Origin: Plantibacter sp. VKM Ac-2880 | Lineage (GTDB): Bacteria; Actinomycetota; Actinomycetes; Actinomycetales; Microbacteriaceae | DNA: 64,000 nucleotides | Direction: 5' to 3' | NCBI RefSeq assembly: GCF_015351235.1 | Contig: NZ_JADKSJ010000002.1 | Span: 744,001-808,000, forward strand | Part shown: positions 1-64,000 of the stretch, piece by piece | Layout: the number at the start of each line of letters is the position of its first letter | How positions within the stretch are numbered: the stretch's first letter is position 1 | Notes under the pieces: generated by a model | What the model was told of the DNA's origin: nothing | Seen by the model: only the letters and a program-made list of their open reading frames with translations | The model's database searches: none | Translations under genes and position numbers: made by a program

Positions 1-84
1 GGCGATGAGGAGGGTGGATCCGGCGACAACGGCGAGGCCGGTGGCGAGAGCCGCAGCGCGGCGTGATGACGTCTTCAATTTCAC
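1..84 (-). CDS. Secreted protein, N-terminal fragment (signal peptide only)
   Basis: The gene runs off the left edge, so only the first 28 codons are visible. Reading leftward from a GTG at 84-82, the peptide starts V/M-K-L-K-T-S-S-R-R, then has an Ala/Leu/Val-rich stretch ending G-S-T-L-L-I-A. A short positive n-region followed by a hydrophobic core is a typical Sec signal peptide. No mature domain is present, so the function cannot be named. No strong Shine-Dalgarno precedes the GTG, and a leaderless start is possible. The start is inferred from the signal-peptide pattern alone. Confidence 0.5.
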   Translation of the reverse strand, partial: MKLKTSSRRAAALATGLAVVAGSTLLIA

Positions 85-257
85 TGAGGTGAGTACTTTC
101 GTCTAGGGGTCCGACAGGCGCGACGTACCTGTTGGTTTTCCGAGACTAAGGGAATTCTCAGGGAAAGTTAATAGGGGGAACCACTGATTCCTGTGTCCTC
201 CGCTCGGGGGACATGCGCGGGTAGCGCGTCGGCAGGGTCAGTGACCGGTGCCGACAG
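85..257. other. Intergenic region between the secreted-protein start and ackA stop
   Basis: This stretch should hold the promoter of the leftward secreted-protein gene and the 3' end of the pta-ackA transcript. It is less GC-rich than the flanks around 120-190. I see no convincing hairpin with a T-run, and no ORF here looks coding. Confidence 0.4.
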
Positions 258-1520
258 CTAGGCCAGGGCGGCGACCGTCTGGCGGGCGATCTCGAGCTCC
301 TCGTTCGTCGGGACGACGAGCACCGTGACCGGCGAGTCGTCCGTCGAGATGACCCGGATGCCACGCACACGCTCCGCGTTGCGCTCTTCGTCGAGGACGA
401 TGCCGAGCCCCTCGAGCCCCTGCACCGCACCGGCACGGATCTGCGGCGCGTTCTCGCCCACGCCGGCCGTGAACACGACGACGTCGAGCCCACCGAGCAC
501 CGCGAGGTACGCGCCCAGGTAGTGCCGCAGCCGGTGGACGGTCACGTCGAGCGCGAGCTGCGCCGCCTCGTCACAGTTCGACGCCGCATCCGAGACGTCG
601 CGCATGTCGCCCGTGCCCGACAGGCCGAGCAAGCCGCTGCGACGGTTGAGCAGCGTGTCGAGCTCGTCGAACCCGAGCCCTGCCTTCCGATGCAGGTGGA
701 ACAGCACCGCCGGGTCGATGTCGCCCGAGCGCGTGCCCATCACGAGGCCTTCGAGCGGGGTCATGCCCATCGACGTGTCGACGGAACGGCCGCCGTCGAC
801 CGCGCACACCGACGCGCCGTTGCCGAGGTGGAAGACGATCTGCTTCAACTCACCCAGCGGGCGATCGAGGTAAGCGGCTGCCGCCTCCGACACGAACTTG
901 TGCGAGGTGCCGTGGAACCCGTACCGACGGACCCGGTGCTTCGCCGCGAGCTCGGCGTCGATCGCGTACGTGTACGCCGCGGCCGGGATCGTCTGGTGGA
1001 ACGCCGTGTCGAACACGGCCACGTGCGGGACGTCAGGGAACGCGGCCTGTGCGGCGGTGATGCCCTGCAGGTTCGCGGGGTTGTGCAGCGGGGCGAGTTC
1101 CGAGATGTCCTCGATGTTGATCTTCACGAGATCCGTGACGACCGTCGGCTCGAAGAAGCGCTTGCCGCCGTGCACGACGCGATGCCCGACCGCGATCGGT
1201 GCGTGCTCCTCGAGCGAAGGACCGTGCTCGGCGAAGGCGTCGAGCATGACGCGGAACCCGGCCGTGTGGTCGGGGATCGCCCGCTCGATGATCCATCGTT
1301 CCTCGATGGGCGTCGCGTCAGTGTCGGTCGCGTCGTCCTCGGTCTCGTCGGCCTCGCCCGAGTTCGTGTCCTCGTAGGTCATCGCGCGGTGCTCGGCCGC
1401 GCCCGTCGCATCGCCGATCCGTTCGACGAGCCCGCTAGCGAGCGTCCGCTCCGTCTCGACATCGATGAGCTGGTACTTGAACGACGAGGAACCGGAGTTC
1501 ACGACGAGGACGGTGGGCAT
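258..1520 (-). CDS. ackA: Acetate kinase
   Basis: Interconverts acetyl phosphate plus ADP and acetate plus ATP in the cytosol. It is the second step of the Pta-AckA overflow and acetate-assimilation pathway. The N-terminus VLVVNSGSSSFKYQ is the family phosphate-binding signature (N8, S10-S13). Further family motifs are GHRVVHGG, FDTAFH, YGFHGTSH, HLGNGAS and FTAGVGEN. Length is 420 residues, slightly above the usual ~400, because of an acidic D/E/T-rich insertion at about residues 50-72. The ATG at 1520 starts 12 bp after the pta stop, so pta and ackA form one operon. The family assignment is essentially certain. Confidence 0.98.
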   Translation of the reverse strand: MPTVLVVNSGSSSFKYQLIDVETERTLASGLVERIGDATGAAEHRAMTYEDTNSGEADETEDDATDTDATPIEERWIIERAIPDHTAGFRVMLDAFAEHGPSLEEHAPIAVGHRVVHGGKRFFEPTVVTDLVKINIEDISELAPLHNPANLQGITAAQAAFPDVPHVAVFDTAFHQTIPAAAYTYAIDAELAAKHRVRRYGFHGTSHKFVSEAAAAYLDRPLGELKQIVFHLGNGASVCAVDGGRSVDTSMGMTPLEGLVMGTRSGDIDPAVLFHLHRKAGLGFDELDTLLNRRSGLLGLSGTGDMRDVSDAASNCDEAAQLALDVTVHRLRHYLGAYLAVLGGLDVVVFTAGVGENAPQIRAGAVQGLEGLGIVLDEERNAERVRGIRVISTDDSPVTVLVVPTNEELEIARQTVAALA

Positions 1521-1532
1521 GTGCGTGTGGAC

Positions 1533-3701
1533 CTATTCCTGCTCTTGCGCCTGGATGGCGGTGATGGCGACCGTGTTGACGATGTCCTGCACGAGCGCGC
1601 CGCGCGACAGGTCGTTGATCGGCTTGTTCAACCCCTGCAGCACCGGCCCGATGGCGACGGCACCGGCCGAACGCTGCACCGCCTTGTACGTGTTGTTGCC
1701 GGTGTTGAGGTCGGGGAAGATGAACACCGTCGCGCGGCCGGCGACCTGCGAGTCGGGCATCTTCGTCGCGGCGACCGCGGCGTCGGCGGCAGCGTCGTAC
1801 TGGATCGGCCCCTCCACGAGGAGGTCGGGGCGACGCTCCCGCACCTGCCGTGTGGCCGAACGGACCTTCTCGACGTCGGCACCGGCACCGGAGTCGCCCG
1901 TGGAGTACGACAGCATCGCGATCCGCTGCTCGATCCCGAACTGCTCGGCCGTCTCGGCCGAGGAGATCGCGATGTCGGCAAGCTGGGCGTCCGTCGGGTC
2001 GGGGTTGACCGCGCAGTCGCCGTAGACGAGCACGCGGTCGGCGAGCGCCATGAGGAACACGCTCGACACGACGGAGACGCCGGGCTTCGTCTTGATGATC
2101 TCGAACGACGGGCGGATGGTGTGCGCCGTCGTGTGCGCGGCACCGGAGACCATGCCGTCGGCGAGGCCGAGGTGCACCATCATCGTGCCGAAGTAGGAGA
2201 CGTCGGTGACGGCATCGTTCGCCATGTCGATCGTGACGCCCTTGTGCGCCCGCAAGCGTGCGTACTCCTGCGCGAACTTGAACCGCAGGACCGCGTCGAA
2301 CGGGCTGACGATCGTCGCCTTACTGAGGTCGATGCCGAGCTCGATCGCCCGCGACCGGACCTCGATCTCCTCGCCGAGGATGGTGAGGTCGGCGACCTCG
2401 CGGGCGAGCAGGGTGCCGGCGGCGCGCAGGATGCGGTCGTCGTCGCCCTCCGGCAGGACGATGTGCTTGCGGTTCGACCGGGCCCGCTCGAGCAGGCCGT
2501 ACTCGAACATGAGCGGGGTGACGACGTCGGCACGCGCGACGTTGAGCAGCTCGAGCAGCAGCGGAGCGTCGACGTTCTGCTCGAACAGGGCCAGCGCGGT
2601 GTCGTACTTGCGCTGCGAGTCGGCGGCGAGGCGTCCGCGGGTGTTCATGACGCGGACCGCGGTGTCGTACGTGCCGAGGTCGGTGCTGACGATCGGCGGG
2701 ATCTCACCGAGACCCGAGATGAGCTCCTCGACGGCCGCCGGAAGGGGGAACCCGCCGTTCAGGACGATGCCGGCGATCGACGGGAAGGTGTCGGAGGCGT
2801 TCGCCATGAGCGCGGCCAGCAGGACCTCGGTGCGGTCGGCGGGGATCACGATGACCGCGCCCTCCGTCAGCCGCGGCAGCACGTTGACCATCGACATGCC
2901 GGCCACGACGACGCCGAGCGCCTCACGGGTGAGGAGTTCGGCGCTGCCCTTCACGAGGGTGCCGTCGACGGCCTCGAGGATGCTGTCCATCGTCGGTGCG
3001 ATGAGGAAGGTGTCCTCCGGGATGGCCCAGACGGGCACCATCGCGGCGCCGGCCGCGTGCCCGGCCGGGGCGACGACGGACGCACCCGAGGAACCGTTGG
3101 GGTGGATCGCGTCGCTGATCGCCGCCGTGATCTCGAGCAGCTTGTCGGGGTCGGCGCGATTCGCGACGACGGCCAGCAGCTGGGCGTGGGCGTCGGCCAG
3201 CTCGCCGAGTGCGAGTTCTGCGATGTTGCGCATGTCGTCGGGCGTGCGCGCGAGCGACTGACCGAGCTGCTCCCCCGAACCCTGGCCGGCGCGTCCGCCG
3301 AGCACGAGGAGGACGGGCGCACCGAGGTTCGTGGCGATCCGGGCGTTGTAGCCGAGCTCCGTCGGGCTGCCGACGTCGGTGTAGTCCGAGCCGAGGATGA
3401 CGACGGCGTCGCACTGCGCCTCGACGTGCTTGTAGCGCTGGACGATCCGCGAGAGCGCCGCCTCGGGGTCGGCGTGCACGTCGTCGTAGCTGACGCCGAT
3501 GCAGTCCTCGTAGGAGAGGTCGACGCCGTCGTGCTCGAGCAACAGCTGCAGCACGTAGTCGGGTTTCGTCGTCGAGCGCGCGATGGGCCGGAACACCCCG
3601 ATCCGCTCGATCTGATGACTCAGGGTGTCGAGGACCCCGAGGGCCACCGTCGACTTCCCGGAGTGTCCTTCGGCAGAGATGATGTAGATGCTTCGCGCCA
3701 C
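1533..3701 (-). CDS. pta: Phosphate acetyltransferase, long two-domain form
   Basis: Converts acetyl-CoA plus phosphate to acetyl phosphate plus CoA, upstream of AckA. The 722-residue product matches the long E. coli-type Pta. It has an N-terminal P-loop domain (GHSGKST, about residues 12-18) related to the BioD/DRTGG regulatory module, and a C-terminal catalytic domain beginning around residue 400 (LLERARSNRKHIVLPEGDDD). That domain includes VSGAAHTTAHTIRP and YSTGDSGAG. I chose the GTG at 3701 because M-A-R-S-I-Y-I-I-S-A-E-G is the conserved N-terminus. The frame stays open further upstream, but that part is Pro/Arg-rich and crosses the tandem repeats and the SRP RNA gene. Confidence 0.96.
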   Translation of the reverse strand: MARSIYIISAEGHSGKSTVALGVLDTLSHQIERIGVFRPIARSTTKPDYVLQLLLEHDGVDLSYEDCIGVSYDDVHADPEAALSRIVQRYKHVEAQCDAVVILGSDYTDVGSPTELGYNARIATNLGAPVLLVLGGRAGQGSGEQLGQSLARTPDDMRNIAELALGELADAHAQLLAVVANRADPDKLLEITAAISDAIHPNGSSGASVVAPAGHAAGAAMVPVWAIPEDTFLIAPTMDSILEAVDGTLVKGSAELLTREALGVVVAGMSMVNVLPRLTEGAVIVIPADRTEVLLAALMANASDTFPSIAGIVLNGGFPLPAAVEELISGLGEIPPIVSTDLGTYDTAVRVMNTRGRLAADSQRKYDTALALFEQNVDAPLLLELLNVARADVVTPLMFEYGLLERARSNRKHIVLPEGDDDRILRAAGTLLAREVADLTILGEEIEVRSRAIELGIDLSKATIVSPFDAVLRFKFAQEYARLRAHKGVTIDMANDAVTDVSYFGTMMVHLGLADGMVSGAAHTTAHTIRPSFEIIKTKPGVSVVSSVFLMALADRVLVYGDCAVNPDPTDAQLADIAISSAETAEQFGIEQRIAMLSYSTGDSGAGADVEKVRSATRQVRERRPDLLVEGPIQYDAAADAAVAATKMPDSQVAGRATVFIFPDLNTGNNTYKAVQRSAGAVAIGPVLQGLNKPINDLSRGALVQDIVNTVAITAIQAQEQE

Positions 3702-3750
3702 GCGTTCCAGCCTACGGGGACGGGGTCCGTGGGGGCTGGGTAACCGCACA

Positions 3751-3865
3751 ATGTCGGGTTGCACGGGGGCCGGGTAGCACGGGGGCGGGTTGCACGGAGG
3801 GCCGGGTCGCACGGGGTCGGGTCGCACGGGGTCGGGTCGCACGGAGGGCCGGGTTGCACCGGCGT
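3751..3865. repeat. Degenerate 15-17 bp tandem repeat
   Basis: About seven head-to-tail copies of a unit close to GGGTYGCACGGGGTC, with variants ending GGAGGGCC. The array lies between the pta start and the SRP RNA gene. Two central copies, CGGGTCGCACGGGGT, are identical. There are no unique spacers, so it is not CRISPR. It lies in the region expected to hold the pta promoter. Confidence 0.75.
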
Positions 3866-3885
3866 GAGGCTGCCGGACGCACGAA

Positions 3886-3975
3886 AAGACTCCCCGCGCA
3901 CCCGCCAGAGCCCGGTTACCCTTGCTGCGTTTCCGCCCTGGGGGAGTTGGCCTGGATGGCGCCACGCGGGGAGCC
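3886..3975 (-). ncRNA. ffs: SRP RNA (4.5S type)
   Basis: RNA component of the signal recognition particle, which binds Ffh and targets ribosomes making membrane proteins. On the minus strand the ends CTCCCCGCG and CGCGGGGAG pair perfectly (3965-3973 with 3890-3898). The apical region holds GCGGAAACGC followed by AGCAAGGGTAA, matching the tetraloop and asymmetric-loop core (GGAA and AGCA) of domain IV. The 3' end runs into GGGGAGTCTTTTCG, a hairpin-plus-U-run terminator. The ~90-nt size fits the short bacterial SRP RNA. The exact ends are uncertain by a few bases. Confidence 0.9.
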
Positions 3976-4132
3976 GTCACCCAGTGTACCCGAGCCGCGA
4001 CCGGGTTGCGTACGCTCCGTCGGAGGCGTTGACTGGCGGATCTGGGGCCACCGGCCGCAGACCCTCGATCGACCGCCGCTCCCACGAACGGGCGGCGCGA
4101 GGATCGACACCGCATCGAACGAGAGGACTCAC

Positions 4133-4783
4133 ATGACCGACGTCGTCATCGCCGGAGGACACGGACAGATCGCGCTGCACCTGCAGCGTCTGCTCGCCGA
4201 AGCAGGCCACACCCCCGCGGGCATCATCCGCAACCCCGAGCAGGTGGGCGAGCTCCAGGGCATCGGCTCCCGCGCCATCGTCCTCGACCTCGAGCACTCC
4301 TCGTCGGCCGAACTCGCCGACGAGCTCGCCGGAACCGACGTCGTCGTGTTCGCCGCCGGGGCCGGCCCGAACAGCGGCGCCGACCGCAAGCTCTCCCTCG
4401 ACCGCGACGGAGCCGTCCTCCTCGCCGAGGCCGCCGAACTCGCCAAAGTCCCGCGCTACATCATGGTGTCCGCGATGGGCACCGACGACTTCGACCCCGA
4501 GTCGGACGACGTCTTCCAGGTGTACTTGCGGGCGAAGTCCGAGGCGGACGCCGACCTGCGCGGCCGCGACCTGGACTGGACCATCGTCCGTCCGGGCGGC
4601 CTGACCGACGACGCCCCCGCCGGCACGATCACCGCCGCGACGACCACCGACCGCGGCTCGATCCCGCGCGCCGACGTCGCCGCCGTGCTGTTCGCGCTCA
4701 TCGAGTCCGGTGCGGCCTCCCGCACCCAGTTCGAGGTCATCGGCGGCGAGACCCCGATCCGCGAGGCGCTCTCGGCTCTGTAA
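4133..4783 (+). CDS. NAD(P)-binding SDR-like / NmrA-type reductase
   Basis: A 216-residue single-domain Rossmann protein. The N-terminus VVIAGGHGQIALHLQRLL carries the GxxGxxG dinucleotide-binding motif of atypical short-chain dehydrogenases (the YwnB/NmrA-like SDR_a5 group). VVFAAGAGPNSGADR and MVSAMGTDD follow the expected beta-strand order, and DLDWTIVRPGGLTDD is the usual post-active-site element. Such proteins act as NAD(P)H-dependent reductases or redox sensors, but the substrate cannot be read from sequence. The ATG at 4133 begins just before the Rossmann strand. The gene appears monocistronic, with the SRP RNA divergent upstream and repeat debris downstream. Confidence 0.85.
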   Translation: MTDVVIAGGHGQIALHLQRLLAEAGHTPAGIIRNPEQVGELQGIGSRAIVLDLEHSSSAELADELAGTDVVVFAAGAGPNSGADRKLSLDRDGAVLLAEAAELAKVPRYIMVSAMGTDDFDPESDDVFQVYLRAKSEADADLRGRDLDWTIVRPGGLTDDAPAGTITAATTTDRGSIPRADVAAVLFALIESGAASRTQFEVIGGETPIREALSAL

Positions 4784-5047
4784 CACATCTGCACCTCGAC
4801 AGGCTCGGTGAACGGATCCCCGTTCCCGGGCCTGTCGTGGTTTCCGGCGCGACCGGTCCGCGTCCCGGTCCCTGAGCCCGTCGAAGGCTGGGCACCGCTG
4901 CAGCCTCGACCGTGTGCGATCGACCCCGAGCACATATGAAGCTCCTGTGCGGCATCGCCTAGGGGTGTTACCTGTTCGTTATCAGTCTTAGGATCGGGCA
5001 GACGGGTTCCGGCCCGGACGATGCACGCAGCGCGACGGAGGCCGACG
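4784..5047. repeat. Intergenic region with two degenerate GGTCCCTGAGC..GTCGAAGG elements
   Basis: Holds an inverted degenerate copy at 4797-4816 (TCGACAGGCTCGGTGAACGG) and a direct copy at 4866-4887 (CGGTCCCTGAGCCCGTCGAA). Both belong to the same family as the cluster at 49815-49924. The part from about 4980 to 5040 is relatively AT-rich and probably contains the promoter of the downstream operon. No gene is visible. Confidence 0.65.
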
Positions 5048-5616
5048 ATGGACCAACGCTACGACCCCGCGTTCCAGCGCGGACACACCGACCAGCGCTC
5101 CCGCCCGAACGCCGTCGACTCCTCAGGCCGTCGGAGCCGCCTCGCCTCCCTCGATGAGGTGGCACCGCAGCTCATCCAGCCGCCGACCGACGGGCGCCCG
5201 GTCCGTCCGCCCACCGACGACCGCTTCGACGACGGCCCGCGCGCCCGCGTCGAACCCTTCCGCCAGGGAACACCGACCGGCGCCGCGCCGGAAGCCGGCC
5301 CGTCCGCCGAGGACCTCGCCCGCTGGGCCGACGAGGACGAGGAGGCCCGCGGCGCCGCATCGGCCCGAGCCGCGCAACTGGAACGCGCACTGTGGGCGGT
5401 CGGTCTCGTCCTCGCGGTCGGCGGTGGCCTCGCCATCTGGTTCGCCACGAGCAACGGCTACCGCGGTTGGAACGGCACCGGCGACGGCCCGCCGATGGCG
5501 TTCCTCGTCTTCCAGACCATCCTGGCGATCGGTCCGTGTCTCGTGACCGTCGGGCTCGCCACCATCGTCGCGCTGCTGTTCAGGCGTTTGCACGACCACG
5601 ACCGCAGGAGCCGACC

Positions 5617-5620
<4 letters not shown>
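5048..5620 (+). CDS. Small two-helix membrane protein preceding moxR
   Basis: A 190-residue protein of unknown function. Residues 1 to about 110 are hydrophilic and Pro/Arg/Asp-rich, likely disordered and cytosolic. Two transmembrane segments follow: LWAVGLVLAVGGGLAIWFA, and one around FLVFQTILAIGPCLVTVGLA continuing into IVALLF. A short basic tail ends the protein. The ATG at 5048 has GGAGG about six bases upstream, which makes it preferable to the in-frame ATG at 5021. Its TGA overlaps the ATG of the next gene (ATGA), so it is translationally coupled to the MoxR ATPase. It probably belongs functionally to the MoxR-DUF58-transglutaminase system. Confidence 0.8.
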
Positions 5621-6660
<1,040 letters not shown>

Positions 6661-6718
6661 TCGTGCGTCCGCACGGCGAACGTCCGGCCCTTGGGACGCG
6701 TCAGGCGGTTCCGGGCCC

Positions 6719-8089
6719 ATGAAGCGCCGGATCCCGCTGACGAGACGCGCCGTCGGCGTGCTCATCGCGGCCGGCGTGTGCCTCGTCTTCGCCCGCGGGA
6801 TAGGGTCGCCCGAGCTGCTCGCCGCCGCGGGACTGCTCGTCGCCCTTGTGGCCGCCAGCTTCGGCGCCGTCTACCTGGAACGCCCCTCGCTCCGGGTCGA
6901 CCGCACCACGAGGCCGGACCTCGTGGCCGTCGGCGGTCGGATCTCGGTCGAGGTCTCCATCGCGGAGACGAGCGCCCTGCCGCACGTGCACACGGAGTGG
7001 AAGGACCGCATCCCGTCCGGGCTCGACGGCGACGCGAGCGGGACACTCCCGAGCACCGGCGTCGCCGGCATCGGCTCCCGCAAGCGGACCGCCGACTACA
7101 CGGTGACGGCGCTGCGCCGCGGCCAGCACGAGCTCGGTCCGCTCGGCCTGGCGGTCAGCGACCCGTTCGGGCTGGTCGTCCGCCGACGGAGCGTCGGTGG
7201 CACCCACGCGGTGGTCGTCCTGCCGGAGGTCGTGGTCCTCCCGGAGATCCCCGCGCTGACCGCCAGCCGCGACGGTTCCACCCGCCCGTCCTCCCTCCGC
7301 GCCGGTGCCGGAGAGGACGACGTCATCGCCCGCCCCTACCTCCCCGGCGACGCGATCCGACGCCTGCACTGGCGAGCGAGCGCGCACCACGGTGAGCTCA
7401 TGGTCCGGCAGGAGGAGCAACGCAACGACCCCGAGGCGACCGTGCTCCTCGACACCGCGGCCGCCCACTGGGCCTGGCCCGACGACGACCCGTCCCACCT
7501 GCCGGCGTTCGAGCAGGCCGTCTCCCTCGCCGCGTCGATCACCGCCCACCTCGTCGACGCCGAGTACCGGGTGAACCTCGTCGGCGCCGGGAGCGAGGCC
7601 CTCGCCCGCGAGGTCGGAGCCGGCTCGGCGGCGAACGGCCTGCGCTCCAGTCCCGTCGGCGGCATGGGCGACGCGCTCGAGCGCGGCGGGCAGCACCTCG
7701 AGGACGACGACCTCGACGCCGCGCTGCTCGACCTCGCGCTCCTGCGTCCGTCGCACGAGCCGACCCGGTTCCTCGACCTCTCCCCCGTCATCGCGGCACG
7801 TCGCTCGCAGCCCGTCATCGCGATCCTCGGCGATGTGGAGGAGGGCGACCTCGGCGAGCTGACGGCGGTCGCGCGTCTCTCCCCGCTGCCCATCGCGCTG
7901 CTCCCGGCCGGCGCGCGACGCCGGACCGTCGAGCTCCTGGAACTCGCCGGGTGGCGGTGCCACGTCGGCGAACGCGGGGCGTCGTTCGCGGCGCTGTGGC
8001 TCGACAGCAGCGGCCCGGCGACCACCGCCGGGTCGTCCCGGTCGACGGGTCGGAACAGTCGTCGTGGGGGTGCGGATGTCCGTCACTGA
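6719..8089 (+). CDS. DUF58 membrane-anchored protein
   Basis: A 456-residue protein with two adjacent N-terminal hydrophobic segments (VGVLIAAGVCLVFARG and LLAAAGLLVALVAASFGAVYL, residues ~10-50), then a beta-rich domain. The DUF58 signature RPYLPGDAIRRLHWRASAHH lies near residue 205, before a VWA-like C-terminal region. DUF58 proteins are the usual partners of MoxR ATPases, and their biochemical role is not settled. The ATG at 6719 starts 58 bp after the moxR stop. The gene overlaps the next one by 14 bp, supporting co-expression. Confidence 0.88.
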   Translation: MKRRIPLTRRAVGVLIAAGVCLVFARGIGSPELLAAAGLLVALVAASFGAVYLERPSLRVDRTTRPDLVAVGGRISVEVSIAETSALPHVHTEWKDRIPSGLDGDASGTLPSTGVAGIGSRKRTADYTVTALRRGQHELGPLGLAVSDPFGLVVRRRSVGGTHAVVVLPEVVVLPEIPALTASRDGSTRPSSLRAGAGEDDVIARPYLPGDAIRRLHWRASAHHGELMVRQEEQRNDPEATVLLDTAAAHWAWPDDDPSHLPAFEQAVSLAASITAHLVDAEYRVNLVGAGSEALAREVGAGSAANGLRSSPVGGMGDALERGGQHLEDDDLDAALLDLALLRPSHEPTRFLDLSPVIAARRSQPVIAILGDVEEGDLGELTAVARLSPLPIALLPAGARRRTVELLELAGWRCHVGERGASFAALWLDSSGPATTAGSSRSTGRNSRRGGADVRH

Positions 8090-10553
8090 GGGACGTCGCG
8101 CGGCCGAGACCGCCAGCGCCAGACGACGGGCGGTCGGCTCCGCCTCGCGCGGTCGGGCTCGCCCGACCGGACCCGGGCCCAGAGGCGGATCGTGGTCCGG
8201 CGTCGGCGGCGGTCGACCGGAAGATCCACGTGCCAACGCGACCACCGGAGACCTCCGACTCGCCCTCGCCGCGTTCGCCCTCCTCGTGACCGGCGGCCTC
8301 GGGTTCGGCCGCGTGCTCGACACGCTCGACTGGTGGGTCGTGGCGAACGTCGTCATCGCGATCGTCCTCGCCAGCGCCGTGCTGCTCCGACGCACCAGGC
8401 TGCCGGCGGTGTTCGTGTGGATCGGTTCCGCGATCACCTGGCTGCTCACCATCACCATCGGCTTCGCCAGCGGGACCGCCATCCTCGGCATCGTACCGAC
8501 ACCGACCACCCTCGCCACGTTCGAACGCCTCCGTGACGCCGGGTTCCAGACCTTCCACGACGGGTCCGCCCCGCTCGACACGGACGCCGGTGTCGTCTTC
8601 GTGATGGCCGCCGGCGGTGGCCTGGTCGCTCTCGCGGTCGCCTGGCTCGTCCTCGGCCGACATGCGCCGGTCCTCGCGGGCGTCCTCGTCTTCGCGGTCT
8701 ACGCCGGCCCGACGGTCGCCGTGTCGTTCCCGCTCGACCCCTGGGTGTTCGCCGCCGTCGCGCTCGCCTTCCTCTGGCTGCTCCGCGAGGACGTGCGACG
8801 CCGGGAACGGTTGCGAGAGGCCGCCTCGGCCCGTGCGACCGGAACCACCCGGCGGACGGGATCGACGGCGCTTGCCGGGCGCTTCGGCAGTGTCGGCCCC
8901 GCGGTCCTCGTCGGCGCGGTCGCCGTCGTCGTCGCCCTCCTGACCCCGGCCGCGCTCCCCGACCTCGCCGTCCGCGACGTGACCGCCGGCGCCCGCGGCA
9001 ACGGCCCCTTCGCCAACGGCATCAACCCGCTCATCTCCCTCGGCCAGAGCCTGCGGCGCCCGGCGAATACGACCGCGCTCGAATACACGACCACCGCCGA
9101 CGACGCGCCCTACCTCAAGGTCACCGACCTCAGCGACTTCACGGGCAACGTCTGGGGTCCAGACAACTCCGGCTACAGCGACGGCAACTCGCTCGACGCC
9201 TTCCCGGCGCCGGCCGGGCTCAGCGAGGTGATCCCCGTGGAGACCTTCGAGACCACCGTCACGGTGGACTCCCTGTCGAGCCCGTGGCTGCCCCTGCCGT
9301 ATCCGACGCAGAAGGTCGACGGGCTGCGCGGTGACTGGCGGTTCGAAGCCGCCGGGCTGACGGCGATGGCGGAGCGCGGGTCCACCCGTGGCCAGACGTA
9401 CACCGCGACGAGCACCGCGATCCTGCCGACGGCGCAGCAGATGCGCGACGTGCCACCCGTCGCCGACCCGGCGTCCGCCGCCCCCTACCTCGAGCTGCCC
9501 GACGAGCTCCCGCAGATCATCCGTGACACGGCGGCGGAGGTCACGGCGACCGCCTCCACCGACTACGACCGGGCGATCGCCCTGCAACGGTACTTCCGTA
9601 GCTCGTTCGAGTACTCCGAATCGGCGCCCGTCGAGGAGGGCTTCGACGGCAGCGGCGCGGAGGTCATCGCGACGTTCCTCGAGCGCAAGGCCGGGTACTG
9701 CATCCACTTCTCCTCTGCGATGGCCGTGATGTCGCGCGTCCTCGGCATCCCTGCGCGCATCGCGATCGGCTATCTGCCCGGCACGACCATCGACAACACG
9801 CCATCGAACCGCGGCACCTACATCGTGACCTCCGACCAGCTGCACGCGTGGCCGGAGCTGTACTTCGAGGGCGTCGGCTGGGTGCCGTTCGAACCGACCG
9901 CGAGCCGTGGCGTCGTGACGCAGTTCACCGACACGAGCGCTGCGACACCGGGAAGTGGATCGGTGAGTCCCGACAGCCGTCCGGCTCCGACCGCGGCATC
10001 GACGCCGACGCCGACTGCTGGAGCCCTCGGTGGGCCGACGGCCACCCAGACCGGCGGCGGACTGCCCGCCGCGCTCGTGCCGCTCGCGATCCTGCTCGGC
10101 GTCCTCGTGCTCCTCGCCACCCCGTCGATCGCGCGTGGCCTTCGGCGGACGGCCGGACGCCGACGGGCGCACGCCGCAGGGACCTCGTCCGGCTGGGCGT
10201 GGGCGGAGTTCGTCGACAGCGCCAGAGACCTCGGGTTCCCGGTGACGGCGTCGGAGTCGCCGCGCGGCTTCGCGGCGAGACTGCGCGGCCAGTTCCAGAT
10301 CGACTCGCCCGCGATCGAACGGCTCGTCACCGCCGTCGAACGGGAGAGTTATGCGCGGGCCGACACCGACCCGGCGTCCGGCGGCGAACCTCCGGCGAGC
10401 GCCGACTCCGTCGAGGCCGCGCTCGGCGAGGCGAAGGCTGCCCTGCGTGCCGTGAGCCCGCCGATCGAACGGATCCTGTCGGTGGTGTTCCCGCGGTCGC
10501 TCGTGTCGCATCGGGACCAACGCGTCGACTGGCGGCCCCCTGCCGCGAGCTGA
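8076..10553 (+). CDS. Membrane transglutaminase-like protein (DUF3488/DUF4129 type)
   Basis: An 825-residue multi-domain membrane protein. A basic N-terminal tail of ~55 residues is followed by several transmembrane helices (about residues 70-300). An exported transglutaminase core follows, with Cys542 in KAGYCIHFSSAM and the His/Glu part in SDQLHAWPELYFEGVGW. A Pro/Thr/Ser linker and one more helix (ALVPLAILLGVLVLL) lead to a C-terminal DUF4129-like cytosolic tail. This matches TgpA-type proteins. I chose the ATG at 8076; an in-frame GTG lies at 8064. It closes the moxR-DUF58-transglutaminase operon. The role in envelope or peptidoglycan modification is inferred from the family. Confidence 0.88.
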   Translation: MSVTEGRRAAETASARRRAVGSASRGRARPTGPGPRGGSWSGVGGGRPEDPRANATTGDLRLALAAFALLVTGGLGFGRVLDTLDWWVVANVVIAIVLASAVLLRRTRLPAVFVWIGSAITWLLTITIGFASGTAILGIVPTPTTLATFERLRDAGFQTFHDGSAPLDTDAGVVFVMAAGGGLVALAVAWLVLGRHAPVLAGVLVFAVYAGPTVAVSFPLDPWVFAAVALAFLWLLREDVRRRERLREAASARATGTTRRTGSTALAGRFGSVGPAVLVGAVAVVVALLTPAALPDLAVRDVTAGARGNGPFANGINPLISLGQSLRRPANTTALEYTTTADDAPYLKVTDLSDFTGNVWGPDNSGYSDGNSLDAFPAPAGLSEVIPVETFETTVTVDSLSSPWLPLPYPTQKVDGLRGDWRFEAAGLTAMAERGSTRGQTYTATSTAILPTAQQMRDVPPVADPASAAPYLELPDELPQIIRDTAAEVTATASTDYDRAIALQRYFRSSFEYSESAPVEEGFDGSGAEVIATFLERKAGYCIHFSSAMAVMSRVLGIPARIAIGYLPGTTIDNTPSNRGTYIVTSDQLHAWPELYFEGVGWVPFEPTASRGVVTQFTDTSAATPGSGSVSPDSRPAPTAASTPTPTAGALGGPTATQTGGGLPAALVPLAILLGVLVLLATPSIARGLRRTAGRRRAHAAGTSSGWAWAEFVDSARDLGFPVTASESPRGFAARLRGQFQIDSPAIERLVTAVERESYARADTDPASGGEPPASADSVEAALGEAKAALRAVSPPIERILSVVFPRSLVSHRDQRVDWRPPAAS

Positions 10554-10650
10554 TCTGCCGGTCGCGACCGGTGCGTGGTTCCGGCAGGTGGCGCGCGGGA
10601 GTCCGCGAACCAGGTATGCTGCTATCTGGCCGTTTTTCACAAACAGCCGA

Positions 10651-10738
10651 GGAGAATTCGCCTAGTGGCCTATGGCGCACGCTTGGAAAGCGTGTTGGGT
10701 TAACGCCCTCGGGGGTTCGAATCCCCCATTCTCCGCCA
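10651..10738 (+). tRNA. tRNA-Ser(GGA)
   Basis: The acceptor arms GGAGAAT and ATTCTCC pair perfectly, followed by discriminator G and an encoded CCA. The anticodon loop in CGCTTGGAAAGCG gives anticodon GGA, reading UCC/UCU serine codons. A long variable arm (TGTTGGGTTAACGCCC region) is the class II feature expected for tRNA-Ser. The T arm contains GGTTCGAATCCC. A TATGCT box at 10615-10620 may be the -10 element. Confidence 0.97.
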
Positions 10739-10745
10739 GTTGATC

Positions 10746-10778
10746 AGAACGCCCCACGCTCTTCGCGTGGGGCGTTCT
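10746..10778 (+). terminator. Rho-independent terminator of tRNA-Ser
   Basis: A perfect 14-bp stem (AGAACGCCCCACGC at 10746-10759 with its complement at 10765-10778) and a 5-nt loop TCTTC, followed by GTGTTTC. It sits eight bases after the tRNA CCA end. Confidence 0.88.
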
Positions 10779-10817
10779 GTGTTTCGGGGGTTTGTGGCTC
10801 CGGATCCACCCCCTCTC

Positions 10818-10943
10818 CCAGCGCGGTGCGCTGACGTGAGCGCGAGTCATGCGCGTGAGCGCGGGTCTCCGGAGGGGCGCGCCCGCGGCTCCAACCCGCG
10901 CCCAGGCCGAACTGTCGCCTTTCGCGTCAGCGCACCGCGCTGG
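10818..10943. repeat. Palindromic intergenic element R1
   Basis: Bounded by perfect 19-bp inverted arms CCAGCGCGGTGCGCTGACG (10818-10836) and its reverse complement (10925-10943). The interior carries GAGCGCGGGTC-type boxes and a central CTCCGGAG palindrome. It is the best-preserved member of a family of seven copies in this window. Confidence 0.9.
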
Positions 10944-10964
10944 CAAGAACAGACCATTCGCGGG

Positions 10965-11000
10965 TTGACGGTTAGAGATCAAAGCGTTAGTGTTCTAACC
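10965..11000 (+). promoter_or_regulatory. marR promoter with overlapping dyad, leaderless
   Basis: TTGACG (10965-10970), a 17-bp spacer and TAGTGT (10988-10993) put the transcription start at about the A of the ATG at 11001, so the mRNA is probably leaderless. The arms GGTTAGA (10970-10976) and TCTAACC (10994-11000) form an exact 7-bp dyad spanning the -10 box. This fits an autoregulatory MarR operator. Confidence 0.65.
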
Positions 11001-11444
11001 ATGAACGACGAGACACCCGCCTTCACCAGCACCCTGCAGATGGTCCGTTGGATCGGGTGGGCACAACGCAAGGCCGGCGAGGACTGGATCCGCGCCCGTG
11101 AACTCAGTCATGAACAAGCCTTCGTCCTGGGCTACCTCGTCCAACATCCAGGCTCGATCCAACGCGACATCGCCGAGGTGAGCCGGACGAGCGCCGCCAG
11201 CGTCTCGAGCCTCCTGCAGGGGCTCGAGCGCCGGGACCTCGTCGAACGCCGTGCGGAGGACGGGAACGCGCGCACCAAGCGCGTCTTCGCCACCCAGCTC
11301 GGCGCCGACCTCATCGACGGGTTCGAAACCGCGATGGCCGACGCCGACGACACCATCCTCACCCCGCTGGACCAGAGCGAACGCGACACGCTCCACGCTC
11401 TGCTCACGAAGCTCACGGCGAACCTGCCGCAGCCGACCCGCTGA
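11001..11444 (+). CDS. MarR-family transcriptional regulator
   Basis: A 147-residue winged-helix regulator. The HTH region GSIQRDIAEVSRTSAASVSSLLQ is followed by the wing ERRAEDGNARTKRVFAT, and C-terminal helices form the dimer interface (LDQSERDTLHALLTKL). MarR proteins repress divergent or downstream efflux genes and release DNA on ligand binding. The likely target is the MATE exporter gene 245 bp downstream and the gene itself through the dyad in its promoter. The ATG at 11001 follows the -10 box at the distance expected for a leaderless transcript, and there is no Shine-Dalgarno. The ligand is unknown. Confidence 0.93.
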   Translation: MNDETPAFTSTLQMVRWIGWAQRKAGEDWIRARELSHEQAFVLGYLVQHPGSIQRDIAEVSRTSAASVSSLLQGLERRDLVERRAEDGNARTKRVFATQLGADLIDGFETAMADADDTILTPLDQSERDTLHALLTKLTANLPQPTR

Positions 11445-11689
11445 TCACCGCTCGGGCGACCGAGCTCCCAGACCGCCCGGCGAGACCACTCGCCACGCGC
11501 CTCACCCACCGCCGACGGCGATCGCGACCGCCACCACGCTCGCCATCGCCACGACGGCGCTGTCCGTCGCGCCCGGACGCCCGCTGAGTTCGTCCGCCCA
11601 GCCCGCGACCGTTCCTCTCCTCACCACTCGCCCCTCGCCGCGCCGGCGCTCATCGTCGCGCCCGGAACCTGCCCGAAACGGAGCCTCCC
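11445..11689. other. Intergenic region between marR and the MATE gene
   Basis: 245 bp with GC-rich, coding-like composition, but no frame gives a recognisable protein and there is no clear terminator or promoter. It may be a long 5' leader, which leaves open whether the exporter start lies where I place it. Confidence 0.4.
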
Positions 11690-13222
11690 ATGCACCCCGA
11701 ACACCGCACCGATCACGAAACCGACGCGTCCATCGCTGGCAACGCCGGTTCCCCGACCGCCGCAACCGTCGAGCCCGGCGCTTCGCCCGACGACACCTCG
11801 ACCGCCCCGTCCGCGGCGGACACGGTCGGCGGCAACCGCTGGTACCTGTCGACCGCCCCGATCGTCCGAGCCCTGCTCCACCTGTGCGTCCCGATGGCGG
11901 CCGCTCTCGTCGTCAGCGCCGTCTACAACCTCATCAACGCCGGCGTCGTCGGTTCGCTCCACGACACCACCCTGCTCGCCGCGATCACGCTCGGAGCCCC
12001 GATCCTCGGACTGATCCTCGCCATCGGCGACCTGTTCGGTGTGGGCGGCGGCGCGCTCATCTCAAGGCTCCTCGGCGCCTCGGAACGCGACCCCGCGCAA
12101 GCCGGTGACATCAAACGCGCCGCCACGTTCGCCGTCTGGGGAGCCTTCTTCACCGGTGCCGTCCTGGGCGGAATCGGTCTCCTGTTCCTCGGCCCACTGG
12201 TGTCCCTGCTCGGTGCGGATGCGGTCACCGCGCCGGCGACCTCGGCGTTCATCGGCGTGATGCTCGCGTTCGTCCCCGTCATGGCGACCGCGTTCTGCCT
12301 GGAACAGCTCGTCCGAGCCGAGGGCGCCGCGCGCCAGGTGATGGTCGCCCTGATCGCCTCCGCGGTGGCCAACCTCGTCCTCGACCTCGTCTTCATCCTC
12401 GGGTTCGGCTGGGGTGTCGCCGGTGCGGCACTCGCGATGGGCCTCGCCAACCTCGGCGTCCTCGTCTACTTCGTCGCGTGGTTGCAGCGCAACAGCGAGT
12501 ACGTGAGCCTGGCGCCCCGCTGGTTCACGCTCTCATCGACCATCCTCAAGCCGATCCTCAGCGTCGGCGTCAGCACGCTGCTCCAGTCGGGGTTCCTCAT
12601 CGTCACCGCGCTCGTACTGAACACGCTGGCCGCGGGCTACGGAGACGCGCCGCTCGCCGCCATGGGCGTCGCGGTCCGGATCGCCCAGGTGCCCGAGTTC
12701 CTCGTCATGGGGGTGACGTTCGGTGTGCTCCCCCTCCTCGCCTACTCGTTCGGCAAGGGTGACGGCGCGCGCCTCCGTTCGGCTCTCCGAGCTTCGGCCC
12801 TCACGGTCGGGGGCATCTCGGTGCTCTTCGCCGGCGTCGTCTTCGTCCTGCGTGAACCGATCGTCTCCGCGTTCATCGCCGATCCGGCCGTCCTCGGGCT
12901 CGGCGTCACGATCCTCGTCGCGCAGCTCACCGCGATGATCGCCAACGGCGTCACCGGGCTGATCACCTCCCTGTTCCAGGCGACCGGGCGGGCACTCGCT
13001 GCGACGGTCATGGCCGTCACCCAGGGGGTGTTGTTCGTCCCGATCGTGCTCCTCGGCAACCTGTGGTTCGGACTCGGCGGCATCGTCTGGTCGCTGACCG
13101 TCACGGAGGTCATCGTGTTCCTGGTGGGCGTGCTCCTGTGGCTCGGCTCGCGGGCGGCCATCGACCGAGGGCTCGCAGCCGGCTCCCCGGAGCGAGCCGA
13201 CGCGCAACTCGCCGACGCCTGA
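11690..13222 (+). CDS. MATE-family multidrug exporter
   Basis: A 510-residue inner-membrane antiporter. After a hydrophilic N-terminal tail of about 50 residues (rich in T, D, P), twelve hydrophobic segments follow. The first, ALLHLCVPMAAALVVSAVYN, leads into the MATE-typical GVGGGALISRLLGA. Two internally similar halves are visible, and the second begins near KPILSVGVSTLLQSGFL. MATE proteins exchange cationic drugs for Na+ or H+. The tail is unusually long for the family, so a later start is possible, though no alternative is clearly better. The upstream MarR gene is the likely regulator. The element R2 begins 8 bp after the stop. Confidence 0.92.
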   Translation: MHPEHRTDHETDASIAGNAGSPTAATVEPGASPDDTSTAPSAADTVGGNRWYLSTAPIVRALLHLCVPMAAALVVSAVYNLINAGVVGSLHDTTLLAAITLGAPILGLILAIGDLFGVGGGALISRLLGASERDPAQAGDIKRAATFAVWGAFFTGAVLGGIGLLFLGPLVSLLGADAVTAPATSAFIGVMLAFVPVMATAFCLEQLVRAEGAARQVMVALIASAVANLVLDLVFILGFGWGVAGAALAMGLANLGVLVYFVAWLQRNSEYVSLAPRWFTLSSTILKPILSVGVSTLLQSGFLIVTALVLNTLAAGYGDAPLAAMGVAVRIAQVPEFLVMGVTFGVLPLLAYSFGKGDGARLRSALRASALTVGGISVLFAGVVFVLREPIVSAFIADPAVLGLGVTILVAQLTAMIANGVTGLITSLFQATGRALAATVMAVTQGVLFVPIVLLGNLWFGLGGIVWSLTVTEVIVFLVGVLLWLGSRAAIDRGLAAGSPERADAQLADA

Positions 13223-13229
13223 CCGGCCG

Positions 13230-13355
13230 CCAGCGCGATGCGCTGACGTGAGCGCGGGTCACCCGCGTGGGCGCGGGTCTCCAGAGGGGCGCGCCCATGC
13301 GTGTGACCCGCGCTCACGCCGGATGTGCGCCGCTCGCGTCAGCGCACCGCGCTGG
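13230..13355. repeat. Palindromic intergenic element R2
   Basis: Left arm CCAGCGCGATGCGCTGACG (13230-13248, one mismatch to R1) and right arm CGTCAGCGCACCGCGCTGG (13337-13355), with a central CTCCAGAG. It lies between two convergent genes. The right arm overlaps the end of the leftward gene and supplies its TGA stop. Confidence 0.88.
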
Positions 13356-13704
13356 GGATCTCCGCGAGCTCGGTGTAGACGGGTATCCCACGCTCGCGGG
13401 CGATCGCGACGTCGGTGTCGGCACCGGAGGACTCCCCCGGCAACCGGAGGACCGCGTCACAGTGCTGGAGCAGGCGCCTCGCCGTCTCGTACATGACGTC
13501 TCCGTCGCCGGCCGTGGCTCCCGTGTCGATTCCGCGGAGGATCGGCAGGGCGACCCACTCACCGATCATCGGGACATGACCGAGGGCGTAGATCGGCGCG
13601 GCAGCGGCCTCGAGTCGTTCGAGGTTGCGGGCGATGGCGGCGGGGTCACCACCGGTTCCGGAACGGTAGGGGCCGGCGATGAGGATGAGGAGTGGTGTGT
13701 TCAT
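13339..13704 (-). CDS. DUF4406-like small protein (deoxyribosyltransferase-like fold)
   Basis: A 121-residue protein starting M-N-T-P-L-L-I-L-I-A-G-P-Y-R-S-G. The IAGPYRSG opening, the central HVPMIGEW and the CDAVLRLPGESSGADTDV segment resemble DUF4406 and nucleoside 2-deoxyribosyltransferase-like proteins. SxGADxD is the expected nucleotide-site element. The substrate is unknown. It is divergent from the DeoR gene with 56 bp between starts, so DeoR probably controls it. The last codons, Ser-Ala-Val-Arg-stop, are encoded by the right arm of repeat R2, so the C-terminus looks altered by the repeat. Confidence 0.8.
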   Translation of the reverse strand: MNTPLLILIAGPYRSGTGGDPAAIARNLERLEAAAAPIYALGHVPMIGEWVALPILRGIDTGATAGDGDVMYETARRLLQHCDAVLRLPGESSGADTDVAIARERGIPVYTELAEIPSAVR

Positions 13705-13727
13705 GCCCAGCACTGTAGCGTTAACCA

Positions 13728-13741
13728 TGCACAAACGTGCA
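13728..13741. promoter_or_regulatory. Candidate DeoR operator
   Basis: TGCACAAACGTGCA has 5-bp arms TGCAC/GTGCA around a 4-bp centre. It sits midway in the 56-bp gap between the divergent DUF4406-like and DeoR genes, suited to control both. The DeoR gene has AAGGAG at 13750-13755. Confidence 0.55.
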
Positions 13742-13760
13742 ACATCATGAAGGAGTACGC

Positions 13761-14477
13761 ATGCTGAGCGCACAACGTCGAACGCACCTCCTCGACCTCC
13801 TCGAGCGCGACGGCCGGATCGTCGCCAAGGAGGCCGCGGCCTCGCTGGGGGTGTCTGAGGACTCGATCCGCCGCGACCTCCGCGACCTCGCCGACGCCGG
13901 CCAGTGCATCCGCGTCTACGGCGGAGCACTGCCGGTGCCTGCGGCCGACCGCCCCTTCGCGGAACGGCTGTCGCTCGAGACGGACAGCAAGGAGCGCGTC
14001 GCCCGGGCCGCCGCCGCACGCATCCGCCCGGGCAGCACCGTCATCATCGACGCCGGCACCACCGCCCTCGCCCTCGCCCGCCTGCTCCCCGACGACCCCA
14101 CGCTGACCGTCATCACCCCGAGCCCCGCGGTCGCCCTCGCCGTCGCGGAGCATTCGCCGGCCCGCGTGATCATGATCGGCGGCGAACTGGGACGGCACTC
14201 GATGGTCGCCAACGGAGCCCTGGCAGCCGAGGCGATCCGGCGACTCAGCGCAGACGCCTGCTTCCTCGGCGTCACCGGGGTGCACCCCGAGCACGGCCTC
14301 ACCACGGGGGAACTCGACGACGCCGCGACGAAACGCGCCCTCGCCGAACGCAGCACCGAGGTCTACGTGCTCGCGAGCGAGGAGAAGCTCGGCGCCGTCT
14401 CCCGGTACCCGGTGCTCGACCTCGACGAGGTCACCGAGGTCATCGTCGACCCGGAGCGTTCAGCCACGACGCTGTGA
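13761..14477 (+). CDS. DeoR-family transcriptional regulator
   Basis: A 238-residue sugar-type DeoR repressor. The N-terminal HTH is RRTHLLDLLERDGRIVAKEA then SLGVSEDSIRRDLRDL, followed by the conserved VYGGAL. The C-terminal DeoRC effector domain has VIIDAGTTALALARLLP (phosphosugar-binding loop), MIGGELGRHS and ACFLGVTGVHPEHGLTTG. These regulators usually sense a phosphorylated sugar. No sugar kinase lies beside it, so the target is probably the divergent DUF4406-like gene plus distant genes. The ATG at 13761 has AAGGAG five bases upstream. Family confidence is high and the effector is unknown. Confidence 0.92.
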   Translation: MLSAQRRTHLLDLLERDGRIVAKEAAASLGVSEDSIRRDLRDLADAGQCIRVYGGALPVPAADRPFAERLSLETDSKERVARAAAARIRPGSTVIIDAGTTALALARLLPDDPTLTVITPSPAVALAVAEHSPARVIMIGGELGRHSMVANGALAAEAIRRLSADACFLGVTGVHPEHGLTTGELDDAATKRALAERSTEVYVLASEEKLGAVSRYPVLDLDEVTEVIVDPERSATTL

Positions 14478-14533
14478 GGTTGCGTCAGGCGATCAGGCGT
14501 CAGGCACCCCGGCACGTCAGACGATCCGCGAGC

Positions 14534-15274
14534 TCAGACGATCGGGTACGTCTCCGCCAGGAACGCCGCGTACCCACCCGGCGTGCGACCACGGCGGCGC
14601 CCCGAGGTCTCGACCGCGCCGTCCAGCGTGGGCACGACCCGGAACCCGGCCGCACGCGCCCGCTCGACGACGTCGACGTCCTCATGCTCGGCCAGCTCAC
14701 GGAACCCACCGATCGCCTCGAGCCGGTCGGCCCGGACCCCGAGGTTCGCCCCGTGGACGTTCCCCGGCAGATGCCCGGCAGAATGCGTCTCCAGCCACCG
14801 CTCCACGTCGGGCTCGGAGAAGTCGTCGAAGTCGGGACGGACGGTGCCGAGCAGGACATCCACGTCGGCGTCGAAGGCGGCGGCATGCCCGGACAACCAG
14901 TCCGCGGGGACTCGGGAGTCGGCGTCGGTGTTCGCGATCCACCGCTCGGTCGGGCCCGCCTCGCCGAATCCGGCGGCGGTCTCGACACCGGCACGGCGGG
15001 CCGCTCCGACGCTGCGCTCCTCGACGACCACCACCGCCGCGGTGGGCCCGCCGTCGTGGTCGGGCCCGGCGACACGGCCGAGGCCGTCGAGGCGCTCCAT
15101 GACGATCCGGGCCGTGTCGTCACGGCAGTCGTCGAGCACCACCACCAGGCCGACCTGCAGGCCGGGGCGACGACGCAGCACCTCGGCACGTGCGACGAGC
15201 AGGGCGTCCAGACAGGCGCCGATGAGCTCCTCCTCGTCGTGGGCCGGCACGACGACGTCGATCCGTCGCAGCAT
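14534..15274 (-). CDS. Glycosyltransferase, family 2
   Basis: A 246-residue soluble GT-A glycosyltransferase. The N-terminal strand IDVVVPAHDEEELIGACLDAL is the GT2 nucleotide-sugar site, NTDADSRVPADWL is the metal-binding DxD region, and HGANLGVRADRLEAIGGF plus EDVDVVERA form the acceptor and catalytic-base region. There is no transmembrane segment. The start (15274) overlaps the stop of the preceding deacetylase-methyltransferase gene by one base (TGATG), making it third in a tightly coupled three-gene operon. It presumably glycosylates a product shared with that operon; donor and acceptor are unknown. Confidence 0.9.
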   Translation of the reverse strand: MLRRIDVVVPAHDEEELIGACLDALLVARAEVLRRRPGLQVGLVVVLDDCRDDTARIVMERLDGLGRVAGPDHDGGPTAAVVVVEERSVGAARRAGVETAAGFGEAGPTERWIANTDADSRVPADWLSGHAAAFDADVDVLLGTVRPDFDDFSEPDVERWLETHSAGHLPGNVHGANLGVRADRLEAIGGFRELAEHEDVDVVERARAAGFRVVPTLDGAVETSGRRRGRTPGGYAAFLAETYPIV

Positions 15275-16683
15275 CAGGACGTCAGACCGTCCACCGCGGC
15301 GACACTCGCCTCACCGGCCGGCACGAGCACGTCGAGGAGGAAGTCGTCCTCGACGTGCTGGACCGAGCGGCGGCCCGGCCAGCGTTCGAGCAATCGACGA
15401 TGGACGATCTCGGCGGAGGTCGCCGCGTGGTCGTCGGGATGCCGCCAGTGGCACGCCACGATGCTGCCGTCAGGGGTGAGCGATCCGAGGATCCGGTCGA
15501 TGACGCGGTCGAGGTCCGCCTCGGACAGGTAGTAGCCGACCTCGGACAGCACTACCAGGTCGAACTCCCCGGCCGGCCACTCGTCCGGCACGCTCCGGCG
15601 TTCGAACCGGGCCGTCGGGGCGTGCCGTCGGGCGAGCTGCAACGGCGCCTCGGCGATGTCGACACCGAGCACCTGGTCGCTGCGTTCCGCGAGCCGGGCC
15701 GTGAGCACGCCCGTGGCACAGCCCAACTCGAGCACCGAGCGGTACCGCTGGCGCGGTAGCGCGGCCAGCAACACCTGGCGCTTCCGCGCCTCGTACCAGG
15801 AGCCGAAGTCCCACCCGTCGGGGCGCTCGCGGTAGTGATCCTCGAAGGACTCCTGCGAACGCGAGCCGTCGGCCTGCCCGACCGCCGGTCTGAGCACGTC
15901 AGGCTCCGCGGCGAGGTCGAGCGCCAGCTGGTTCGGGAAGAGCACTTCGAAGCGACGCGCGTAGTGCTGCAGGTGGTGGTGGTCGACGATGGCCTCGTCG
16001 CCGGGGGCGTCCGAGAGCGGCTCCGTCTGCGACGGGTAGGCGTCCATCGCGGCGATCTTGGCCCCGTGCGCCGCGGCGTCGAGCGGCACGATGCGTGCCT
16101 CGGTCCACGGCAGCGTGTCGTCGTCGATCTCAGCCCAGTGCCACAGCCAGATCGGATACTCGGCGAGCGCCAGGTCCCGCTCGGTCGCGAGTGCTGCGGC
16201 GAGCTCACCGGCGATGCGGTGGTCGCGGTGACCGTCGCCGCGCCAGGGGGCGACGATGAGCGGCTGCGTTCCGGCAGCATCGACCGCCGAGCGCAGAGAC
16301 GCGGCGAGGCCGGAGCGTTCCGCGTCGAGCCCGCCGTCGGGGACCCGCAGGACCTCGTGGGCGACGCCGGTGCCGAGTCGGGTGACCGCCTCGACGAACT
16401 CCGCCTCACGGCGCGGAGCGAGCTCCCCCGGGGTGGTCGTCGGCGAATCGGGGTGCGAACCCTCGCCGAGCGTCATGAGGAGGACGGTGACGGGGATGCC
16501 GGCGGCTGCGGCGGCGGCGATCAGCCCGCCGACGCCGAGCGACTCGTCGTCGGGATGCGGCGAGAGGACGACGAGGCCGGTCACCTGCCGCCAGCCGTCC
16601 CACGCGGGCAGGTCGAGCTCGTGCAGACGCGTGCCCCAGGCAGCTGCAGAGGTGCCGGGGTCGCGGTGGTCGAAGGCGGGCAT
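15274..16683 (-). CDS. Bifunctional PIG-L deacetylase / SAM-dependent methyltransferase
   Basis: A 469-residue fusion. Residues ~30-250 form a LmbE/PIG-L zinc deacetylase with SPHPDDE (H43, D45, D46) and HRDH (H152, H155), the metal ligands and catalytic Asp of the family. Residues ~285-469 are a class I methyltransferase with motif I VLELGCATG (~318-325), VLGVDIAEAPL and FDLVVLSEVGYYL. Such fusions exist in other actinobacteria, but their substrate is not established. The start at 16683 overlaps the upstream stop by one base, and its own stop overlaps the glycosyltransferase start, so all three should be made together. An N-acetylsugar-containing small molecule is a plausible, unproven substrate. 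Confidence 0.9.
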   Translation of the reverse strand: MPAFDHRDPGTSAAAWGTRLHELDLPAWDGWRQVTGLVVLSPHPDDESLGVGGLIAAAAAAGIPVTVLLMTLGEGSHPDSPTTTPGELAPRREAEFVEAVTRLGTGVAHEVLRVPDGGLDAERSGLAASLRSAVDAAGTQPLIVAPWRGDGHRDHRIAGELAAALATERDLALAEYPIWLWHWAEIDDDTLPWTEARIVPLDAAAHGAKIAAMDAYPSQTEPLSDAPGDEAIVDHHHLQHYARRFEVLFPNQLALDLAAEPDVLRPAVGQADGSRSQESFEDHYRERPDGWDFGSWYEARKRQVLLAALPRQRYRSVLELGCATGVLTARLAERSDQVLGVDIAEAPLQLARRHAPTARFERRSVPDEWPAGEFDLVVLSEVGYYLSEADLDRVIDRILGSLTPDGSIVACHWRHPDDHAATSAEIVHRRLLERWPGRRSVQHVEDDFLLDVLVPAGEASVAAVDGLTS

Positions 16684-17705
16684 CAGTCGGCCTCCACCAG
16701 CATGCGGCCGTAGCGAGCGAGGTCGCGGTCGCCGTGGTCCTGCTGCACGTACAGCTCGAGATCGGACATGCGGTCGAGGTAGGCCGGTTCCGCGGTGAGT
16801 GGGCCCGGTCCGAGTGCCCCGAGGACACCGGACCGGATCGCGTCCACGCGCGCCCGGACCGTCGACCGGACGCGCTGCGCGAGACGCGGGCCGGCGGCAC
16901 CGTCGGCATGGCCGCGCTCGATGGCCGACGCCGCGTCCGCGATCGCCTGTTCCGCGATCGAGAGGTCGACGGCGGCGGAACCGAGCGTGCGGAGCAGGAG
17001 TTCGGCGTCGGGTCGTGCACGTGCCGCGGTGAGCAACCGCTCGACGAGGGTGCTCGCGCCGCCCCACCAGCAGGCCGCGACGCCGATGCCGCCCCAGGAG
17101 AAGCCGGGCCGCCGGAGGTACCAGCCGTCGTCGCCGACGGGTGCTGCGGGAACCACGTCGAAGCCGACCGGGGCACTGGGGACGAGCGGCAGTCCGCGGG
17201 CGAGCCAGGCGCTGTCGTCGGTCGTGACCCCGGGCGCGGACAGCGCGACGGCGAAGAGGCGTCGCTCGTTCGGCCCGGTGTGGGCGGTGACGAGGGCGTC
17301 GCTGAGGCTGGAGGCGAGCGAGCACCACGGCTTCGTCCCGCTGAGGACCCAGCCGGTCTCGACGCGGACGGCGTCGAGCCGGACACCGGGTGCTTCGGCG
17401 GCGAAGACCCCCCACGTGGAGTCGGGCGAGGGCTCGAGCTCCGCCTGTCGCAGGATGGCGAGCGCGTCGAGGTGCGGTTCGACGACGCGCGCGAGCATGA
17501 TATCGACGGCGGCGATCGCACCGAGGCCGGCGAAGACGCGCCCCGCGGTGTGCTGTTCGAGCGGACCGACGAGCTCGACCGCCTGCCGGGTGAAGGCGAG
17601 GCGCGACGCGAGGTCGGTGATCGAGCCCGTCGCCGCAGCGCCGAGGGCCGGGAGGTCGAGGGTGGTGCCGCTGGCCGGCCAGGCGGTCGGCTGCAGACGG
17701 ATCAT
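16683..17705 (-). CDS. Acyl-CoA dehydrogenase-like protein
   Basis: A ~340-residue protein with the order of the acyl-CoA dehydrogenase fold: an N-terminal helical region (VELVGPLEQHTAGRVFAG), a middle beta domain (STWGVFAAEAPGVRLD, then GWVLSGTKPWCSLA, then GFDVVPAAPVGDDGWY), and a C-terminal helical bundle. It is shorter than usual (~380 residues) and the canonical catalytic Glu region is not clear, so activity is uncertain. I take the ATG at 17705, which overlaps the stop of a 14-codon ORF with a strong Shine-Dalgarno; an in-frame GTG lies at 17714. It is first of the trio with the PIG-L/methyltransferase and glycosyltransferase genes. Confidence 0.82.
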   Translation of the reverse strand: MIRLQPTAWPASGTTLDLPALGAAATGSITDLASRLAFTRQAVELVGPLEQHTAGRVFAGLGAIAAVDIMLARVVEPHLDALAILRQAELEPSPDSTWGVFAAEAPGVRLDAVRVETGWVLSGTKPWCSLASSLSDALVTAHTGPNERRLFAVALSAPGVTTDDSAWLARGLPLVPSAPVGFDVVPAAPVGDDGWYLRRPGFSWGGIGVAACWWGGASTLVERLLTAARARPDAELLLRTLGSAAVDLSIAEQAIADAASAIERGHADGAAGPRLAQRVRSTVRARVDAIRSGVLGALGPGPLTAEPAYLDRMSDLELYVQQDHGDRDLARYGRMLVEAD

Positions 17706-17746
17706 GCGATCCACAGCTGATGTCGGGCTTCCATCGGGACGCGCAT
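17702..17746 (-). CDS. Candidate 14-residue leader peptide upstream of the trio
   Basis: From the ATG at 17746 the frame reads M-R-V-P-M-E-A-R-H-Q-L-W-I-A and stops at TGA 17704-17702. That TGA overlaps the ATG of the dehydrogenase-like gene as ATGA. GAGGAGG lies four bases upstream (17757-17751), the best ribosome site in the neighbourhood, whereas the dehydrogenase-like gene has none of its own. This suggests translational coupling through a short ORF, or a peptide substrate. It could also be part of a longer unrecognised frame, open to 17995. It has only been read from sequence. Confidence 0.45.
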   Translation of the reverse strand: MRVPMEARHQLWIA

Positions 17747-17818
17747 GCGACCTCCTCGCGTCGTCGATGCGTCCAGTGTCGCAGCACTCCTTGCCGATCC
17801 CCCCGGGTGGACCAGGGC

Positions 17819-17840
17819 GGTCGTCCCTGCTAGGGCGACC
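17819..17840 (-). terminator. Hairpin downstream of acdS
   Basis: GGTCG-T-CCCT-GCT-AGGG-CGACC can fold into a 9-bp stem with one bulge. It lies about 65 bp past the acdS stop, nested inside an outer GGGTGG/CCACCC pairing. There is no clear T-run, so factor-independent termination is uncertain. Confidence 0.4.
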
Positions 17841-17906
17841 ACTCGGACCACCCGCGAGGTGAGTCGGTGGGCGTGCGTCCGGTCGCCGTTCGACGCGCCC
17901 GCCGGA

Positions 17907-18917
17907 TCAGTCGCGGAAGAGGGCGCTGTACGCGTTGATCGCCGGCTGCCCACCGAGGTGCGCGTAGAGCACGTTGCTCGACGCCGGGATGTCACCGCTC
18001 GTCACGAGGTCGATGAGCCCCGCCATCGACTTCCCCTCGTAGACCGGGTCGATGATGACGCCCTCGAGTCGACCGGTCAGCCGGATCGCCTCCATCGTCG
18101 ACTCGACCGGGATCCCGTAGAGGTCGCCGGCCCAGCCCTCGAGCACGGTGATCTCGTCGTCCCGCAGCTCGCGGTCGAGCCCGATGAGCGCCGCCGTGTT
18201 GCGGGCGATGCGCGCCACCTGGTCGCGGGTCTCCTGGATCTTCGCGGACGCGTCGATCCCGATCACCCGGCGGGGTCGATCCTGCCCGGCGAACCCGGCG
18301 ATCATGCCCGCGTGCGTCGAGCCGGTGACGCTGCAGACCACGATGGTGTCGAAGAACACGCCCAGCTCGCGCTCCTGCTGCTCGACCTCCGCCGCCCAGT
18401 TCGCGAACCCGAGCCCGCCGAGCCGGTGGTCCGATGCACCCGCCGGGATCGCGTACGGGACGCCTCCGCGGTCGCGCACGTCGTCGAGGGCGCGCTCCCA
18501 GCTCGATTTGAAGCCGATGCCGAAGCCGGCGGGGTCGAGGCGCACCTCGGCGCCCATGATCCGCGACAGCATGATGTTGCCGACGCGGTCGTTGACCGAG
18601 TCGGGCCAGTCCACCCAGTTCTCCTGGACGAGCACCGCTCGCATGCCGAGCTTCGCCGCAACCGCAGCGACCTGCCGCGTGTGGTTCGACTGGTACCCGC
18701 CGATCGAGACGAGGGTGTCGGCTCCCTGGGCGATGGCCTCGGGGATGAGGTACTCCAACTTGCGGGTCTTGTTGCCGCCGTAGGCGAGACCGCTGTTGAC
18801 GTCCTCGCGCTTGGCCCAGATCGTCGCGCCACCGAGGTGGGCGGTCAGGCGGTTGAGCTCGTGGACAGGGCTCGGTCCGAAGGTGAGCGGGTAGCGGGCG
18901 AAGTCGCTGAGGGACAT
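17907..18917 (-). CDS. acdS: 1-aminocyclopropane-1-carboxylate (ACC) deaminase
   Basis: A PLP enzyme that cleaves ACC, the plant ethylene precursor, to 2-oxobutyrate and ammonia; bacteria with it can lower ethylene in host tissue. The 336-residue length matches the family. The PLP lysine lies in YGGNKTRK (K50), [17 protein letters not shown] is the substrate loop, and [15 protein letters not shown] is the phosphate-binding loop. E294 (DPVYEGKSM) and L321 (YAHLGGQPA) match the Glu295/Leu322 pair that separates true ACC deaminases from D-cysteine desulfhydrases. The gene follows a GntR regulator on the same strand with 105 bp between them, implying joint transcription. Confidence 0.95.
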
Positions 18918-19022
18918 GGTGCTCCTGGAGGTCGGTGGTGCGGCGGGAGTGCGGGTGGCGGTACGGTGTGGCAGTTCGGCGGGCGGCGGAGGGGAAGGGG
19001 CGGCGCCCTCGGAGTGAGCTCG

Positions 19023-19691
19023 TCAGTCCTCGTCGAGGTGGGCGACGACGAGGTCGGCGAGCGTCGTCCAATTGCCCCGGACGAGTGCTGCTGCGGCGTC
19101 GACGTCTCCCTCGGCGCACCGATCGACGAGCGCGTCGTGCTGCGCGATCGACCCCCGGGCGGCGACGGAGGAGAACCGGAGGCGTTCGACCCGGCGTAGC
19201 AGGGGCGTGACGGCTTCGAGCGCGTCGCGGACGAACGGGTTGCCGGCGACGTCGACGGCGACGGCATGGAACGCGTCGTCAGCCTCGAGTGCGGCGTCGG
19301 TGTCGTCCCGCTGGAGGGCTGCCTCGAAGTCGCGGTTGGCCGCGCGCATGCGGTCGAGGTCGGCGTCGGTCAGGTGCGGCACCGCCTCGCGGACGGCGAG
19401 TTCGTGCATGGCCGCGGCGACCGCCTGCGCCTGGAGCGTCGCCCTCGTGTCGAGCGGGGCGACGACGGTCGACCGGCCGGGTTTGGCGACCACGAGCCCG
19501 CTGCGGGCCAGCCGGAGGACCGCCTCCCGGATGGGCGTCCGGCTCACGCCGAGCCAGCGTTCGAGTTCCGTGTCGACGAGCTTCTCGCCGGGTGTGAACG
19601 TGCCGTCGACGATGGCGTTCCGCAGGGAGCGGTAGACGTCGTCCCGGAGGAGGGCTCGGCGGTGCGGCTGGGCTTCGGCGGGAGCGGGCAT
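19023..19691 (-). CDS. GntR-family (FCD) regulator next to acdS
   Basis: A 222-residue regulator. The N-terminal winged helix includes VYRSLRNAIVDGTFTPGEKL and WLGVSRTPIREAVLRLARSGL, typical of GntR/FadR. The C-terminal all-helical FCD domain (ELAVREAVPHLTDADLDRMR, DDAFHAVAVDVAGNPFV, QHDALVDRCAEGD) carries the Asp/His residues that bind metal and carboxylate ligands. I set the start at the ATG 19691, which lies inside a perfect palindrome that should be its own operator. It is upstream of and co-directional with acdS, so it is the probable acdS regulator. The ligand is unknown; ACC or another small carboxylate is a guess. Confidence 0.92.
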   Translation of the reverse strand: MPAPAEAQPHRRALLRDDVYRSLRNAIVDGTFTPGEKLVDTELERWLGVSRTPIREAVLRLARSGLVVAKPGRSTVVAPLDTRATLQAQAVAAAMHELAVREAVPHLTDADLDRMRAANRDFEAALQRDDTDAALEADDAFHAVAVDVAGNPFVRDALEAVTPLLRRVERLRFSSVAARGSIAQHDALVDRCAEGDVDAAAALVRGNWTTLADLVVAHLDED

Positions 19692-19704
19692 GCAATATAT
19701 TGCA
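19691..19704. promoter_or_regulatory. GntR operator overlapping the start codon
   Basis: TGCAATATATTGCA is a perfect 14-bp palindrome in a GC-rich region. Its left end contains the first base of the regulator's ATG (19691). FadR/FCD regulators bind short AT-rich dyads of this form. Its position implies autorepression by blocking initiation near the start codon. Confidence 0.75.
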
Positions 19705-19864
19705 CATCGCAGACGGTCGAAGTCAAGGCTCCGATCGCCTCCCGCCGGCGACTGGGCCCTCGACATCCGACCGAAGTGGGACATTCGTCCTACTTGTCCC
19801 CCAGATGGCGGATTGTCGCACCAGGGAAAGCACGCCACGATGGTTGGCGGGGAAAGAGGTGCGC

Positions 19865-20422
19865 GTGGTGCAACGGGGGGACGAACCGCTCACGGTCCGA
19901 CCGCATCCCCGCATCCTGTTCAGCACCCTCCTGAGCGCCGCCATCGTCATCCTGCCCGTCTGGGGCGTCTCGCTCTGGCTCGTCGGCCCCGCCCCGAGCA
20001 TGGCGCGCACCTGGGTGGTCTTCCTCGGCATCGTCGGCATGATCGCCCTGCTGGTCCTCGCGACCCTCTCGCGTCGCCGTCGCATCGTCGTGTGCCACGA
20101 CGGCTTCATCGAGCAGCCCGCTCTCGGACGCCAACGGTTCGTGCCCCGTCAGGCGATCGGCCGCAGCCTGCTGTTCGAGTTCGGTGGGCGCGGCCAGCGG
20201 ACGACGTCGCAGTTCTTCGTCTGCGACACCGAGAACCGGCCCCTCCTCCGCATGCGCAGCAGTCGCTGGGGCAACGACAGCATCGCGGCCGTCGTCGCCG
20301 CCTACGAGGGTCCGGTGGAGCGGCCTCGGCAGCCCGTGTCACTCGACGACCTCCGGGAGGACCACCCCGGTCTCCTCACGCCCCTCGAGCGCCTGCGCTG
20401 GGCGCGCGCCGAACTGCTCTAG
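19865..20422 (+). CDS. Small membrane protein with PH-like domain
   Basis: A protein of about 185 residues. Two adjacent hydrophobic segments, FSTLLSAAIVILPVWGVSLWLV and TWVVFLGIVGMIALLVLATL, span roughly residues 15-70. After the basic stop-transfer SRRRRIVV comes a soluble beta-rich domain (FIEQPALGRQRFVPRQAIGR, then TTSQFFVCDTENRPLLRM) that looks like a bacterial PH-like domain. The function is unknown. The start is uncertain: GTG at 19865 has GAAAGAGG a few bases upstream, while GTG 19859 and ATG 19805 are alternatives in frame. It diverges from the GntR gene and stands alone. Confidence 0.65.
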   Translation: MVQRGDEPLTVRPHPRILFSTLLSAAIVILPVWGVSLWLVGPAPSMARTWVVFLGIVGMIALLVLATLSRRRRIVVCHDGFIEQPALGRQRFVPRQAIGRSLLFEFGGRGQRTTSQFFVCDTENRPLLRMRSSRWGNDSIAAVVAAYEGPVERPRQPVSLDDLREDHPGLLTPLERLRWARAELL

Positions 20423-20446
20423 CCCGCACCCGCGGACGGTCTCGCG

Positions 20447-21049
20447 TCAGAGCGCCTTCGCGTACCAGTGCGCGCCGGGATCGCCGTCGACGCGGGTGAA
20501 GCCCGTCCGCTCGTAGAACCGCTGTGCACCCGTGTTCGAGACGCCGACCCCGAGGTGGACCCCCGGCACACCGCGTTCCGCGAGCAAGCCGCAGAACGCG
20601 TCGATGAGCCGCCTCCCGAGCCCCATCCCCTGTGTCTCCGGGAGGAGGTCGATGTGCAGATGCGCCGGGTACTGCGCGAGGAGCTCCGGCGCCAGGCCGA
20701 TCCGTTCCGTCGCCGAACGGACGATGCCTCGCTCCTGCTCGGAGGCGGCACCGGAAGACGCGGCCTCCTCATACTTCCCGACGACCGTCGGCCACCAGCG
20801 TTCGACGAACCACTGGTCGAAGGCGACGGTGTCGGCCGTCCCGAGGATGTAGCCGATCGGGCCGGCACCCGCATCCACGAGGAGCGCCAGCTCCGGCTCG
20901 TGGACGACGTAGGGCAGCGCGTAGACGTCCGGCAGCAGCTCGTCCGTACTGAAGTGCCCGGTCGCGTCCGCGCCGGAGTCGCCGGTGCGGGTGCAGATGG
21001 ACGCGACGGCGGAACGGTCGGTGGGGCGATACGCGCGGATCTCGGTCAC
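20447..21049 (-). CDS. GNAT-family N-acetyltransferase
   Basis: A 200-residue GNAT. The N-terminal IRAYRPTDRSAVASICTRTG, central LHIDLLPETQGMGLGRRLIDAF (acetyl-CoA loop, Q/G-x-G-x-G/A) and GVSNTGAQRFYERTGF are the three family landmarks. A helical insertion around residues 60-115 (VAFDQWFVERWWPTV) resembles the acetyltransferase-like domain near bacterial O-GlcNAcase-type proteins, but that link is weak. The substrate is unknown. It is convergent with the small membrane protein on the left and divergent from the kinase-like gene on the right (43 bp between starts). Confidence 0.9.
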   Translation of the reverse strand: MTEIRAYRPTDRSAVASICTRTGDSGADATGHFSTDELLPDVYALPYVVHEPELALLVDAGAGPIGYILGTADTVAFDQWFVERWWPTVVGKYEEAASSGAASEQERGIVRSATERIGLAPELLAQYPAHLHIDLLPETQGMGLGRRLIDAFCGLLAERGVPGVHLGVGVSNTGAQRFYERTGFTRVDGDPGAHWYAKAL

Positions 21050-21092
21050 CGCGCCAGCCTAAACCCCTGCCCGGCTGTCTAGGCTGGCTCCC

Positions 21093-22025
21093 ATGGAGTG
21101 GCGAGCGGGGACGGTCGACGCCGCCGTCGAGCAGTGGGGCCTCGTCCGCGACGGCGACCCGATCGTCACGCCGTCGAGCCGCTTGCTCCCGGTGACGCAC
21201 CGAGGTCGGCCGGCGATGCTCAAGGTCCCACTCGTCCACGAGGAGGCGCTCGGTGGTCGTCTCCTCGCCGCCTGGCGTGGCATCGGGTGCGCGGCGGTGT
21301 TCGCCGGCGACGAACACTCGGTCGTCCTCGAACGAGCGGTGGGTGGGCACGACCTCACCTCGCTGACCCGGGCGGGTGACGATCTCGGGGCGATCGCCGT
21401 GCTCGGCTCGGTGCTCGGCGTCCTGCACGGGGCGCTCGCGGCACCGACGCCCACGGACGCCGGAGCGGCCCCCGCGACGGCGGCCCCCGCGACGGCGGCG
21501 CACGACGCGGGTGACGTCGTCGCCGAGCTCCCGTCGCTCGACGAGTGGTTCCGGGCGCTGCTGTTCGCGGACGCGACGTCACTCGCCACGCTGACGGATG
21601 ACCCGGCGAGCGCCACGTTCCTCGCACGCGGACGAACCCTTGCACGTCGCCTCCTCGACGACACGACGCGCGCCGACACCGTGGTCCTCCACGGCGACCT
21701 GCACCACGAGAACGTACTCGAGTTCGCCCCCGGTGACTGGCGGGCGATCGACCCGAAGGGCATCGTCGGCCATCGCGCGTTCGACGCGACGGCGATGCTC
21801 GCGAATCCGGACCGGTCGACGGCGCAGGACCCGCGGCTCCTCGAGCAGCGGGTGGAGCTGCTGCGACACTCGCTCGGGGTCGACCGGAGCACGATCCTCG
21901 CGTGGTCGGTCGCCCGGTCCGCGCTGTCCGCCGTCTGGTCGCTCCAGGACGGGTCTGTCGAGGACGCCCGCGACACCATCGAGGTTGGTCTCCTCGCGGA
22001 ACGCGCCCTCGGTGCAGCTCGCTGA
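21093..22025 (+). CDS. Aminoglycoside/hydroxyurea kinase-like phosphotransferase (APH(6) family)
   Basis: A 310-residue protein with the kinase-like APH fold. VVLHGDLHHENVLEF is the Brenner-type catalytic loop (D of HGD) and WRAIDPKGIVGHRAFDATAML is the metal-binding Asp region diagnostic of the APH(6)/hydroxyurea resistance group that includes streptomycin 6-phosphotransferases. The N-lobe is short and contains the nucleotide-binding lysine region RPAMLKVPLVHEE. An Ala/Thr/Pro-rich loop at ~115-140 holds a short repeat (ATAAPATAA). Chromosomal members are often intrinsic and of unknown natural substrate, so resistance is possible but not shown. Confidence 0.87.
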   Translation: MEWRAGTVDAAVEQWGLVRDGDPIVTPSSRLLPVTHRGRPAMLKVPLVHEEALGGRLLAAWRGIGCAAVFAGDEHSVVLERAVGGHDLTSLTRAGDDLGAIAVLGSVLGVLHGALAAPTPTDAGAAPATAAPATAAHDAGDVVAELPSLDEWFRALLFADATSLATLTDDPASATFLARGRTLARRLLDDTTRADTVVLHGDLHHENVLEFAPGDWRAIDPKGIVGHRAFDATAMLANPDRSTAQDPRLLEQRVELLRHSLGVDRSTILAWSVARSALSAVWSLQDGSVEDARDTIEVGLLAERALGAAR

Positions 22026-22034
22026 GGTCCTGGC

Positions 22035-24008
22035 TCAGCGGCGGCGGCGCGTCCCGAAGATCCCCTCGACCACGCCGGTGAGGATCGAGCGTGTCGCCTT
22101 CGACCCGAGGATCTCCTCGAGCGGGCTCTTCGACGAACTCGACGTCGACCTCGTGGACGTCCGCCTCGTCGTCCCGGCGGTCTTGCGGAGCAACCGCTCG
22201 TATTCGGCGTCCGCCTTCCGCTGGGCGGCGGCCTGCGCCTTGTCCGCCGTGGCCTGCTGTTTCGCGAGCTCGGCGGCGATGCGCTGCCGTTCGAGCTCGG
22301 CCTCCGCGGCGAGTGCTGCCTGGTTCGCCTCCTCGAGCTTCGCGGTCAGGATCTCCCGTGCCGACTCCCGGTCGACGGGGGTCCCGTACCTCGCGAGCAG
22401 CGGTGATGCCGCGATGGTCGCGTCGATCGCGGCGTCGGGCGTCGGCGACATGAGTCCCTCCGGCGCGCGCAGTCTCGTCCAGGCGACCGGCGACGGCGCA
22501 CCCTTCTCGTTCATCACCGTCACGACCGCCTCGCCCGTACCCAGGGAGGTGAGCACTTCGCCGAGGTCGTACCCGGACGTCGGGTAGGTCGACACCGTCG
22601 CCTTGAGAGCCTTCGCGTCGTCCGGCGTGAACGCGCGGAGAGCGTGCTGCACCCGCGAACCGAGCTGCGCGAGCACCTCCCCCGGCACGTCCTTCGGCGT
22701 CTGCGTGACGAAGAAGATCCCGACGCCCTTCGAACGGATGAGCCGGACCGTCTGGGTGATCTGCGCGAGGAAGTCCTTCGACGCGTCGCGAAAGAGCAGG
22801 TGCGCCTCGTCGAAGAAGAACACGAGCTTCGGTTTCTCGGGGTCGCCCACCTCGGGCAGGGTGTTGAAGAGGTCGGCGAGCAACCACATGAGGAACGTGG
22901 AGTAGAGCGCCGGCTGGTCCTGCACCCCGGGCACCTCCAGGAGGCTGACGATGCCCCGACCGCTCGGGTCGAGGCGGATGAAGTCCGCGGTGTTGATCTC
23001 GGGTTCCCCGAAGAAGACGTCCGCGCCCTGGTCCGCGAAGGTGATGAGTTCGCGGAGGATCACGCCGACGGTCGCGCCCGACAGTCCTCCGAGGTCCTTC
23101 AGCTCGCTCTTGCCGTCGTCGCTCGCCAGGTAGGTGAGCACGGCGCGCAGGTCGCTGAGGTCGAGCAGCGGGAGGCCGGCCTGGTCGGCGTAGTGGAAGA
23201 CGAGACCGAGGCTCGACTCCTGGGTGGCGTTCAGCCCGAGCACCTTGCTGAGCAGCAGTGGACCGAAGGCGGCGATGGTCGCCCGGATCGGGACGCCCTT
23301 GCCCACCCCGCCGAGCGCGAAGTACTCCGTGGGCGTGGCGGCCGGGGTCCAGTCCTGGCCGATGCCGCGGGTGCGGTCGAGGAGCTTGGGGCTCGACTCC
23401 CCCGGTGTCGCGATGCCGGAGAGGTCGCCCTTGATGTCGGCGGCGAACACCGGGACACCCGCCGCTGAGAGCTGCTCGACGAGCCCCTGGAGGGTGCGGG
23501 TCTTGCCGGTGCCGGTGGCACCGGCGACGAGGCCGTGCCGGTTCATGACGCTGAGGGGGATGCGGACCTGCACGCCGGGAAGCGGATCCCCGTTGACGAG
23601 CGCACCCATCTCAAGCGCCGGGCCGTGCACGACGTAGCCGTCGCGGATCCGCACCACGTCGTCGAGACCGAGCGGGCCGGGGCCGATCGTGTCGGTGGTG
23701 AGGCCATCGGCGGGGAGCGGCTCTGTGGCGAGCGGATCGGTGGCCGGCTCGACCGGCTCCGAGGGGGTGACGGTGGCGGGCGCCTGGCCCGGCGCGGTGG
23801 CTGGTGCGGTGGCCGGTGCAGTTCCCGGTGCGCTGGCCGACGCCGTGATCCCGGCCCCGGCGAGCGCCGCTGCCGCCTCGGCCGCCTTCACCTTCGCCGC
23901 GGCGAGCGCCGCCTGCGCCTGGGCGGCTTCGAGTTCAGCCTGGGCCTGCTCGGCGGCGGCCTGGAGTGCGGCGATCTGCGGGTCGGATGCTGCATCGCTG
24001 GGCGTCAT
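22035..24008 (-). CDS. HerA-like helicase/ATPase (DUF853)
   Basis: A 657-residue P-loop ATPase. Residues 1 to ~55 form an Ala/Glu/Gln coiled-coil-like segment, 60-100 are a Pro/Ala/Thr linker, and the ATPase core runs from about 130 to 540. Walker A is VAGATGTGKT (~161-170) and Walker B is VFFFDEAHLLF. YPTSGYDLGEVLTSLGTGEAVV near the end is typical of DUF853 proteins related to HerA/FtsK-type translocases. A charged, coiled C-terminal region is rich in Ala, Glu, Lys and Arg. The biological role is unestablished and the nuclease NurA is not adjacent. It is tail-to-tail with the APH-like gene. Confidence 0.9.
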   Translation of the reverse strand: MTPSDAASDPQIAALQAAAEQAQAELEAAQAQAALAAAKVKAAEAAAALAGAGITASASAPGTAPATAPATAPGQAPATVTPSEPVEPATDPLATEPLPADGLTTDTIGPGPLGLDDVVRIRDGYVVHGPALEMGALVNGDPLPGVQVRIPLSVMNRHGLVAGATGTGKTRTLQGLVEQLSAAGVPVFAADIKGDLSGIATPGESSPKLLDRTRGIGQDWTPAATPTEYFALGGVGKGVPIRATIAAFGPLLLSKVLGLNATQESSLGLVFHYADQAGLPLLDLSDLRAVLTYLASDDGKSELKDLGGLSGATVGVILRELITFADQGADVFFGEPEINTADFIRLDPSGRGIVSLLEVPGVQDQPALYSTFLMWLLADLFNTLPEVGDPEKPKLVFFFDEAHLLFRDASKDFLAQITQTVRLIRSKGVGIFFVTQTPKDVPGEVLAQLGSRVQHALRAFTPDDAKALKATVSTYPTSGYDLGEVLTSLGTGEAVVTVMNEKGAPSPVAWTRLRAPEGLMSPTPDAAIDATIAASPLLARYGTPVDRESAREILTAKLEEANQAALAAEAELERQRIAAELAKQQATADKAQAAAQRKADAEYERLLRKTAGTTRRTSTRSTSSSSKSPLEEILGSKATRSILTGVVEGIFGTRRRR

Positions 24009-24075
24009 GTGCCGAGCCTAGCGACGCGCTCCCCACCGGTCGAGGGGTCGCGCGAGGGCGGGCCGGCCGCTCCGC

Positions 24076-25593
24076 TCACCACTGTTCGCGCGTGCGTTCC
24101 TGGTCGACGACGGCGGCCAGGTCCGAGAGGCGACGCATCCCGGCGAGCGGCTGCGCCATGCGCGTGTTGTGTCGGATGCGGGGTTCGACGCGATCGAGGA
24201 AGGCCCAGTACCCGGCGGTGAACGGACAGGCGTCGTCACCCAGCCGCACCTTCGGGTTGAAGACGCAGCCCCCGCAGTAGTCGGACATGTTGTCGATGTA
24301 CGCACCACCTGATGCGTAGGGCTTCGTCGCGACGATCCCGCCGTCCGCGTGCTGCGACATCCCGATGACGTTCGCCGGCATGACCCAGGGGGTGCCGTCG
24401 ACGAACATGTCGATGAACCAGTCGTTGAGCGCGACCGGGTCGTACCCGTGCTGCAGGGCCCAGTTGCCGAGCACCATGAGCCGCTGGATGTGGTGCGCCC
24501 ACCCGTGGCGACGCATGCCGTCGATCGTCTCGCGCAGACAGTTCGACTGGATGGCCGTCGCGTCCAGTTCGCGGAAGGCGGCGGGCAGTGGCTCGTGGGC
24601 GCCGAGCGCGTTGTGGCTTGTGCGATATGGCTCGCCGAGGTGCCAGTAGAGGTGCCAGACGTAGTCCCGCCAGCCGATGATCTGCCGGGTGAATCCCTCG
24701 ACGCTCGTCAAGGGTGCGCGCCCGGCGTGGTACTCGGCGACGACCGCCTCGACGGCGTCCCGCGGGTCGAGCAGGCCCAGGTTGAGCGGCGCGCTCAGCA
24801 GGGAGTGCGCCATCGTCCAGTCACCGCCGAGCATCGCGTCCTCGAACGGCCCGAAGTCGCCGAGCCTCGTCTCGATAAAGTCCGCGAGCGCCGCTTCCGC
24901 CTCGGCCGCGGTGGCCGCGAAGCGTCGGGGCCCGTCGTCGCCGACCAGCTGGACCAGCCCGTCGCGCTGCCACCGGTCGAGATCCTCCCGGACCTCCGCG
25001 TCGATGTCGTCCTCCTCCGGCCAGAGCGGCTCCGGCAGGCCGAGCCGGGCGGCTCCCTTCGGCGGCGGGTTCCGGTTGTCGTGGTCGTAGTTCCAGCGGC
25101 CACCCTCGGGCTGATCGCCGCGCATGAGGATGCCGGTGCGCTCACGGACGGTGCGGTAGAAGTCCTCGAGGAGGAGTCGCTTGCCGTCCCGCGTCGACGC
25201 CCACACCGCGAAGTCCTGCTCCGAGGTCACGAAGCCGCGACTCGGCAGCACCCGCAGACCGCGCTCGCGGACGAACCGCCGAGCCGTCCACGAGGGCGGA
25301 TCGAGCACCTCGAGGTCCGCACCGACGTCGATGACGTCCTCGTACCGGTCGACCTGGTGGAACTCGGCCCGGTCGCCCAGCTCGGCGGCACGATGGCGGA
25401 TCGCGGAGAGGAAGAGGTGGGCCTTCGCCCGGTGCATCGGTCGCTTGGAGAAGGTCGACCGTGACTCGACGAGCAGCACCGGCCCACCGTCGTCGAACGC
25501 CGGGCCGAGTTGGCCGGTGAGGATCCATCGGCGGCGCCCGGCCGTCACCGGGGACTGCGGCCGGTCGCCCTCGGTCCCGCCGGTGGTGTCCAT
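24076..25593 (-). CDS. Photolyase/cryptochrome-related protein of the iron-sulfur group
   Basis: A 505-residue protein of the deoxyribodipyrimidine photolyase-related family (FeS-BCP/PhrB/CryB group), whose characterised members repair (6-4) photoproducts using FAD and a [4Fe-4S] cluster. The N-terminal Rossmann-like antenna domain begins RRWILTGQLGPAFDDG. The C-terminal half has NALGAHEPLPAAF and GWAHHIQRLMVLGNWALQHG, with the FAD-binding helices. Cysteines in SDYCGGCVFNP, near DDACPF and in SNCLRE provide four candidate cluster ligands. The gene is monocistronic. DNA repair is expected from the family, while lesion specificity cannot be read from sequence. Confidence 0.9.
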   Translation of the reverse strand: MDTTGGTEGDRPQSPVTAGRRRWILTGQLGPAFDDGGPVLLVESRSTFSKRPMHRAKAHLFLSAIRHRAAELGDRAEFHQVDRYEDVIDVGADLEVLDPPSWTARRFVRERGLRVLPSRGFVTSEQDFAVWASTRDGKRLLLEDFYRTVRERTGILMRGDQPEGGRWNYDHDNRNPPPKGAARLGLPEPLWPEEDDIDAEVREDLDRWQRDGLVQLVGDDGPRRFAATAAEAEAALADFIETRLGDFGPFEDAMLGGDWTMAHSLLSAPLNLGLLDPRDAVEAVVAEYHAGRAPLTSVEGFTRQIIGWRDYVWHLYWHLGEPYRTSHNALGAHEPLPAAFRELDATAIQSNCLRETIDGMRRHGWAHHIQRLMVLGNWALQHGYDPVALNDWFIDMFVDGTPWVMPANVIGMSQHADGGIVATKPYASGGAYIDNMSDYCGGCVFNPKVRLGDDACPFTAGYWAFLDRVEPRIRHNTRMAQPLAGMRRLSDLAAVVDQERTREQW

Positions 25594-25662
25594 CGCCTCA
25601 GGCTAGCTGTGACGGCGGACACCACCGGGGGCTTGCCCACCCCGCACGACCGGTGCTCTTCC

Positions 25663-26862
25663 TCAGAGGGTCGCGGCGATCGGGTCCCAGTCCTCGGCCA
25701 CGAGTGGCACCGGTGCGACCCGGCTCTCCACCTGGACGGTCTCGCCCGACACGACGGACTCGTCGATCGACACGAGCGTGTCGAGCACGTGGTATCCGAG
25801 CGCTCCCGAGGCGAGCGGCTGACCGCCCGAGCGGATGGCGCGCGCGAGGTCGAGCACGCCCGTGCCCCGGCCGGCGAGCACGCCCTCGGTCGGCACGACC
25901 TCCCACTCCGGTTCCTGCTGCATGCGCTCCATCGGCGCCGCCCGGGTGATCCGCACCTCACCGGTGAACATGTTCGGGTCGGGGATCACGAGGGTCCCCT
26001 CGGTGCCGGTGATCTCGACGACGCCCATCTTGGCGAGCGGCGACTCGAAGCTGAACACGCTCTGACTCACCCCGCCGTCGACGAAGCGGGCGATGGCGCT
26101 GACGTGCGTCGGCACCTCGACGGCGAACTCCGTACCGATTCGATCACCCTGCTGGATCGTGCGCGTCGCCCGCCCACGGGACCCCGCGGCGGAGACCGAC
26201 GCGACCGATCCGAACACCTGCACGAGCGTCGTGAGGTAGTACGGCCCCATGTCGAACAGGGGTCCGCCGCCCTTCGCGAACAGGAACTCCGGGTTCGGGT
26301 GGAAGATGTCCGGGCCCGCGTACTGCATGACGGTCTGCGCCGTGAGCGGCTGCCCGATGTCACCCCGGGCGATCGCGCGACGGGCGGACTGCACGCCAGG
26401 GCCGAGCACGGTGTCGGGGGCGATGCCGACGAGGAGGCCTGCCGCGTCCGCCTGCTCGAGCAGTGCGAGGCCGCTCGCCCGGTCGACGCTGATCGGCTTC
26501 TCGGTCCAGACGTGCTTGCCCGCGGCGATCACCTGGGAGGCGACCTGCGCGTGGACGGCCGGGATCGTGAGGTTGACGACGAGTTCGACGTCCGGGTGGG
26601 CGATGACGTCGGCCGCGGTCCCCCAGGCACCGACACCCCACTTCTCGGCCTGCGCCTTCGCCCGGTCGACGTCGAGGTCGCCGAGGATGACGACGGTGAC
26701 GTCGGGGAACGCGGTGAGGTGCTCGAGGTAGGTGTCGCTGATCATGCCGGTGCCGATGAAGCCGACGCCGACGGGGCCGCTGCCCTGCGCCGCGCGGGGT
26801 GCCGACGCGGGCATCGTGCCGTCTGCTGCCGCGGGCATCGCGCCGTCCGCTGCCGCGGGCAT
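25663..26862 (-). CDS. Gfo/Idh/MocA-family oxidoreductase
   Basis: An NAD(P)-dependent sugar or polyol dehydrogenase of about 383-399 residues. The Rossmann start VGVGFIGTGMISDTYLEHL carries GxGxxG, the EKP motif is in HVWTEKPISVD, and GGGPLFDMGPYYLTTL contains the catalytic region of the C-terminal domain. The N-terminus is preceded by a 24-bp tandem repeat giving three in-frame ATGs (26862, 26838, 26814). I use 26862 because it overlaps the stop of the upstream isomerase gene (TGATG). It works with the TIM-barrel isomerase and MFS carrier genes in one operon, probably for a modified sugar or polyol. Confidence 0.9.
   Translation of the reverse strand: MPAAADGAMPAAADGTMPASAPRAAQGSGPVGVGFIGTGMISDTYLEHLTAFPDVTVVILGDLDVDRAKAQAEKWGVGAWGTAADVIAHPDVELVVNLTIPAVHAQVASQVIAAGKHVWTEKPISVDRASGLALLEQADAAGLLVGIAPDTVLGPGVQSARRAIARGDIGQPLTAQTVMQYAGPDIFHPNPEFLFAKGGGPLFDMGPYYLTTLVQVFGSVASVSAAGSRGRATRTIQQGDRIGTEFAVEVPTHVSAIARFVDGGVSQSVFSFESPLAKMGVVEITGTEGTLVIPDPNMFTGEVRITRAAPMERMQQEPEWEVVPTEGVLAGRGTGVLDLARAIRSGGQPLASGALGYHVLDTLVSIDESVVSGETVQVESRVAPVPLVAEDWDPIAATL
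26812..26862. repeat. 24-bp tandem duplication at the oxidoreductase N-terminus
   Basis: CAT triplets (ATG on the minus strand) recur at 26812-26814, 26836-26838 and 26860-26862 with near-identical 24-bp units between them, each encoding M-P-A-A-A-D-G-x. The duplication changes the number of possible starts without affecting the folded domain. Confidence 0.8.
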
Positions 26863-27704
26863 CAGCGGGCCACCGCTTCGGTCGAGACGAGCTGTTCGGC
26901 GACCAGCGCGTCCACGCTCGCCTGGATGCCGTCGAAGATGTCGCCGGCGCCGTAGTGGTCGAACTCGATGATCGCGAAGCGTGCCGACGGAGCCGCGGCG
27001 AGGGATTCGCGCAGCGGCACCTCGCCCTGACCGAACGGGCGCTGGTCGAGACTCGTCGGCGCGAACGGTGCCGCACCCGGCGCGAAGGGGTCCGCCGGGA
27101 GCAGGCCGTCCTTCACGTGGAGCGCCTGCACGCGGTCGCCGAGCCTGGTGAGCAGCGCCGGGACGTCCTGCCCGGCGGTCGCCGCCCAGAACAGGTCGAC
27201 CTCGAGTGCGACGTCGTCACGCAACTGCTCGGCGAAGACCTCGAAGGCGCTCCGGCCGCCGAACGACGCGACGAACTCCTGCGAGTGGTTGTGGTACCCG
27301 ACGCGGAGACCGTGGTCGGCTGCGCGCTCAGCGGCGGCGTTCAGACGTGCGGCGGTGTCCGCGACCGCGGCCTCGTCAAGCCAGCGGTCGGGGCTCACGA
27401 AGGCGTCGATGACGATCTCGAGGCCGAGCGCCGTTGCGGCGGCGAAGACGTCCTCCTGCGAGGAGACCGGCATCACCTGGTCGCCGAACCGGATCTCGTC
27501 GGAGAGGAGGGTGGCGTGTCCGGTGCGGGCGGCGAGCCCGTGGCGGTCGAACGCCTCGCGGAGTTCGGGCGCCCGGGAGACGAAGTCGAAGGCCTCGACG
27601 TCGCGGAGGCCCATCCCGGCCAGGCGGGCGAGCGCGTCGTCGAGTCCCTGGTCGAGGTGCTCCTTGATGCTGTAGAGCTGCACGGAGAGCGCTGGTGCGG
27701 TCAT
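26862..27704 (-). CDS. Sugar phosphate isomerase/epimerase (xylose isomerase-like TIM barrel)
   Basis: A 280-residue AP-endonuclease-2-type TIM barrel. LSVQLYSIKEHLDQGLDDAL is the typical first strand, VGYHNHSQEF the third-strand metal site (H, N, H), ALEVDLFWAATAGQDV the central Asp site, QALHVKDG a further His/Asp site, and FAIIEFDHY the last Glu ligand. The family isomerises or epimerises sugars and keto-inositols using a divalent metal. The ATG at 27704 starts the first strand directly. Its stop overlaps the oxidoreductase start (TGATG), and the MFS carrier lies upstream. The exact substrate is unknown. Confidence 0.9.
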   Translation of the reverse strand: MTAPALSVQLYSIKEHLDQGLDDALARLAGMGLRDVEAFDFVSRAPELREAFDRHGLAARTGHATLLSDEIRFGDQVMPVSSQEDVFAAATALGLEIVIDAFVSPDRWLDEAAVADTAARLNAAAERAADHGLRVGYHNHSQEFVASFGGRSAFEVFAEQLRDDVALEVDLFWAATAGQDVPALLTRLGDRVQALHVKDGLLPADPFAPGAAPFAPTSLDQRPFGQGEVPLRESLAAAPSARFAIIEFDHYGAGDIFDGIQASVDALVAEQLVSTEAVAR

Positions 27705-27813
27705 GGTGTTGCCGTCCGTTCCGGCGCCGACGTTGGCGCCTGTGGTGATGGTGGTGGTGTCGCAGGAGTGCTGTCGCAGGAGTGCTGTCTCGGGGCAGGC
27801 TGGTGGCGGTGGC

Positions 27814-29175
27814 TCAGCCGCGGGTCGCAATGGACCCGGTCACCGTGCCGTCGGCGTTGCGGATCATGCGGTGCCGGACCGGGAGGATCGTCAGCGCGCC
27901 GAACACGCAGATGACCCCGGCGCCCCAGAACAGCGCCGTGTAGTTGTTGCCGAGCCCGCCCAGACCGAGCAGGACCGCGCCGACGGCTCCGGCGAGCGAT
28001 TGCGGGAGGGCGTTCGCGATGTTCAGCACACCGAGGTCCTTGGCCGCGTCGTCGGGGTTCGGGAGCACGTCCACGACGAGCGCCGTGTCGACCGCGACGT
28101 ACACGCCGTAGGCCGCACCCATGATCGCCTCGACCACGTAGAACATCGGCACCGTCGTCGTGTGAGCCAGCAGCACGAGCCCCAGCGCGAAGACGACCGT
28201 CGAGCCGATGACGAAGACCTTGCGGTTGAGCAGGCGGTCGGAGAGCCAGCCGCCGACCTTCGCGAGCACGACGAGCGCGATCGTGTAGATGAGGACGCCC
28301 AGGGTCAGCGTGTTGACCGCCTCCTGCTCGGTCAACCCGACCTCCTCCTGCAGGAAGAACAGCCGGAACGCGACGAAGAGGAAGGACGCGAGCGTGAGCA
28401 GGAACCGCGAAAGCCAGACCCAACCGAAGTCGGGGTGCTTGAGCGGGTTCACCCAGAAGGTGAAGAGCAGTCCCTTCCAACCGCCGACGTCGGGACGCTT
28501 GGTGATGGGCCGGTCGGGCAGCACGAAGCAGTAGAGCCAGACGGTGATCAGGGCGAACACGGCGGGTGCGACGAAGAGGAGCACCATGTTCGTGACGAAC
28601 CAGCTGGCGACGAACGCTGCGGCGAGGATACCGAGGTTCTGCATGACGCCGACGTTCGCCGAGACGCTGCCGCGCTGTTCCGGCGGCACCTGGTCGGCGA
28701 TCGTGGTGAGCAGCGGGCCGAGGATGGCGTTGCCCGTGAGCTGCGCGAGACACCAGCCGACGATGAGCACCGGCACGCTGGGCGCGAGCGCGACGATGGT
28801 GAGCGAGACGACGAAGCCGATCGCACCGAGGAACATCCACGGACGACGACGCCCGAATCGCGAGAGGGTCAGGTCGGAGAGGCGACCGATGACGGGGTTC
28901 GCGACGAGGGCGAACAGGGCGGCGATCGAGAGGACGTTGCCGTTGACGACGGCGGCCTGATCGCCCGGGACGAGCTGCTGCGTCTTCAGCGCGAGGCTGA
29001 CCGTGACCGGGGCGAGCAGGGCGACGAACAGGCCGAACTGGGCGAGGGCCATCGTGCCGACGACCCGCTTCGACGCCCGCTCCGTGGGGCCGCTCGGTCC
29101 GGTGACGAGGCTGATGTAGGGGCCGCTCGAAGCTCGCTGGCCGGTGGGTTTGGGGGCGCGGGGGGTGGTGGACAT
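27814..29175 (-). CDS. MFS sugar transporter (GPH/SLC45-like)
   Basis: A 453-residue major facilitator protein with about twelve transmembrane helices after a hydrophilic tail of ~35 residues. FGLFVALLAPVTVSLALK is helix 1, NPVIGRLSDLTLSRFGRRRPW is the loop 2-3 MFS signature, and a central cytosolic loop with PITKRPDVGGWKG separates the halves. The GRRRPW pattern is typical of sucrose/glycoside-H+ symporters of the GPH and SLC45 type. I use the ATG at 29175. A promoter with TTGACC and TATACT lies ~100 bp upstream. The two genes downstream would metabolise the imported compound. Confidence 0.92.
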   Translation of the reverse strand: MSTTPRAPKPTGQRASSGPYISLVTGPSGPTERASKRVVGTMALAQFGLFVALLAPVTVSLALKTQQLVPGDQAAVVNGNVLSIAALFALVANPVIGRLSDLTLSRFGRRRPWMFLGAIGFVVSLTIVALAPSVPVLIVGWCLAQLTGNAILGPLLTTIADQVPPEQRGSVSANVGVMQNLGILAAAFVASWFVTNMVLLFVAPAVFALITVWLYCFVLPDRPITKRPDVGGWKGLLFTFWVNPLKHPDFGWVWLSRFLLTLASFLFVAFRLFFLQEEVGLTEQEAVNTLTLGVLIYTIALVVLAKVGGWLSDRLLNRKVFVIGSTVVFALGLVLLAHTTTVPMFYVVEAIMGAAYGVYVAVDTALVVDVLPNPDDAAKDLGVLNIANALPQSLAGAVGAVLLGLGGLGNNYTALFWGAGVICVFGALTILPVRHRMIRNADGTVTGSIATRG

Positions 29176-29265
29176 CCGGATTCCTCTCAACGCTGAGCTG
29201 CTGCGGACCGGCTCTGGTCCACGGATGAAGCGGTGCTGGCGCGATCTCGTAAACCGATCACTGCA

Positions 29266-29301
29266 CGGATTTGAGTATATCCGCGAAACCCGAGTGGTCA
29301 A
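29266..29301 (-). promoter_or_regulatory. Promoter and candidate TetR operator of the MFS operon
   Basis: On the minus strand TTGACC (29301-29296), a 16-bp spacer and TATACT (29279-29274) form a good sigma-70-type promoter. An imperfect dyad CGGAT/ATCCG (29266-29283) covers the -10 box and could bind the TetR regulator encoded upstream. The AT content here is clearly above the surroundings. Confidence 0.6.
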
Positions 29302-29340
29302 TAGGTTTTCGTGGATCTACCCGACACCCGTGGTGGAGCG

Positions 29341-29466
29341 CCAGCGCGGTGCGCTGACGCGAGCGCGGGTCATGGAGGTGAGCGCGCCCCTCCGGAGACC
29401 CGCGCCCACGCGCCCGGGGCGCGCCCACGCCGATTCCCGGGCGCTCGCGTCACCGCACCGCGCCGG
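29341..29466. repeat. Palindromic intergenic element R3
   Basis: Left arm CCAGCGCGGTGCGCTGACG (29341-29359) is identical to R1. Right arm CGTCACCGCACCGCGCCGG (29448-29466) has two mismatches. The central CTCCGGAG is kept. The right arm overlaps the 3' end of the TetR gene and contains its TGA stop (29450-29452). Confidence 0.88.
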
Positions 29467-30085
29467 GCCCCACAGACCCGCGCTCGGGTCGGCGCGCCGC
29501 GCCGGCGTCGTCCCGGACGAGGAGGGCCCAGGCGCGCTCGAGGTCGCCACCCATGTCGACCGACGGGTCGAGACTCCACTGCACCTGCAGGCCGTCGGCG
29601 AGCGCGACCATGACGCGCGCGACGTGCTCGGGGTCGAGGTCCACAGCGACCCGCCCGGAGGCCTGACGATCCCGAACGACATCGGCGATGCTCCGTCGCA
29701 CCCCGGCGATGTGCTCGACGAAGAAGTCCCTGGCCGGGTGGGCCGGATCACCCGCCGCAGCGGCCATCGTCAGGTACAGCTCCACGAGCCCCGGGACGTC
29801 GCTGTTGTGCCGCATGACGGCGACGAGCCCTTCGATCGCGTCCTGCGACCCGGTCGCCGCGAACTCCTCCGAATCGACGGCGTCGCGGACGCGCAGGATC
29901 GCGGCGAACAGGTGCTCCTTCGATGCGAAGTAGTGCATGAGCCCGGGCAGGCTGACCCCCACCTCGCGGGCGACCTCGCGCAACGACGTGCCCCGGTACC
30001 CCTCGCGCGCGAAGACGGCGAGGGCCACGCGCAGGATCTCCTCGCGCCGCGCGACGCCCTTCGCGTAGGATCCCCGAGCCGTCAT
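29450..30085 (-). CDS. TetR-family transcriptional regulator
   Basis: A 211-residue TetR protein. The N-terminal HTH is RREEILRVALAVFAREGYRGTSLREVAREVGVSLPGLMHYFASKEHLF, the standard TetR motif. The C-terminal ligand domain contains VPGLVELYLTMAAAAGDPAHPARDFF and resembles the TetR_C_6 type. The ATG at 30085 precedes a basic stretch and the HTH. The last residues Gly-Pro-Gly-Ala-Val-Arg and the stop are read from the arm of repeat R3, as in the DUF4406-like gene. It is the likely repressor of the downstream MFS-isomerase-oxidoreductase operon. The ligand is unknown. Confidence 0.92.
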   Translation of the reverse strand: MTARGSYAKGVARREEILRVALAVFAREGYRGTSLREVAREVGVSLPGLMHYFASKEHLFAAILRVRDAVDSEEFAATGSQDAIEGLVAVMRHNSDVPGLVELYLTMAAAAGDPAHPARDFFVEHIAGVRRSIADVVRDRQASGRVAVDLDPEHVARVMVALADGLQVQWSLDPSVDMGGDLERAWALLVRDDAGAARRPERGSVGPGAVR

Positions 30086-30159
30086 GAGCTGATTGTAGGG
30101 CTGCACGACGAGGGCGACGAGGGGTTCTCCCCTCGCCGCCCTCGGCTGCACGGAACGCG

Positions 30160-31668
30160 TCAGGCGCCGAGCGCGACCGCCGTCCACGACACCGGCGGCA
30201 GCGTGATCGTCAGCGTGCCGTCGGCGAGGGCGGTGGACTCGTTGGCGACGAGGCCGACGCGTTCGCGGTCGTCGATCGTGTTCTTCGCGTACACGTCGTC
30301 GTCATGGATGCCGTTCGCCTCGACGACGGACCCGACACCGAGGGCGGAGACGTCCACCGTCACCGTGATCGCCTCGTCCTGGCTGCGGTTCACCAGGAAG
30401 ACGGCAGCGGTCCCCGCCTCGGCGTCGTACGTCGCGACCGAGTCGACGAGCGGTGCGTCACCGTGCACCTTCGTCGCGTAGCTGGCGACCTCGATGCGCG
30501 GTGCGATGACCACGCCGGAGGCGAGCCTGCTCGTGACCGAGAACGGGAAGAAGGTGGCCTGCCGCCACGCCTCCCCGCCCGGCTCCGTCATGATGGGGGC
30601 GATGACGTTCACGAGCTGCGCCAGGCTCGCCGAACCGACCCGGTCGCTGTGCTTCAGGAGCGTGATGAGCAGGTTGCCGAACACGACCGCGTCGGCGACG
30701 GAGTACACGTCCTCGATGAGCCGGGGCGCGTAGGCCCACTCCTCGATCGTGCCCTCGATGGCGTTCCACTGGTCGAGGTACCAGACGTTCCACTCGTCGA
30801 AGGAGAGCTGGATCTGCTTGTCGGAGTGGCGCTTGTGCTGCACGTGGTCGGCGGCAGCGACGACGGTGCGGATGAAGTACTCCATGTTCAGCGACGAGGC
30901 GAGGAACGAGCCGAGGTCGCCGTCGCGCTCCTGGTAGTAGGCGTGGCAGGAGATGTAGTCGACCGAGTCGAAGCTGTGCTCGAGCACGGTGCGCTCCCAG
31001 TCGCCGAAGGTCGGCATGGAGGAGCTGGACGAGCCGCAGACGACGAGCTCGAGCTTTGGGTCCACCATCTTCATCGCCGACGCGGTGCGGGCGGCGAGCT
31101 TGCCGTAGTCGTCGGCGGACATCGCTCCGACCTGCCACGGGCCGTCCATCTCGTTGCCGAGGCACCACATGCGGATGCCGTACGGCTCCTGCGCACCGTT
31201 GGCGATGCGCTGATCCGACAGGGCCGTGCCACTCGGGTGGTTCGTGTACTCGAGGAGGTCGAGCGCTTCGAGCACCCCGCGGGTACCGAGGTTGACGGCC
31301 ATCATCATCTCGCTGCCGGTGAGCTTGCACCACTTGGCGAACTCGTCGACGCCCACCTGGTTCGTCTCGAGCGAGTGCCAGGCGAGGTCGCGCCGCACGG
31401 GCCGATTCTCGCGGGGGCCGACGCCGTCCTCCCAGCGGTAGCCGGAGACGAAGTTGCCGCCCGGGTAGCGGATGGTGCTCGTGCCGAGTTCCTTGACGAG
31501 CTCCACCACGTCGCCGCGGAAGCCGTCGGCATCCGCCGTGGGGTGGCCGGGCTCGTAGATGCCGTCGTAGACGCACCGACCGAGGTGCTCGACGAACGAG
31601 CCGAAGATCCGGCGGTTGACGGGGGCGACCGTGGCGGTCGGGTCGATCGCGAGGCGTGCGGTTGTCAT
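30160..31668 (-). CDS. abfA: Alpha-L-arabinofuranosidase, GH51
   Basis: Releases terminal alpha-L-arabinofuranosyl residues from arabinan, arabinoxylan fragments or arabino-oligosaccharides. The 502-residue length and absence of a signal peptide indicate an intracellular GH51 enzyme. The acid/base Glu is E173 in WCLGNEMDGPW and the nucleophile E292 in LSFDEWNVWY. RYPGGNFVSGYRWEDGVGP near the N-terminus and FVEHLGRCVYDGIYEP are family signatures. The C-terminal beta domain ends PPVSWTAVALG. It is the last gene of the importer operon, so imported oligosaccharides would be cleaved inside the cell. The operon is probably controlled by the adjacent LacI proteins. Confidence 0.96.
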   Translation of the reverse strand: MTTARLAIDPTATVAPVNRRIFGSFVEHLGRCVYDGIYEPGHPTADADGFRGDVVELVKELGTSTIRYPGGNFVSGYRWEDGVGPRENRPVRRDLAWHSLETNQVGVDEFAKWCKLTGSEMMMAVNLGTRGVLEALDLLEYTNHPSGTALSDQRIANGAQEPYGIRMWCLGNEMDGPWQVGAMSADDYGKLAARTASAMKMVDPKLELVVCGSSSSSMPTFGDWERTVLEHSFDSVDYISCHAYYQERDGDLGSFLASSLNMEYFIRTVVAAADHVQHKRHSDKQIQLSFDEWNVWYLDQWNAIEGTIEEWAYAPRLIEDVYSVADAVVFGNLLITLLKHSDRVGSASLAQLVNVIAPIMTEPGGEAWRQATFFPFSVTSRLASGVVIAPRIEVASYATKVHGDAPLVDSVATYDAEAGTAAVFLVNRSQDEAITVTVDVSALGVGSVVEANGIHDDDVYAKNTIDDRERVGLVANESTALADGTLTITLPPVSWTAVALGA

Positions 31669-31801
31669 GACGGGGAGTGTCCTTCGTTCGGGCCGGAGCG
31701 GGCCGTGGCGTGCAATACGTCGATGCTGGTCGTGATGGTGTCGATGATGTCGTGGTGCCGGTGGAGTCCGCCGGACGTGCGCGGGGTGTCGCCGGGCGTG
31801 C

Positions 31802-32725
31802 TCACTTGACGCTGCCCAAGGAGAGCCCACCCTGCCAGTAGCGCTGGAGCGACAGGAACGCGATGATGAGCGGCACGATCGAGATGAACGCCCCCGTGAC
31901 GATGAGGTTCCACACTTGCTCGCCGCCGGCGCCCGCATTCGACAGCGCGGTCCAGTTGTTCAGACCGACCGTCACCGGGAGGAGGTTCGGGTCGCTGAGC
32001 ACCGCCAGCGGGAGGAAGAAGTTGTTCCAGGTGCCCACGATGGAGAGGAGCAGCACGGTCACGATCGCCGGACGCAGGAGCGGCAGCGCGACCTGGAAGA
32101 ACGTGCGCAACTCCCCCGCGCCATCGACTCGGGCGGCGTCGAGGATCTCGTCCGGGATCGCATCCTGGGTGTAGATGCGCATGAGGTAGACACCGAACGG
32201 GCTGAGCAGGGACGGCAGGATCACAGCCCATACGGTGTTGACGAGACCGACCTGGCTGAGGAGGACGAACGTCGGGATCACGAGCGCGGTGAGCGGGACC
32301 ATGACGGCGCCGAGCAGCAGGTTGAAGAACACCGTCCGCCCACGGAACCGGTACTTCGCGAAGCCGTAGCCCGCGAGCACCGCCAGGATCGTGGCGCCGA
32401 TACCGCCGGAGAACGCGTAGAGGAACGAATTTCCGAGCCAGCGCCAGTAGATCCCGCCCTGGTGGGTGGAGAGCTCCGCGAGGTTGTCGAAGAAGTTGAA
32501 GTCGCTGTCGAACCAGAGCGGCCCGCCCGAGCCCGTGAAGAGTCCGGAGGTGTCCTTCGTGGCCGCGACGATCAACCACCACAGCGGGAGGATGAAGTAG
32601 ATGACGAGGGCGAGGAGGAAGAGGTGCGAGCCGACGCGTCTGCCGCCCGTCCGCGCTTCGGGGCCCTGGCGTCGTCGCCCGGCCTTCGGGTTGACGGCCG
32701 GGATGGCGGTGGTGGCGCTCATCAT
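31802..32725 (-). CDS. Carbohydrate ABC transporter permease (MalG-like)
   Basis: A 307-residue permease with six transmembrane helices, the first being FLLALVIYFILPLWWLIVA. The EAA loop DAARVDGAGELRTFFQVALPLLRPA couples to the ATPase. NTVWAVILPSLLSPFGVYLMR and GTWNNFFLPLAVL are typical of CUT1 second permeases. I use the ATG at 32725, which overlaps the stop of the first permease (ATGA); the adjacent ATG at 32722 would also do. With the partner permease and lipoprotein it forms a CUT1 importer. No ATPase gene is in the operon, so a shared MsmK-type ATPase elsewhere must energise it. Confidence 0.93.
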   Translation of the reverse strand: MMSATTAIPAVNPKAGRRRQGPEARTGGRRVGSHLFLLALVIYFILPLWWLIVAATKDTSGLFTGSGGPLWFDSDFNFFDNLAELSTHQGGIYWRWLGNSFLYAFSGGIGATILAVLAGYGFAKYRFRGRTVFFNLLLGAVMVPLTALVIPTFVLLSQVGLVNTVWAVILPSLLSPFGVYLMRIYTQDAIPDEILDAARVDGAGELRTFFQVALPLLRPAIVTVLLLSIVGTWNNFFLPLAVLSDPNLLPVTVGLNNWTALSNAGAGGEQVWNLIVTGAFISIVPLIIAFLSLQRYWQGGLSLGSVK

Positions 32726-33678
32726 TTCAGTCCGCTCTGCTTGCGCGTGAGGAAGAGGAAGACGTACGAGCCGATGAACACGATGATCCCGAGCGCGAAC
32801 GAGATCGCGGAGGCGTAGTTGAACTGGCTGTACGAGAAGGCGAGGGAGTAGGCGTACATGTTGGGCGTGTACGAGATGGGTATCGCGCCCTGAGCCACTC
32901 CTCGCAACACCTGGGGTTCGGTGAAGAACTGCAGGGTGCCGATCATCGCGAAGATGAGCACCATCACCATGGACGAGGAGATCATCGGCACCTTGATGCG
33001 GAGCGCCGTCTGGAACCCGTTGGCGCCGTCGATGCGCGCGGCCTCGTAGATGGACGGGTCGATACCGCGGAGCGCAGCGTAGATGATGATCATGTAGTAG
33101 CCCGACCACTGCCAGGTGACGATGTTCACGAGGCTGCCGAAGATGCTGCTCTGGTCGAGGAACGACGGCGCCGTCGCGCCGAACAGCGCGAAGACGTCCG
33201 TGGCCGGGCCGAAGCGCGGGCTGTACAGGAAGCCCCACATGAGGGCTCCGATGACCACCGGGATGGCGTACGGCACGAAGATCATGAGGCGCGAGAACTT
33301 GGACAGGGCCGTCGCGAGGTTGTCGAGCACGAGGGCTGCGACGAGCGCGACGAGCATCTGCGCCGGGATCATGACGAGCGCGAACATCGCGACCCGGGCC
33401 AGACCACCGAGGAAGATCGGGTCGGTGAACGCCTTCGCGTAGTTCGCGAGCCCGGTGAACTCGGTGCCCGTGGCGAGCGTCGAGGTCTGCAGGCTCATCC
33501 AGAAGGCGTAGCAGAGGGGGAAGATGAGGAAGGCCGCGAAGACCACGGCGAAGGGGGCGACGAAGAGCCAGCCCCAGCGTTGCCGTCTCCGGTCGATCGC
33601 GCCGATGCCGCTTCGTCGCGGTCGGACGATCCTGGCGGCCGATGCGGCCGCGGGGGCCGATCCGGTGGTGAGTGCCAT
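32722..33678 (-). CDS. Carbohydrate ABC transporter permease (MalF-like)
   Basis: A 318-residue permease with six predicted helices after a basic tail (MALTTGSAPAAASAARIVRP). The first is GWLFVAPFAVVFAAFLIFPLCYAFWMSL, and the EAA loop is EAARIDGANGFQTALRIKVPMISSSM. AYSLAFSYSQFNYASAISFALG is typical of the sn-glycerol-3-P/MalF-like subfamily. The ATG at 33678 follows a 95-bp gap containing a strong hairpin after the binding-protein gene. It overlaps the next permease gene by four bases. Substrate is inferred from the arabinofuranosidase in the same operon. Confidence 0.93.
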   Translation of the reverse strand: MALTTGSAPAAASAARIVRPRRSGIGAIDRRRQRWGWLFVAPFAVVFAAFLIFPLCYAFWMSLQTSTLATGTEFTGLANYAKAFTDPIFLGGLARVAMFALVMIPAQMLVALVAALVLDNLATALSKFSRLMIFVPYAIPVVIGALMWGFLYSPRFGPATDVFALFGATAPSFLDQSSIFGSLVNIVTWQWSGYYMIIIYAALRGIDPSIYEAARIDGANGFQTALRIKVPMISSSMVMVLIFAMIGTLQFFTEPQVLRGVAQGAIPISYTPNMYAYSLAFSYSQFNYASAISFALGIIVFIGSYVFLFLTRKQSGLK

Positions 33679-33702
33679 GATGCTGCTTTCGAGTCGTTGG
33701 GA

Positions 33703-33734
33703 CCACCGGGGCGGCGTGGTCGCCGCCCCGGTGG
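33703..33734 (-). terminator. Intercistronic stem-loop after the binding-protein gene
   Basis: CCACCGGGGCGGC and its complement form a perfect 13-bp stem with loop GTGGTC between the binding-protein and permease genes. There is no T-run. This placement is typical of elements that protect the binding-protein mRNA or partly terminate transcription, giving excess lipoprotein over permease. Confidence 0.75.
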
Positions 33735-33773
33735 AGGACGTGGCGGGACGGCGGTGACGCCGCCCCGGCAGGG

Positions 33774-35111
33774 TCACTTGGTGGTGAAACCCTGCTCCGT
33801 GGCGTACTTCTCGAGGCTCGCCTGGAGGTCGTCGAGGGCCTCGTCCGCGGTCTTCTCCCCCTGCACCATCGCGTACTGCTGCTCGGTCAACTGGTCGAAC
33901 GCGTAGTTCTGGAACGGACTGAACGTGAAGCCGCTGTAGCCGGCCGCCGCGTTCAGGAACACGTCCTTGTTGATCTGCTGGCCGCCGAAGAACGGGTACT
34001 CGAGGTTCGTGAAGTAGTCGGACTCGAGGATCGGCTTGTACGTCGGGAAGAGCGCGCCCTGCTCGATGCCGATCTTCCAGGCCTCGTCCGTGCCGAAGAT
34101 CTCCTTCGCGACCGTGGCCGCGAGCTCCTTGTCCTTCGCCTGCTCGGTCACCGCGAAGGTCGATCCGCCCCAGTTCACCTGGACGGGGTTCGCCGCGTCC
34201 CACTGCGGGAGCGGAGCCGCACGCCAGACCGCGGTGTCGTCGGCGTCGGAGAGCCCTTGCAGGTAGCCCGGTCCCCATGCTGCTGCGAGGTAGACGGCGT
34301 AGGTGCCGTCGACGAGGCTCGTGTTGTAGTCGGCGGTGAACGCGTCGTCGGTGGTGACGAGTCCCTCCTTCACGAGGCCGTCCCAGTAGTTGAGCACCTT
34401 CTTGGACGCGTCGTCGTTGACGTCGATCGACACCTCGGTGGGCTTCGTCTTGTCGTACTCGAACGGCTTCGACCCCGCTTGCGCGAAGAGCGCCTGGTTG
34501 AAGGCCCGGCCGTTGGTCGGGAAGTTGGCGAGCACGCCGGTCCCGGCGGCCTTCAACTGCTTCGCGGCGGCCGCGAACTCGTCCCAGGTGGTCGGGACGG
34601 CGATGCCGGCCTTGTCGAACAGATCCTGGCGGTAGAGCATGCCCATCGGGCCGCTGTCGACCGGGATGGCGTAGACGGCGTCGCCGCTCGTCACGTCGTT
34701 CCAGGCGCCCTCGGTGTACTTGTCCTTGACGTCGGCGGCCCCGAATTCGCCGATGTCGACGAGCGCCTTCCGAATCGTGAAGCTGGAGATGACCTCCGAC
34801 TCGAGCATGATCACGTCCGGTGCACCGGACTTCGCCTCGATCGCGGTGGAGAACTTCGTGTACTCGTCGTTGCCCTGGCCGGCGTTCGTCCAGCAGACCT
34901 GGACGTCGTCGTGGGTCTCGTTGAACAGGTCGACGACCTGTTCGAAGGCGGGGAACCAGGCCCAGACGGTGACCTGGGGGACGTCCTTCTTGGCGATCGT
35001 GTTGGTGCAGGAGGCTTCGCCGCCTCCGGATGCGCCACCGGTGGAGCAGCCGGTGAGGGCCATCGCGGCGACGGCTACAGTGCCGACTGCTGCGAGAACT
35101 CGTGACTTCAT
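33774..35111 (-). CDS. ABC transporter sugar-binding lipoprotein
   Basis: A 445-residue extracellular solute-binding protein of family 1. The lipoprotein signal MKSRVLAAVGTVAVAAMALTGC has lipobox L-T-G-C with the modified Cys22, followed by a Gly/Ser linker. KKDVPQVTVWAWFPAFEQVVDLFNE is the first strand of the periplasmic-binding fold, and VYAIPVDSGPMGMLYRQDLFDKAGI is the hinge region common in oligosaccharide binders. The gene is first of the operon SBP-permease-permease-abfA. Two operator sites lie ~55-80 bp upstream of its start. The ligand is predicted to be arabino-oligosaccharide. Confidence 0.94.
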   Translation of the reverse strand: MKSRVLAAVGTVAVAAMALTGCSTGGASGGGEASCTNTIAKKDVPQVTVWAWFPAFEQVVDLFNETHDDVQVCWTNAGQGNDEYTKFSTAIEAKSGAPDVIMLESEVISSFTIRKALVDIGEFGAADVKDKYTEGAWNDVTSGDAVYAIPVDSGPMGMLYRQDLFDKAGIAVPTTWDEFAAAAKQLKAAGTGVLANFPTNGRAFNQALFAQAGSKPFEYDKTKPTEVSIDVNDDASKKVLNYWDGLVKEGLVTTDDAFTADYNTSLVDGTYAVYLAAAWGPGYLQGLSDADDTAVWRAAPLPQWDAANPVQVNWGGSTFAVTEQAKDKELAATVAKEIFGTDEAWKIGIEQGALFPTYKPILESDYFTNLEYPFFGGQQINKDVFLNAAAGYSGFTFSPFQNYAFDQLTEQQYAMVQGEKTADEALDDLQASLEKYATEQGFTTK

Positions 35112-35162
35112 GTGGGTGCTGTCCTCTCGGAGATGGAACTTCGTTGTCATCGTGCCGGGTTT

Positions 35163-35221
35163 TACAACGTTGAAGGTAAACGTTGTAAAAGCATGATGCC
35201 CGGCGCCTTCCCCGATGTCAA
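35163..35221 (-). promoter_or_regulatory. Promoter and tandem LacI operators of the importer-abfA operon
   Basis: On the minus strand TTGACA (35221-35216), a 17-bp spacer and CATCAT (35198-35193) form the promoter. Two sites centred on AACGTT, TACAACGTTGAA (35163-35174) and GTAAACGTTGTA (35176-35187), lie 13 bp apart near the expected start point. They match the perfect palindrome in front of araB. Repression by one or both adjacent LacI proteins is inferred. Confidence 0.75.
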
Positions 35222-35240
35222 GGACGAATCAAAGGGGGCG

Positions 35241-36263
35241 TCAGACGGCCGGGAGCGCGGTCGACTCGCGCTCCACGAGCTCGAAGTCCGCGAGGACCAG
35301 GCGCGGCGGGACGTCCGCGTCGCGGTGGTCGATGCGGTCGAGCAGGAGGTCCACGGCGGTCTCGGCGATCTGGTCGCGGCCGGGTGCGACGGTCGAGAGG
35401 GACGGCAATGAATACCTGCCCTCGTCGATGTCGTCGAACCCGATGATGGCGACCTCGTCCGGCATCCTGATCCCTCGCTCACTCAGCACGCGCATCGCCC
35501 CGAGCGCCAGCGCGTCGTTGAAGGCCACGATCCCGTCGAAGGTGATCCCCGCGTCGAGCATCTCCCGCATCGCGACGGCCCCGTCGTAGCGGTGCCAGAC
35601 CCCGACCTCGCGGACGAGCGTCGGGTCGTACGCCATCCCGGCGGCGTCCAGGGCGTCCCGATACCCCACGAGACGGAGACCCGCCGAACCGATGTCCTCA
35701 CCCGGGTGCGCCCCGAATGCGACGATCCGGCGGCGCCCGAGGCCGAGGAGGTGTTCCGTCGCCGCCCGTACGCCCTCGGTGTTCCGCATGGTCACGTGGT
35801 CGTTCGGCGCATTGAAGATCCGCTCGCCGAGCAACACCATCGGCGTGCGCACCTCGGCCAGGATGTCCACGTCCTCCTCGCCGAGTTCGAGTGCCGAGTA
35901 CAGGATCCCGTCGACCAGCTGGGTCCGAGGCCCACGCACGAGCGCGACCTCGCGGTCGCGGTCGCCACCCGTCTGCTCGATGAGCACGTACAACCCGCGC
36001 TGGGCGGCGGCGTGCATCACCGCGTCGGCCAACTCGGCGAAGTACGAGTTACGCAGGTCGGGGATGATCAGACTGATGACGCCGGAGCGACCGGAGCGGA
36101 GCCCACGGGCGGAGAGGTTCGGCCGGTAGCCGAGTTCCGCGATCGCGGCGAGCACCCGCTCCTTCGTCGCCGCCTTGATGTGCGGGTAGTCGTTGACGAC
36201 GTTCGAGACGGTCTTGGCGGACACACCGGCGAGCTTCGCGACGTCGTGCAGGGTGGTCGCCAT
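35241..36263 (-). CDS. LacI-family regulator 1 of the arabino-oligosaccharide locus
   Basis: A 340-residue LacI protein. The HTH and hinge read TLHDVAKLAGVSAKTVSNVVNDYP through YRPNLSARGLRSGRSG, and the periplasmic-binding-like core follows (SLIIPDLRNSYFAELADAV; AFNDALALGAMRVL; IIGFDDIDEGRYSLPSLSTV). It is a clear paralog of the next gene, with an almost identical recognition helix. The ATG at 36263 has GAGGAG seven bases upstream. A copy of the operator, TACAACGTTGAA (36308-36319), lies 45 bp upstream, suggesting autoregulation. It probably represses the importer-abfA operon and perhaps araB. Confidence 0.93.
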   Translation of the reverse strand: MATTLHDVAKLAGVSAKTVSNVVNDYPHIKAATKERVLAAIAELGYRPNLSARGLRSGRSGVISLIIPDLRNSYFAELADAVMHAAAQRGLYVLIEQTGGDRDREVALVRGPRTQLVDGILYSALELGEEDVDILAEVRTPMVLLGERIFNAPNDHVTMRNTEGVRAATEHLLGLGRRRIVAFGAHPGEDIGSAGLRLVGYRDALDAAGMAYDPTLVREVGVWHRYDGAVAMREMLDAGITFDGIVAFNDALALGAMRVLSERGIRMPDEVAIIGFDDIDEGRYSLPSLSTVAPGRDQIAETAVDLLLDRIDHRDADVPPRLVLADFELVERESTALPAV

Positions 36264-36306
36264 GATCCTCCTCGGCGGCGACCGCATCGGCCGCCCTCTA
36301 CGCACT

Positions 36307-37380
36307 CTACAACGTTGAAGGGATCTTGCTCCGTCCGCTGGCCGCGTCCGTCGAGGCCGTCATCGCCCCGCCCTTCGGCGCCGTCGACTCACGCGGCACC
36401 ACGCGGAAGCCGCTGACGATCGAGCGCGGTGCCTGCGGCTCCCCCGCCTCAGCGATCCGCTCGATGAGCAGCTCGACCGCGCGCTCGGCGATCTCCTCAC
36501 GGCCGATGTCGACCGTGGACAGCGCAGGCAGGGCGTAGCGCGTCTCGTCGAGGTCGTCGAACCCAATGATCGCGACGTCCTCGGGGATCCGCCGCCCGGC
36601 GTCCTGCAGCACCCGCATCGCACCGAGCGCCATCGCGTCGTTGAACGCCACGACCCCGTCGAACGGGATGCCCGAGGCGATCACCTCGCGCATCGCGTTC
36701 GCCCCGTCGCTCCGGTGCCAGCTGACGACGGTGCTGACGTAGTCCGGGTCGGCCTCGATACCGGCCGCGGCGAGCGCCTCCCGGTAGCCCTGGAGTCGCA
36801 GCTCCGCGGGTCCGAGCGTGTCGTGGGGGTCGGTGCCGAGCGCGACGATCCGACGCCTACCCAGCGCGAGCAGGTGTTCCGTCGCCGCCCGGGCACCGTC
36901 GACGTTCGCCATCGTCACGTGGTCGCGCTCGCCGTCGAAGACCTGCTCGCCGAGCACCACCATCGGCCCGTCGGGAAGGAGCGCGCTGTCCTCGCGGTCG
37001 AGGCTGAGCGGGCTGTAGAGGATGCCGTCCACGAGCTGCATGCGGGGTCCGCGGAGGATCTCGAGTTCGACGTCGCGACCGCCGGCGACCTGCTCGATGA
37101 GGACGGAGAGCCCGCGCGCTCGCGCCTGGCGCATGACCGCGTCCGCGAGCTCTGCGAAGTAGGCGTTGCGGAGGTCGGGGATGATGAGGCTGATGACGCC
37201 CGAGCGCCCGGATCGCAGGCTGCGGGCGGAGAGGTTCGGGCGGTAGCCGAGTTCGGCGATCGCCTGCTCCACCTTGGAGCGGGTCGCGTCGCTGACGTAT
37301 GGGTAGTCGTTGACGACGTTCGAGACGGTCTTGATGGAGACACCGGCCCGCGCGGCGACGTCATGCATCGTGATCGACAC
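36307..37380 (-). CDS. LacI-family regulator 2, paralog of regulator 1
   Basis: A 357-residue LacI protein. The HTH is MHDVAARAGVSIKTVSNVVNDYP, and the core contains SLIIPDLRNAYFAELADAVMRQA, MQLVDGILYSPLSLD, AFNDAMALGAMRVL and IIGFDDLDETRYALPALSTV, aligning along its whole length with regulator 1. The recognition helix (KTVSNVVN) is identical, so both could bind the same operators. I use the GTG at 37380 with GGAGGAGA upstream; an in-frame ATG lies at 37368. The C-terminal tail extends beyond its paralog (TASTDAASGRSKIPSTL), and its last codons contain the operator of the next gene. Confidence 0.92.
   Translation of the reverse strand: MSITMHDVAARAGVSIKTVSNVVNDYPYVSDATRSKVEQAIAELGYRPNLSARSLRSGRSGVISLIIPDLRNAYFAELADAVMRQARARGLSVLIEQVAGGRDVELEILRGPRMQLVDGILYSPLSLDREDSALLPDGPMVVLGEQVFDGERDHVTMANVDGARAATEHLLALGRRRIVALGTDPHDTLGPAELRLQGYREALAAAGIEADPDYVSTVVSWHRSDGANAMREVIASGIPFDGVVAFNDAMALGAMRVLQDAGRRIPEDVAIIGFDDLDETRYALPALSTVDIGREEIAERAVELLIERIAEAGEPQAPRSIVSGFRVVPRESTAPKGGAMTASTDAASGRSKIPSTL
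36308..36319. promoter_or_regulatory. LacI operator before regulator 1
   Basis: TACAACGTTGAA matches the first operator of the importer operon exactly; identity extends to TACAACGTTGAAGG. It lies 45 bp upstream of regulator 1 and overlaps the last four codons and TAG of regulator 2, so it lies within an mRNA as well as acting as DNA. Confidence 0.7.
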
Positions 37381-37466
37381 GCGTCTCCTCCCGGCCCGGC
37401 TCAGCTGTGAGCAGACTACCCGTCCAGCGTCGCCCCGGCGTGACCTGCTGGTGGCGGTGGCCGTCG

Positions 37467-37592
37467 CCAGCGCGGTGCGCTGGACCGAGCGCGGGCCGGT
37501 GGCGTGAGCGCGACCCTCCGGAGGGGTGCGCTTACGCCACAGCACCGCACTCGCGCCGGTACGGTCGGTTTGGGGCCGGCGCACCGCGCTGA
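37467..37592. repeat. Palindromic intergenic element R4 (degenerate)
   Basis: Left arm CCAGCGCGGTGCGCTGG starts at 37467 and a decayed right arm GGCGCACCGCGCTGA ends near 37592. CTCCGGAG remains in the centre (37516 region). The flanks of each arm have drifted. It lies between the regulator 2 start and the PAP2 gene stop. Confidence 0.75.
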
Positions 37593-37622
37593 CCCGACCG
37601 CGAGCGCGCAGATAGGGGACCT

Positions 37623-38408
37623 TCAGGCGTCGGCCAGCGGGACGCGTTTCTTCGGTTCCGCCGACATCCGCTGGAGCAACGGGACCGCGACGATGAGCGC
37701 GACGCCGGCACCGAGCAGGAGCCCGCCGACCGTGTCGCTCACCCAGTGCGCGCCGAGGTAGGTCCGCGACAGCATCATGAGCAGCGTGTAGGCGACACCG
37801 ATCAGCCACACCCACACGCGCGGGAAGATGATGCCGAACGCGACCGCGATGGTCGCCGCATTGGCACTGTGGCCCGAGGGGAACGATCCGAAGTCGGCGT
37901 GCACGAGGATGTCCTCCGGCCTCGACCGCCCGACGATGTTCTTGATGACCTGCACGGCCCCGGCGCTCAGCGCGGAGACGAGTCCGAAGTACAACGCGGC
38001 CCAAGGGCGACGCAGCAGCAGGAGCACGGCGATCCCGAGCAGCGGCACGACGAAGATCGCCACGACCCCGCCTCCCAACCAGTTCATGACGAGCGCGGCC
38101 TGGACGAGCCACGGGGAACGCTCCTCGAGCACCTCCTGCATCCACTCCTCGTCGAACCCGAACGGGGCGTTCGGCCCGCGCTGGAAGAGGAGGACGCCGA
38201 GCAGGAGGACGAGCACCACGGCGATCGCACCGCTGATGAGCGGCCACCGCAGCGACACCTTCGCGGCGAGCTTCGGGTCGGGCCGGATCGACGAAGGATC
38301 GGGGTCCATCGCGAGTGCACCCTGCTCGTCGAGCGTCGGCGGGACGCTCTCGTGGAGCTCCGGAGCCGGTCCGGCTGCGGGGTCGTCGTGGTCGTCAGGT
38401 GCCGTCAT
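37623..38408 (-). CDS. PAP2-family membrane phosphatase
   Basis: A 261-residue lipid phosphatase-like membrane protein. A hydrophilic acidic tail (~55 residues) precedes six transmembrane helices, the first being ISGAIAVVLVLLLGVLLF. The three PAP2 motifs are complete: KNIVGRSRPE (K...RP), FPSGHSANA (PSGH) and SRTYLGAHWVSD (SR...H...D). The family dephosphorylates phosphatidic acid, undecaprenyl pyrophosphate or related lipids on the outer face of the membrane. The start ATG at 38408 is preceded by the divergent YchJ-like gene 131 bp away. Substrate is unknown. Confidence 0.93.
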   Translation of the reverse strand: MTAPDDHDDPAAGPAPELHESVPPTLDEQGALAMDPDPSSIRPDPKLAAKVSLRWPLISGAIAVVLVLLLGVLLFQRGPNAPFGFDEEWMQEVLEERSPWLVQAALVMNWLGGGVVAIFVVPLLGIAVLLLLRRPWAALYFGLVSALSAGAVQVIKNIVGRSRPEDILVHADFGSFPSGHSANAATIAVAFGIIFPRVWVWLIGVAYTLLMMLSRTYLGAHWVSDTVGGLLLGAGVALIVAVPLLQRMSAEPKKRVPLADA

Positions 38409-38539
38409 CGTCCCATCATGCCGGGTCGGGAATGGATCGCGCGGAGGCTTGCGCCCAGCGGACGGAGCCGCACGGCCACGGCGGTCCGGGGCTCGCGAGC
38501 GACCACGACCCGGCTGCGGACAGGGGCGATACTGGGACG

Positions 38540-38968
38540 ATGACCGCCGACGACCCGACCATCCGCCTCGCCGACGACGCCCGATGCCCGTGCCTCTCCG
38601 GCGAGACCTACGGCGCATGCTGCGGACGCCTGCACCGCGGTGAGGCTGCGGCCGCCACGGCGGAGGCGCTCATGCGGTCACGCTTCTCGGCGTTCGCGGT
38701 CGGCGACGCCGGCTACCTCCTCCGCACGTGGCACCCGAGCACGCTACCGGCTGCGCTCGACCTCGACGACTCGCTCCGCTGGTACCGACTCGACATCCTC
38801 GCCACGGCACGCGGCGGTCTGCTCGACACCGAGGGCATGGTCGAGTTCGTCGCACACCACAAGATCCCGGGCGTCCGCGGCTCCGCCGGGAGCCAGCACG
38901 AGCGGAGCCGGTTCTCCAAGGACACCGGCGTCTGGACCTACGTGGACGGCGTCGACCCCGGAGTGTGA
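38540..38968 (+). CDS. YchJ-like SEC-C zinc protein
   Basis: A 142-residue protein of the YchJ/UPF0225 family. The N-terminal CPCLSGETYGACCGRLH is a SEC-C-type zinc knuckle (C-x-C...CC/H). The body AEALMRSRFSAFAVGDAGYLLRTWHPST, then WYRLDILATARGG and VEFVAHHK, forms an NTF2-like domain that keeps the family pattern. The C-terminal FSKDTGVWTYVDG is also typical. Function is unknown. The ATG at 38540 matches the short N-terminus of relatives. The palindromic element R5 begins 40 bp after its stop. Confidence 0.92.
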   Translation: MTADDPTIRLADDARCPCLSGETYGACCGRLHRGEAAAATAEALMRSRFSAFAVGDAGYLLRTWHPSTLPAALDLDDSLRWYRLDILATARGGLLDTEGMVEFVAHHKIPGVRGSAGSQHERSRFSKDTGVWTYVDGVDPGV

Positions 38969-39008
38969 GTCCGGGGTCGCGCGCGGTCTCGCGGTCGTGC
39001 CCCGGACC

Positions 39009-39173
39009 CCAGCGCGGTGCGCTCGCACGAGCACACCGGAACCGGCGTCAGCGCGGTGCGGTGACGCGAGCACACCCGGATCGGCGCCGGCGCGGGTCAG
39101 CGCGGCGAGCGCGGTCCTCCGGAGCACCGCGCTCGAGCCGTAGCACCGCGCTCACGTCAGCGCACCGCGCTGG
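39009..39173. repeat. Palindromic intergenic element R5 (expanded)
   Basis: Left arm CCAGCGCGGTGCGCT at 39009 and right arm CGTCAGCGCACCGCGCTGG at 39155-39173. A second left-type half-arm CAGCGCGGTGCGGTGACG starts at 39049, so the element is about 165 bp rather than 125, suggesting internal duplication. It lies between convergent genes. Confidence 0.8.
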
Positions 39174-39191
39174 CGCAGCACGAAGGATGCG

Positions 39192-40433
39192 TCAGCCGGC
39201 GAGCGCCGGGACCTTCTTCGGCTGGACGATGAACCAGAGGGCGCACACCGAGACGACCGAGGTGGCGGCCATGACGGTGCCCATCGGGATCGCCGTGCCG
39301 ATGCCGAACACCCCGACGATGGGCGAGATGATCCCGGCGAGACCGAAGTTGAGCGCGCCGAGGAGCGACGCCGCCGTGCCTGCCTCGTGTCCGTGGTTCG
39401 CCAGCGCGAGGACCTGGACCGCCGGGAAGCCGAACCCGCACGACAGGATGAAGAAGAACAGGGGCACGAGCACCCCGAACAACCCGACGTCCGCCATGGT
39501 GAGCGCGACGATCGTCAGCGCGGAGATGAGCTGGACGATCGTGGTGCAGGCGAGGATCCACTGCGGCCCGTACCAGCGCATGAGGCGCGAGGAGATCTGC
39601 ACACCGGCCACGATCCCGAGTGAGTTCACGGCGAACAGGAGGCCGTACTCCTGCGCATCGAAGTCGTAGACCTCCTGGAACAGGAAGGAGGAGCTCGACA
39701 GGTAGGCGAAGAGGCCGGAGAAGCTCATGCCACCGATGAGGGCGACGCCGACGAAGACGCGGTCGCTGAACACCGAACGGTAGCGGTCGCGCACGGTGCT
39801 GTGACCGGCGTCGCGACGCCGTGCGGGCGGCAGGGTCTCGACGATCCACAGCGACACGGCGACGACGACGAACAGGCCGTACGCGGCGAGGAAGACGAAC
39901 AGCCCCCGCCAGTCCAGGACGAGCAACAGCTGCGATCCGATGACCGGGGCGGCGATCGGCGCGAGGCCGTTCACGAGCGCGAGGCGTGACAGCATCCGGA
40001 CGAGGGGCTTCCCGCCGAAGAGGTCGCGGACCATCGCCATCGCGACGACACCGCCGGCGGCGGCACCGGCCCCCTGCAGCACCCGGAACACCATGAGCCA
40101 GCCGATGTCGGGCGCGAAGGCCGCTCCGACCGAGGCGAGGATGTGGATGCTCGTCGCCAGGATGAGCGGCAGGCGACGACCGACCTTGTCACTCCACGGG
40201 CCCATGAAGAGCTGCCCCACGGCGAAGCCGATCGTCGTGCCCGTGAGGGTCAGCTGGATGAGGCTGACCGGAACGTCGAGGTCCTGCTCGAGGATGGGGA
40301 ACGCGGGCAGGTAGAGGTCGATCGTGAACGGGCCGAGCGCGGTGAGCGCGCCGAGCACGAGGATGTAGACGAGCCGCTGCCGGCCTGAGAGGGAGTCGCC
40401 CGGGTGGACGACGGTGATTCCTGCGGTGTGCAC
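39192..40433 (-). CDS. Bcr/CflA-type MFS drug exporter
   Basis: A 413-residue transporter with twelve helices. LVYILVLGALTALGPFTIDLYLPAFP is the Bcr/CflA-type helix 1, and GQLFMGPWSDKVGRRLPLI is the loop 2-3 MFS signature. Motif C of drug/H+ antiporters is seen in RVLQGAGAAAGGVVAMAMVRD. I use the GTG at 40433, since no ATG occurs close upstream in frame. The family exports drugs, cysteine or other small molecules. It is divergent from the Hsp90 operon with 330 bp between starts, so those operons may share a control region. Confidence 0.9.
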   Translation of the reverse strand: MHTAGITVVHPGDSLSGRQRLVYILVLGALTALGPFTIDLYLPAFPILEQDLDVPVSLIQLTLTGTTIGFAVGQLFMGPWSDKVGRRLPLILATSIHILASVGAAFAPDIGWLMVFRVLQGAGAAAGGVVAMAMVRDLFGGKPLVRMLSRLALVNGLAPIAAPVIGSQLLLVLDWRGLFVFLAAYGLFVVVAVSLWIVETLPPARRRDAGHSTVRDRYRSVFSDRVFVGVALIGGMSFSGLFAYLSSSSFLFQEVYDFDAQEYGLLFAVNSLGIVAGVQISSRLMRWYGPQWILACTTIVQLISALTIVALTMADVGLFGVLVPLFFFILSCGFGFPAVQVLALANHGHEAGTAASLLGALNFGLAGIISPIVGVFGIGTAIPMGTVMAATSVVSVCALWFIVQPKKVPALAG

Positions 40434-40763
40434 GGGTGTACGGATTCCTAGCGAGGTGTGGACGGACGGGGCGGCGGTGCGGAACCGATGTCGAATCGAT
40501 TCGAGAACGAGGGTCAAGATTAGCAGTCGGAGGTACCGTTCCGCGACGACATCTGGAGCCGGATCCGTCGTGACGCCGCTCCACCGCTGTTGTGAGGCGC
40601 GGTGGCCACGCGTTTCCCGCAGGATGGGCCCAGCGTCCGTTTCGCGACGCCCGCTAGGCTGTTCCGGCTGCAGGTGACCGCGGTCGAGACGTCCGCCGAG
40701 CCGCCTGACCGGAACCGGTGGCCCGCCGGTCTCCGACGCAGCAGCCGCCGACGGAAGAGAGCC
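40434..40763. other. Divergent intergenic region before the Hsp90-TPR operon
   Basis: 330 bp separate the exporter and Hsp90-family starts. GTGCGGAACCGATGTCGAATCGATTCGAGAACGAGGG around 40478-40515 is relatively AT-rich, contains the dyad TCGAATCGATTCGA (40491-40504) and may hold a promoter or operator. The rest is GC-rich without a recognisable gene. Confidence 0.5.
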
Positions 40764-42650
40764 ATGCCAGACGACGCCCGAGCCCCGCTGCCGTTCCAGG
40801 TCGACCTCCGCGGAGTCGTCGACCTGCTGAGTCGGCACATCTACTCCGGCCCGCGCGTCTACCTGCGCGAACTCCTGCAGAACGGTCGCGACGCGGTCGC
40901 CGCCCGCCGCTCCGAGGACCCGGCGGCCCCGTCCGGCGCCCTCCTCATCACCCCCCACGTGGCAGGCTCGCCCGACGGCGCCGATTCCCCCTTCCGCTTC
41001 CAGGACAACGGGATCGGGCTCACCCGCGACGAAGCGGCCGAACTCCTGGCGACGGTCGGGCGCAGCTCGAAACGCGGCGACCTCGACGAGCTCCAGCGCG
41101 GCGACTACCTCGGCCGGTTCGGCATCGGACTCCTCAGCTGCTTCATGGTCGCCGACACCATCACCGTCCGCAGCCGCTCGGCCCGCGGCGGACCGGCCAT
41201 CGAGTGGATCGGCCACACCGACGGCACGTTCACCATCCGGGAACTCGACGAGCAGACGACGGCAGCACGACCGATCGGCTCGGAGGTGCTGCTGGAGCCG
41301 CGGCTCGACGGCCCGCTGCACGACGGCGGGCTCCTCGGGCACGGGGCGGTCCTCGGCCTGGCGACGAGCTTCGGGCGGTACCTCGACCTCGACGTCGACG
41401 TGGTCGACCCGACGACGGCGACGCCCACGCGCGTGAACGTCGAGCCGGTGTTCCGCACCCCGGCGACCACCCCACGGGAGGAGCTGCTCGCATTCGGCGA
41501 GGAGCTCCTCGGCACGCGCCCCTTCGACGCCGTCGAGATCGTGGTGCCCGGCACCGACACCCGCGGCACCGCCTTCGTCCTGCCCTCGCCACCTCCGCCG
41601 GGCGCGCGGCAGGCGAGCCGGGTCTACCTGGGCGGCATGCTGCTCAGCGAGCAGGTCGACGACCTCCTGCCGGACTGGGCGTTCTTCGTGCGCTGCATCG
41701 TCGACACCACCGGTCTCCGCCCGACGGCCTCGCGAGAGCAACTCGTCCAGGACGACGCCCTGGAGTTCACCCGTGAGGCCATCGGTTCCGCGCTCCGACG
41801 CTGGATCCTCGACCTCGCCCGCCAGCGCCCGCACCGCCTGCAGGAGTTCATCGGCGTCCATCAGCTGGGGATCAAGGCCATCGCCGCACACGACGTCGAC
41901 CTCGCCACCGCGGTGGTCCGATGGCTGCCGATCGAGACCTCCGCCGGCACCATGACCATCGACGAGCACCTCTCGCAGGCCGGGGTCATCCGGTACACGG
42001 CCACGCGGGACGAGTTCCGGCAGATCGCCTCGGTCGTCGACCCGGCCTCACCGATCGTCAACGGTGGGTACGTCTACGACCAGGAGATCCTCGAGCGCCT
42101 GCCGTCGTTGATCGAGGGCGTCCGCGTCGAACGGGTGACGGTCGCCGACGAGCTCGACAACCTCGAGCCACCCCACCTCGACGACCTCGCCGCGACGACC
42201 GCGCTGGAAGACCGCGCCAGCCGCGTGCTCGACGAGGTCGAGTGCCGGGTGTCCGTCAGGCGGTACCGCCCCGACGACCTCGCGGCCCTGTACGTCGCCG
42301 ACCCCTCCGTGCTCCGCCGCCTCGAACGCCACCGTGCGGCCGCCGTCGCCCCCGGCATCTGGTCCCAGGTCGTCGGCGCGGTCGACTCCTTCCTCGCCGA
42401 GGCGAAACCGGACGACGGCGACGCGACGACCGCGGCACGCCTCTGCCTGAACTGGAACGCGGCACTCGTGCGACGGCTGGCCACGCTCGACGACGACCTC
42501 GTGTTCGAGCGCAGCATCCAACTCCTCTACGTGCAAGCGCTCCTCGCCGGCCACCGCCCCCTGGAGGCCCGCGACCGCCGCATGCTCGACGCAGCCATGA
42601 CCGACCTGATCGGCCTCAGTGTCGGTCTCGACGACAAGGAACTCCGATGA
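40764..42650 (+). CDS. Hsp90-family chaperone (actinobacterial HtpG-like)
   Basis: A 628-residue GHKL ATPase of the Hsp90 family. The N domain keeps the ATP site: VYLRELLQNGRDAV (catalytic Glu36, Asn40), FQDNGIGLT (Asp81) and the lid GRFGIGLLSCFMVAD (~117-131). The middle domain keeps RVYLGGMLLSEQVDDLLPDWAFFVRC and TASREQLVQDD, with the Arg that contacts ATP in Hsp90. The C-terminal third diverges from HtpG. The ATG at 40764 is followed by a canonical N-domain start. Its stop overlaps the next ATG (ATGA), so it is translationally coupled to a large TPR-like protein, its probable partner. Confidence 0.9.
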   Translation: MPDDARAPLPFQVDLRGVVDLLSRHIYSGPRVYLRELLQNGRDAVAARRSEDPAAPSGALLITPHVAGSPDGADSPFRFQDNGIGLTRDEAAELLATVGRSSKRGDLDELQRGDYLGRFGIGLLSCFMVADTITVRSRSARGGPAIEWIGHTDGTFTIRELDEQTTAARPIGSEVLLEPRLDGPLHDGGLLGHGAVLGLATSFGRYLDLDVDVVDPTTATPTRVNVEPVFRTPATTPREELLAFGEELLGTRPFDAVEIVVPGTDTRGTAFVLPSPPPPGARQASRVYLGGMLLSEQVDDLLPDWAFFVRCIVDTTGLRPTASREQLVQDDALEFTREAIGSALRRWILDLARQRPHRLQEFIGVHQLGIKAIAAHDVDLATAVVRWLPIETSAGTMTIDEHLSQAGVIRYTATRDEFRQIASVVDPASPIVNGGYVYDQEILERLPSLIEGVRVERVTVADELDNLEPPHLDDLAATTALEDRASRVLDEVECRVSVRRYRPDDLAALYVADPSVLRRLERHRAAAVAPGIWSQVVGAVDSFLAEAKPDDGDATTAARLCLNWNAALVRRLATLDDDLVFERSIQLLYVQALLAGHRPLEARDRRMLDAAMTDLIGLSVGLDDKELR

Positions 42651-45556
42651 ACGACGCAGCAAGCACCCCCGTCTCCACGGACCTCGACCCCGACGCGAGT
42701 GTCGACGACCTCCTCGCGGAGGCCGACACCCTGCCGTGCGGCCCAGCCGAGCGCGCGCTCCTCGACGAGGCGCTGCGACGCGCCGACGCGGCCGGCGACG
42801 AGGAGGCCGCGTACGCGACCCGGATGCGGCTGACCCAGTCCGCCCACATGACGGGCGACACCGACACCATGTTCAGCTCCTTCGGGTGGTGCGTCGGCAA
42901 GCACGACGCCGACCCGCAGCGGTTCCCGATCACGGTCGACGGCTGCGACCTCCTCTTCCAGTACAAGTGGATGGCCGGACGACTGTCGACGAACCCGACC
43001 TTCTCGCTCGCGCAGATCGAGGCGATGCACCAGGACATGCAGGCCAGGTACGCGGCGGCCGGCGCCACGATGAGCGGCGTCGTGCAGTCGCAGTTCCACA
43101 TCGCGACGGTCACCGGACGGCTCGACGAGGCGGCGGCGCTCCTCGAACGCCGGTCGAGCATCGAGGACGACCGGTACAGCCACTGCGAAGCCTGCGTCCG
43201 CAACGAGGACGCTTGGTTCCACCAGCTCCGCGGGCACGACGACGAGGCGATCCGGATCTACGACGAGATGTTCGAGAACCGGATGAGCTGCGGTGAGGAG
43301 CCGGAGACGAGCGAGGCCCAGGCGCTGCTCCCCTACCTGCGCGCCGGCCGACTCGACGACGCCAAGGCGGCGCACCAGCGCAGCTACCGCGTGGCGCGTT
43401 CGAACGCGGACGGTTTCGGCATCATCGCCGACCACCTGATCTTCTGCGCGGTCACCGGCAACGAGGCGCGTGGCCTCGCGATGCTCGAGCGTCACCTCCC
43501 GACGCTCGTCAACGACCCCATCAACCTGTCCGGGCACACCGACGGCCTCACCGCGGTCGGCGTGCTCCTCGACGCGGTCGCCCGCGCCGGCCACGGTGGG
43601 CTGCCGGTGCGCGGCGCCGACGCCCCCGAGCTCGCGCGCTACCTCGGGGTGACGCCGGCCGGCGGCACCGACCATGCGCCCCATGGCGACGCGGACTGGA
43701 CCGTGGCCGCGGTCGCCGAGCGGGCGTGGGCCTCGGCCGAACGGCTCGCGCGGGCGTTCGACGAACGGAACGGCAACGACTTCCGCACGACACGGCTCGA
43801 GGCGGCACGCGCGCTCGCGACGGAGCATTGGGACCTCCCGCTCTCCGTCGAGGGCTTCGCCGCACCCGTCGTCGAACCGGAGCCGGCCGCGACCGCCGCC
43901 GAGTGGCGTGAGCGCACCTCGGCCCTCCTGCAGAGCGCCGACACGACGGGGGCGATCGTCGCGGCCGAACAGGGCCTCGCCCTGCTCGCCGACGAGTCGA
44001 GCCCCGACGAGAACCTCCGCGCCGGACTCTTCGGCGTGATCACGCAGGCGGCCGTCATCCAGGGCGACGAGGAACGCGCGGGTGCCGCGTGGACCGACCG
44101 CGGCGCCGCCCTCCGTGCCGCCGGCCGCAGCGCCGTCGCCGAGCTCGAGGGCCGCTTCGGTCCGGCCCTCCTCGGCACGGCCACGGAGGACCGACTCACC
44201 GCGCTGCTCGCGGAACTCGACGAGGCCCGCCTCGTCCCGGTCGATCCCGACCGACTCATCCACACCCTGGTCATCACCGCACGGCACGCCTTCGAGCTCG
44301 CCGGCCAGCAGACCGAGCAGGAGGCGGCGGAGCGCTTCATGGGGATCGCCGACCGACTCGCCGGCGAGGCCGTCCTCGCGGCGGCCGTCGACGATCCCGG
44401 GGAGGCCGGTCCCCCGGCGCGGCTGCTGCACGCCCACCTCTTCGCGGTGACCGGACGGATCCAGGAGGCCGAGGAACTCCTCGACCCGCTCCTCGAGCCC
44501 GAGCAGCGGGCGTCCGTCCGGCTCCCGGCGCTGACCCTCCGCACCCGCATGCTCGGGGGCGCCGGGGCGTTCGCCGAAGGGGTCGCCCTCGCCGACGAGC
44601 TCGTCGGCCTCCAGACGACGCTCGGCAACCGACTCGGCATCATCCAGGCCTGCACCCTCTCGGCCGCGCTCCTCAGCGACGCCGACCGCGACCGCGAGGC
44701 GGCGGCCAGGATGCGGCTCGCGATCACGCATGCACGGCGGGCCGAGGTCGAGGACGTCGATTCGCTCACCCTGCAGTTGGCCCGGTATCTCCAGTTCGCC
44801 GGCGATGCCGCCACGGCCCTCGAACACTACGACGAGGTCTACCAGGCGCGGCGCGAGCAGGCGGCCCCCGGTGAGCTCGCCGACCTCCTCGCGAACATGG
44901 GTGAGGCCGCGCGCATGATCGGCGAACACGGCATGGCGTACGGGGTGTGGCGTGCTGCGCTCGACGACGCCGCCGCGGTCGGCAACGACCAGGTCGTCAT
45001 CCGCACGGGGTTCGGTCTGAGCACCCTGCTCCTCCAGTTCGAGGACGACGACGCGGTCGAGGTCGTCGACCAGGCCCTCGCGGCAGCGCGTCGTCTGGAG
45101 GATCCGCAGCTGCTCGTCCAGGCGCTGCAGCGGGCGGCGAGCGCACGCGCGGCGTTCGGTGACGACACCGGGCTCCCGTTGTTCGAGGAGGCCCGCGAGC
45201 TCGCGACCGCGCACGAGGCGGCCTGGCTCGTCGCGGACATCACCGACTCGGAAGCCAGGGCCCTCGGCGCGCTCGGACGGACCGACGACGCGACGGCGAC
45301 CGCCCGTCGCGCGGCGGCGGGATTCGTGGCGGCCGGCGACGAGAACGGTGCCGCGGTCGCCGAGGTGTTCGCCGCACGATCGCGGGTGGCGGTCGACGAC
45401 CACCTCGGCGCGGTCGAGCTGTTCCGTTCCGCTCGCGGACGGCTGCCGGCAGGTTCGCCGGACTGGACGACGGTCACGGCCGAACTCGCCGACGCACACG
45501 AGCGGTTGGAGCAGCACACCGACGCCGCGCTCCTGCGCGCCGAGATCGAGGAGTGA
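42647..45556 (+). CDS. Large TPR-like helical-repeat protein coupled to Hsp90
   Basis: A 969-residue soluble protein built almost wholly of helix-turn-helix repeats. Examples with TPR spacing are TGRLDEAAALLERRSSIED, LRGHDDEAIRIYDEMFEN, TGRIQEAEELLDPLLEPEQ, FAGDAATALEHYDEVYQARR and LGRTDDATATARRAAAGFVAAGD. The N-terminal part has a Cys/His cluster (YSHCEACVRN) and conserved aromatic residues. It has no enzymatic motif or membrane segment. The ATGA overlap with the Hsp90-family gene makes it a likely co-chaperone or client adaptor, as TPR proteins are for eukaryotic Hsp90; that parallel is inference. Length and repeats are well supported, the exact function is not. Confidence 0.85.
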   Translation: MNDAASTPVSTDLDPDASVDDLLAEADTLPCGPAERALLDEALRRADAAGDEEAAYATRMRLTQSAHMTGDTDTMFSSFGWCVGKHDADPQRFPITVDGCDLLFQYKWMAGRLSTNPTFSLAQIEAMHQDMQARYAAAGATMSGVVQSQFHIATVTGRLDEAAALLERRSSIEDDRYSHCEACVRNEDAWFHQLRGHDDEAIRIYDEMFENRMSCGEEPETSEAQALLPYLRAGRLDDAKAAHQRSYRVARSNADGFGIIADHLIFCAVTGNEARGLAMLERHLPTLVNDPINLSGHTDGLTAVGVLLDAVARAGHGGLPVRGADAPELARYLGVTPAGGTDHAPHGDADWTVAAVAERAWASAERLARAFDERNGNDFRTTRLEAARALATEHWDLPLSVEGFAAPVVEPEPAATAAEWRERTSALLQSADTTGAIVAAEQGLALLADESSPDENLRAGLFGVITQAAVIQGDEERAGAAWTDRGAALRAAGRSAVAELEGRFGPALLGTATEDRLTALLAELDEARLVPVDPDRLIHTLVITARHAFELAGQQTEQEAAERFMGIADRLAGEAVLAAAVDDPGEAGPPARLLHAHLFAVTGRIQEAEELLDPLLEPEQRASVRLPALTLRTRMLGGAGAFAEGVALADELVGLQTTLGNRLGIIQACTLSAALLSDADRDREAAARMRLAITHARRAEVEDVDSLTLQLARYLQFAGDAATALEHYDEVYQARREQAAPGELADLLANMGEAARMIGEHGMAYGVWRAALDDAAAVGNDQVVIRTGFGLSTLLLQFEDDDAVEVVDQALAAARRLEDPQLLVQALQRAASARAAFGDDTGLPLFEEARELATAHEAAWLVADITDSEARALGALGRTDDATATARRAAAGFVAAGDENGAAVAEVFAARSRVAVDDHLGAVELFRSARGRLPAGSPDWTTVTAELADAHERLEQHTDAALLRAEIEE

Positions 45557-45611
45557 CGGGCGCCGTCGGACGGGTGCCCACAGCGCCCGTCCGGCGGCGA
45601 CGGTTCCGGGC

Positions 45612-46589
45612 CTAGGGCAGGCGGGCGAAGGCGCGCACCGGGAAGGTCGCGAAGCCCTCGACGAGCGGTGGGGTGGCGGTGAACGTCGCGCCGCTCGCGG
45701 GCAGCTGCTCGAGGCCGGTCAGGTGCTCGACCACCTGGATCCCGGCGTCGAGCAGGAGGGAGTGCGCCGGACGCGCTCCGCCGGACCCCGGCTCGGTGTC
45801 GTCGATGTTGATGGAGTCGATCCCGACGAGGACCACGCCCTGCTCGACGAGGTGACGGACACCGTCCTCCGCGAGGTAGGGCGCGTTCGATCGGTACGCG
45901 TCGGTCTCGAAGTGGCGGTCCCAGCCGGTGTGCAGCAGCACGGCGGTCCCGCGCAGTTCACGGTCGAGGAAGACGTTCGCGCCGATGCCGCGCTCGGACG
46001 AGTCCTGCAGGTGGAAGACCTCGGCGGGGAGGTCGACCAACCGGTCGAGCGTCAGGCTCGCGAGGTCGCCGCCGCCCGCATAGCGGTGGAAGGGGCTGTC
46101 GAGGTAGGTCCCGGTGTTGCCGATCATCTCGATGACGTCCATCGCGAACTCGGTCCCCTCCGCGTAGTTCGCGCGCGAGTCCTCGCGGGTGAGGAAGGGA
46201 CGGATCACCGGCTCCGGCAAGCCCGGGTAGGTGCGGAGTCCGGCGCGGATCGGGTGGCTCAGCTCCACGAGCCGTCCCTCGGGGCGCGGCCGCCGCTCTA
46301 TGTCGGCCGTCTCGGTGGGGAGCTCGAGCCCCGCGGCCGCCGCTGCGGCGAGGATCCCGCGGGAACCCTTGTGCTGTTCGCGCACGATCTCGAGCTTCGT
46401 GATGCGGATCTCACCGACCATGGCGAGACCGAGATGCGTGACGAGTAGCCGGCCGATCTCTTGCTGCTGCGCCTTCCCCTTCGCCTGGGCGATGGCGGGT
46501 GGGAGGTCGAGGCGGAAGTCCTCGACGGCGAGGCCACCACCGTTCAGGAAACTGACGGAGGCATCGAGGACGGCGCGTTGTTCGGTCAT
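45612..46589 (-). CDS. Cyclase/kynurenine formamidase-like protein with altered metal motif
   Basis: A 325-residue protein. Residues ~100-325 are the cyclase (KynB-like) domain: RLVELSHPIRAGLRTYPGLPEP, EMIGNTGTYLDSPFHRY, VLLHTGWDRHF, PYLAEDGVRHLVEQGVVLVGIDS. The family metal motif HxGTHxDxPxH reads N-T-G-T-Y-L-D-S-P-F-H here, so two His ligands are replaced by Asn and Tyr. A separate N-terminal domain of about 95 residues (VSFLNGGGLAVEDFRLDLPP) is not usual in KynB. I use the ATG at 46589, with further in-frame codons upstream unlikely. It may have a different metal chemistry or be non-catalytic. Confidence 0.85.
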   Translation of the reverse strand: MTEQRAVLDASVSFLNGGGLAVEDFRLDLPPAIAQAKGKAQQQEIGRLLVTHLGLAMVGEIRITKLEIVREQHKGSRGILAAAAAAGLELPTETADIERRPRPEGRLVELSHPIRAGLRTYPGLPEPVIRPFLTREDSRANYAEGTEFAMDVIEMIGNTGTYLDSPFHRYAGGGDLASLTLDRLVDLPAEVFHLQDSSERGIGANVFLDRELRGTAVLLHTGWDRHFETDAYRSNAPYLAEDGVRHLVEQGVVLVGIDSINIDDTEPGSGGARPAHSLLLDAGIQVVEHLTGLEQLPASGATFTATPPLVEGFATFPVRAFARLP

Positions 46590-46684
46590 GCCTTCATTCT
46601 GGCGCGTGGCCTGAGCCGCGCCGAGGGATTCCCGGCCATGCGTCACCGATATCCGGCCACGAGCGCGGAAGTAGGCTGAACGGC

Positions 46685-47779
46685 GTGCAGGCGCTTCCCG
46701 AACCACTCGACACGAGTGCGCTCACCCGACCGCTTCCCGGTCACGAGGTCCGAGCGCAGTGGCCGGCCTTCGTGGCGGAGGACCGCGACGCACGCGATCG
46801 CATGGGGCGAGCCCGACGACTCACCACCACCCTCGGCGCGTTGGGCGGGCTCTTCGGCATCTTCTTCTTCGGGCTCGTCGGCCTGCTCGCCTATGCGCAA
46901 GGCGGTCGGAACGCCGGCGGGATCGCCTTCGGCATGGGCACCCTCGTGGTGGTCATGATCCTCCTCGCCGTGATCCTCGTCCGGATGACGATCCGGGTCT
47001 GGTCGCGCAGGACCCTGAAGCGCACGCACCTCCGTCTCGCCGCCTTCGCCGAGGCGAACGGGTTCGACTACCGGGTCGGTCCCATCGCCCTGCAACGCGA
47101 CATGCCTTGGCGGAGCCGCGGGTCGGCGAACCTGCACCGGGTGTTCCGGAGCCGGGAGCCGCGCGGCATCGAGATCGCGAACTACGAGGTCATCGGCAAC
47201 CGCAAGAACCTCGCGGCCCCCTTCGGTGGCTACTGCGCGCTCCGGATACCCGTCGCGCTCCCCCACATCCTGCTCCGCGCCCAGGACGTCCGCCGCCGAG
47301 GCATGACCGGTGCCGGCGCCCCGGTCGATGCGCAACGCCTCAGCCTCGAGGGCGGGTTCGACCGCCACTTCCAGCTGTACTGCCCGATCGGCTACGAGGC
47401 CGACGCGCTCTACCTGTTCACGCCCGACGTGATGGCGCGCCTGCTCGACCACGTGCGGGGCTTCGACGTGGAGATCGTCGACGACTGGCTCCTCCTCGTG
47501 ACCACCAAGGACCTCGTCACGACCAGACCGGAGGACTGGAGCGACATCGCGGACGCCGTCGATGCGCTCGACGACCGCGTCGAACGCTGGGCCCGGTGGC
47601 GCGAGACCCGAGGTGACCGACGGAGCGTCACGGCGGACGCCTCGGCCTCGACGACGGCGGCCGGCCGGGTCAGCACCCGTGGTCGGCGCCTCGCCGTCCG
47701 GATGAGCCTCGACGACATCCTCATGTGGAGCGCGCTCGCGCTCTTCGTCGTCGGCACGGTCGTCGGGCTCATGCGCTGA
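46685..47779 (+). CDS. DUF3137-like membrane protein
   Basis: A 364-residue protein. After ~45 cytosolic residues come two transmembrane helices (TTTLGALGGLFGIFFFGLVG and FGMGTLVVVMILLAVILVRM), then a large soluble domain with FAEANGFDYRVGPIALQRDMPW, NYEVIGNRKNLAAPFGGYCALRIP and FQLYCPIGYEADALYLFTPDVMALL-like sequence typical of DUF3137. A C-terminal hydrophobic helix ends VVGTVVGLM. The GTG at 46685 gives a short N-terminus. Function is unknown. It is divergent from the cyclase-like gene with 95 bp between starts. Confidence 0.8.
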   Translation: MQALPEPLDTSALTRPLPGHEVRAQWPAFVAEDRDARDRMGRARRLTTTLGALGGLFGIFFFGLVGLLAYAQGGRNAGGIAFGMGTLVVVMILLAVILVRMTIRVWSRRTLKRTHLRLAAFAEANGFDYRVGPIALQRDMPWRSRGSANLHRVFRSREPRGIEIANYEVIGNRKNLAAPFGGYCALRIPVALPHILLRAQDVRRRGMTGAGAPVDAQRLSLEGGFDRHFQLYCPIGYEADALYLFTPDVMARLLDHVRGFDVEIVDDWLLLVTTKDLVTTRPEDWSDIADAVDALDDRVERWARWRETRGDRRSVTADASASTTAAGRVSTRGRRLAVRMSLDDILMWSALALFVVGTVVGLMR

Positions 47780-47798
47780 GCTGCCCGAGCGGTCGTGG

Positions 47799-48119
47799 TC
47801 AGTCGCCGTACTCGTCGAGGAAGGTGTCCGACTCGGCGTCGAGCGCGCAGCCCTCCGCCGCGGCCTCCTCCGGCGTGCGGTCGCCGGCGTCGACGATCCG
47901 GCTCGCCTGCTCCTCGATGCAGCGTTCCATCGCCCGCTCGGCGGCGGCCGGGTCCGCGGCGGCGAATCCGCCCGTGGCCGCGACGATCGCGAGGACCGCG
48001 CCGACACCGGCGACGAGGACGGTCCCGCCGATCGCGAGCCTCCAGCCGAGCCCGGTCCGTCCGGTCGCCGCTTCCTCGTCCTGCCCCGGTGCCCCGGCCT
48101 GCTCGAACACGTCCGTCAT
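47799..48119 (-). CDS. Small single-pass membrane protein
   Basis: A 106-residue protein: an acidic N-terminal tail (MTDVFEQAGAPGQDEEAATG), one transmembrane helix around WRLAIGGTVLVAGVGAVLAI, and an exported acidic C-terminal part with two Cys (ERCIEEQ and EGCALDAE) that might form a disulfide. ERTPEEAA-type helix content suggests a small helical ectodomain. Function is unknown. The ATG at 48119 fits the length. It is convergent with the DUF3137-like gene and separated from araA by a strong terminator. Confidence 0.65.
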   Translation of the reverse strand: MTDVFEQAGAPGQDEEAATGRTGLGWRLAIGGTVLVAGVGAVLAIVAATGGFAAADPAAAERAMERCIEEQASRIVDAGDRTPEEAAAEGCALDAESDTFLDEYGD

Positions 48120-48215
48120 CGGTCGACCCCCGTCGTTCCACGCGCCACCCCCGGCGCCTCGCCCCAGGCTAGCAAGCGCCGACGTCGCACCGCACGGTCG
48201 GCGAATCCGGAACGC

Positions 48216-48251
48216 AGGACGGCCTCCCACCGTCCGGTGGGAGGCCGTCCT
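48216..48251 (-). terminator. Strong hairpin terminator after araA
   Basis: AGGACGGCCTCCCACCG (48216-48232) pairs perfectly with its complement (48235-48251), a 17-bp stem with a minimal loop. It sits 18 bp after the araA stop and would end the araBDA transcript. There is no T-run, so folding alone or Rho may be needed. Confidence 0.8.
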
Positions 48252-48269
48252 CATGGGACTGCTGGGTGC

Positions 48270-49787
48270 TTAGAAGCCCTGGGCCAGACGGTAGTACGCG
48301 TTGTTCCAGCGCACCTCGCGCTGGAAGTCTCGCGTGGTCGTCGACTCGTCGATCACGAGGAGCTCGGTCTTGGCGATCTCGGCGAAGTCGGCGAAGACCT
48401 CGACCCCGACGGCCGTCGACATCACCGTGTGGTGCGCCGCACCCGCGGTGAGCCAGGCGGCGGCCGACGTCGCGAAGTCGGGAGCCGGCTTCCACACGGC
48501 ACGACCGACGGGCAGCTTCGGCAGCGCCTCGATGGGCTGGACCACCTCGACGACGTTGGCCGTCAGGCGGAAGCGGTCGCGCATGTCGCTCATGGCGACC
48601 ACCACGGCCGGGCCGGAGTCGGCCGTGAAGACCAAGCGCACCGGGTCCTCCTTGCCGCCGATGCCGAGCGGGTGCACCTCGAGCGTGGCGCGCGCGGAGG
48701 ACAGCGTCGGGCTGACCTCGAGCATGTGCGCCCCGAGGATGAGCTCGTTGCCGGGCTCCATGTGGTACGTGTAGTCCTCCATGAGCGAGGCGCCGCCGGG
48801 CAGCCCGGCTCCCATGACGGACGCGGCGCGCACGAGGACGGCCGTCTTCCAGTCACCCTCGGCACCGAAGCCGTAACCGTCGGCCATGAGGCGCTGGACC
48901 GCGAGACCGGGCAGCTGACGCAGCTCGCCGAGGTCCTCGAAGCTCGTCGTGAACGCGGCGAAGTCGCCGGCCTCGAGGAACGAGCGCAGGCCGAGCTCGA
49001 TCGCGGCGCCGTAGCGGAGCGACTCGTGACGCTCGCCGCCCTTCCGCAGCTCGGGGACGACGTCGTACAGCTCCTCGTACTCGGCGACGAGCGCGTCGAT
49101 GTCGGCGTCCGTCGAGGCGTGCACGGCCTCGGCGAGTTCGTTGACGCTCCAGGTGTTCACCTGCACGCCGAACCGCAGCTCGGCCTCCGTCTTGTCACCC
49201 TCGGTGACGGCGACGTAGCGCATGTTGTCGCCGAAGCGGGCGAGCTTCAGCTCGTGGGTGGCGGCCCAACCGGCTGCGGCGCGCTGCCAGGTGCCGACCT
49301 CGCGCTGCACCCGCGGGTCCGACACGTGGCCGACGACCGTCTTGCGAGCGACGCCGAGCCGGGTCTGGATGTAGCCGAACTCGCGGTCGCCGTGGGCGGC
49401 CTGGTTGAGGTTCATGAAGTCGAAGTCGATCTCCGACCACGGCAGCTCGACGTTCGCCTGCGTGTGCAGGTGCAGGAGCGGCTTCTGGAGGGCGTCGAGG
49501 CCGGCGATCCACATCTTCGCGGGGCTGAAGGTGTGCATCCAGGTGACGAGGCCGATGACGCTGTCGTCGGCGTTCGCGTCGAGCATGGCGCGACGGATGG
49601 ACTCGGAGTCCTTGAGGACGGGCTTCCACTCGATCCGGACCGGGACGTCGGCGGCGGCACCGAGCTCGGCGGCGATGGCCTGCGACTGCTCGGCGACCTG
49701 GCGGAGGGTCTCCTCGCCGTAGAGGTTCTGGCTGCCGGTGAGGAACCAGACGGTGTAGTGGTCGAGGGTGGTGGTGGGCTTCGGCAT
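48270..49787 (-). CDS. araA: L-arabinose isomerase
   Basis: Converts L-arabinose to L-ribulose in the cytosol using Mn2+. The 505-residue length matches AraA. Family landmarks are [18 protein letters not shown] at the N-terminus, [34 protein letters not shown], the metal-site Glu/His segments in [11 protein letters not shown] and [23 protein letters not shown], and a C-terminal [13 protein letters not shown] use the ATG at 49787; the frame upstream crosses repeat sequences. It is third of araB-araD-araA, separated from araD by 157 bp filled with inverted repeats. The operon end is marked by a strong hairpin. Confidence 0.98.
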
Positions 49788-49814
49788 GGGTGCTGTTCTT
49801 TCTGAAGGTCGTTT

Positions 49815-49924
49815 CGGTCCCTGAGCCTGTCGAAGGGCGGGACCTGCGTGAGGGTGGCCCTTCGACAAGCTCAGGGACCGGAGGGGGTGAGGTCAGCTCG
49901 GTCCCTGAGCCTGTCGAAGGGCGG
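49815..49924. repeat. Three-copy inverted-repeat cluster between araA and araD
   Basis: Copies of GGTCCCTGAGCCTGTCGAAG lie at 49815-49840 (direct), 49857-49880 (inverted, GCCCTTCGACAAGCTCAGGG) and 49899-49924 (direct). Adjacent opposite copies can fold into a long hairpin, in BIME fashion. The family is also found degenerate at 4797-4887 and 57240-57345. The araD-araA mRNA crosses the structure. Confidence 0.85.
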
Positions 49925-49944
49925 GACCGGGGTGCGGCGGCTGT

Positions 49945-50652
49945 CTAGAGCGCGCCCTGGGGCGCCTGGCCGTAGACGTTCTGGTAGCGGTCGAACAGGG
50001 CGTCGATCGCCTCGGTCGGCATCGGCTTCGGCTCACCCAGCTGCCGCGAGATGTGCACGGTCCGGGCGACGTCCTCGACCATGACCGCCGCCTTCACGGC
50101 GTCGCGCGCGTCCTTGCCGATCGTGAACGGGCCGTGGTTCTGCATCAGCACGGCGCGCGACCGGTGGCCGGTCAGCGTCTCGACGATGCCGCGACCGATC
50201 GAGTCGTCACCGATGATCGAGAACGGTCCGACGGGGATCTCCCCGCCGAACTCGTCGGCCATCGCGGTGATGACGCACGGGATCGGCTCGGCGCGTGCGG
50301 CCCAGGCGACGGCGTAGGTGGAGTGCGTGTGCACGACCCCACCGACCTCGGGCATGTGCCGGTACACGTAGGCGTGCGCGGCCGTGTCGCTCGAGGGCGA
50401 CCGGTCGGAGCCGGGCGTGCCCGGGATGACGTTGCCGTCGAGGTCGCAGAGGATCATGTTCTCCGGCGCGAGGTCGTCGTAGTCGACGCCCGACGGCTTG
50501 ATCACGAACAGCTCGGCGCCGGGCACTCGACCGGAGACGTTGCCGCCGGTCCAGATGACGAGGCCGTAGCGCACGAGCTCGCCGTGGAGCTTCGCGACGT
50601 CGGCGCGGACGCGGGCGATCGCGACCTCGATCTCCGGTGAGTAGGTGTTCAC
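49945..50652 (-). CDS. araD: L-ribulose-5-phosphate 4-epimerase
   Basis: Converts L-ribulose 5-phosphate to D-xylulose 5-phosphate, the last step before the pentose phosphate pathway. A 235-residue class II aldolase-like zinc enzyme: WTGGNVSGR, IKPSGVDYDDL, GVVHTHSTYAVAWAA (zinc His pair), and the third His in LMQNHGPFTIG. The GTG at 50652 overlaps the araB stop by four bases (GTGA), so translation is coupled. The length matches E. coli AraD (231). Order araB-araD-araA is common in actinobacteria. Assignment is firm. Confidence 0.97.
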   Translation of the reverse strand: MNTYSPEIEVAIARVRADVAKLHGELVRYGLVIWTGGNVSGRVPGAELFVIKPSGVDYDDLAPENMILCDLDGNVIPGTPGSDRSPSSDTAAHAYVYRHMPEVGGVVHTHSTYAVAWAARAEPIPCVITAMADEFGGEIPVGPFSIIGDDSIGRGIVETLTGHRSRAVLMQNHGPFTIGKDARDAVKAAVMVEDVARTVHISRQLGEPKPMPTEAIDALFDRYQNVYGQAPQGAL

Positions 50653-52424
50653 GAGGTTGCTCCTTCGAGGGCGGTGGTCTCGGTGTCGGTCGGCAGGCTG
50701 TCGGAGCCGCCACCGAGGGCGGCCCGGCGCAGGCGCTTCAGCCGCTTCATGACGTCGTTGGCTCCCCGACCGAAGTAGTCGTGGAGGGTGGCGTACTCGG
50801 CGTAGAGCAGGTCGTACGCGTCGGCCGCGGCCTCGTTCGGCGTGTAGACGGCGCGGTCGACCTTGCCCATCGCGGCGCTGGCCGCTGGGACGTCCGGGTA
50901 GGCGCCGGCCGCGACGGCCGCGTGGATGGCGGAGCCGAGCGCCGGACCCTGGGCGCTCGCGGTGATCGAGATCGGCAGGCGCAGGATGTCGGAGTAGGTC
51001 TGCATGAGGAACGGGTTCCGCTGCAGGCCGCCGGCGACGATGAACTCGGTCACCGGCACGCCGGAGGCGTTGAACGTCTCGACGATCTTGCGCGTGCCGA
51101 AGGCAGTCGCCTCGAACAGCGCCCGGTACACCTCTTCGGTGCGCGTGGTGAGCGTCAGGCCGAGGACCGTGCCGGAGAGTTCGTGGTCGACGAGCACCGA
51201 GCGGTTGCCGGAGTGCCAGTCGAGCGCGACGAGCCCGTGGGCGCCGACCGGCTGGTCCTGGATGAGGGACGTCAGGTACTCGTGGATGCTGACGCCGCGT
51301 GCGGCCGCCTCCTCCGTGTACCGGGCGGGGACCTGGTTCTCGACGTACCAGGCGAAGATGTCGCCGACGCCGGACTGGCCCGCCTCGTAGCCGTACAGGC
51401 CGGCGATGATGCCACCGTCGACGACGCCGCACATGCCCGGGACCTCGCGGAGGACGTCGCCGTTCATGACGTGGCAGGTGGACGTGCCCATGATCGCGAC
51501 CATCTGACCGGGCGAGACCGCCTGCGCTGCGGGGGCGGCGACGTGCGCGTCGACGTTCCCGACCGCGACGGCGATGCCCTCGCGGAGCCCGGTCCACGCG
51601 GCGGCTTCGGCCGAGAGCGTGCCGGCGGCAGCGCCCAGCTCACCGATCTCGTGCTCGACCTTGTCGTCGGCGAAGCGTTCGAACGCAGGGTTGAGGGCGG
51701 CGAGGAACTCGTGGCTCGGGTAGGCGCCGTCCTGGTAGATGCCCTTGTACCCGGCGGTGCAGGCGTTCCGGACATAGCGTCCGGTCAGCTGCCAGATGAT
51801 CCAGTCGGCGGCCTCGACCCAGTGGTCCATGCGCTCGTAGAGCTCCGGGTCCTCCTCGAGCAGCTGGAGCCCCTTGGCGAACTCCCACTCGCTGGAGATG
51901 AGCCCGCCGTAGCGCGGCAGCCACGACTCGCCCCGCTCGGCGGCGAGCTCGTTGATGCGGTCGGCCTGCGGCTGAGCGGAGTGGTGCTTCCACAGCTTCA
52001 CGTAGGCGTGCGGGCGGTCGGCGTACTCGGGCAGCTCGTTGAGCGGGGTGCCGTCAGCGATGACGGGGACCATCGTGCAGGCCGTGAAGTCGGTGCCGAT
52101 GCCGATGACCGCTGCCGGGTCGATCCCGGCGGCCTCGACGGCGCGGGGCACGGCGGACTTGATGACCGCGACGTAGTCGGCCGGGACCTGCAGCGCCCAG
52201 TCGGGCGGGAGGGTGGCGCCGGTCGAGGCGAGCTCACGGTCCATGACGGCGTGCGGGTAGTCGAGGACGGCGGAACCGAGTTCCGCGCCGTCGGACACGC
52301 GGACGACGACGGCCCGGCCGGACAGCGTGCCGAAGTCGACACCGATCGTGTAGGTCTCGGCGGGGTCCGTCTGCGACTGCGCGCCGGACGCGCTGGGGGA
52401 TGCTGCGGTGTGCTCGGTATTCAC
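50649..52424 (-). CDS. araB: Ribulokinase
   Basis: Phosphorylates L-ribulose at C5 with ATP. A 591-residue FGGY kinase: YTIGVDFGTLSGRAVVV is the N-terminal phosphate loop, GIGTDFTACTMVPV and LWKHHSAQPQADRIN are substrate-site segments, MVAIMGTSTCHVMNG and FIVAGGLQRNPFLMQTYSDIL are the C-terminal ATP-site elements. The GTG at 52424 has AAGGAG eight bases upstream. The operator palindrome lies ~130 bp upstream. First gene of araBDA. Slightly longer than E. coli AraB (566) through a Thr/Ser/Ala N-terminal tail and a basic C-terminal tail. Confidence 0.97.
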   Translation of the reverse strand: MNTEHTAASPSASGAQSQTDPAETYTIGVDFGTLSGRAVVVRVSDGAELGSAVLDYPHAVMDRELASTGATLPPDWALQVPADYVAVIKSAVPRAVEAAGIDPAAVIGIGTDFTACTMVPVIADGTPLNELPEYADRPHAYVKLWKHHSAQPQADRINELAAERGESWLPRYGGLISSEWEFAKGLQLLEEDPELYERMDHWVEAADWIIWQLTGRYVRNACTAGYKGIYQDGAYPSHEFLAALNPAFERFADDKVEHEIGELGAAAGTLSAEAAAWTGLREGIAVAVGNVDAHVAAPAAQAVSPGQMVAIMGTSTCHVMNGDVLREVPGMCGVVDGGIIAGLYGYEAGQSGVGDIFAWYVENQVPARYTEEAAARGVSIHEYLTSLIQDQPVGAHGLVALDWHSGNRSVLVDHELSGTVLGLTLTTRTEEVYRALFEATAFGTRKIVETFNASGVPVTEFIVAGGLQRNPFLMQTYSDILRLPISITASAQGPALGSAIHAAVAAGAYPDVPAASAAMGKVDRAVYTPNEAAADAYDLLYAEYATLHDYFGRGANDVMKRLKRLRRAALGGGSDSLPTDTETTALEGATS

Positions 52425-52552
52425 CGGCTGGACTCCTTCGTCTGGTGGTGCTGGTTCGTCGGGTGGTACGGAAGCCTGCGGCGTCTCGGGGACGCTCGGG
52501 GTTGGTGGGCCGGGGTCGGGTGGAGGTTCGACGGCGTCCGGGCCCGCCTCAG

Positions 52553-52568
52553 TGTACAACGTTGTACA
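52553..52568. promoter_or_regulatory. Arabinose operator in front of araB
   Basis: TGTACAACGTTGTACA is a perfect 16-bp palindrome, the best form of the site also found twice in front of the arabino-oligosaccharide importer and once before LacI regulator 1. It lies about 130 bp upstream of the araB GTG and 20 bp after the stop of the degenerate ABC protein gene. Confidence 0.8.
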
Positions 52569-52587
52569 TCGGCCTGGCCAGCGCCGG

Positions 52588-54303
52588 TCATGCGAGGCCG
52601 CCCATCGCGTCGAGGACCGCGAGGACCGCGTCCCGATGCCCCCTGGCGTCGCGGTCGGGACGGGTCTCCCCCACCGCCCGGCCGTGGCGGACCGCGATGA
52701 CCCGGTCCGAGACCTCGACGAGCGCCGAGGGGTCGTCACCGGCCACCACGACCGCGCGTCCGGAGGCGGCGATGGCGCGGATGAGGTCGACGCGTTCGGC
52801 CGCATCGGCGCCGCGGCGGTCCCCGAACGGTTCGGCTAGGAGCACCACCCGGGCCGGTGTGTCGAGGAGCGACCGGAGCGACTCGGTGAACTGCTCGGCG
52901 GTCGGGCCGCGATGCGCACCGGGCAGCACCGCGGCCAGACCGCTCGCCCCGGTGGTCGCCGGATACGCCCGACGGCCGTCCGCGAGCCCGGTCGAGACCA
53001 TGCGGGTGAGCGACGTCGGCGACACGCTCGAGGGCACACCGCCGAGGAACGCGAGGTCGTAGCGGATCGGATGTTCCGTCGTGTAGAGCAGTCCGGCGTC
53101 ACGTGCGCGGTCCATGGTCGAGAGGTCGACGGTCTGGCCGTCGATGGCGACCGTTCCACTCACCATGGCGCCGTACGAGCGGCCGAACAGGCTGAGGAGC
53201 ACCTCGCCGGCACCGGAGTCGAGGGGGCCGAAGAGGCCGAGGACCTCGCCGGGAGCGCACGCGAAGCTCAGCCCGTCGACGACGGTCCTGGTTGCGTCGG
53301 CGGGATGGCTCGCGTGCCACCGCTCGACGACCAGCCCGCTGGCGCGTTCCGCAGGACGGGCGTCGCGATCCGGGCAGGACCGTCCGCTGTCGCTCGCCCG
53401 GTCCGTGCCGCGGAGGGCCGCGGCGCTCCCGAGGCCAGCTGCCAAGGCGTCGAGCACCCGCCGCTCGTCGGCCGCGTCCGACACCGGGAGCGTGCGGGGG
53501 CCGTTCGCGCCGGATCCGGTGCCGAGCAGGGTGACCGCCGAGGCGACGGCGGCGAGGCCGGTGACCGTCCCCGTGACGAGCAGCACCACCGGTGCGGTCC
53601 CGGTCAGCCGCGGTGTGGCGGCGACGGCCCGCAGGGCGGCCTGCCAATGCTCGCGTTCCGGTGCACACAGCCCGGCTCCGGGCTCGTCGACGATCACGAC
53701 GGCCGCCCCGGCTGCGACCGCCCTCGCCAGCTCGACGAGTCGGCGTTCCAGGGTGGTCAACTCCGCGACCGCCGTGGTCGGCTCGGTCGTGAGGCCCACG
53801 GTCGCGAGCGCTCGGACCACGCGATCCCGGTCGGTCCCGCGCGCCTCGCCGCCGGAACGGCCGAGGCGGAGGGCGGCACGGACCGCGGCACTGAAGCCGT
53901 CGCCACGCGAGCCGTGCTCGTTGCCGAGCAGGACGTTGTCGCCGACGTCCTGCGTCCAGCTGATCGCCTGGCCGCCGGTCACCACGGCGATCCCGGCCGC
54001 ACTCGACGCCGCACGCGAGGCGAGGGTGACGACCTTCCCCTCGATGCGCACGACCTCGGCGGTCCTGCGTCGCCGCCGTCCGCCCGCGGCTCCCGCGAGG
54101 GCGTCGACGAACCGCCGCGTCGCCGACCGGGCCCCGACGACCGCGTGGACGACGCCGGCCGCGACGGCGAGCACCGTCTCGTCACCGTCGAGCACCTCGA
54201 GCGCCGGTAGCGACGAGGCCGTCGGACCGCCGCCCGGACCACGCACGGAGGCGAGCGCCCCGGCCTGTTCGCCGGTGCGCTCGCCTCCGTGGTTCGCGGT
54301 CAT
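52588..54303 (-). CDS. Degenerate sugar ABC ATPase (pseudo-ATPase paralog of GguA)
   Basis: A 571-residue protein with two ABC halves that align with GguA in the same operon. In the first half, where GguA has GENGAGKST, this protein has VVGARSATRRF (~55-65), so Walker A and its lysine are lost; the His switch region reads LLVTGTVTG. Walker B VVIVDEPGAGL and the helix LERRLVELARAVAAG are kept. The second half has LFGPLDSGAGEVLLSLFG. The frame is intact and full length, and it follows gguB after 58 bp. It may be a regulatory or structural subunit, or a decaying gene that keeps its frame. Confidence 0.82.
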   Translation of the reverse strand: MTANHGGERTGEQAGALASVRGPGGGPTASSLPALEVLDGDETVLAVAAGVVHAVVGARSATRRFVDALAGAAGGRRRRRTAEVVRIEGKVVTLASRAASSAAGIAVVTGGQAISWTQDVGDNVLLGNEHGSRGDGFSAAVRAALRLGRSGGEARGTDRDRVVRALATVGLTTEPTTAVAELTTLERRLVELARAVAAGAAVVIVDEPGAGLCAPEREHWQAALRAVAATPRLTGTAPVVLLVTGTVTGLAAVASAVTLLGTGSGANGPRTLPVSDAADERRVLDALAAGLGSAAALRGTDRASDSGRSCPDRDARPAERASGLVVERWHASHPADATRTVVDGLSFACAPGEVLGLFGPLDSGAGEVLLSLFGRSYGAMVSGTVAIDGQTVDLSTMDRARDAGLLYTTEHPIRYDLAFLGGVPSSVSPTSLTRMVSTGLADGRRAYPATTGASGLAAVLPGAHRGPTAEQFTESLRSLLDTPARVVLLAEPFGDRRGADAAERVDLIRAIAASGRAVVVAGDDPSALVEVSDRVIAVRHGRAVGETRPDRDARGHRDAVLAVLDAMGGLA

Positions 54304-54361
54304 CGCTGAGGGTGACTGGTCGTTCGTGCTGGACAGCTCGCCGCCTGAGCGGGGCCGCGGA

Positions 54362-55615
54362 TCAGCGTCCGCCGCTGCGGCGCTTGTTGTAGACGTCGAA
54401 GGCGACGGCGAGCAGGAGCACGAGGCCCTTGACGGCCTGCTGCCATTCGATGCCGAGGCCGATGATCGACATACCGTTGTTCAGGACGCCGATGATGAGA
54501 CCACCGATGATCGCCCCACCGATGGTGCCGACACCACCCTGCACCGCGGCTCCACCGATGAACGCCGCGGAGATCGCCTCGAGCTCGAAGCCGTCACCGG
54601 CCTTCGGGCCCGCGAGGTTCAGGCGGGCCGTGAAGATGAGGCCGGCGAGCGCCGCGAGGAAGCCCATGTTGACGAACAGGAAGAAGTCGACCTTGCGGGT
54701 CTTGATGCCGGACAGCTCGGCCGCGTGGCGGTTTCCACCGATCGCGTAGATGTGGCGACCGAAGACCGAGCGGTTCATGACGATGCCGTAGACGAGCACC
54801 AGGACGGCGAGCACGATGAGCGTGACCGGGATGCCCTTGTACGCGGCGAGGGCGTAGACGAAGAAGCCGATACCGGCGGTGATCAGGACGAGCTTGGCGA
54901 CGAACCACGGGAAGGGCTCGGTCTCCTGGCCGTACTTCTGTCGGCCGAGGCGCGTGCGGACCTGCTGCACGACGAGGCCGATGACGGCGATGACGCCGAT
55001 CCCCAGCGTGAGCGGGTCGATCGGGAAGTCGCCGAACACGTCGTTGAGGAAGCCGTTGCCGAGGGCGCGGTACTCGGCCGGGAAGGAACCGATGTTCGCG
55101 TTGCCGAGGACCACGAGCGCGAGGCCACGGAAGATGAGCATGCCCGCGAGCGTCACGATGAAGGCCGGGATGCCGACGTAGGCGATCCAGAAGCCCTGCC
55201 AGACGCCGACGAGGGCACCGATGGCGAGCGAGAGGATGACCGCGATCCACCACGGCATCTGCATCTGCACGGCGAAGACACCGGAGACGGCGCCGACGAA
55301 GGCCGCGACGGAACCGACCGACAGGTCGATGTGGCCGGCGATGATGACCATCACCATGCCGATCGCGAGGACGAGGATGTACCCGTTCTGCACGATCAGG
55401 TTGGAGATGTTCTGCGGCCGCAGGAGGATGCCGTCGGTGATGACGGCGAAGAACACGACGACGAGCAGGAGGGCGATGAAGATGCCGTTCTTGCCGAGGT
55501 CGCTGAGGATGTGGGTCAGCCAGCTCGTGAACCGGTTCGTGGCCGGGTTGACGAGGCCGCCGGCAGCGGTGCCGTCCCCTGCCGGGACGGTGGGTTTGGT
55601 GTCCAGATCGGACAT
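54362..55615 (-). CDS. gguB: Multiple-sugar ABC transporter permease
   Basis: A 417-residue CUT2 permease with about ten helices. IVQNGYILVLAIGMVMVIIAGHIDLSVGSVAAFVGAVSGV is the hallmark CUT2 segment (GxxDLSVG), and AISAAFIGGAAVQGGVGTIGGAIIGGLIIGVLNNGM is the C-terminal signature. It pairs with GguA and the lipoprotein ChvE to import monosaccharides such as L-arabinose, xylose, galactose or glucose; the named set is from the characterised family, and the arabinose link here comes from the neighbouring araBDA. The start is the ATG at 55615, 31 bp after the gguA stop. Confidence 0.95.
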   Translation of the reverse strand: MSDLDTKPTVPAGDGTAAGGLVNPATNRFTSWLTHILSDLGKNGIFIALLLVVVFFAVITDGILLRPQNISNLIVQNGYILVLAIGMVMVIIAGHIDLSVGSVAAFVGAVSGVFAVQMQMPWWIAVILSLAIGALVGVWQGFWIAYVGIPAFIVTLAGMLIFRGLALVVLGNANIGSFPAEYRALGNGFLNDVFGDFPIDPLTLGIGVIAVIGLVVQQVRTRLGRQKYGQETEPFPWFVAKLVLITAGIGFFVYALAAYKGIPVTLIVLAVLVLVYGIVMNRSVFGRHIYAIGGNRHAAELSGIKTRKVDFFLFVNMGFLAALAGLIFTARLNLAGPKAGDGFELEAISAAFIGGAAVQGGVGTIGGAIIGGLIIGVLNNGMSIIGLGIEWQQAVKGLVLLLAVAFDVYNKRRSGGR

Positions 55616-55646
55616 GGTGGTTCTCCTTCGATCCGTCCGCGCCCGC

Positions 55647-57185
55647 TTAGCGGGGCTTCTCCATGGTCATGAGCTTGAGGAGCGCTTCGGGGTTCGCTTC
55701 CTCGATCGGCAGTTCGCCGGTGATGCGGCCCTCGCTGAGGGCGTAGATGCGGTCGCAGATGCCGATGAGCTCGGGGAGCTCGGAGGAGATGACGATGACG
55801 CCCTTCCCCTCGGCGGCGAGGCGGTTGATGATCGTGTAGATCTCGTACTTCGCGCCGACGTCGATCCCACGGGTGGGCTCATCGAGGATGAGGACGTCGG
55901 GGTCGGAGTAGATCCACTTCGACAGCACGACCTTCTGCTGGTTGCCGCCCGAGAGCTTGCCGGTCTTCGCGAGCACGTTGGGAGCCTTGATGTTCATGCT
56001 CTTGCGGTACTCCTCGGCGACCTTGTACTCCTCGTTGTCGTTCACGAGTCCGCCGCGTTCGAGCTTCTTCAGCGAGGCCATCGAGATGTTGCGCTTGATG
56101 TCCTCGATGAGGTTGAGACCGTAGTACTTGCGGTCCTCGGTGGCGTACGCGAGGCCGTTCGCGATGGCCTCCGACACGGTGCGCGTGCGGATCTCGGAGC
56201 CGTTCTTGAAGACCTTGCCGCTGATCCGGCTGCCGTACGACTGGCCGAACAGGCTCATCGCGAACTCGGTGCGTCCCGCGCCCATGAGGCCGGCGATGCC
56301 GACGATCTCACCGGCGCGCACGTTGAGGTTCACGGCGTCCACCATCACGCGGGTCGGGTCCTGCGGGTGGTGGGCGGTCCAGTCCTCGACGCGCAGGATC
56401 TCGGCGCCGATGTTCGGCGTGTGGTCCGGGTAGCGGTGCTCGAGGTCGCGACCGACCATGTCCTTGATGATGCGCTCTTCGGTGACGTCGTTCTTCACGA
56501 TCGTCTCGATCGTCTTGCCGTCGCGGATGACCGTGACGGTGTCGGCGACCTTCTTGATCTCGTTGAGCTTGTGGCTGATGATGATCGACGTGATGCCCTG
56601 CTCCTTGAGGTGCAGGATGAGGTCGAGCAGGTGGTCGGAGTCCTCGTCGTTCAGGGCGGCGGTCGGCTCGTCGAGGATGAGGAGCTTCACGCGCTTCGAG
56701 AGGGCCTTCGCGATCTCGACGAGCTGCTGCTTGCCGACACCGATCTCGAGGATCTTCGTCGTCGGGTTCTCCCGCAGACCGACCCGGGCGAGCAGTGCTG
56801 CCGCCTCCTGGTTGGTGCGGTTCCAGTCGATGAGGCCGAGCGGCCCCTTCAGCTCGTTGTTGAGGAAGATGTTCTCCGCGATGGAGAGGTAGGGGCTGAG
56901 CGCCAGCTCCTGGTGGATGATGACGATGCCCTTGGACTCCGAGTCACGGATGTCCTTGAACTCCATCGTCTCGCCCTCGAACACGATGTCGCCCTCGTAG
57001 GTCCCGAACGGGTACACGCCCGACAGCACCTTCATGAGGGTGGACTTGCCGGCACCGTTCTCGCCGCAGATGGCGTGCACGGTACCGCGCTGCACATCGA
57101 GGGTGACGTTCGAGAGGGCTTTGACGCCGGGGAAGGTCTTGATGATGTTGCGCATCTCGAGGATGCTCGTCGTCTCGGCTGACAC
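55647..57185 (-). CDS. gguA: Multiple-sugar ABC transporter ATPase
   Basis: A 512-residue double ATPase of the MglA/XylG class. The first half has Walker [10 protein letters not shown], the C-loop region [13 protein letters not shown] and Walker [12 protein letters not shown]. The second half has [16 protein letters not shown] (Lys replaced by Arg, as is normal for this class), signature [11 protein letters not shown] and Walker [15 protein letters not shown]. It energises GguB-ChvE uptake at the inner face of the membrane. The ATG at 57185 lies 182 bp after the chvE stop, with a strong hairpin between. All catalytic motifs are present, in contrast to the degenerate paralog two genes downstream. 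Confidence 0.96.
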
Positions 57186-57239
57186 CTGAGTCTCCTTACT
57201 GGTGGTCGTCGTTGAGCCTGGCCGGTGACCTCAGGCACG

Positions 57240-57314
57240 TCGTCCGACTCAGGGACCGGACATGGTCACTGAGGTGGTCGAAGCGTCGAGGTGCTGACCC
57301 GGGCCCCGAGACAG
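57240..57314. repeat. Degenerate copies of the GGTCCCTGAG family
   Basis: CTCAGGGACCGG (57248-57259), GGTCACTGAGGTGGTCGAAG (57264-57283) and GAGACAGGCTCGG (57308-57320) are decayed members of the element clustered at 49815-49924. They fill the chvE-gguA gap together with the hairpin. Confidence 0.55.
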
Positions 57315-57343
57315 GCTCGGAGAGCGGAATCCGCTCCCCGAGC
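57315..57343 (-). terminator. Intercistronic stem-loop after chvE
   Basis: GCTCGG..GAGCGG pairs with CCGCTC..CCGAGC: 12 of 13 positions paired with a 3-nt loop AAT. It lies 24 bp after the chvE stop and before gguA, without a T-run. Like the hairpin at 33703-33734, it probably protects the binding-protein message or attenuates downstream expression. Confidence 0.72.
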
Positions 57344-57366
57344 CCGACTGGGGACTTCGGTGGGTG

Positions 57367-58491
57367 TTAGCCCTTGATCTCGTCTTCGGTCCAGTACCCG
57401 GAGTCCACGAGGACCTCCTGGATGTTGTCCTTGACGACGATCTGCGACTCGAGGAGGAAGGACGGGACGACCTTCTTGCCGTTGTCGTAGTCCTCGGTGT
57501 TGTTGACCTCGGGCTTCTCACCGTTCAGGACGGCGACGGCCATCTTGACGGCTTCGCTCGCCAGCTGGCGGGTGTCCTTGAAGATGGTCGCGTACTGCTC
57601 ACCGGACTCGATGGCCTTGACCGAGTCGAGCTCGGCGTCCTGGCCGGAGATGACGGGCCAGCCGTCGCCCACCGAGTAGCCGGCGTCCGTCAGCGCCGAG
57701 ATGATGCCTCGCGAGATGCCGTCGTAGGGCGACAGGACCGCGTTGACCTTGGAACCGTCGGAGTAGGTCGACGTGAGGATGTTCTCCATACGCTTCTGCG
57801 CGGTCTCGCCGTCCCAACGGAGCGTTGCAGCCTGCTCGAAGGAGGTCTGGCCGCTGGCGACCGTGAGGGTGCCCGCGTCGATGAACGGCTTCAGGGTGTC
57901 CTGCGCGCCGTCCCAGAAGAACGTGGCGTTGTTGTCGTCGGGCGAGCCGGCGAACATCTCGATGTTGAACGGACCGGCGGGTGCGCCCTCGGTGGGCTTG
58001 CCCTCGAGGTCGACGAGGCCGAGGCCGTTGAGGACCGAGTTGGCCTGCTGCACGCCGACCTTGTAGTTGTCGAACGACGCGTAGTAGTCGACGTTCTCGC
58101 TGTCGCGGATGAGGCGGTCGTAGGCGATGACGGGGATGTCGCCGTCCTTGGCCTCCTGCAGCACGCTCGTGAGCGTGGTGCCGTCGATCGACGCGATGAT
58201 CAGGACGGAGGCGCCCTTGGTGATCATGTTCTCGATCTGCGAGACCTGGGTGGGGATGTCGTCCTCGGCGTACTGCAGGTCGACCTTGAAGCCCTCCTTC
58301 TCGAGCTGCTCCTTGACGGCGTTGCCGTCCTGGATCCAGCGCTCGGAGCTCTTGGTGGGCATCGCGACGCCGACGAGCTTGCCGTCGCCTTCGCCGCTGC
58401 CCGATCCGCCGCTTGCGCCGCCGGAGCAGCCGGCGAGCGACACGACCATCGTGCCTGCGGCCAGCGTGGCGAGGAGCATTCTCTTCTTCAC
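57367..58491 (-). CDS. chvE: Multiple-sugar-binding lipoprotein ChvE
   Basis: A 374-residue CUT2 binding protein. The lipoprotein signal [22 protein letters not shown] has lipobox L-A-G-C with Cys22 as the acylated residue. [25 protein letters not shown] is the first strand and helix of ChvE-type proteins, and [33 protein letters not shown] is the central hinge. It should bind several aldoses. It is the first gene of chvE-gguA-gguB-pseudo-ATPase. A 300-nt leader precedes it, with a promoter and operator at 58785-58842, and the AUG at 58491 follows a weak Shine-Dalgarno. Confidence 0.95.
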
Positions 58492-59003
58492 TGTGTGGTT
58501 CCTTCCCTAGGGGGTTGCTTGGACGTCGTTGTCATGCGCAGGTCGAACGGCGTCGATGTGTCCAGCTCATCGAGGCCGCTCGTCGGCTACGTGGCGTTCG
58601 CGGGTGCGGGTGCGGACGCCTCGTCGTGGTGCCGGCGAGGGTGCAGGGAGAGGTGGCCGGCGGGAAGCCGTGCCGAGAGGGAGTCGTGGTCGGTTCGATC
58701 GGTGCCGCGGATCGGGAGGAGGCTCATCGCCCACCTGCTCGCTCCGTTGCGCTTCGTTCCCACGTCGACTTCCTCGTCACTCCGAATGTGACCGTTCACA
58801 TTGTGTGTCACACGATAGCCCCAGACCTCCACCCGATGTCAAGTCGGGATGTGTCTCATTTTCATAACCGGCGATCGTCGGGGTATGGTCGCGCTCTCAG
58901 CGACCTGGTTCCGGGGTGCGTGCGGCGCGTGCGGAGGCCGTGCCGGATGCGGCCGGACACCGGGTACCGGCCGGGCCGATCCCAGTGGTGACGCGGGAGT
59001 CGC
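58492..59003. other. Long gene-free region upstream of chvE
   Basis: 512 bp between the chvE start and the serine hydrolase stop. The right part holds the chvE promoter and operator (58785-58842) and, beyond it, AT-richer sequence. From 58510 to 58780 there is a GC-rich leader of ~270 nt with no gene that I can support; it may be transcribed as a long 5' UTR. Confidence 0.6.
58785..58842 (-). promoter_or_regulatory. chvE promoter and LacI operator
   Basis: On the minus strand TTGACA (58842-58837) and CTATCG (58819-58814) form a promoter with an 17-18 bp spacer. AATGTGACCGTTCACATT (58785-58802) has perfect 7-bp arms AATGTGA/TCACATT and lies just past the -10, near the start point. A very similar site precedes the LacI gene at 60158, so that LacI is the likely repressor. 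Confidence 0.72.
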
Positions 59004-60023
59004 CTAGAGTTCTGCGTCGATCGCGCGGATGACGTCCCACGCGCCGTCCTCGGAGTTCGACAGCACGACGACGTCGATCGCGTCTGCCGCCGTCGGGCCG
59101 AAGTAGGTGCGGACGATGCCGCTGGCACCCGGGTTGACACCGTCGAGGTACATCGAACGCACCTGACCGTCCTCGTCGACGTCGAACTCGAATCCGAAGC
59201 CGTAGGAGATCTCCTCGTCGACCTCGATCTGCGGCGAGGTGAACTCCTCGGTGAGCTCGGCCGTGAGGAGCTTCGCGTCACGCGCGGCCCGCAGGAAGGT
59301 GATGAGGTCGGCCGCCGTGGACTGTGCGCCGGCGTCGGGGCCCCCGAGCGGCGGGAAGGCGTCGACGTTCGACCGCCAGACACCGTCATCGTCGACGTCG
59401 CCACCCTCGGCGAGGCCCGGCTCGCCCGTGCGGCGGTCGACGAACCCGGAGTGGTCCATGCCGAGCAGCGCGAACACCTGCTGCTCGATGAGCTCGCGGT
59501 ACGGCAGGCCGGTCACGCCTTCGAGGGCGAGCCCGAGCAACACATAGCCGGCGTTGATGTAGTTCGCTTCCTCGCCCGGTGCCGCGAGCGGCGGCTTGTG
59601 GGCGAAGAGCGGCAGGAGGTCGGCGGTCTCGCGGATCGACGAGGCCGGGCGCTCGGCCCACAGCTCCTCGTAGCTCTCACCGGCCGTCTCGTCGGCGTCG
59701 TCGGCGATGCCGGAGGTGTGGGTCAGCAGGTGGATCAGCTGCACGTCGCGACGGATGGTGGTGCCGTCGAGGTCGACGTACTCGTGGATCGACTCGTCGA
59801 GGTCGATGTGGCCCGCGTCGACCTGCTGCAGCACGGCCGCGGCGGTGAACAGCTTCGTGATCGACGCCGTGTCGAAGCGGGTGTCGAGGGTGATGGCCTC
59901 GTCGCGCTCCCGGGAGGCGAGCCCTCGTGCGACCTCGAAGAGCGTCTCGTCTCCGCGCTTGACGAGCACGACGCCCGAGAAGTCGGTGGCTTCGATGACG
60001 CGGGCGACGCTTGCGGTGTCCAT
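59004..60023 (-). CDS. Serine hydrolase of the beta-lactamase/class C family
   Basis: A 339-residue penicillin-binding-like serine hydrolase. The SxxK motif is S54-I-T-K57 in DTASITKLFTAAAVLQQVD and the YxN motif is Y155-I-N157 in GEEANYINAGY. LIHLLTHTSGIADD and GVNPGASGIVRTYF fit the third active-site region, where KTG/HxG is replaced by G-x-N-P-G-A-S-G. There is no signal peptide, so it probably acts inside the cell on an ester or peptide. The ATG at 60023 gives a compact N-terminus. It is divergent from the LacI gene (134 bp). Beta-lactamase activity is not implied. Confidence 0.9.
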   Translation of the reverse strand: MDTASVARVIEATDFSGVVLVKRGDETLFEVARGLASRERDEAITLDTRFDTASITKLFTAAAVLQQVDAGHIDLDESIHEYVDLDGTTIRRDVQLIHLLTHTSGIADDADETAGESYEELWAERPASSIRETADLLPLFAHKPPLAAPGEEANYINAGYVLLGLALEGVTGLPYRELIEQQVFALLGMDHSGFVDRRTGEPGLAEGGDVDDDGVWRSNVDAFPPLGGPDAGAQSTAADLITFLRAARDAKLLTAELTEEFTSPQIEVDEEISYGFGFEFDVDEDGQVRSMYLDGVNPGASGIVRTYFGPTAADAIDVVVLSNSEDGAWDVIRAIDAEL

Positions 60024-60104
60024 CCTCCAACGGTACCGTCGCCAGCTGCTCGACGGCTGCACGGAGGCCGACGGAGCCGATCCTTCGGCGGCCTGAGGCG
60101 TGTG

Positions 60105-60141
60105 CATAATGGGTGCAGCACGAAATGTGACCGTGCACATC
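60105..60141 (+). promoter_or_regulatory. LacI promoter region with operator
   Basis: CATAAT (60105-60110) is a good -10 box with a poor -35. The downstream site AATGTGACCGTGCACATC (60124-60141) matches the chvE operator in 16 of 18 positions, pointing to autoregulation. GAGG and the GTG start at 60158 follow. Confidence 0.65.
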
Positions 60142-60157
60142 GAGGTCCGAGGAATCC

Positions 60158-61177
60158 GTGAGCGACGACGCCGAACGGGGGCGAGCCCCCAATATCCGCG
60201 ATGTCGCGCGCCTGGCCGGGGTCTCCCACCAGACCGTGTCCCGGGTCCTCAACAACCACCCGAGCATCCGCGACTCCACGCGCGATCGTGTGCTCGCCGT
60301 CATGGACGAGGTCAACTACCGCCCCAACCGGGCGGCCAGAGCCCTCGTGACGAGTCGGTCCCGGACGATCGGCGTCCTCGCGAGCCAGCGCTCCCAGTAC
60401 GGTCCGGCGAGCATGATCCAGGCCATCGAGAACGCGAGCAAGGACGCCGGGTACCTCGTCAGCACGTCCAACCTGCCCGACACGAGCGAGGCGTCGATCG
60501 TCGCGGCCGTTGAGCACCTCCTCGCACAGTCGGTCGACGGCATCGTGGTCATCGCCCCGCAGGTCCGGGTGTTCCGCGCCATCGAGGAACTGCAGGTGCG
60601 GGTGCCGTTCGTGGCCGTGCAGTCCGGCGGTGACCTCGACGACCACTCGATCGGGGTCGACCAGGTCGCCGGTGGGCGCTTGGCGACGCGTCACCTCATC
60701 GAGCTCGGGCATCGGAACATCTACCACCTCGCCGGTCCGCAGGACTGGATCGAGGCCGAGGCACGGATGCGCGGGTTCCTCGCGGAGATGAGCGCGCAGG
60801 ACGTGCCGACGACGGCGCCGATCCTCGGCGACTGGACGGCGGACTTCGGGTATCGCGCCGGCATCGAACTCATGCGGGTGCGCGACTTCACGGCGATCTT
60901 CTCCTCGAACGACCAGATGGCCCTCGGGCTGATCCACGCGATCCGGGACGAGGGGTACGACGTACCGCGGGACGTGTCGATCGTGGGCTTCGACGACATC
61001 CCGGAGGCGTCGCACTTCTGGCCGCCGCTCACGACGGTGCGCCAGGACTTCGACGAGCTGGGGCGGCGCTGCGTCGCACACCTGCTCGGCAACCTTGAGG
61101 TCGACGCCGTCGGCTATCGCGGCACGATCGAGCCTGAGCTCATCGTGCGGAAGTCCGCGGGTCCTCCGGCCTTCTGA
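60158..61177 (+). CDS. LacI-family regulator of the chvE operon
   Basis: A 339-residue LacI protein: NIRDVARLAGVSHQTVSRVLNNHPSIRDSTRDRVLAVMDEVNYRPNRAARALVTSRS is the HTH and hinge helix, then the core with SVDGIVVIAPQVRVFRAI, FAAIFSSNDQMALGLIHAI-like sequence and VSIVGFDDIPEASHFWPPLTTV. Its recognition helix (HQTVSRVLN) differs from the pair at 35-37 kb, consistent with a different operator. I use the GTG at 60158 with GAGG upstream. The shared operator at 58785-58802 and 60124-60141 makes it the probable repressor of chvE-gguAB and of itself. Confidence 0.93.
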   Translation: MSDDAERGRAPNIRDVARLAGVSHQTVSRVLNNHPSIRDSTRDRVLAVMDEVNYRPNRAARALVTSRSRTIGVLASQRSQYGPASMIQAIENASKDAGYLVSTSNLPDTSEASIVAAVEHLLAQSVDGIVVIAPQVRVFRAIEELQVRVPFVAVQSGGDLDDHSIGVDQVAGGRLATRHLIELGHRNIYHLAGPQDWIEAEARMRGFLAEMSAQDVPTTAPILGDWTADFGYRAGIELMRVRDFTAIFSSNDQMALGLIHAIRDEGYDVPRDVSIVGFDDIPEASHFWPPLTTVRQDFDELGRRCVAHLLGNLEVDAVGYRGTIEPELIVRKSAGPPAF

Positions 61178-61203
61178 TCCCGTAGTGGCGGTGGTGCCTG
61201 GAG

Positions 61204-61329
61204 CCAGCGCGGTGCGCTGACGCGAGCGCGGGTCGGACGCGTGAGCGCACCCCTCCGGAGACCCGCGCTCACGTCCGCGCCCCGCGTCCATGCCGATTCG
61301 GGAACATACGCGTCAGCGCACCGCGCCGG
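61204..61329. repeat. Palindromic intergenic element R6
   Basis: Left arm CCAGCGCGGTGCGCTGACG (61204-61222) identical to R1 and right arm CGTCAGCGCACCGCGCCGG (61311-61329), one mismatch. CTCCGGAG is in the centre. It begins 26 bp after the LacI stop. Confidence 0.9.
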
Positions 61330-61351
61330 CACCGAGTGACGACGTCTCACG

Positions 61352-61479
61352 CCAGCGCACCGCGCTGACGCGAGCGCGGGTCACACGCGTGGGCGCTCCC
61401 CTCTGGAGACCCGCGCTCGCGTGCCAGACCCGCACTCACGCCGATCGGGTCACGTTCGCGTCAGCGCGGTGCGCTGACG
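61352..61479. repeat. Palindromic intergenic element R7 with inverted arm centres
   Basis: Left arm CCAGCGCACCGCGCTGACG (61352-61370), right arm CGTCAGCGCGGTGCGCTGACG (61459-61479). Relative to R1-R6 the asymmetric centre of both arms is inverted (GGT to ACC and the reverse), so the arms still pair. It lies 22 bp from R6 in the gap before the ROK gene stop. Confidence 0.88.
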
Positions 61480-61522
61480 ACCAGACCGACAGCACCCGGG
61501 GACGGTCAGCGGGCGGCACAGA

Positions 61523-62719
61523 TCACCAGACGGCGGGGTCCGCGATGAGACGGTCGAAAGCGAGTTCCGCCGCACCGATGAGGAGGAGGTCCTGACCGAG
61601 TTCCGCCCGCACGATGGCGACGTCCTCGAAGGGCGGGACCAGCGCCCGCTCACGGACCGCGTCGTGCAGCTCCTCCGACGCCAGTTCGAGCACGATCCCG
61701 AGATGCCCGCCGAGCACGACGAGCTCGGGGTCGAGGATGTTCACCGTCCCCGCGAGCGCCCGTCCGAGCGTCCTGGCCTGCCGCACGACCTCCTCGTGCA
61801 TCTGCCCGGACGGATCCGACGCGATGCCGGCGGCGAGTGCCGCTTCGAGGACCGCGTCGTCGCCCGCGACGAGCCCGGCGACGCGGAGCAACTCGCTGCG
61901 TCGGACGGCGTCTTCGAGCGCGTTGCCCGCGGCCGTCGCCGAGGTGTGCCCGAACTCCCCCGCGTAGCCACGAGCGCCACCGACGGGGCGCCCTCCGGCG
62001 ATGATGCCGCCGCCGATGCCGCTCGCACCGCCGTTCAGGTAGACGAGGTCGTCGATGCCCCGGCCGGCGCCGAAGGTCCGCTCCGCGCGGGCGCCGAGAC
62101 TCGCGTCGTTCGCGGCGAACACCGCCCGCCCGGTCGCGGCACGCAGCCGTTCGACGAGGGGTTCGTCGACCCAGCCGAGGTGCGGTGCGAGTCGGACGAC
62201 CCCGTCGGCGTCGCGCACGAGTCCGGGGACCGCGAGCCCGATCCCGCCGCCGCCCTGCGCGTCGTCGGGCAGGCGTGCGGCCAGCTCGGCGACCAGCTCC
62301 GCGATGATCGCCGTCGCCTCGCCTGCCGTCGGGCTCGTGTCGACGTCGCGACGCACGCGCTCGACGACCTCGCCTCCGAGCCGGACGGCCGCGACGGTGA
62401 TCGCGTCGAGTTCCGGGTTCGCCGCGAAGGCGACGGCTCGGGGACCGGCCGAGACGAGCGGCGACGGGCGACCGACGCCCTGCCCGCCGACCGGTACCGA
62501 CTCCGTGACGACGCCCGACACTGCGAGTTCCGCGACGAGCGCCGCGACCGTCGAGCGGTTGAGCCCGGTCGCCCGCGTGAGTGCGGACCGCGACTGCACC
62601 CCGCCCTGGTGGACGAGTTCGACGATCCGTCCGAGGTTGCGACGGCGCACCGAGTCGAGTCCGCTCCCCGCGCCGGACCCACCCGTCGGAGTCGCCCCGG
62701 CCGTCGTCGCCTCACCCAC
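61523..62719 (-). CDS. ROK-family transcriptional repressor
   Basis: A 398-residue NagC/XylR-type regulator. The N-terminal winged helix reads NLGRIVELVHQGGVQSRSALTRATGLNRSTVAALVAELAVSGVV, and the ROK domain follows (IGLAVPGLVRDADGVVRLAPHLGW, NDASLGARAERTFGAGRG, YLNGGASGIGGGIIAGG). The kinase phosphate loop is lost and the usual zinc motif (H then CxCGxxGC) is reduced to a single His in GEFGHTSATAAGNALEDAV, so it is a binding-only regulator. No sugar operon is adjacent. The ligand cannot be assigned; it may act on distant genes. Confidence 0.92.
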   Translation of the reverse strand: MGEATTAGATPTGGSGAGSGLDSVRRRNLGRIVELVHQGGVQSRSALTRATGLNRSTVAALVAELAVSGVVTESVPVGGQGVGRPSPLVSAGPRAVAFAANPELDAITVAAVRLGGEVVERVRRDVDTSPTAGEATAIIAELVAELAARLPDDAQGGGGIGLAVPGLVRDADGVVRLAPHLGWVDEPLVERLRAATGRAVFAANDASLGARAERTFGAGRGIDDLVYLNGGASGIGGGIIAGGRPVGGARGYAGEFGHTSATAAGNALEDAVRRSELLRVAGLVAGDDAVLEAALAAGIASDPSGQMHEEVVRQARTLGRALAGTVNILDPELVVLGGHLGIVLELASEELHDAVRERALVPPFEDVAIVRAELGQDLLLIGAAELAFDRLIADPAVW

Positions 62720-62815
62720 ACGCCCACCTCTGCTCGATCCCTCCAGTGTCCCCTACCGGCGCGTCCGCCGGCACCTGCGCGCGCGAACGCCCGGCACGGA
62801 TGGTTGACTGGACGG

Positions 62816-63250
62816 ATGCCCACCGCCTGGACGCTCCGATCAGCCACCCTCGACGATGCGGCGTGGATGGCCGAGCTGCGCGCCGTCGTGATGCGGCCCG
62901 ACCTCGAGCGCCTCGGCCGCTACGACGAGACCCGCGTGCGTCGACGGTTCCTCGACGCGTACCGGCCGGAGCACACTTCGGTGATCGTCGTCGACGGCGT
63001 CGCGGCCGGGTTGTTCGCGGTCCGCGTGGAGCCCGAGGAACGGTGGCTGGAACACTTCTACCTGGCCCCCGAGCACCAGGGAGCCGGCCTCGGTACCGCG
63101 GTCCTCACGCAGGTGCTGCGCGACGGCGACCCTCGCCCGTTCCGCCTGAACGTGCTCCATGGCAGCCCGGCCCGTCGCCTCTACGAACGCCACGGCTTCA
63201 CCCTCGAACGCGAGGACGACGTCGACGTGTGGATGGTCCGCCGGGGCTGA
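62816..63250 (+). CDS. GNAT-family N-acetyltransferase
   Basis: A 144-residue GNAT: WTLRSATLDDAAWMAELRAVVMRP begins the fold, VEPEERWLEHFYLAPEHQGAGLGTAVLTQVL holds the acetyl-CoA loop (QGAGLG), and LNVLHGSPARRLYERHGFTLE the C-terminal helix. The ATG at 62816 gives the normal short length. The substrate is unknown. It diverges from the ROK gene (96 bp between starts), and the two may share a control region. Confidence 0.92.
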   Translation: MPTAWTLRSATLDDAAWMAELRAVVMRPDLERLGRYDETRVRRRFLDAYRPEHTSVIVVDGVAAGLFAVRVEPEERWLEHFYLAPEHQGAGLGTAVLTQVLRDGDPRPFRLNVLHGSPARRLYERHGFTLEREDDVDVWMVRRG

Positions 63251-63357
63251 CCACCGCGCGGCGCGGCAGCAGGAGATCGGCACCACAGCAGGACGTCACG
63301 GCGCTGAGGGTTCCGCCGCCACGCGGATCTCCCGCTGCCGCGCGACCGCGGAGCAGC

Positions 63358-63969
63358 TCAGGCGGGTTGGCGGACCGTCGTGACGATGTCGACGAGATGT
63401 GGGTCGGCGGGGGCCGAACCGAAACCGAACCGCACGGGCGGGGCGAGCGGCGCGAGGGTTCCGAGGTCTGAGCCCGACCAGCTCGCCGTCGCCGCGGTGA
63501 TGCGGCGAGCGCCGGTCACCCCGTAGTACTCACGTCGTCCGTTGCCGGCAGAGCCAGCCGTGCGTGCGCCGGGTTGCAGCACCCGGGCGACAGGGTCGAT
63601 CGTCTGCAGCCAGAGCGGGTTGACCGCGAGCGGCTTGGGGACCGCGCGGAGTGCCCGCCCGAGGGGAGAACTGCCGCCGATCCGCAGGGTCGTGTCGAGT
63701 GGGCCACCCACGAACCGGAGGCCGGTGGGGAGGCGCGTCCACCCGACCGTGCCGATCTCGATGTCGTCGAAGGTGTAGGTGGTGGCGATGAAGTCGGCGA
63801 TCTCCTGCGTGGGTGCGAGGAGGAGCCGCTTGCCTCGGGAGTCCTCGATCATCGCGTCGGCGAAGGAGCCGAAAGGTGACGTCGACCAGAGCCCGAGGAC
63901 GATGCGGACGCCGCCCGTGGTGCCGTAGCCGGCGATCCTCCCGGAGAAGCGCAGGTCGGTTGCGGGCAT
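63358..63969 (-). CDS. Unknown soluble protein, predominantly beta
   Basis: A 203-residue protein I do not recognise. It has a Gly-rich N-terminus (FSGRIAGYGTTGGVRIVLGLW), FGSFADAMIEDSRGKRLLLAP, a predicted beta sandwich and several Arg/Pro segments (LQTIDPVARVLQPGARTAG). No enzyme motif, signal peptide or membrane helix is clear. The ATG at 63969 is used; a GTG lies at 63978. It is the last gene of the window and starts 31 bp before the right edge. Confidence 0.7.
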   Translation of the reverse strand: MPATDLRFSGRIAGYGTTGGVRIVLGLWSTSPFGSFADAMIEDSRGKRLLLAPTQEIADFIATTYTFDDIEIGTVGWTRLPTGLRFVGGPLDTTLRIGGSSPLGRALRAVPKPLAVNPLWLQTIDPVARVLQPGARTAGSAGNGRREYYGVTGARRITAATASWSGSDLGTLAPLAPPVRFGFGSAPADPHLVDIVTTVRQPA

Positions 63970-64000
63970 GCGGACCACTGTAGTCCGCCCGTCTGGGTAC

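Follow-up and report, generated by a model that had tools for sequence, protein, structure and literature searches.

We propose that the two genes at positions 40764-45556 of a 64,000-nucleotide window from Plantibacter sp. VKM Ac-2880 (the window being the whole stretch of DNA analysed) probably encode a single ATP-driven chaperone module, in which a divergent Hsp90 is served by a TPR protein acting as its dedicated co-chaperone or client adaptor. The evidence used is gene pairing, co-occurrence, co-duplication, the conservation of ATPase and Cys residues, and predicted folds. Both the Hsp90 family itself, as a catalogue entry, and the partnership of Hsp90 with TPR proteins in eukaryotes are already known, while no description of the pair was found in the open-access literature. 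If our reading is true, the pairing of Hsp90 with TPR proteins arose in bacteria too; and, as the pair is a near-obligate two-gene unit that supplies the only Hsp90 found in some genomes and occurs in tractable Streptomyces and Listeria, the question of a bacterial co-chaperone becomes directly testable.

The reading frames and their overlap are as the initial annotation described them. The first gene (40764-42650, forward strand) encodes 628 amino acids and is a full-length member of NCBIfam family NF010683 / PRK14083 ("HSP90 family protein"), matched over residues 10-622 with 684.6 bits against a curated cut-off of 455. With the canonical HtpG model NF003555 the same product scores 126.6 bits, below the cut-off of 371, and the match ends at residue 403. 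The residues of the N-terminal ATP site had been reported as intact, and they are: the catalytic Glu36, Asn40 and Asp81 and the lid glycines 117, 120 and 122 are identical in all family members that cover the site (108-111 of 113 aligned Hsp90s), and the middle-domain catalytic Arg324 is present in 112 of the 113. The C-terminal third was rightly called divergent, its sequence being unlike HtpG, yet it is kept inside the NF010683 family (Asn563, Tyr589, Pro599), and it is still predicted to be Hsp90, because an AlphaFold2 model of the protein (pLDDT 82) aligns end to end with solved Hsp90s (TM ~0.6, rmsd 8-10 A). In the model, the N-M-C domain architecture of Hsp90 chaperones is present as predicted. 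The protein is therefore like canonical HtpG (hsp90A) in its ATP site, catalytic arginine and overall predicted fold, but is set apart from it by the profile scores and by genetic setting, since none of the three canonical HtpG loci examined has a TPR partner. Searches of the Plantibacter genome with the Pfam Hsp90 model and NF010683 found this gene as the sole Hsp90, and no canonical HtpG. A 772-codon open frame elsewhere in the genome contains a further, distantly related Hsp90-type ATPase domain (33 bits; G000:C1:1147024-1147377; L009). No fusion of Hsp90 and TPR genes was seen; the long Hsp90 frames are open GC-rich frames.

The second gene (42647-45556, forward strand; 969 amino acids) shares the four bases ATGA with the 3' end of the first, indicating translational coupling. 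None of the family libraries used contains its product, which falls short of the Pfam gathering score for TPR repeats (TPR_12, 18.5 against 30.1) and has no sequence match among solved structures. A structural model built on an alignment of 30 relatives (pLDDT 89) is helical throughout and matches TPR proteins such as LGN locally (TMt 0.7-0.8), so that the partner is, as predicted from the model, an all-helical TPR superhelix of helix-turn-helix repeats. Across the family its length ranges from 320 to 1030 amino acids, and it has two parts of different character. The N-terminal domain (approximately residues 1-400; 42647-43846, forward strand) has a mean pairwise identity of 40%, against 26% for the remaining C-terminal superhelix (approximately residues 401-969; 43847-45553, forward strand), and is the better conserved half in more than 99% of partner sequence pairs.

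The N-terminal domain also contains the Cys/His cluster to which the initial annotation drew attention. Among 116 aligned partner proteins, a set that includes four pair-less relatives, 115 carry the Cys180-x2-Cys183 motif (43184-43195), Cys215 (43289-43291) and His243 (43373-43375), all on the forward strand. Judged from this conservation, the cluster is real and not a product of chance, and a putative metal site is its natural reading. The three cysteines are found in Bacillota and in the pair-less relatives as well; His243 is invariant in Actinomycetes and not in Bacillota, its position being Phe or Gly in the Listeria and Paenibacillus partners, and we dropped it as a universal metal ligand for that reason.

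That similar pairs may exist in other actinobacteria had been suggested, and a survey of gene neighbourhoods finds them widely. In 36 of 297 Actinomycetes genomes an Hsp90 passes the cut-off, and the partner accompanies it in 35 (Fisher p ~1e-44); no genome among the 297 has a strong partner (>450 bits) without the Hsp90, and weaker partner relatives occur in three other genomes. Profiles recover some partners that single-sequence tblastn misses. The partner is the next gene downstream (+1) at 112 of 113 Hsp90 loci, across which no third conserved neighbour was found outside Microbacteriaceae, and the pair is found in all seven same-genus genomes searched, that of strain VKM Ac-2880 included. 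Scanning named genomes for the partner only gave 80 loci, every one with an Hsp90, which adjoins the partner in 76; in the other four, extra genes lie between, mostly partner paralogues. When 396 genomes sampled from the whole phylum were searched, the partner turned up only in Actinomycetes. The pair is thus dedicated and near-obligate in this class, as claimed, and is not the ordinary setting of HtpG.

Duplications provide a further line of evidence. Five Streptomyces-type genomes contain two paralogous pairs, and since the A and B copies form the same split in the Hsp90 tree as in the partner tree, the pair was duplicated as a unit. Elsewhere, two or three tandem partner paralogues lie 3' of one Hsp90 (L155, L162 and L170 in Kineosporia, together with L108 and L176), with examples in Kineosporia, Klugiella and one Micrococcales MAG. 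A mirror-tree comparison of Hsp90 and partner gave r = 0.87, a figure that still contains species history and was set aside as proof for that reason.

The pair extends beyond Actinomycetota. In a plasmid collection that supplied two Listeria records and one from Paenibacillus, NF010683 members were found in Listeria monocytogenes (799 bits, in a gene adjoining fri) and Paenibacillus cellulosilyticus (715 bits); one Listeria record, at 2.9 Mb nearly a whole chromosome, has a single Hsp90 place. Directly downstream are genes for proteins of 320-353 amino acids that match only the N-terminal part of the partner (166-219 bits) and keep Cys180, Cys183, Cys215 and a Phe-Asp-x-Arg-Asn motif; Listeria has two copies in tandem and Paenibacillus one, with an ATGA overlap. 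Since these partners consist of the N-terminal domain only, that domain is the core of the partner, and the long superhelix would be either an actinobacterial extension or a part lost in Bacillota. The Listeria locus (L196:4980-8765), in which the HSP90 family gene is followed by two tandem genes annotated as "hypothetical", corresponds, judged by its setting, to lmo0942-lmo0940; lmo0941 has been flagged for selection signatures (PMC6901971).

Previous work on bacterial Hsp90 has touched this family without its companion. Chen et al. (2006; PMC1525184) divided HTPG into Groups A, B and C, of which Group C comprises Actinobacteria and Firmicutes, and reported that S. coelicolor has two HTPG copies of different groups; operons are not mentioned. 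NF010683 has the same Actinobacteria/Firmicutes span as Group C, and its Hsp90s are putatively that group. The name of NF010683 / PRK14083, to which the Plantibacter, Listeria and Paenibacillus proteins all belong, supplies neither a partner nor a function. Press et al. (2013; PMC3708813) left hsp90B and hsp90C out of consideration, and the same paper states that bacteria have no known obligate co-chaperone; another (PMC8082187) states that they lack Hop, Aha1 and p23 orthologues. As the genes stay together across many Actinomycetes, Listeria and Paenibacillus, the partner is a good candidate for a dedicated bacterial Hsp90 helper.

The resemblance to eukaryotic Hsp90 and its TPR co-chaperones (Hop, FKBP51/52, PP5), on which the initial annotation remarked, is sound in so far as an Hsp90 is coupled with a TPR protein, and by analogy only. 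It does not reach the mode of contact. The MEEVD tail is present at none of 113 aligned C-termini, and the partner, a solenoid of 320-1030 amino acids with a Cys site, is far longer than the eukaryotic three-repeat clamp. The suggestion that the Hsp90 C-terminus lies in a TPR groove is consequently without support, given also that the most conserved region of the partner is its N-terminal, Cys-containing domain; any docking must differ from the eukaryotic tail-in-clamp mode, because no member has MEEVD.

In the mechanism that we favour, the NF010683-class Hsp90 would be a clamp-like ATPase and the co-translated TPR protein its dedicated co-chaperone or client adaptor. Docking on Hsp90 would fall to the N-terminal domain of the partner, whose Cys site probably binds a stabilising metal, and presenting clients or giving an adaptor surface to the C-terminal superhelix, which is lineage-specific. 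Binding, metal, client delivery and a role in protein quality control are what we infer here. For the module speak co-occurrence, +1 adjacency, paired duplication, the Bacillota pairs, one exceptional Hsp90 (L059) that is coupled to a TPR protein of its own, a heat-shock operator beside a Clp ATPase gene in Salinibacterium, and the finding of no canonical HtpG in the Plantibacter genome; against it are the missing MEEVD, the fact that the operator is convincing in one genus and may serve the Clp gene alone, and four partner relatives that stand without Hsp90. A more ambitious version seems to us quite possible, if a little short of probable: that the partners form the first co-chaperone family dedicated to a bacterial Hsp90. 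On this view the partner is a TPR-type protein stabilised by metal, and its obligate tie to a single class of Hsp90 would predate the Actinomycetota/Bacillota split, or an early transfer between the two; it would dock by its N-terminal domain independently of MEEVD, and the long actinobacterial superhelix would have been added to it later, widening the choice of clients.

The pairing itself does not discriminate between a co-chaperone and a client, because the genes would be arranged alike if the TPR protein were a dedicated client. The TPR protein might be a sensor or signalling scaffold that needs Hsp90 for folding or activation, making the pair a switch and not a general chaperone machine. 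A private client fits one Hsp90 serving one co-translated protein, tandem partners behind one Hsp90 fit several clients, and the coupling of some partner relatives to a YbjN protein implies that they can work without Hsp90. However, TPR arrays are usually adaptors, and the Salinibacterium operator with its Clp neighbour suggests a general role in protein quality control, although this operator is possibly the Clp gene's own; we consider a client relationship unlikely, while giving it appreciable weight.

Regulation and neighbourhood bear on this point. HAIR is the operator of the heat-shock regulator HspR. Five Salinibacterium loci carry a HAIR operator (L121:6035-6055; also L123, L124, L128 and L154) in the space that separates the Hsp90-TPR pair from a divergent Clp ATPase gene. 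These sites deviate from the 14 fixed bases at one position at most, and 2 Mb of loci yielded a single further site with two or fewer mismatches; three-mismatch sites were ignored, their frequency being at chance level. The operator may serve the Clp gene, the Hsp90 pair or both. Upstream of the Plantibacter pair the HAIR operator is absent, and CIRCE and CtsR sites show no excess over shuffled sequence and do not occur in Listeria or Paenibacillus. The genes secE and nusG adjoin the pair in some 40 Microbacteriaceae loci, mostly from Microbacterium, and outside this family the flanking genes are mostly metabolic. Together with the operator, which is known from one genus, these neighbours point to housekeeping protein quality control in preference to defence. 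A gene for a small SEC-C / YchJ-type protein lies upstream of the Plantibacter pair, at 38540-38968.

An anti-phage or conflict function, suggested by some divergent relatives only, appears to us very improbable. The distribution is indeed patchy (36 of 297 genomes), the L059 Hsp90 lies close to genes for a Fic protein and for a type I restriction-like R subunit, and a Pseudanabaena Hsp90 is found near TIR and TPR genes. Yet neither protein of the pair is like a defence family beyond weak similarity in the N-domain ATPase, among the 107 flanking proteins outside Microbacteriaceae, every PADLOC family matches one at most, the neighbours are secE and nusG in the Microbacteriaceae loci mentioned and mostly metabolic genes elsewhere, and no relative of the pair was found in viral contigs. 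Mere co-expression of two proteins that never touch is equally hard to credit: coupling by itself proves co-expression only, but the adjacency holds across two phyla and through duplications, without a third conserved gene.

The exceptions to the pairing are informative. The L059 Hsp90 scores 480 bits, near the cut-off, and lacks a homologous partner, being coupled instead to a different TPR protein of 297 amino acids; the stretch L059:4989-14414 covers this arrangement together with the Fic and R-subunit genes mentioned above. On a Xanthomonas vasicola plasmid (L204:5947-10170), an Hsp90-like ATP-binding protein is directly followed by a 774-residue TPR protein with a C-x2-C-x2-C motif. These two cases indicate that the combination of an Hsp90-like and a TPR protein recurs with diverged partners. 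On a Pseudanabaena plasmid (L199:5932-10795), an 877-residue Hsp90-type protein has a weak TIR-like match at its C-terminus, below the cut-off, and its neighbours are a similar small protein, a TIR gene and a TPR gene; this is possibly an Hsp90-based conflict system. Of the four weaker partner relatives that stand without Hsp90, two (L187:6532-8609 and L188:6469-8519) are Cys-domain proteins coupled to a YbjN protein, from which it follows that the Cys-domain protein can have another companion. In Actinomyces oris (L202:4319-9036), a partner-like Cys-domain protein likewise stands without Hsp90 and has two YbjN-like genes just upstream.
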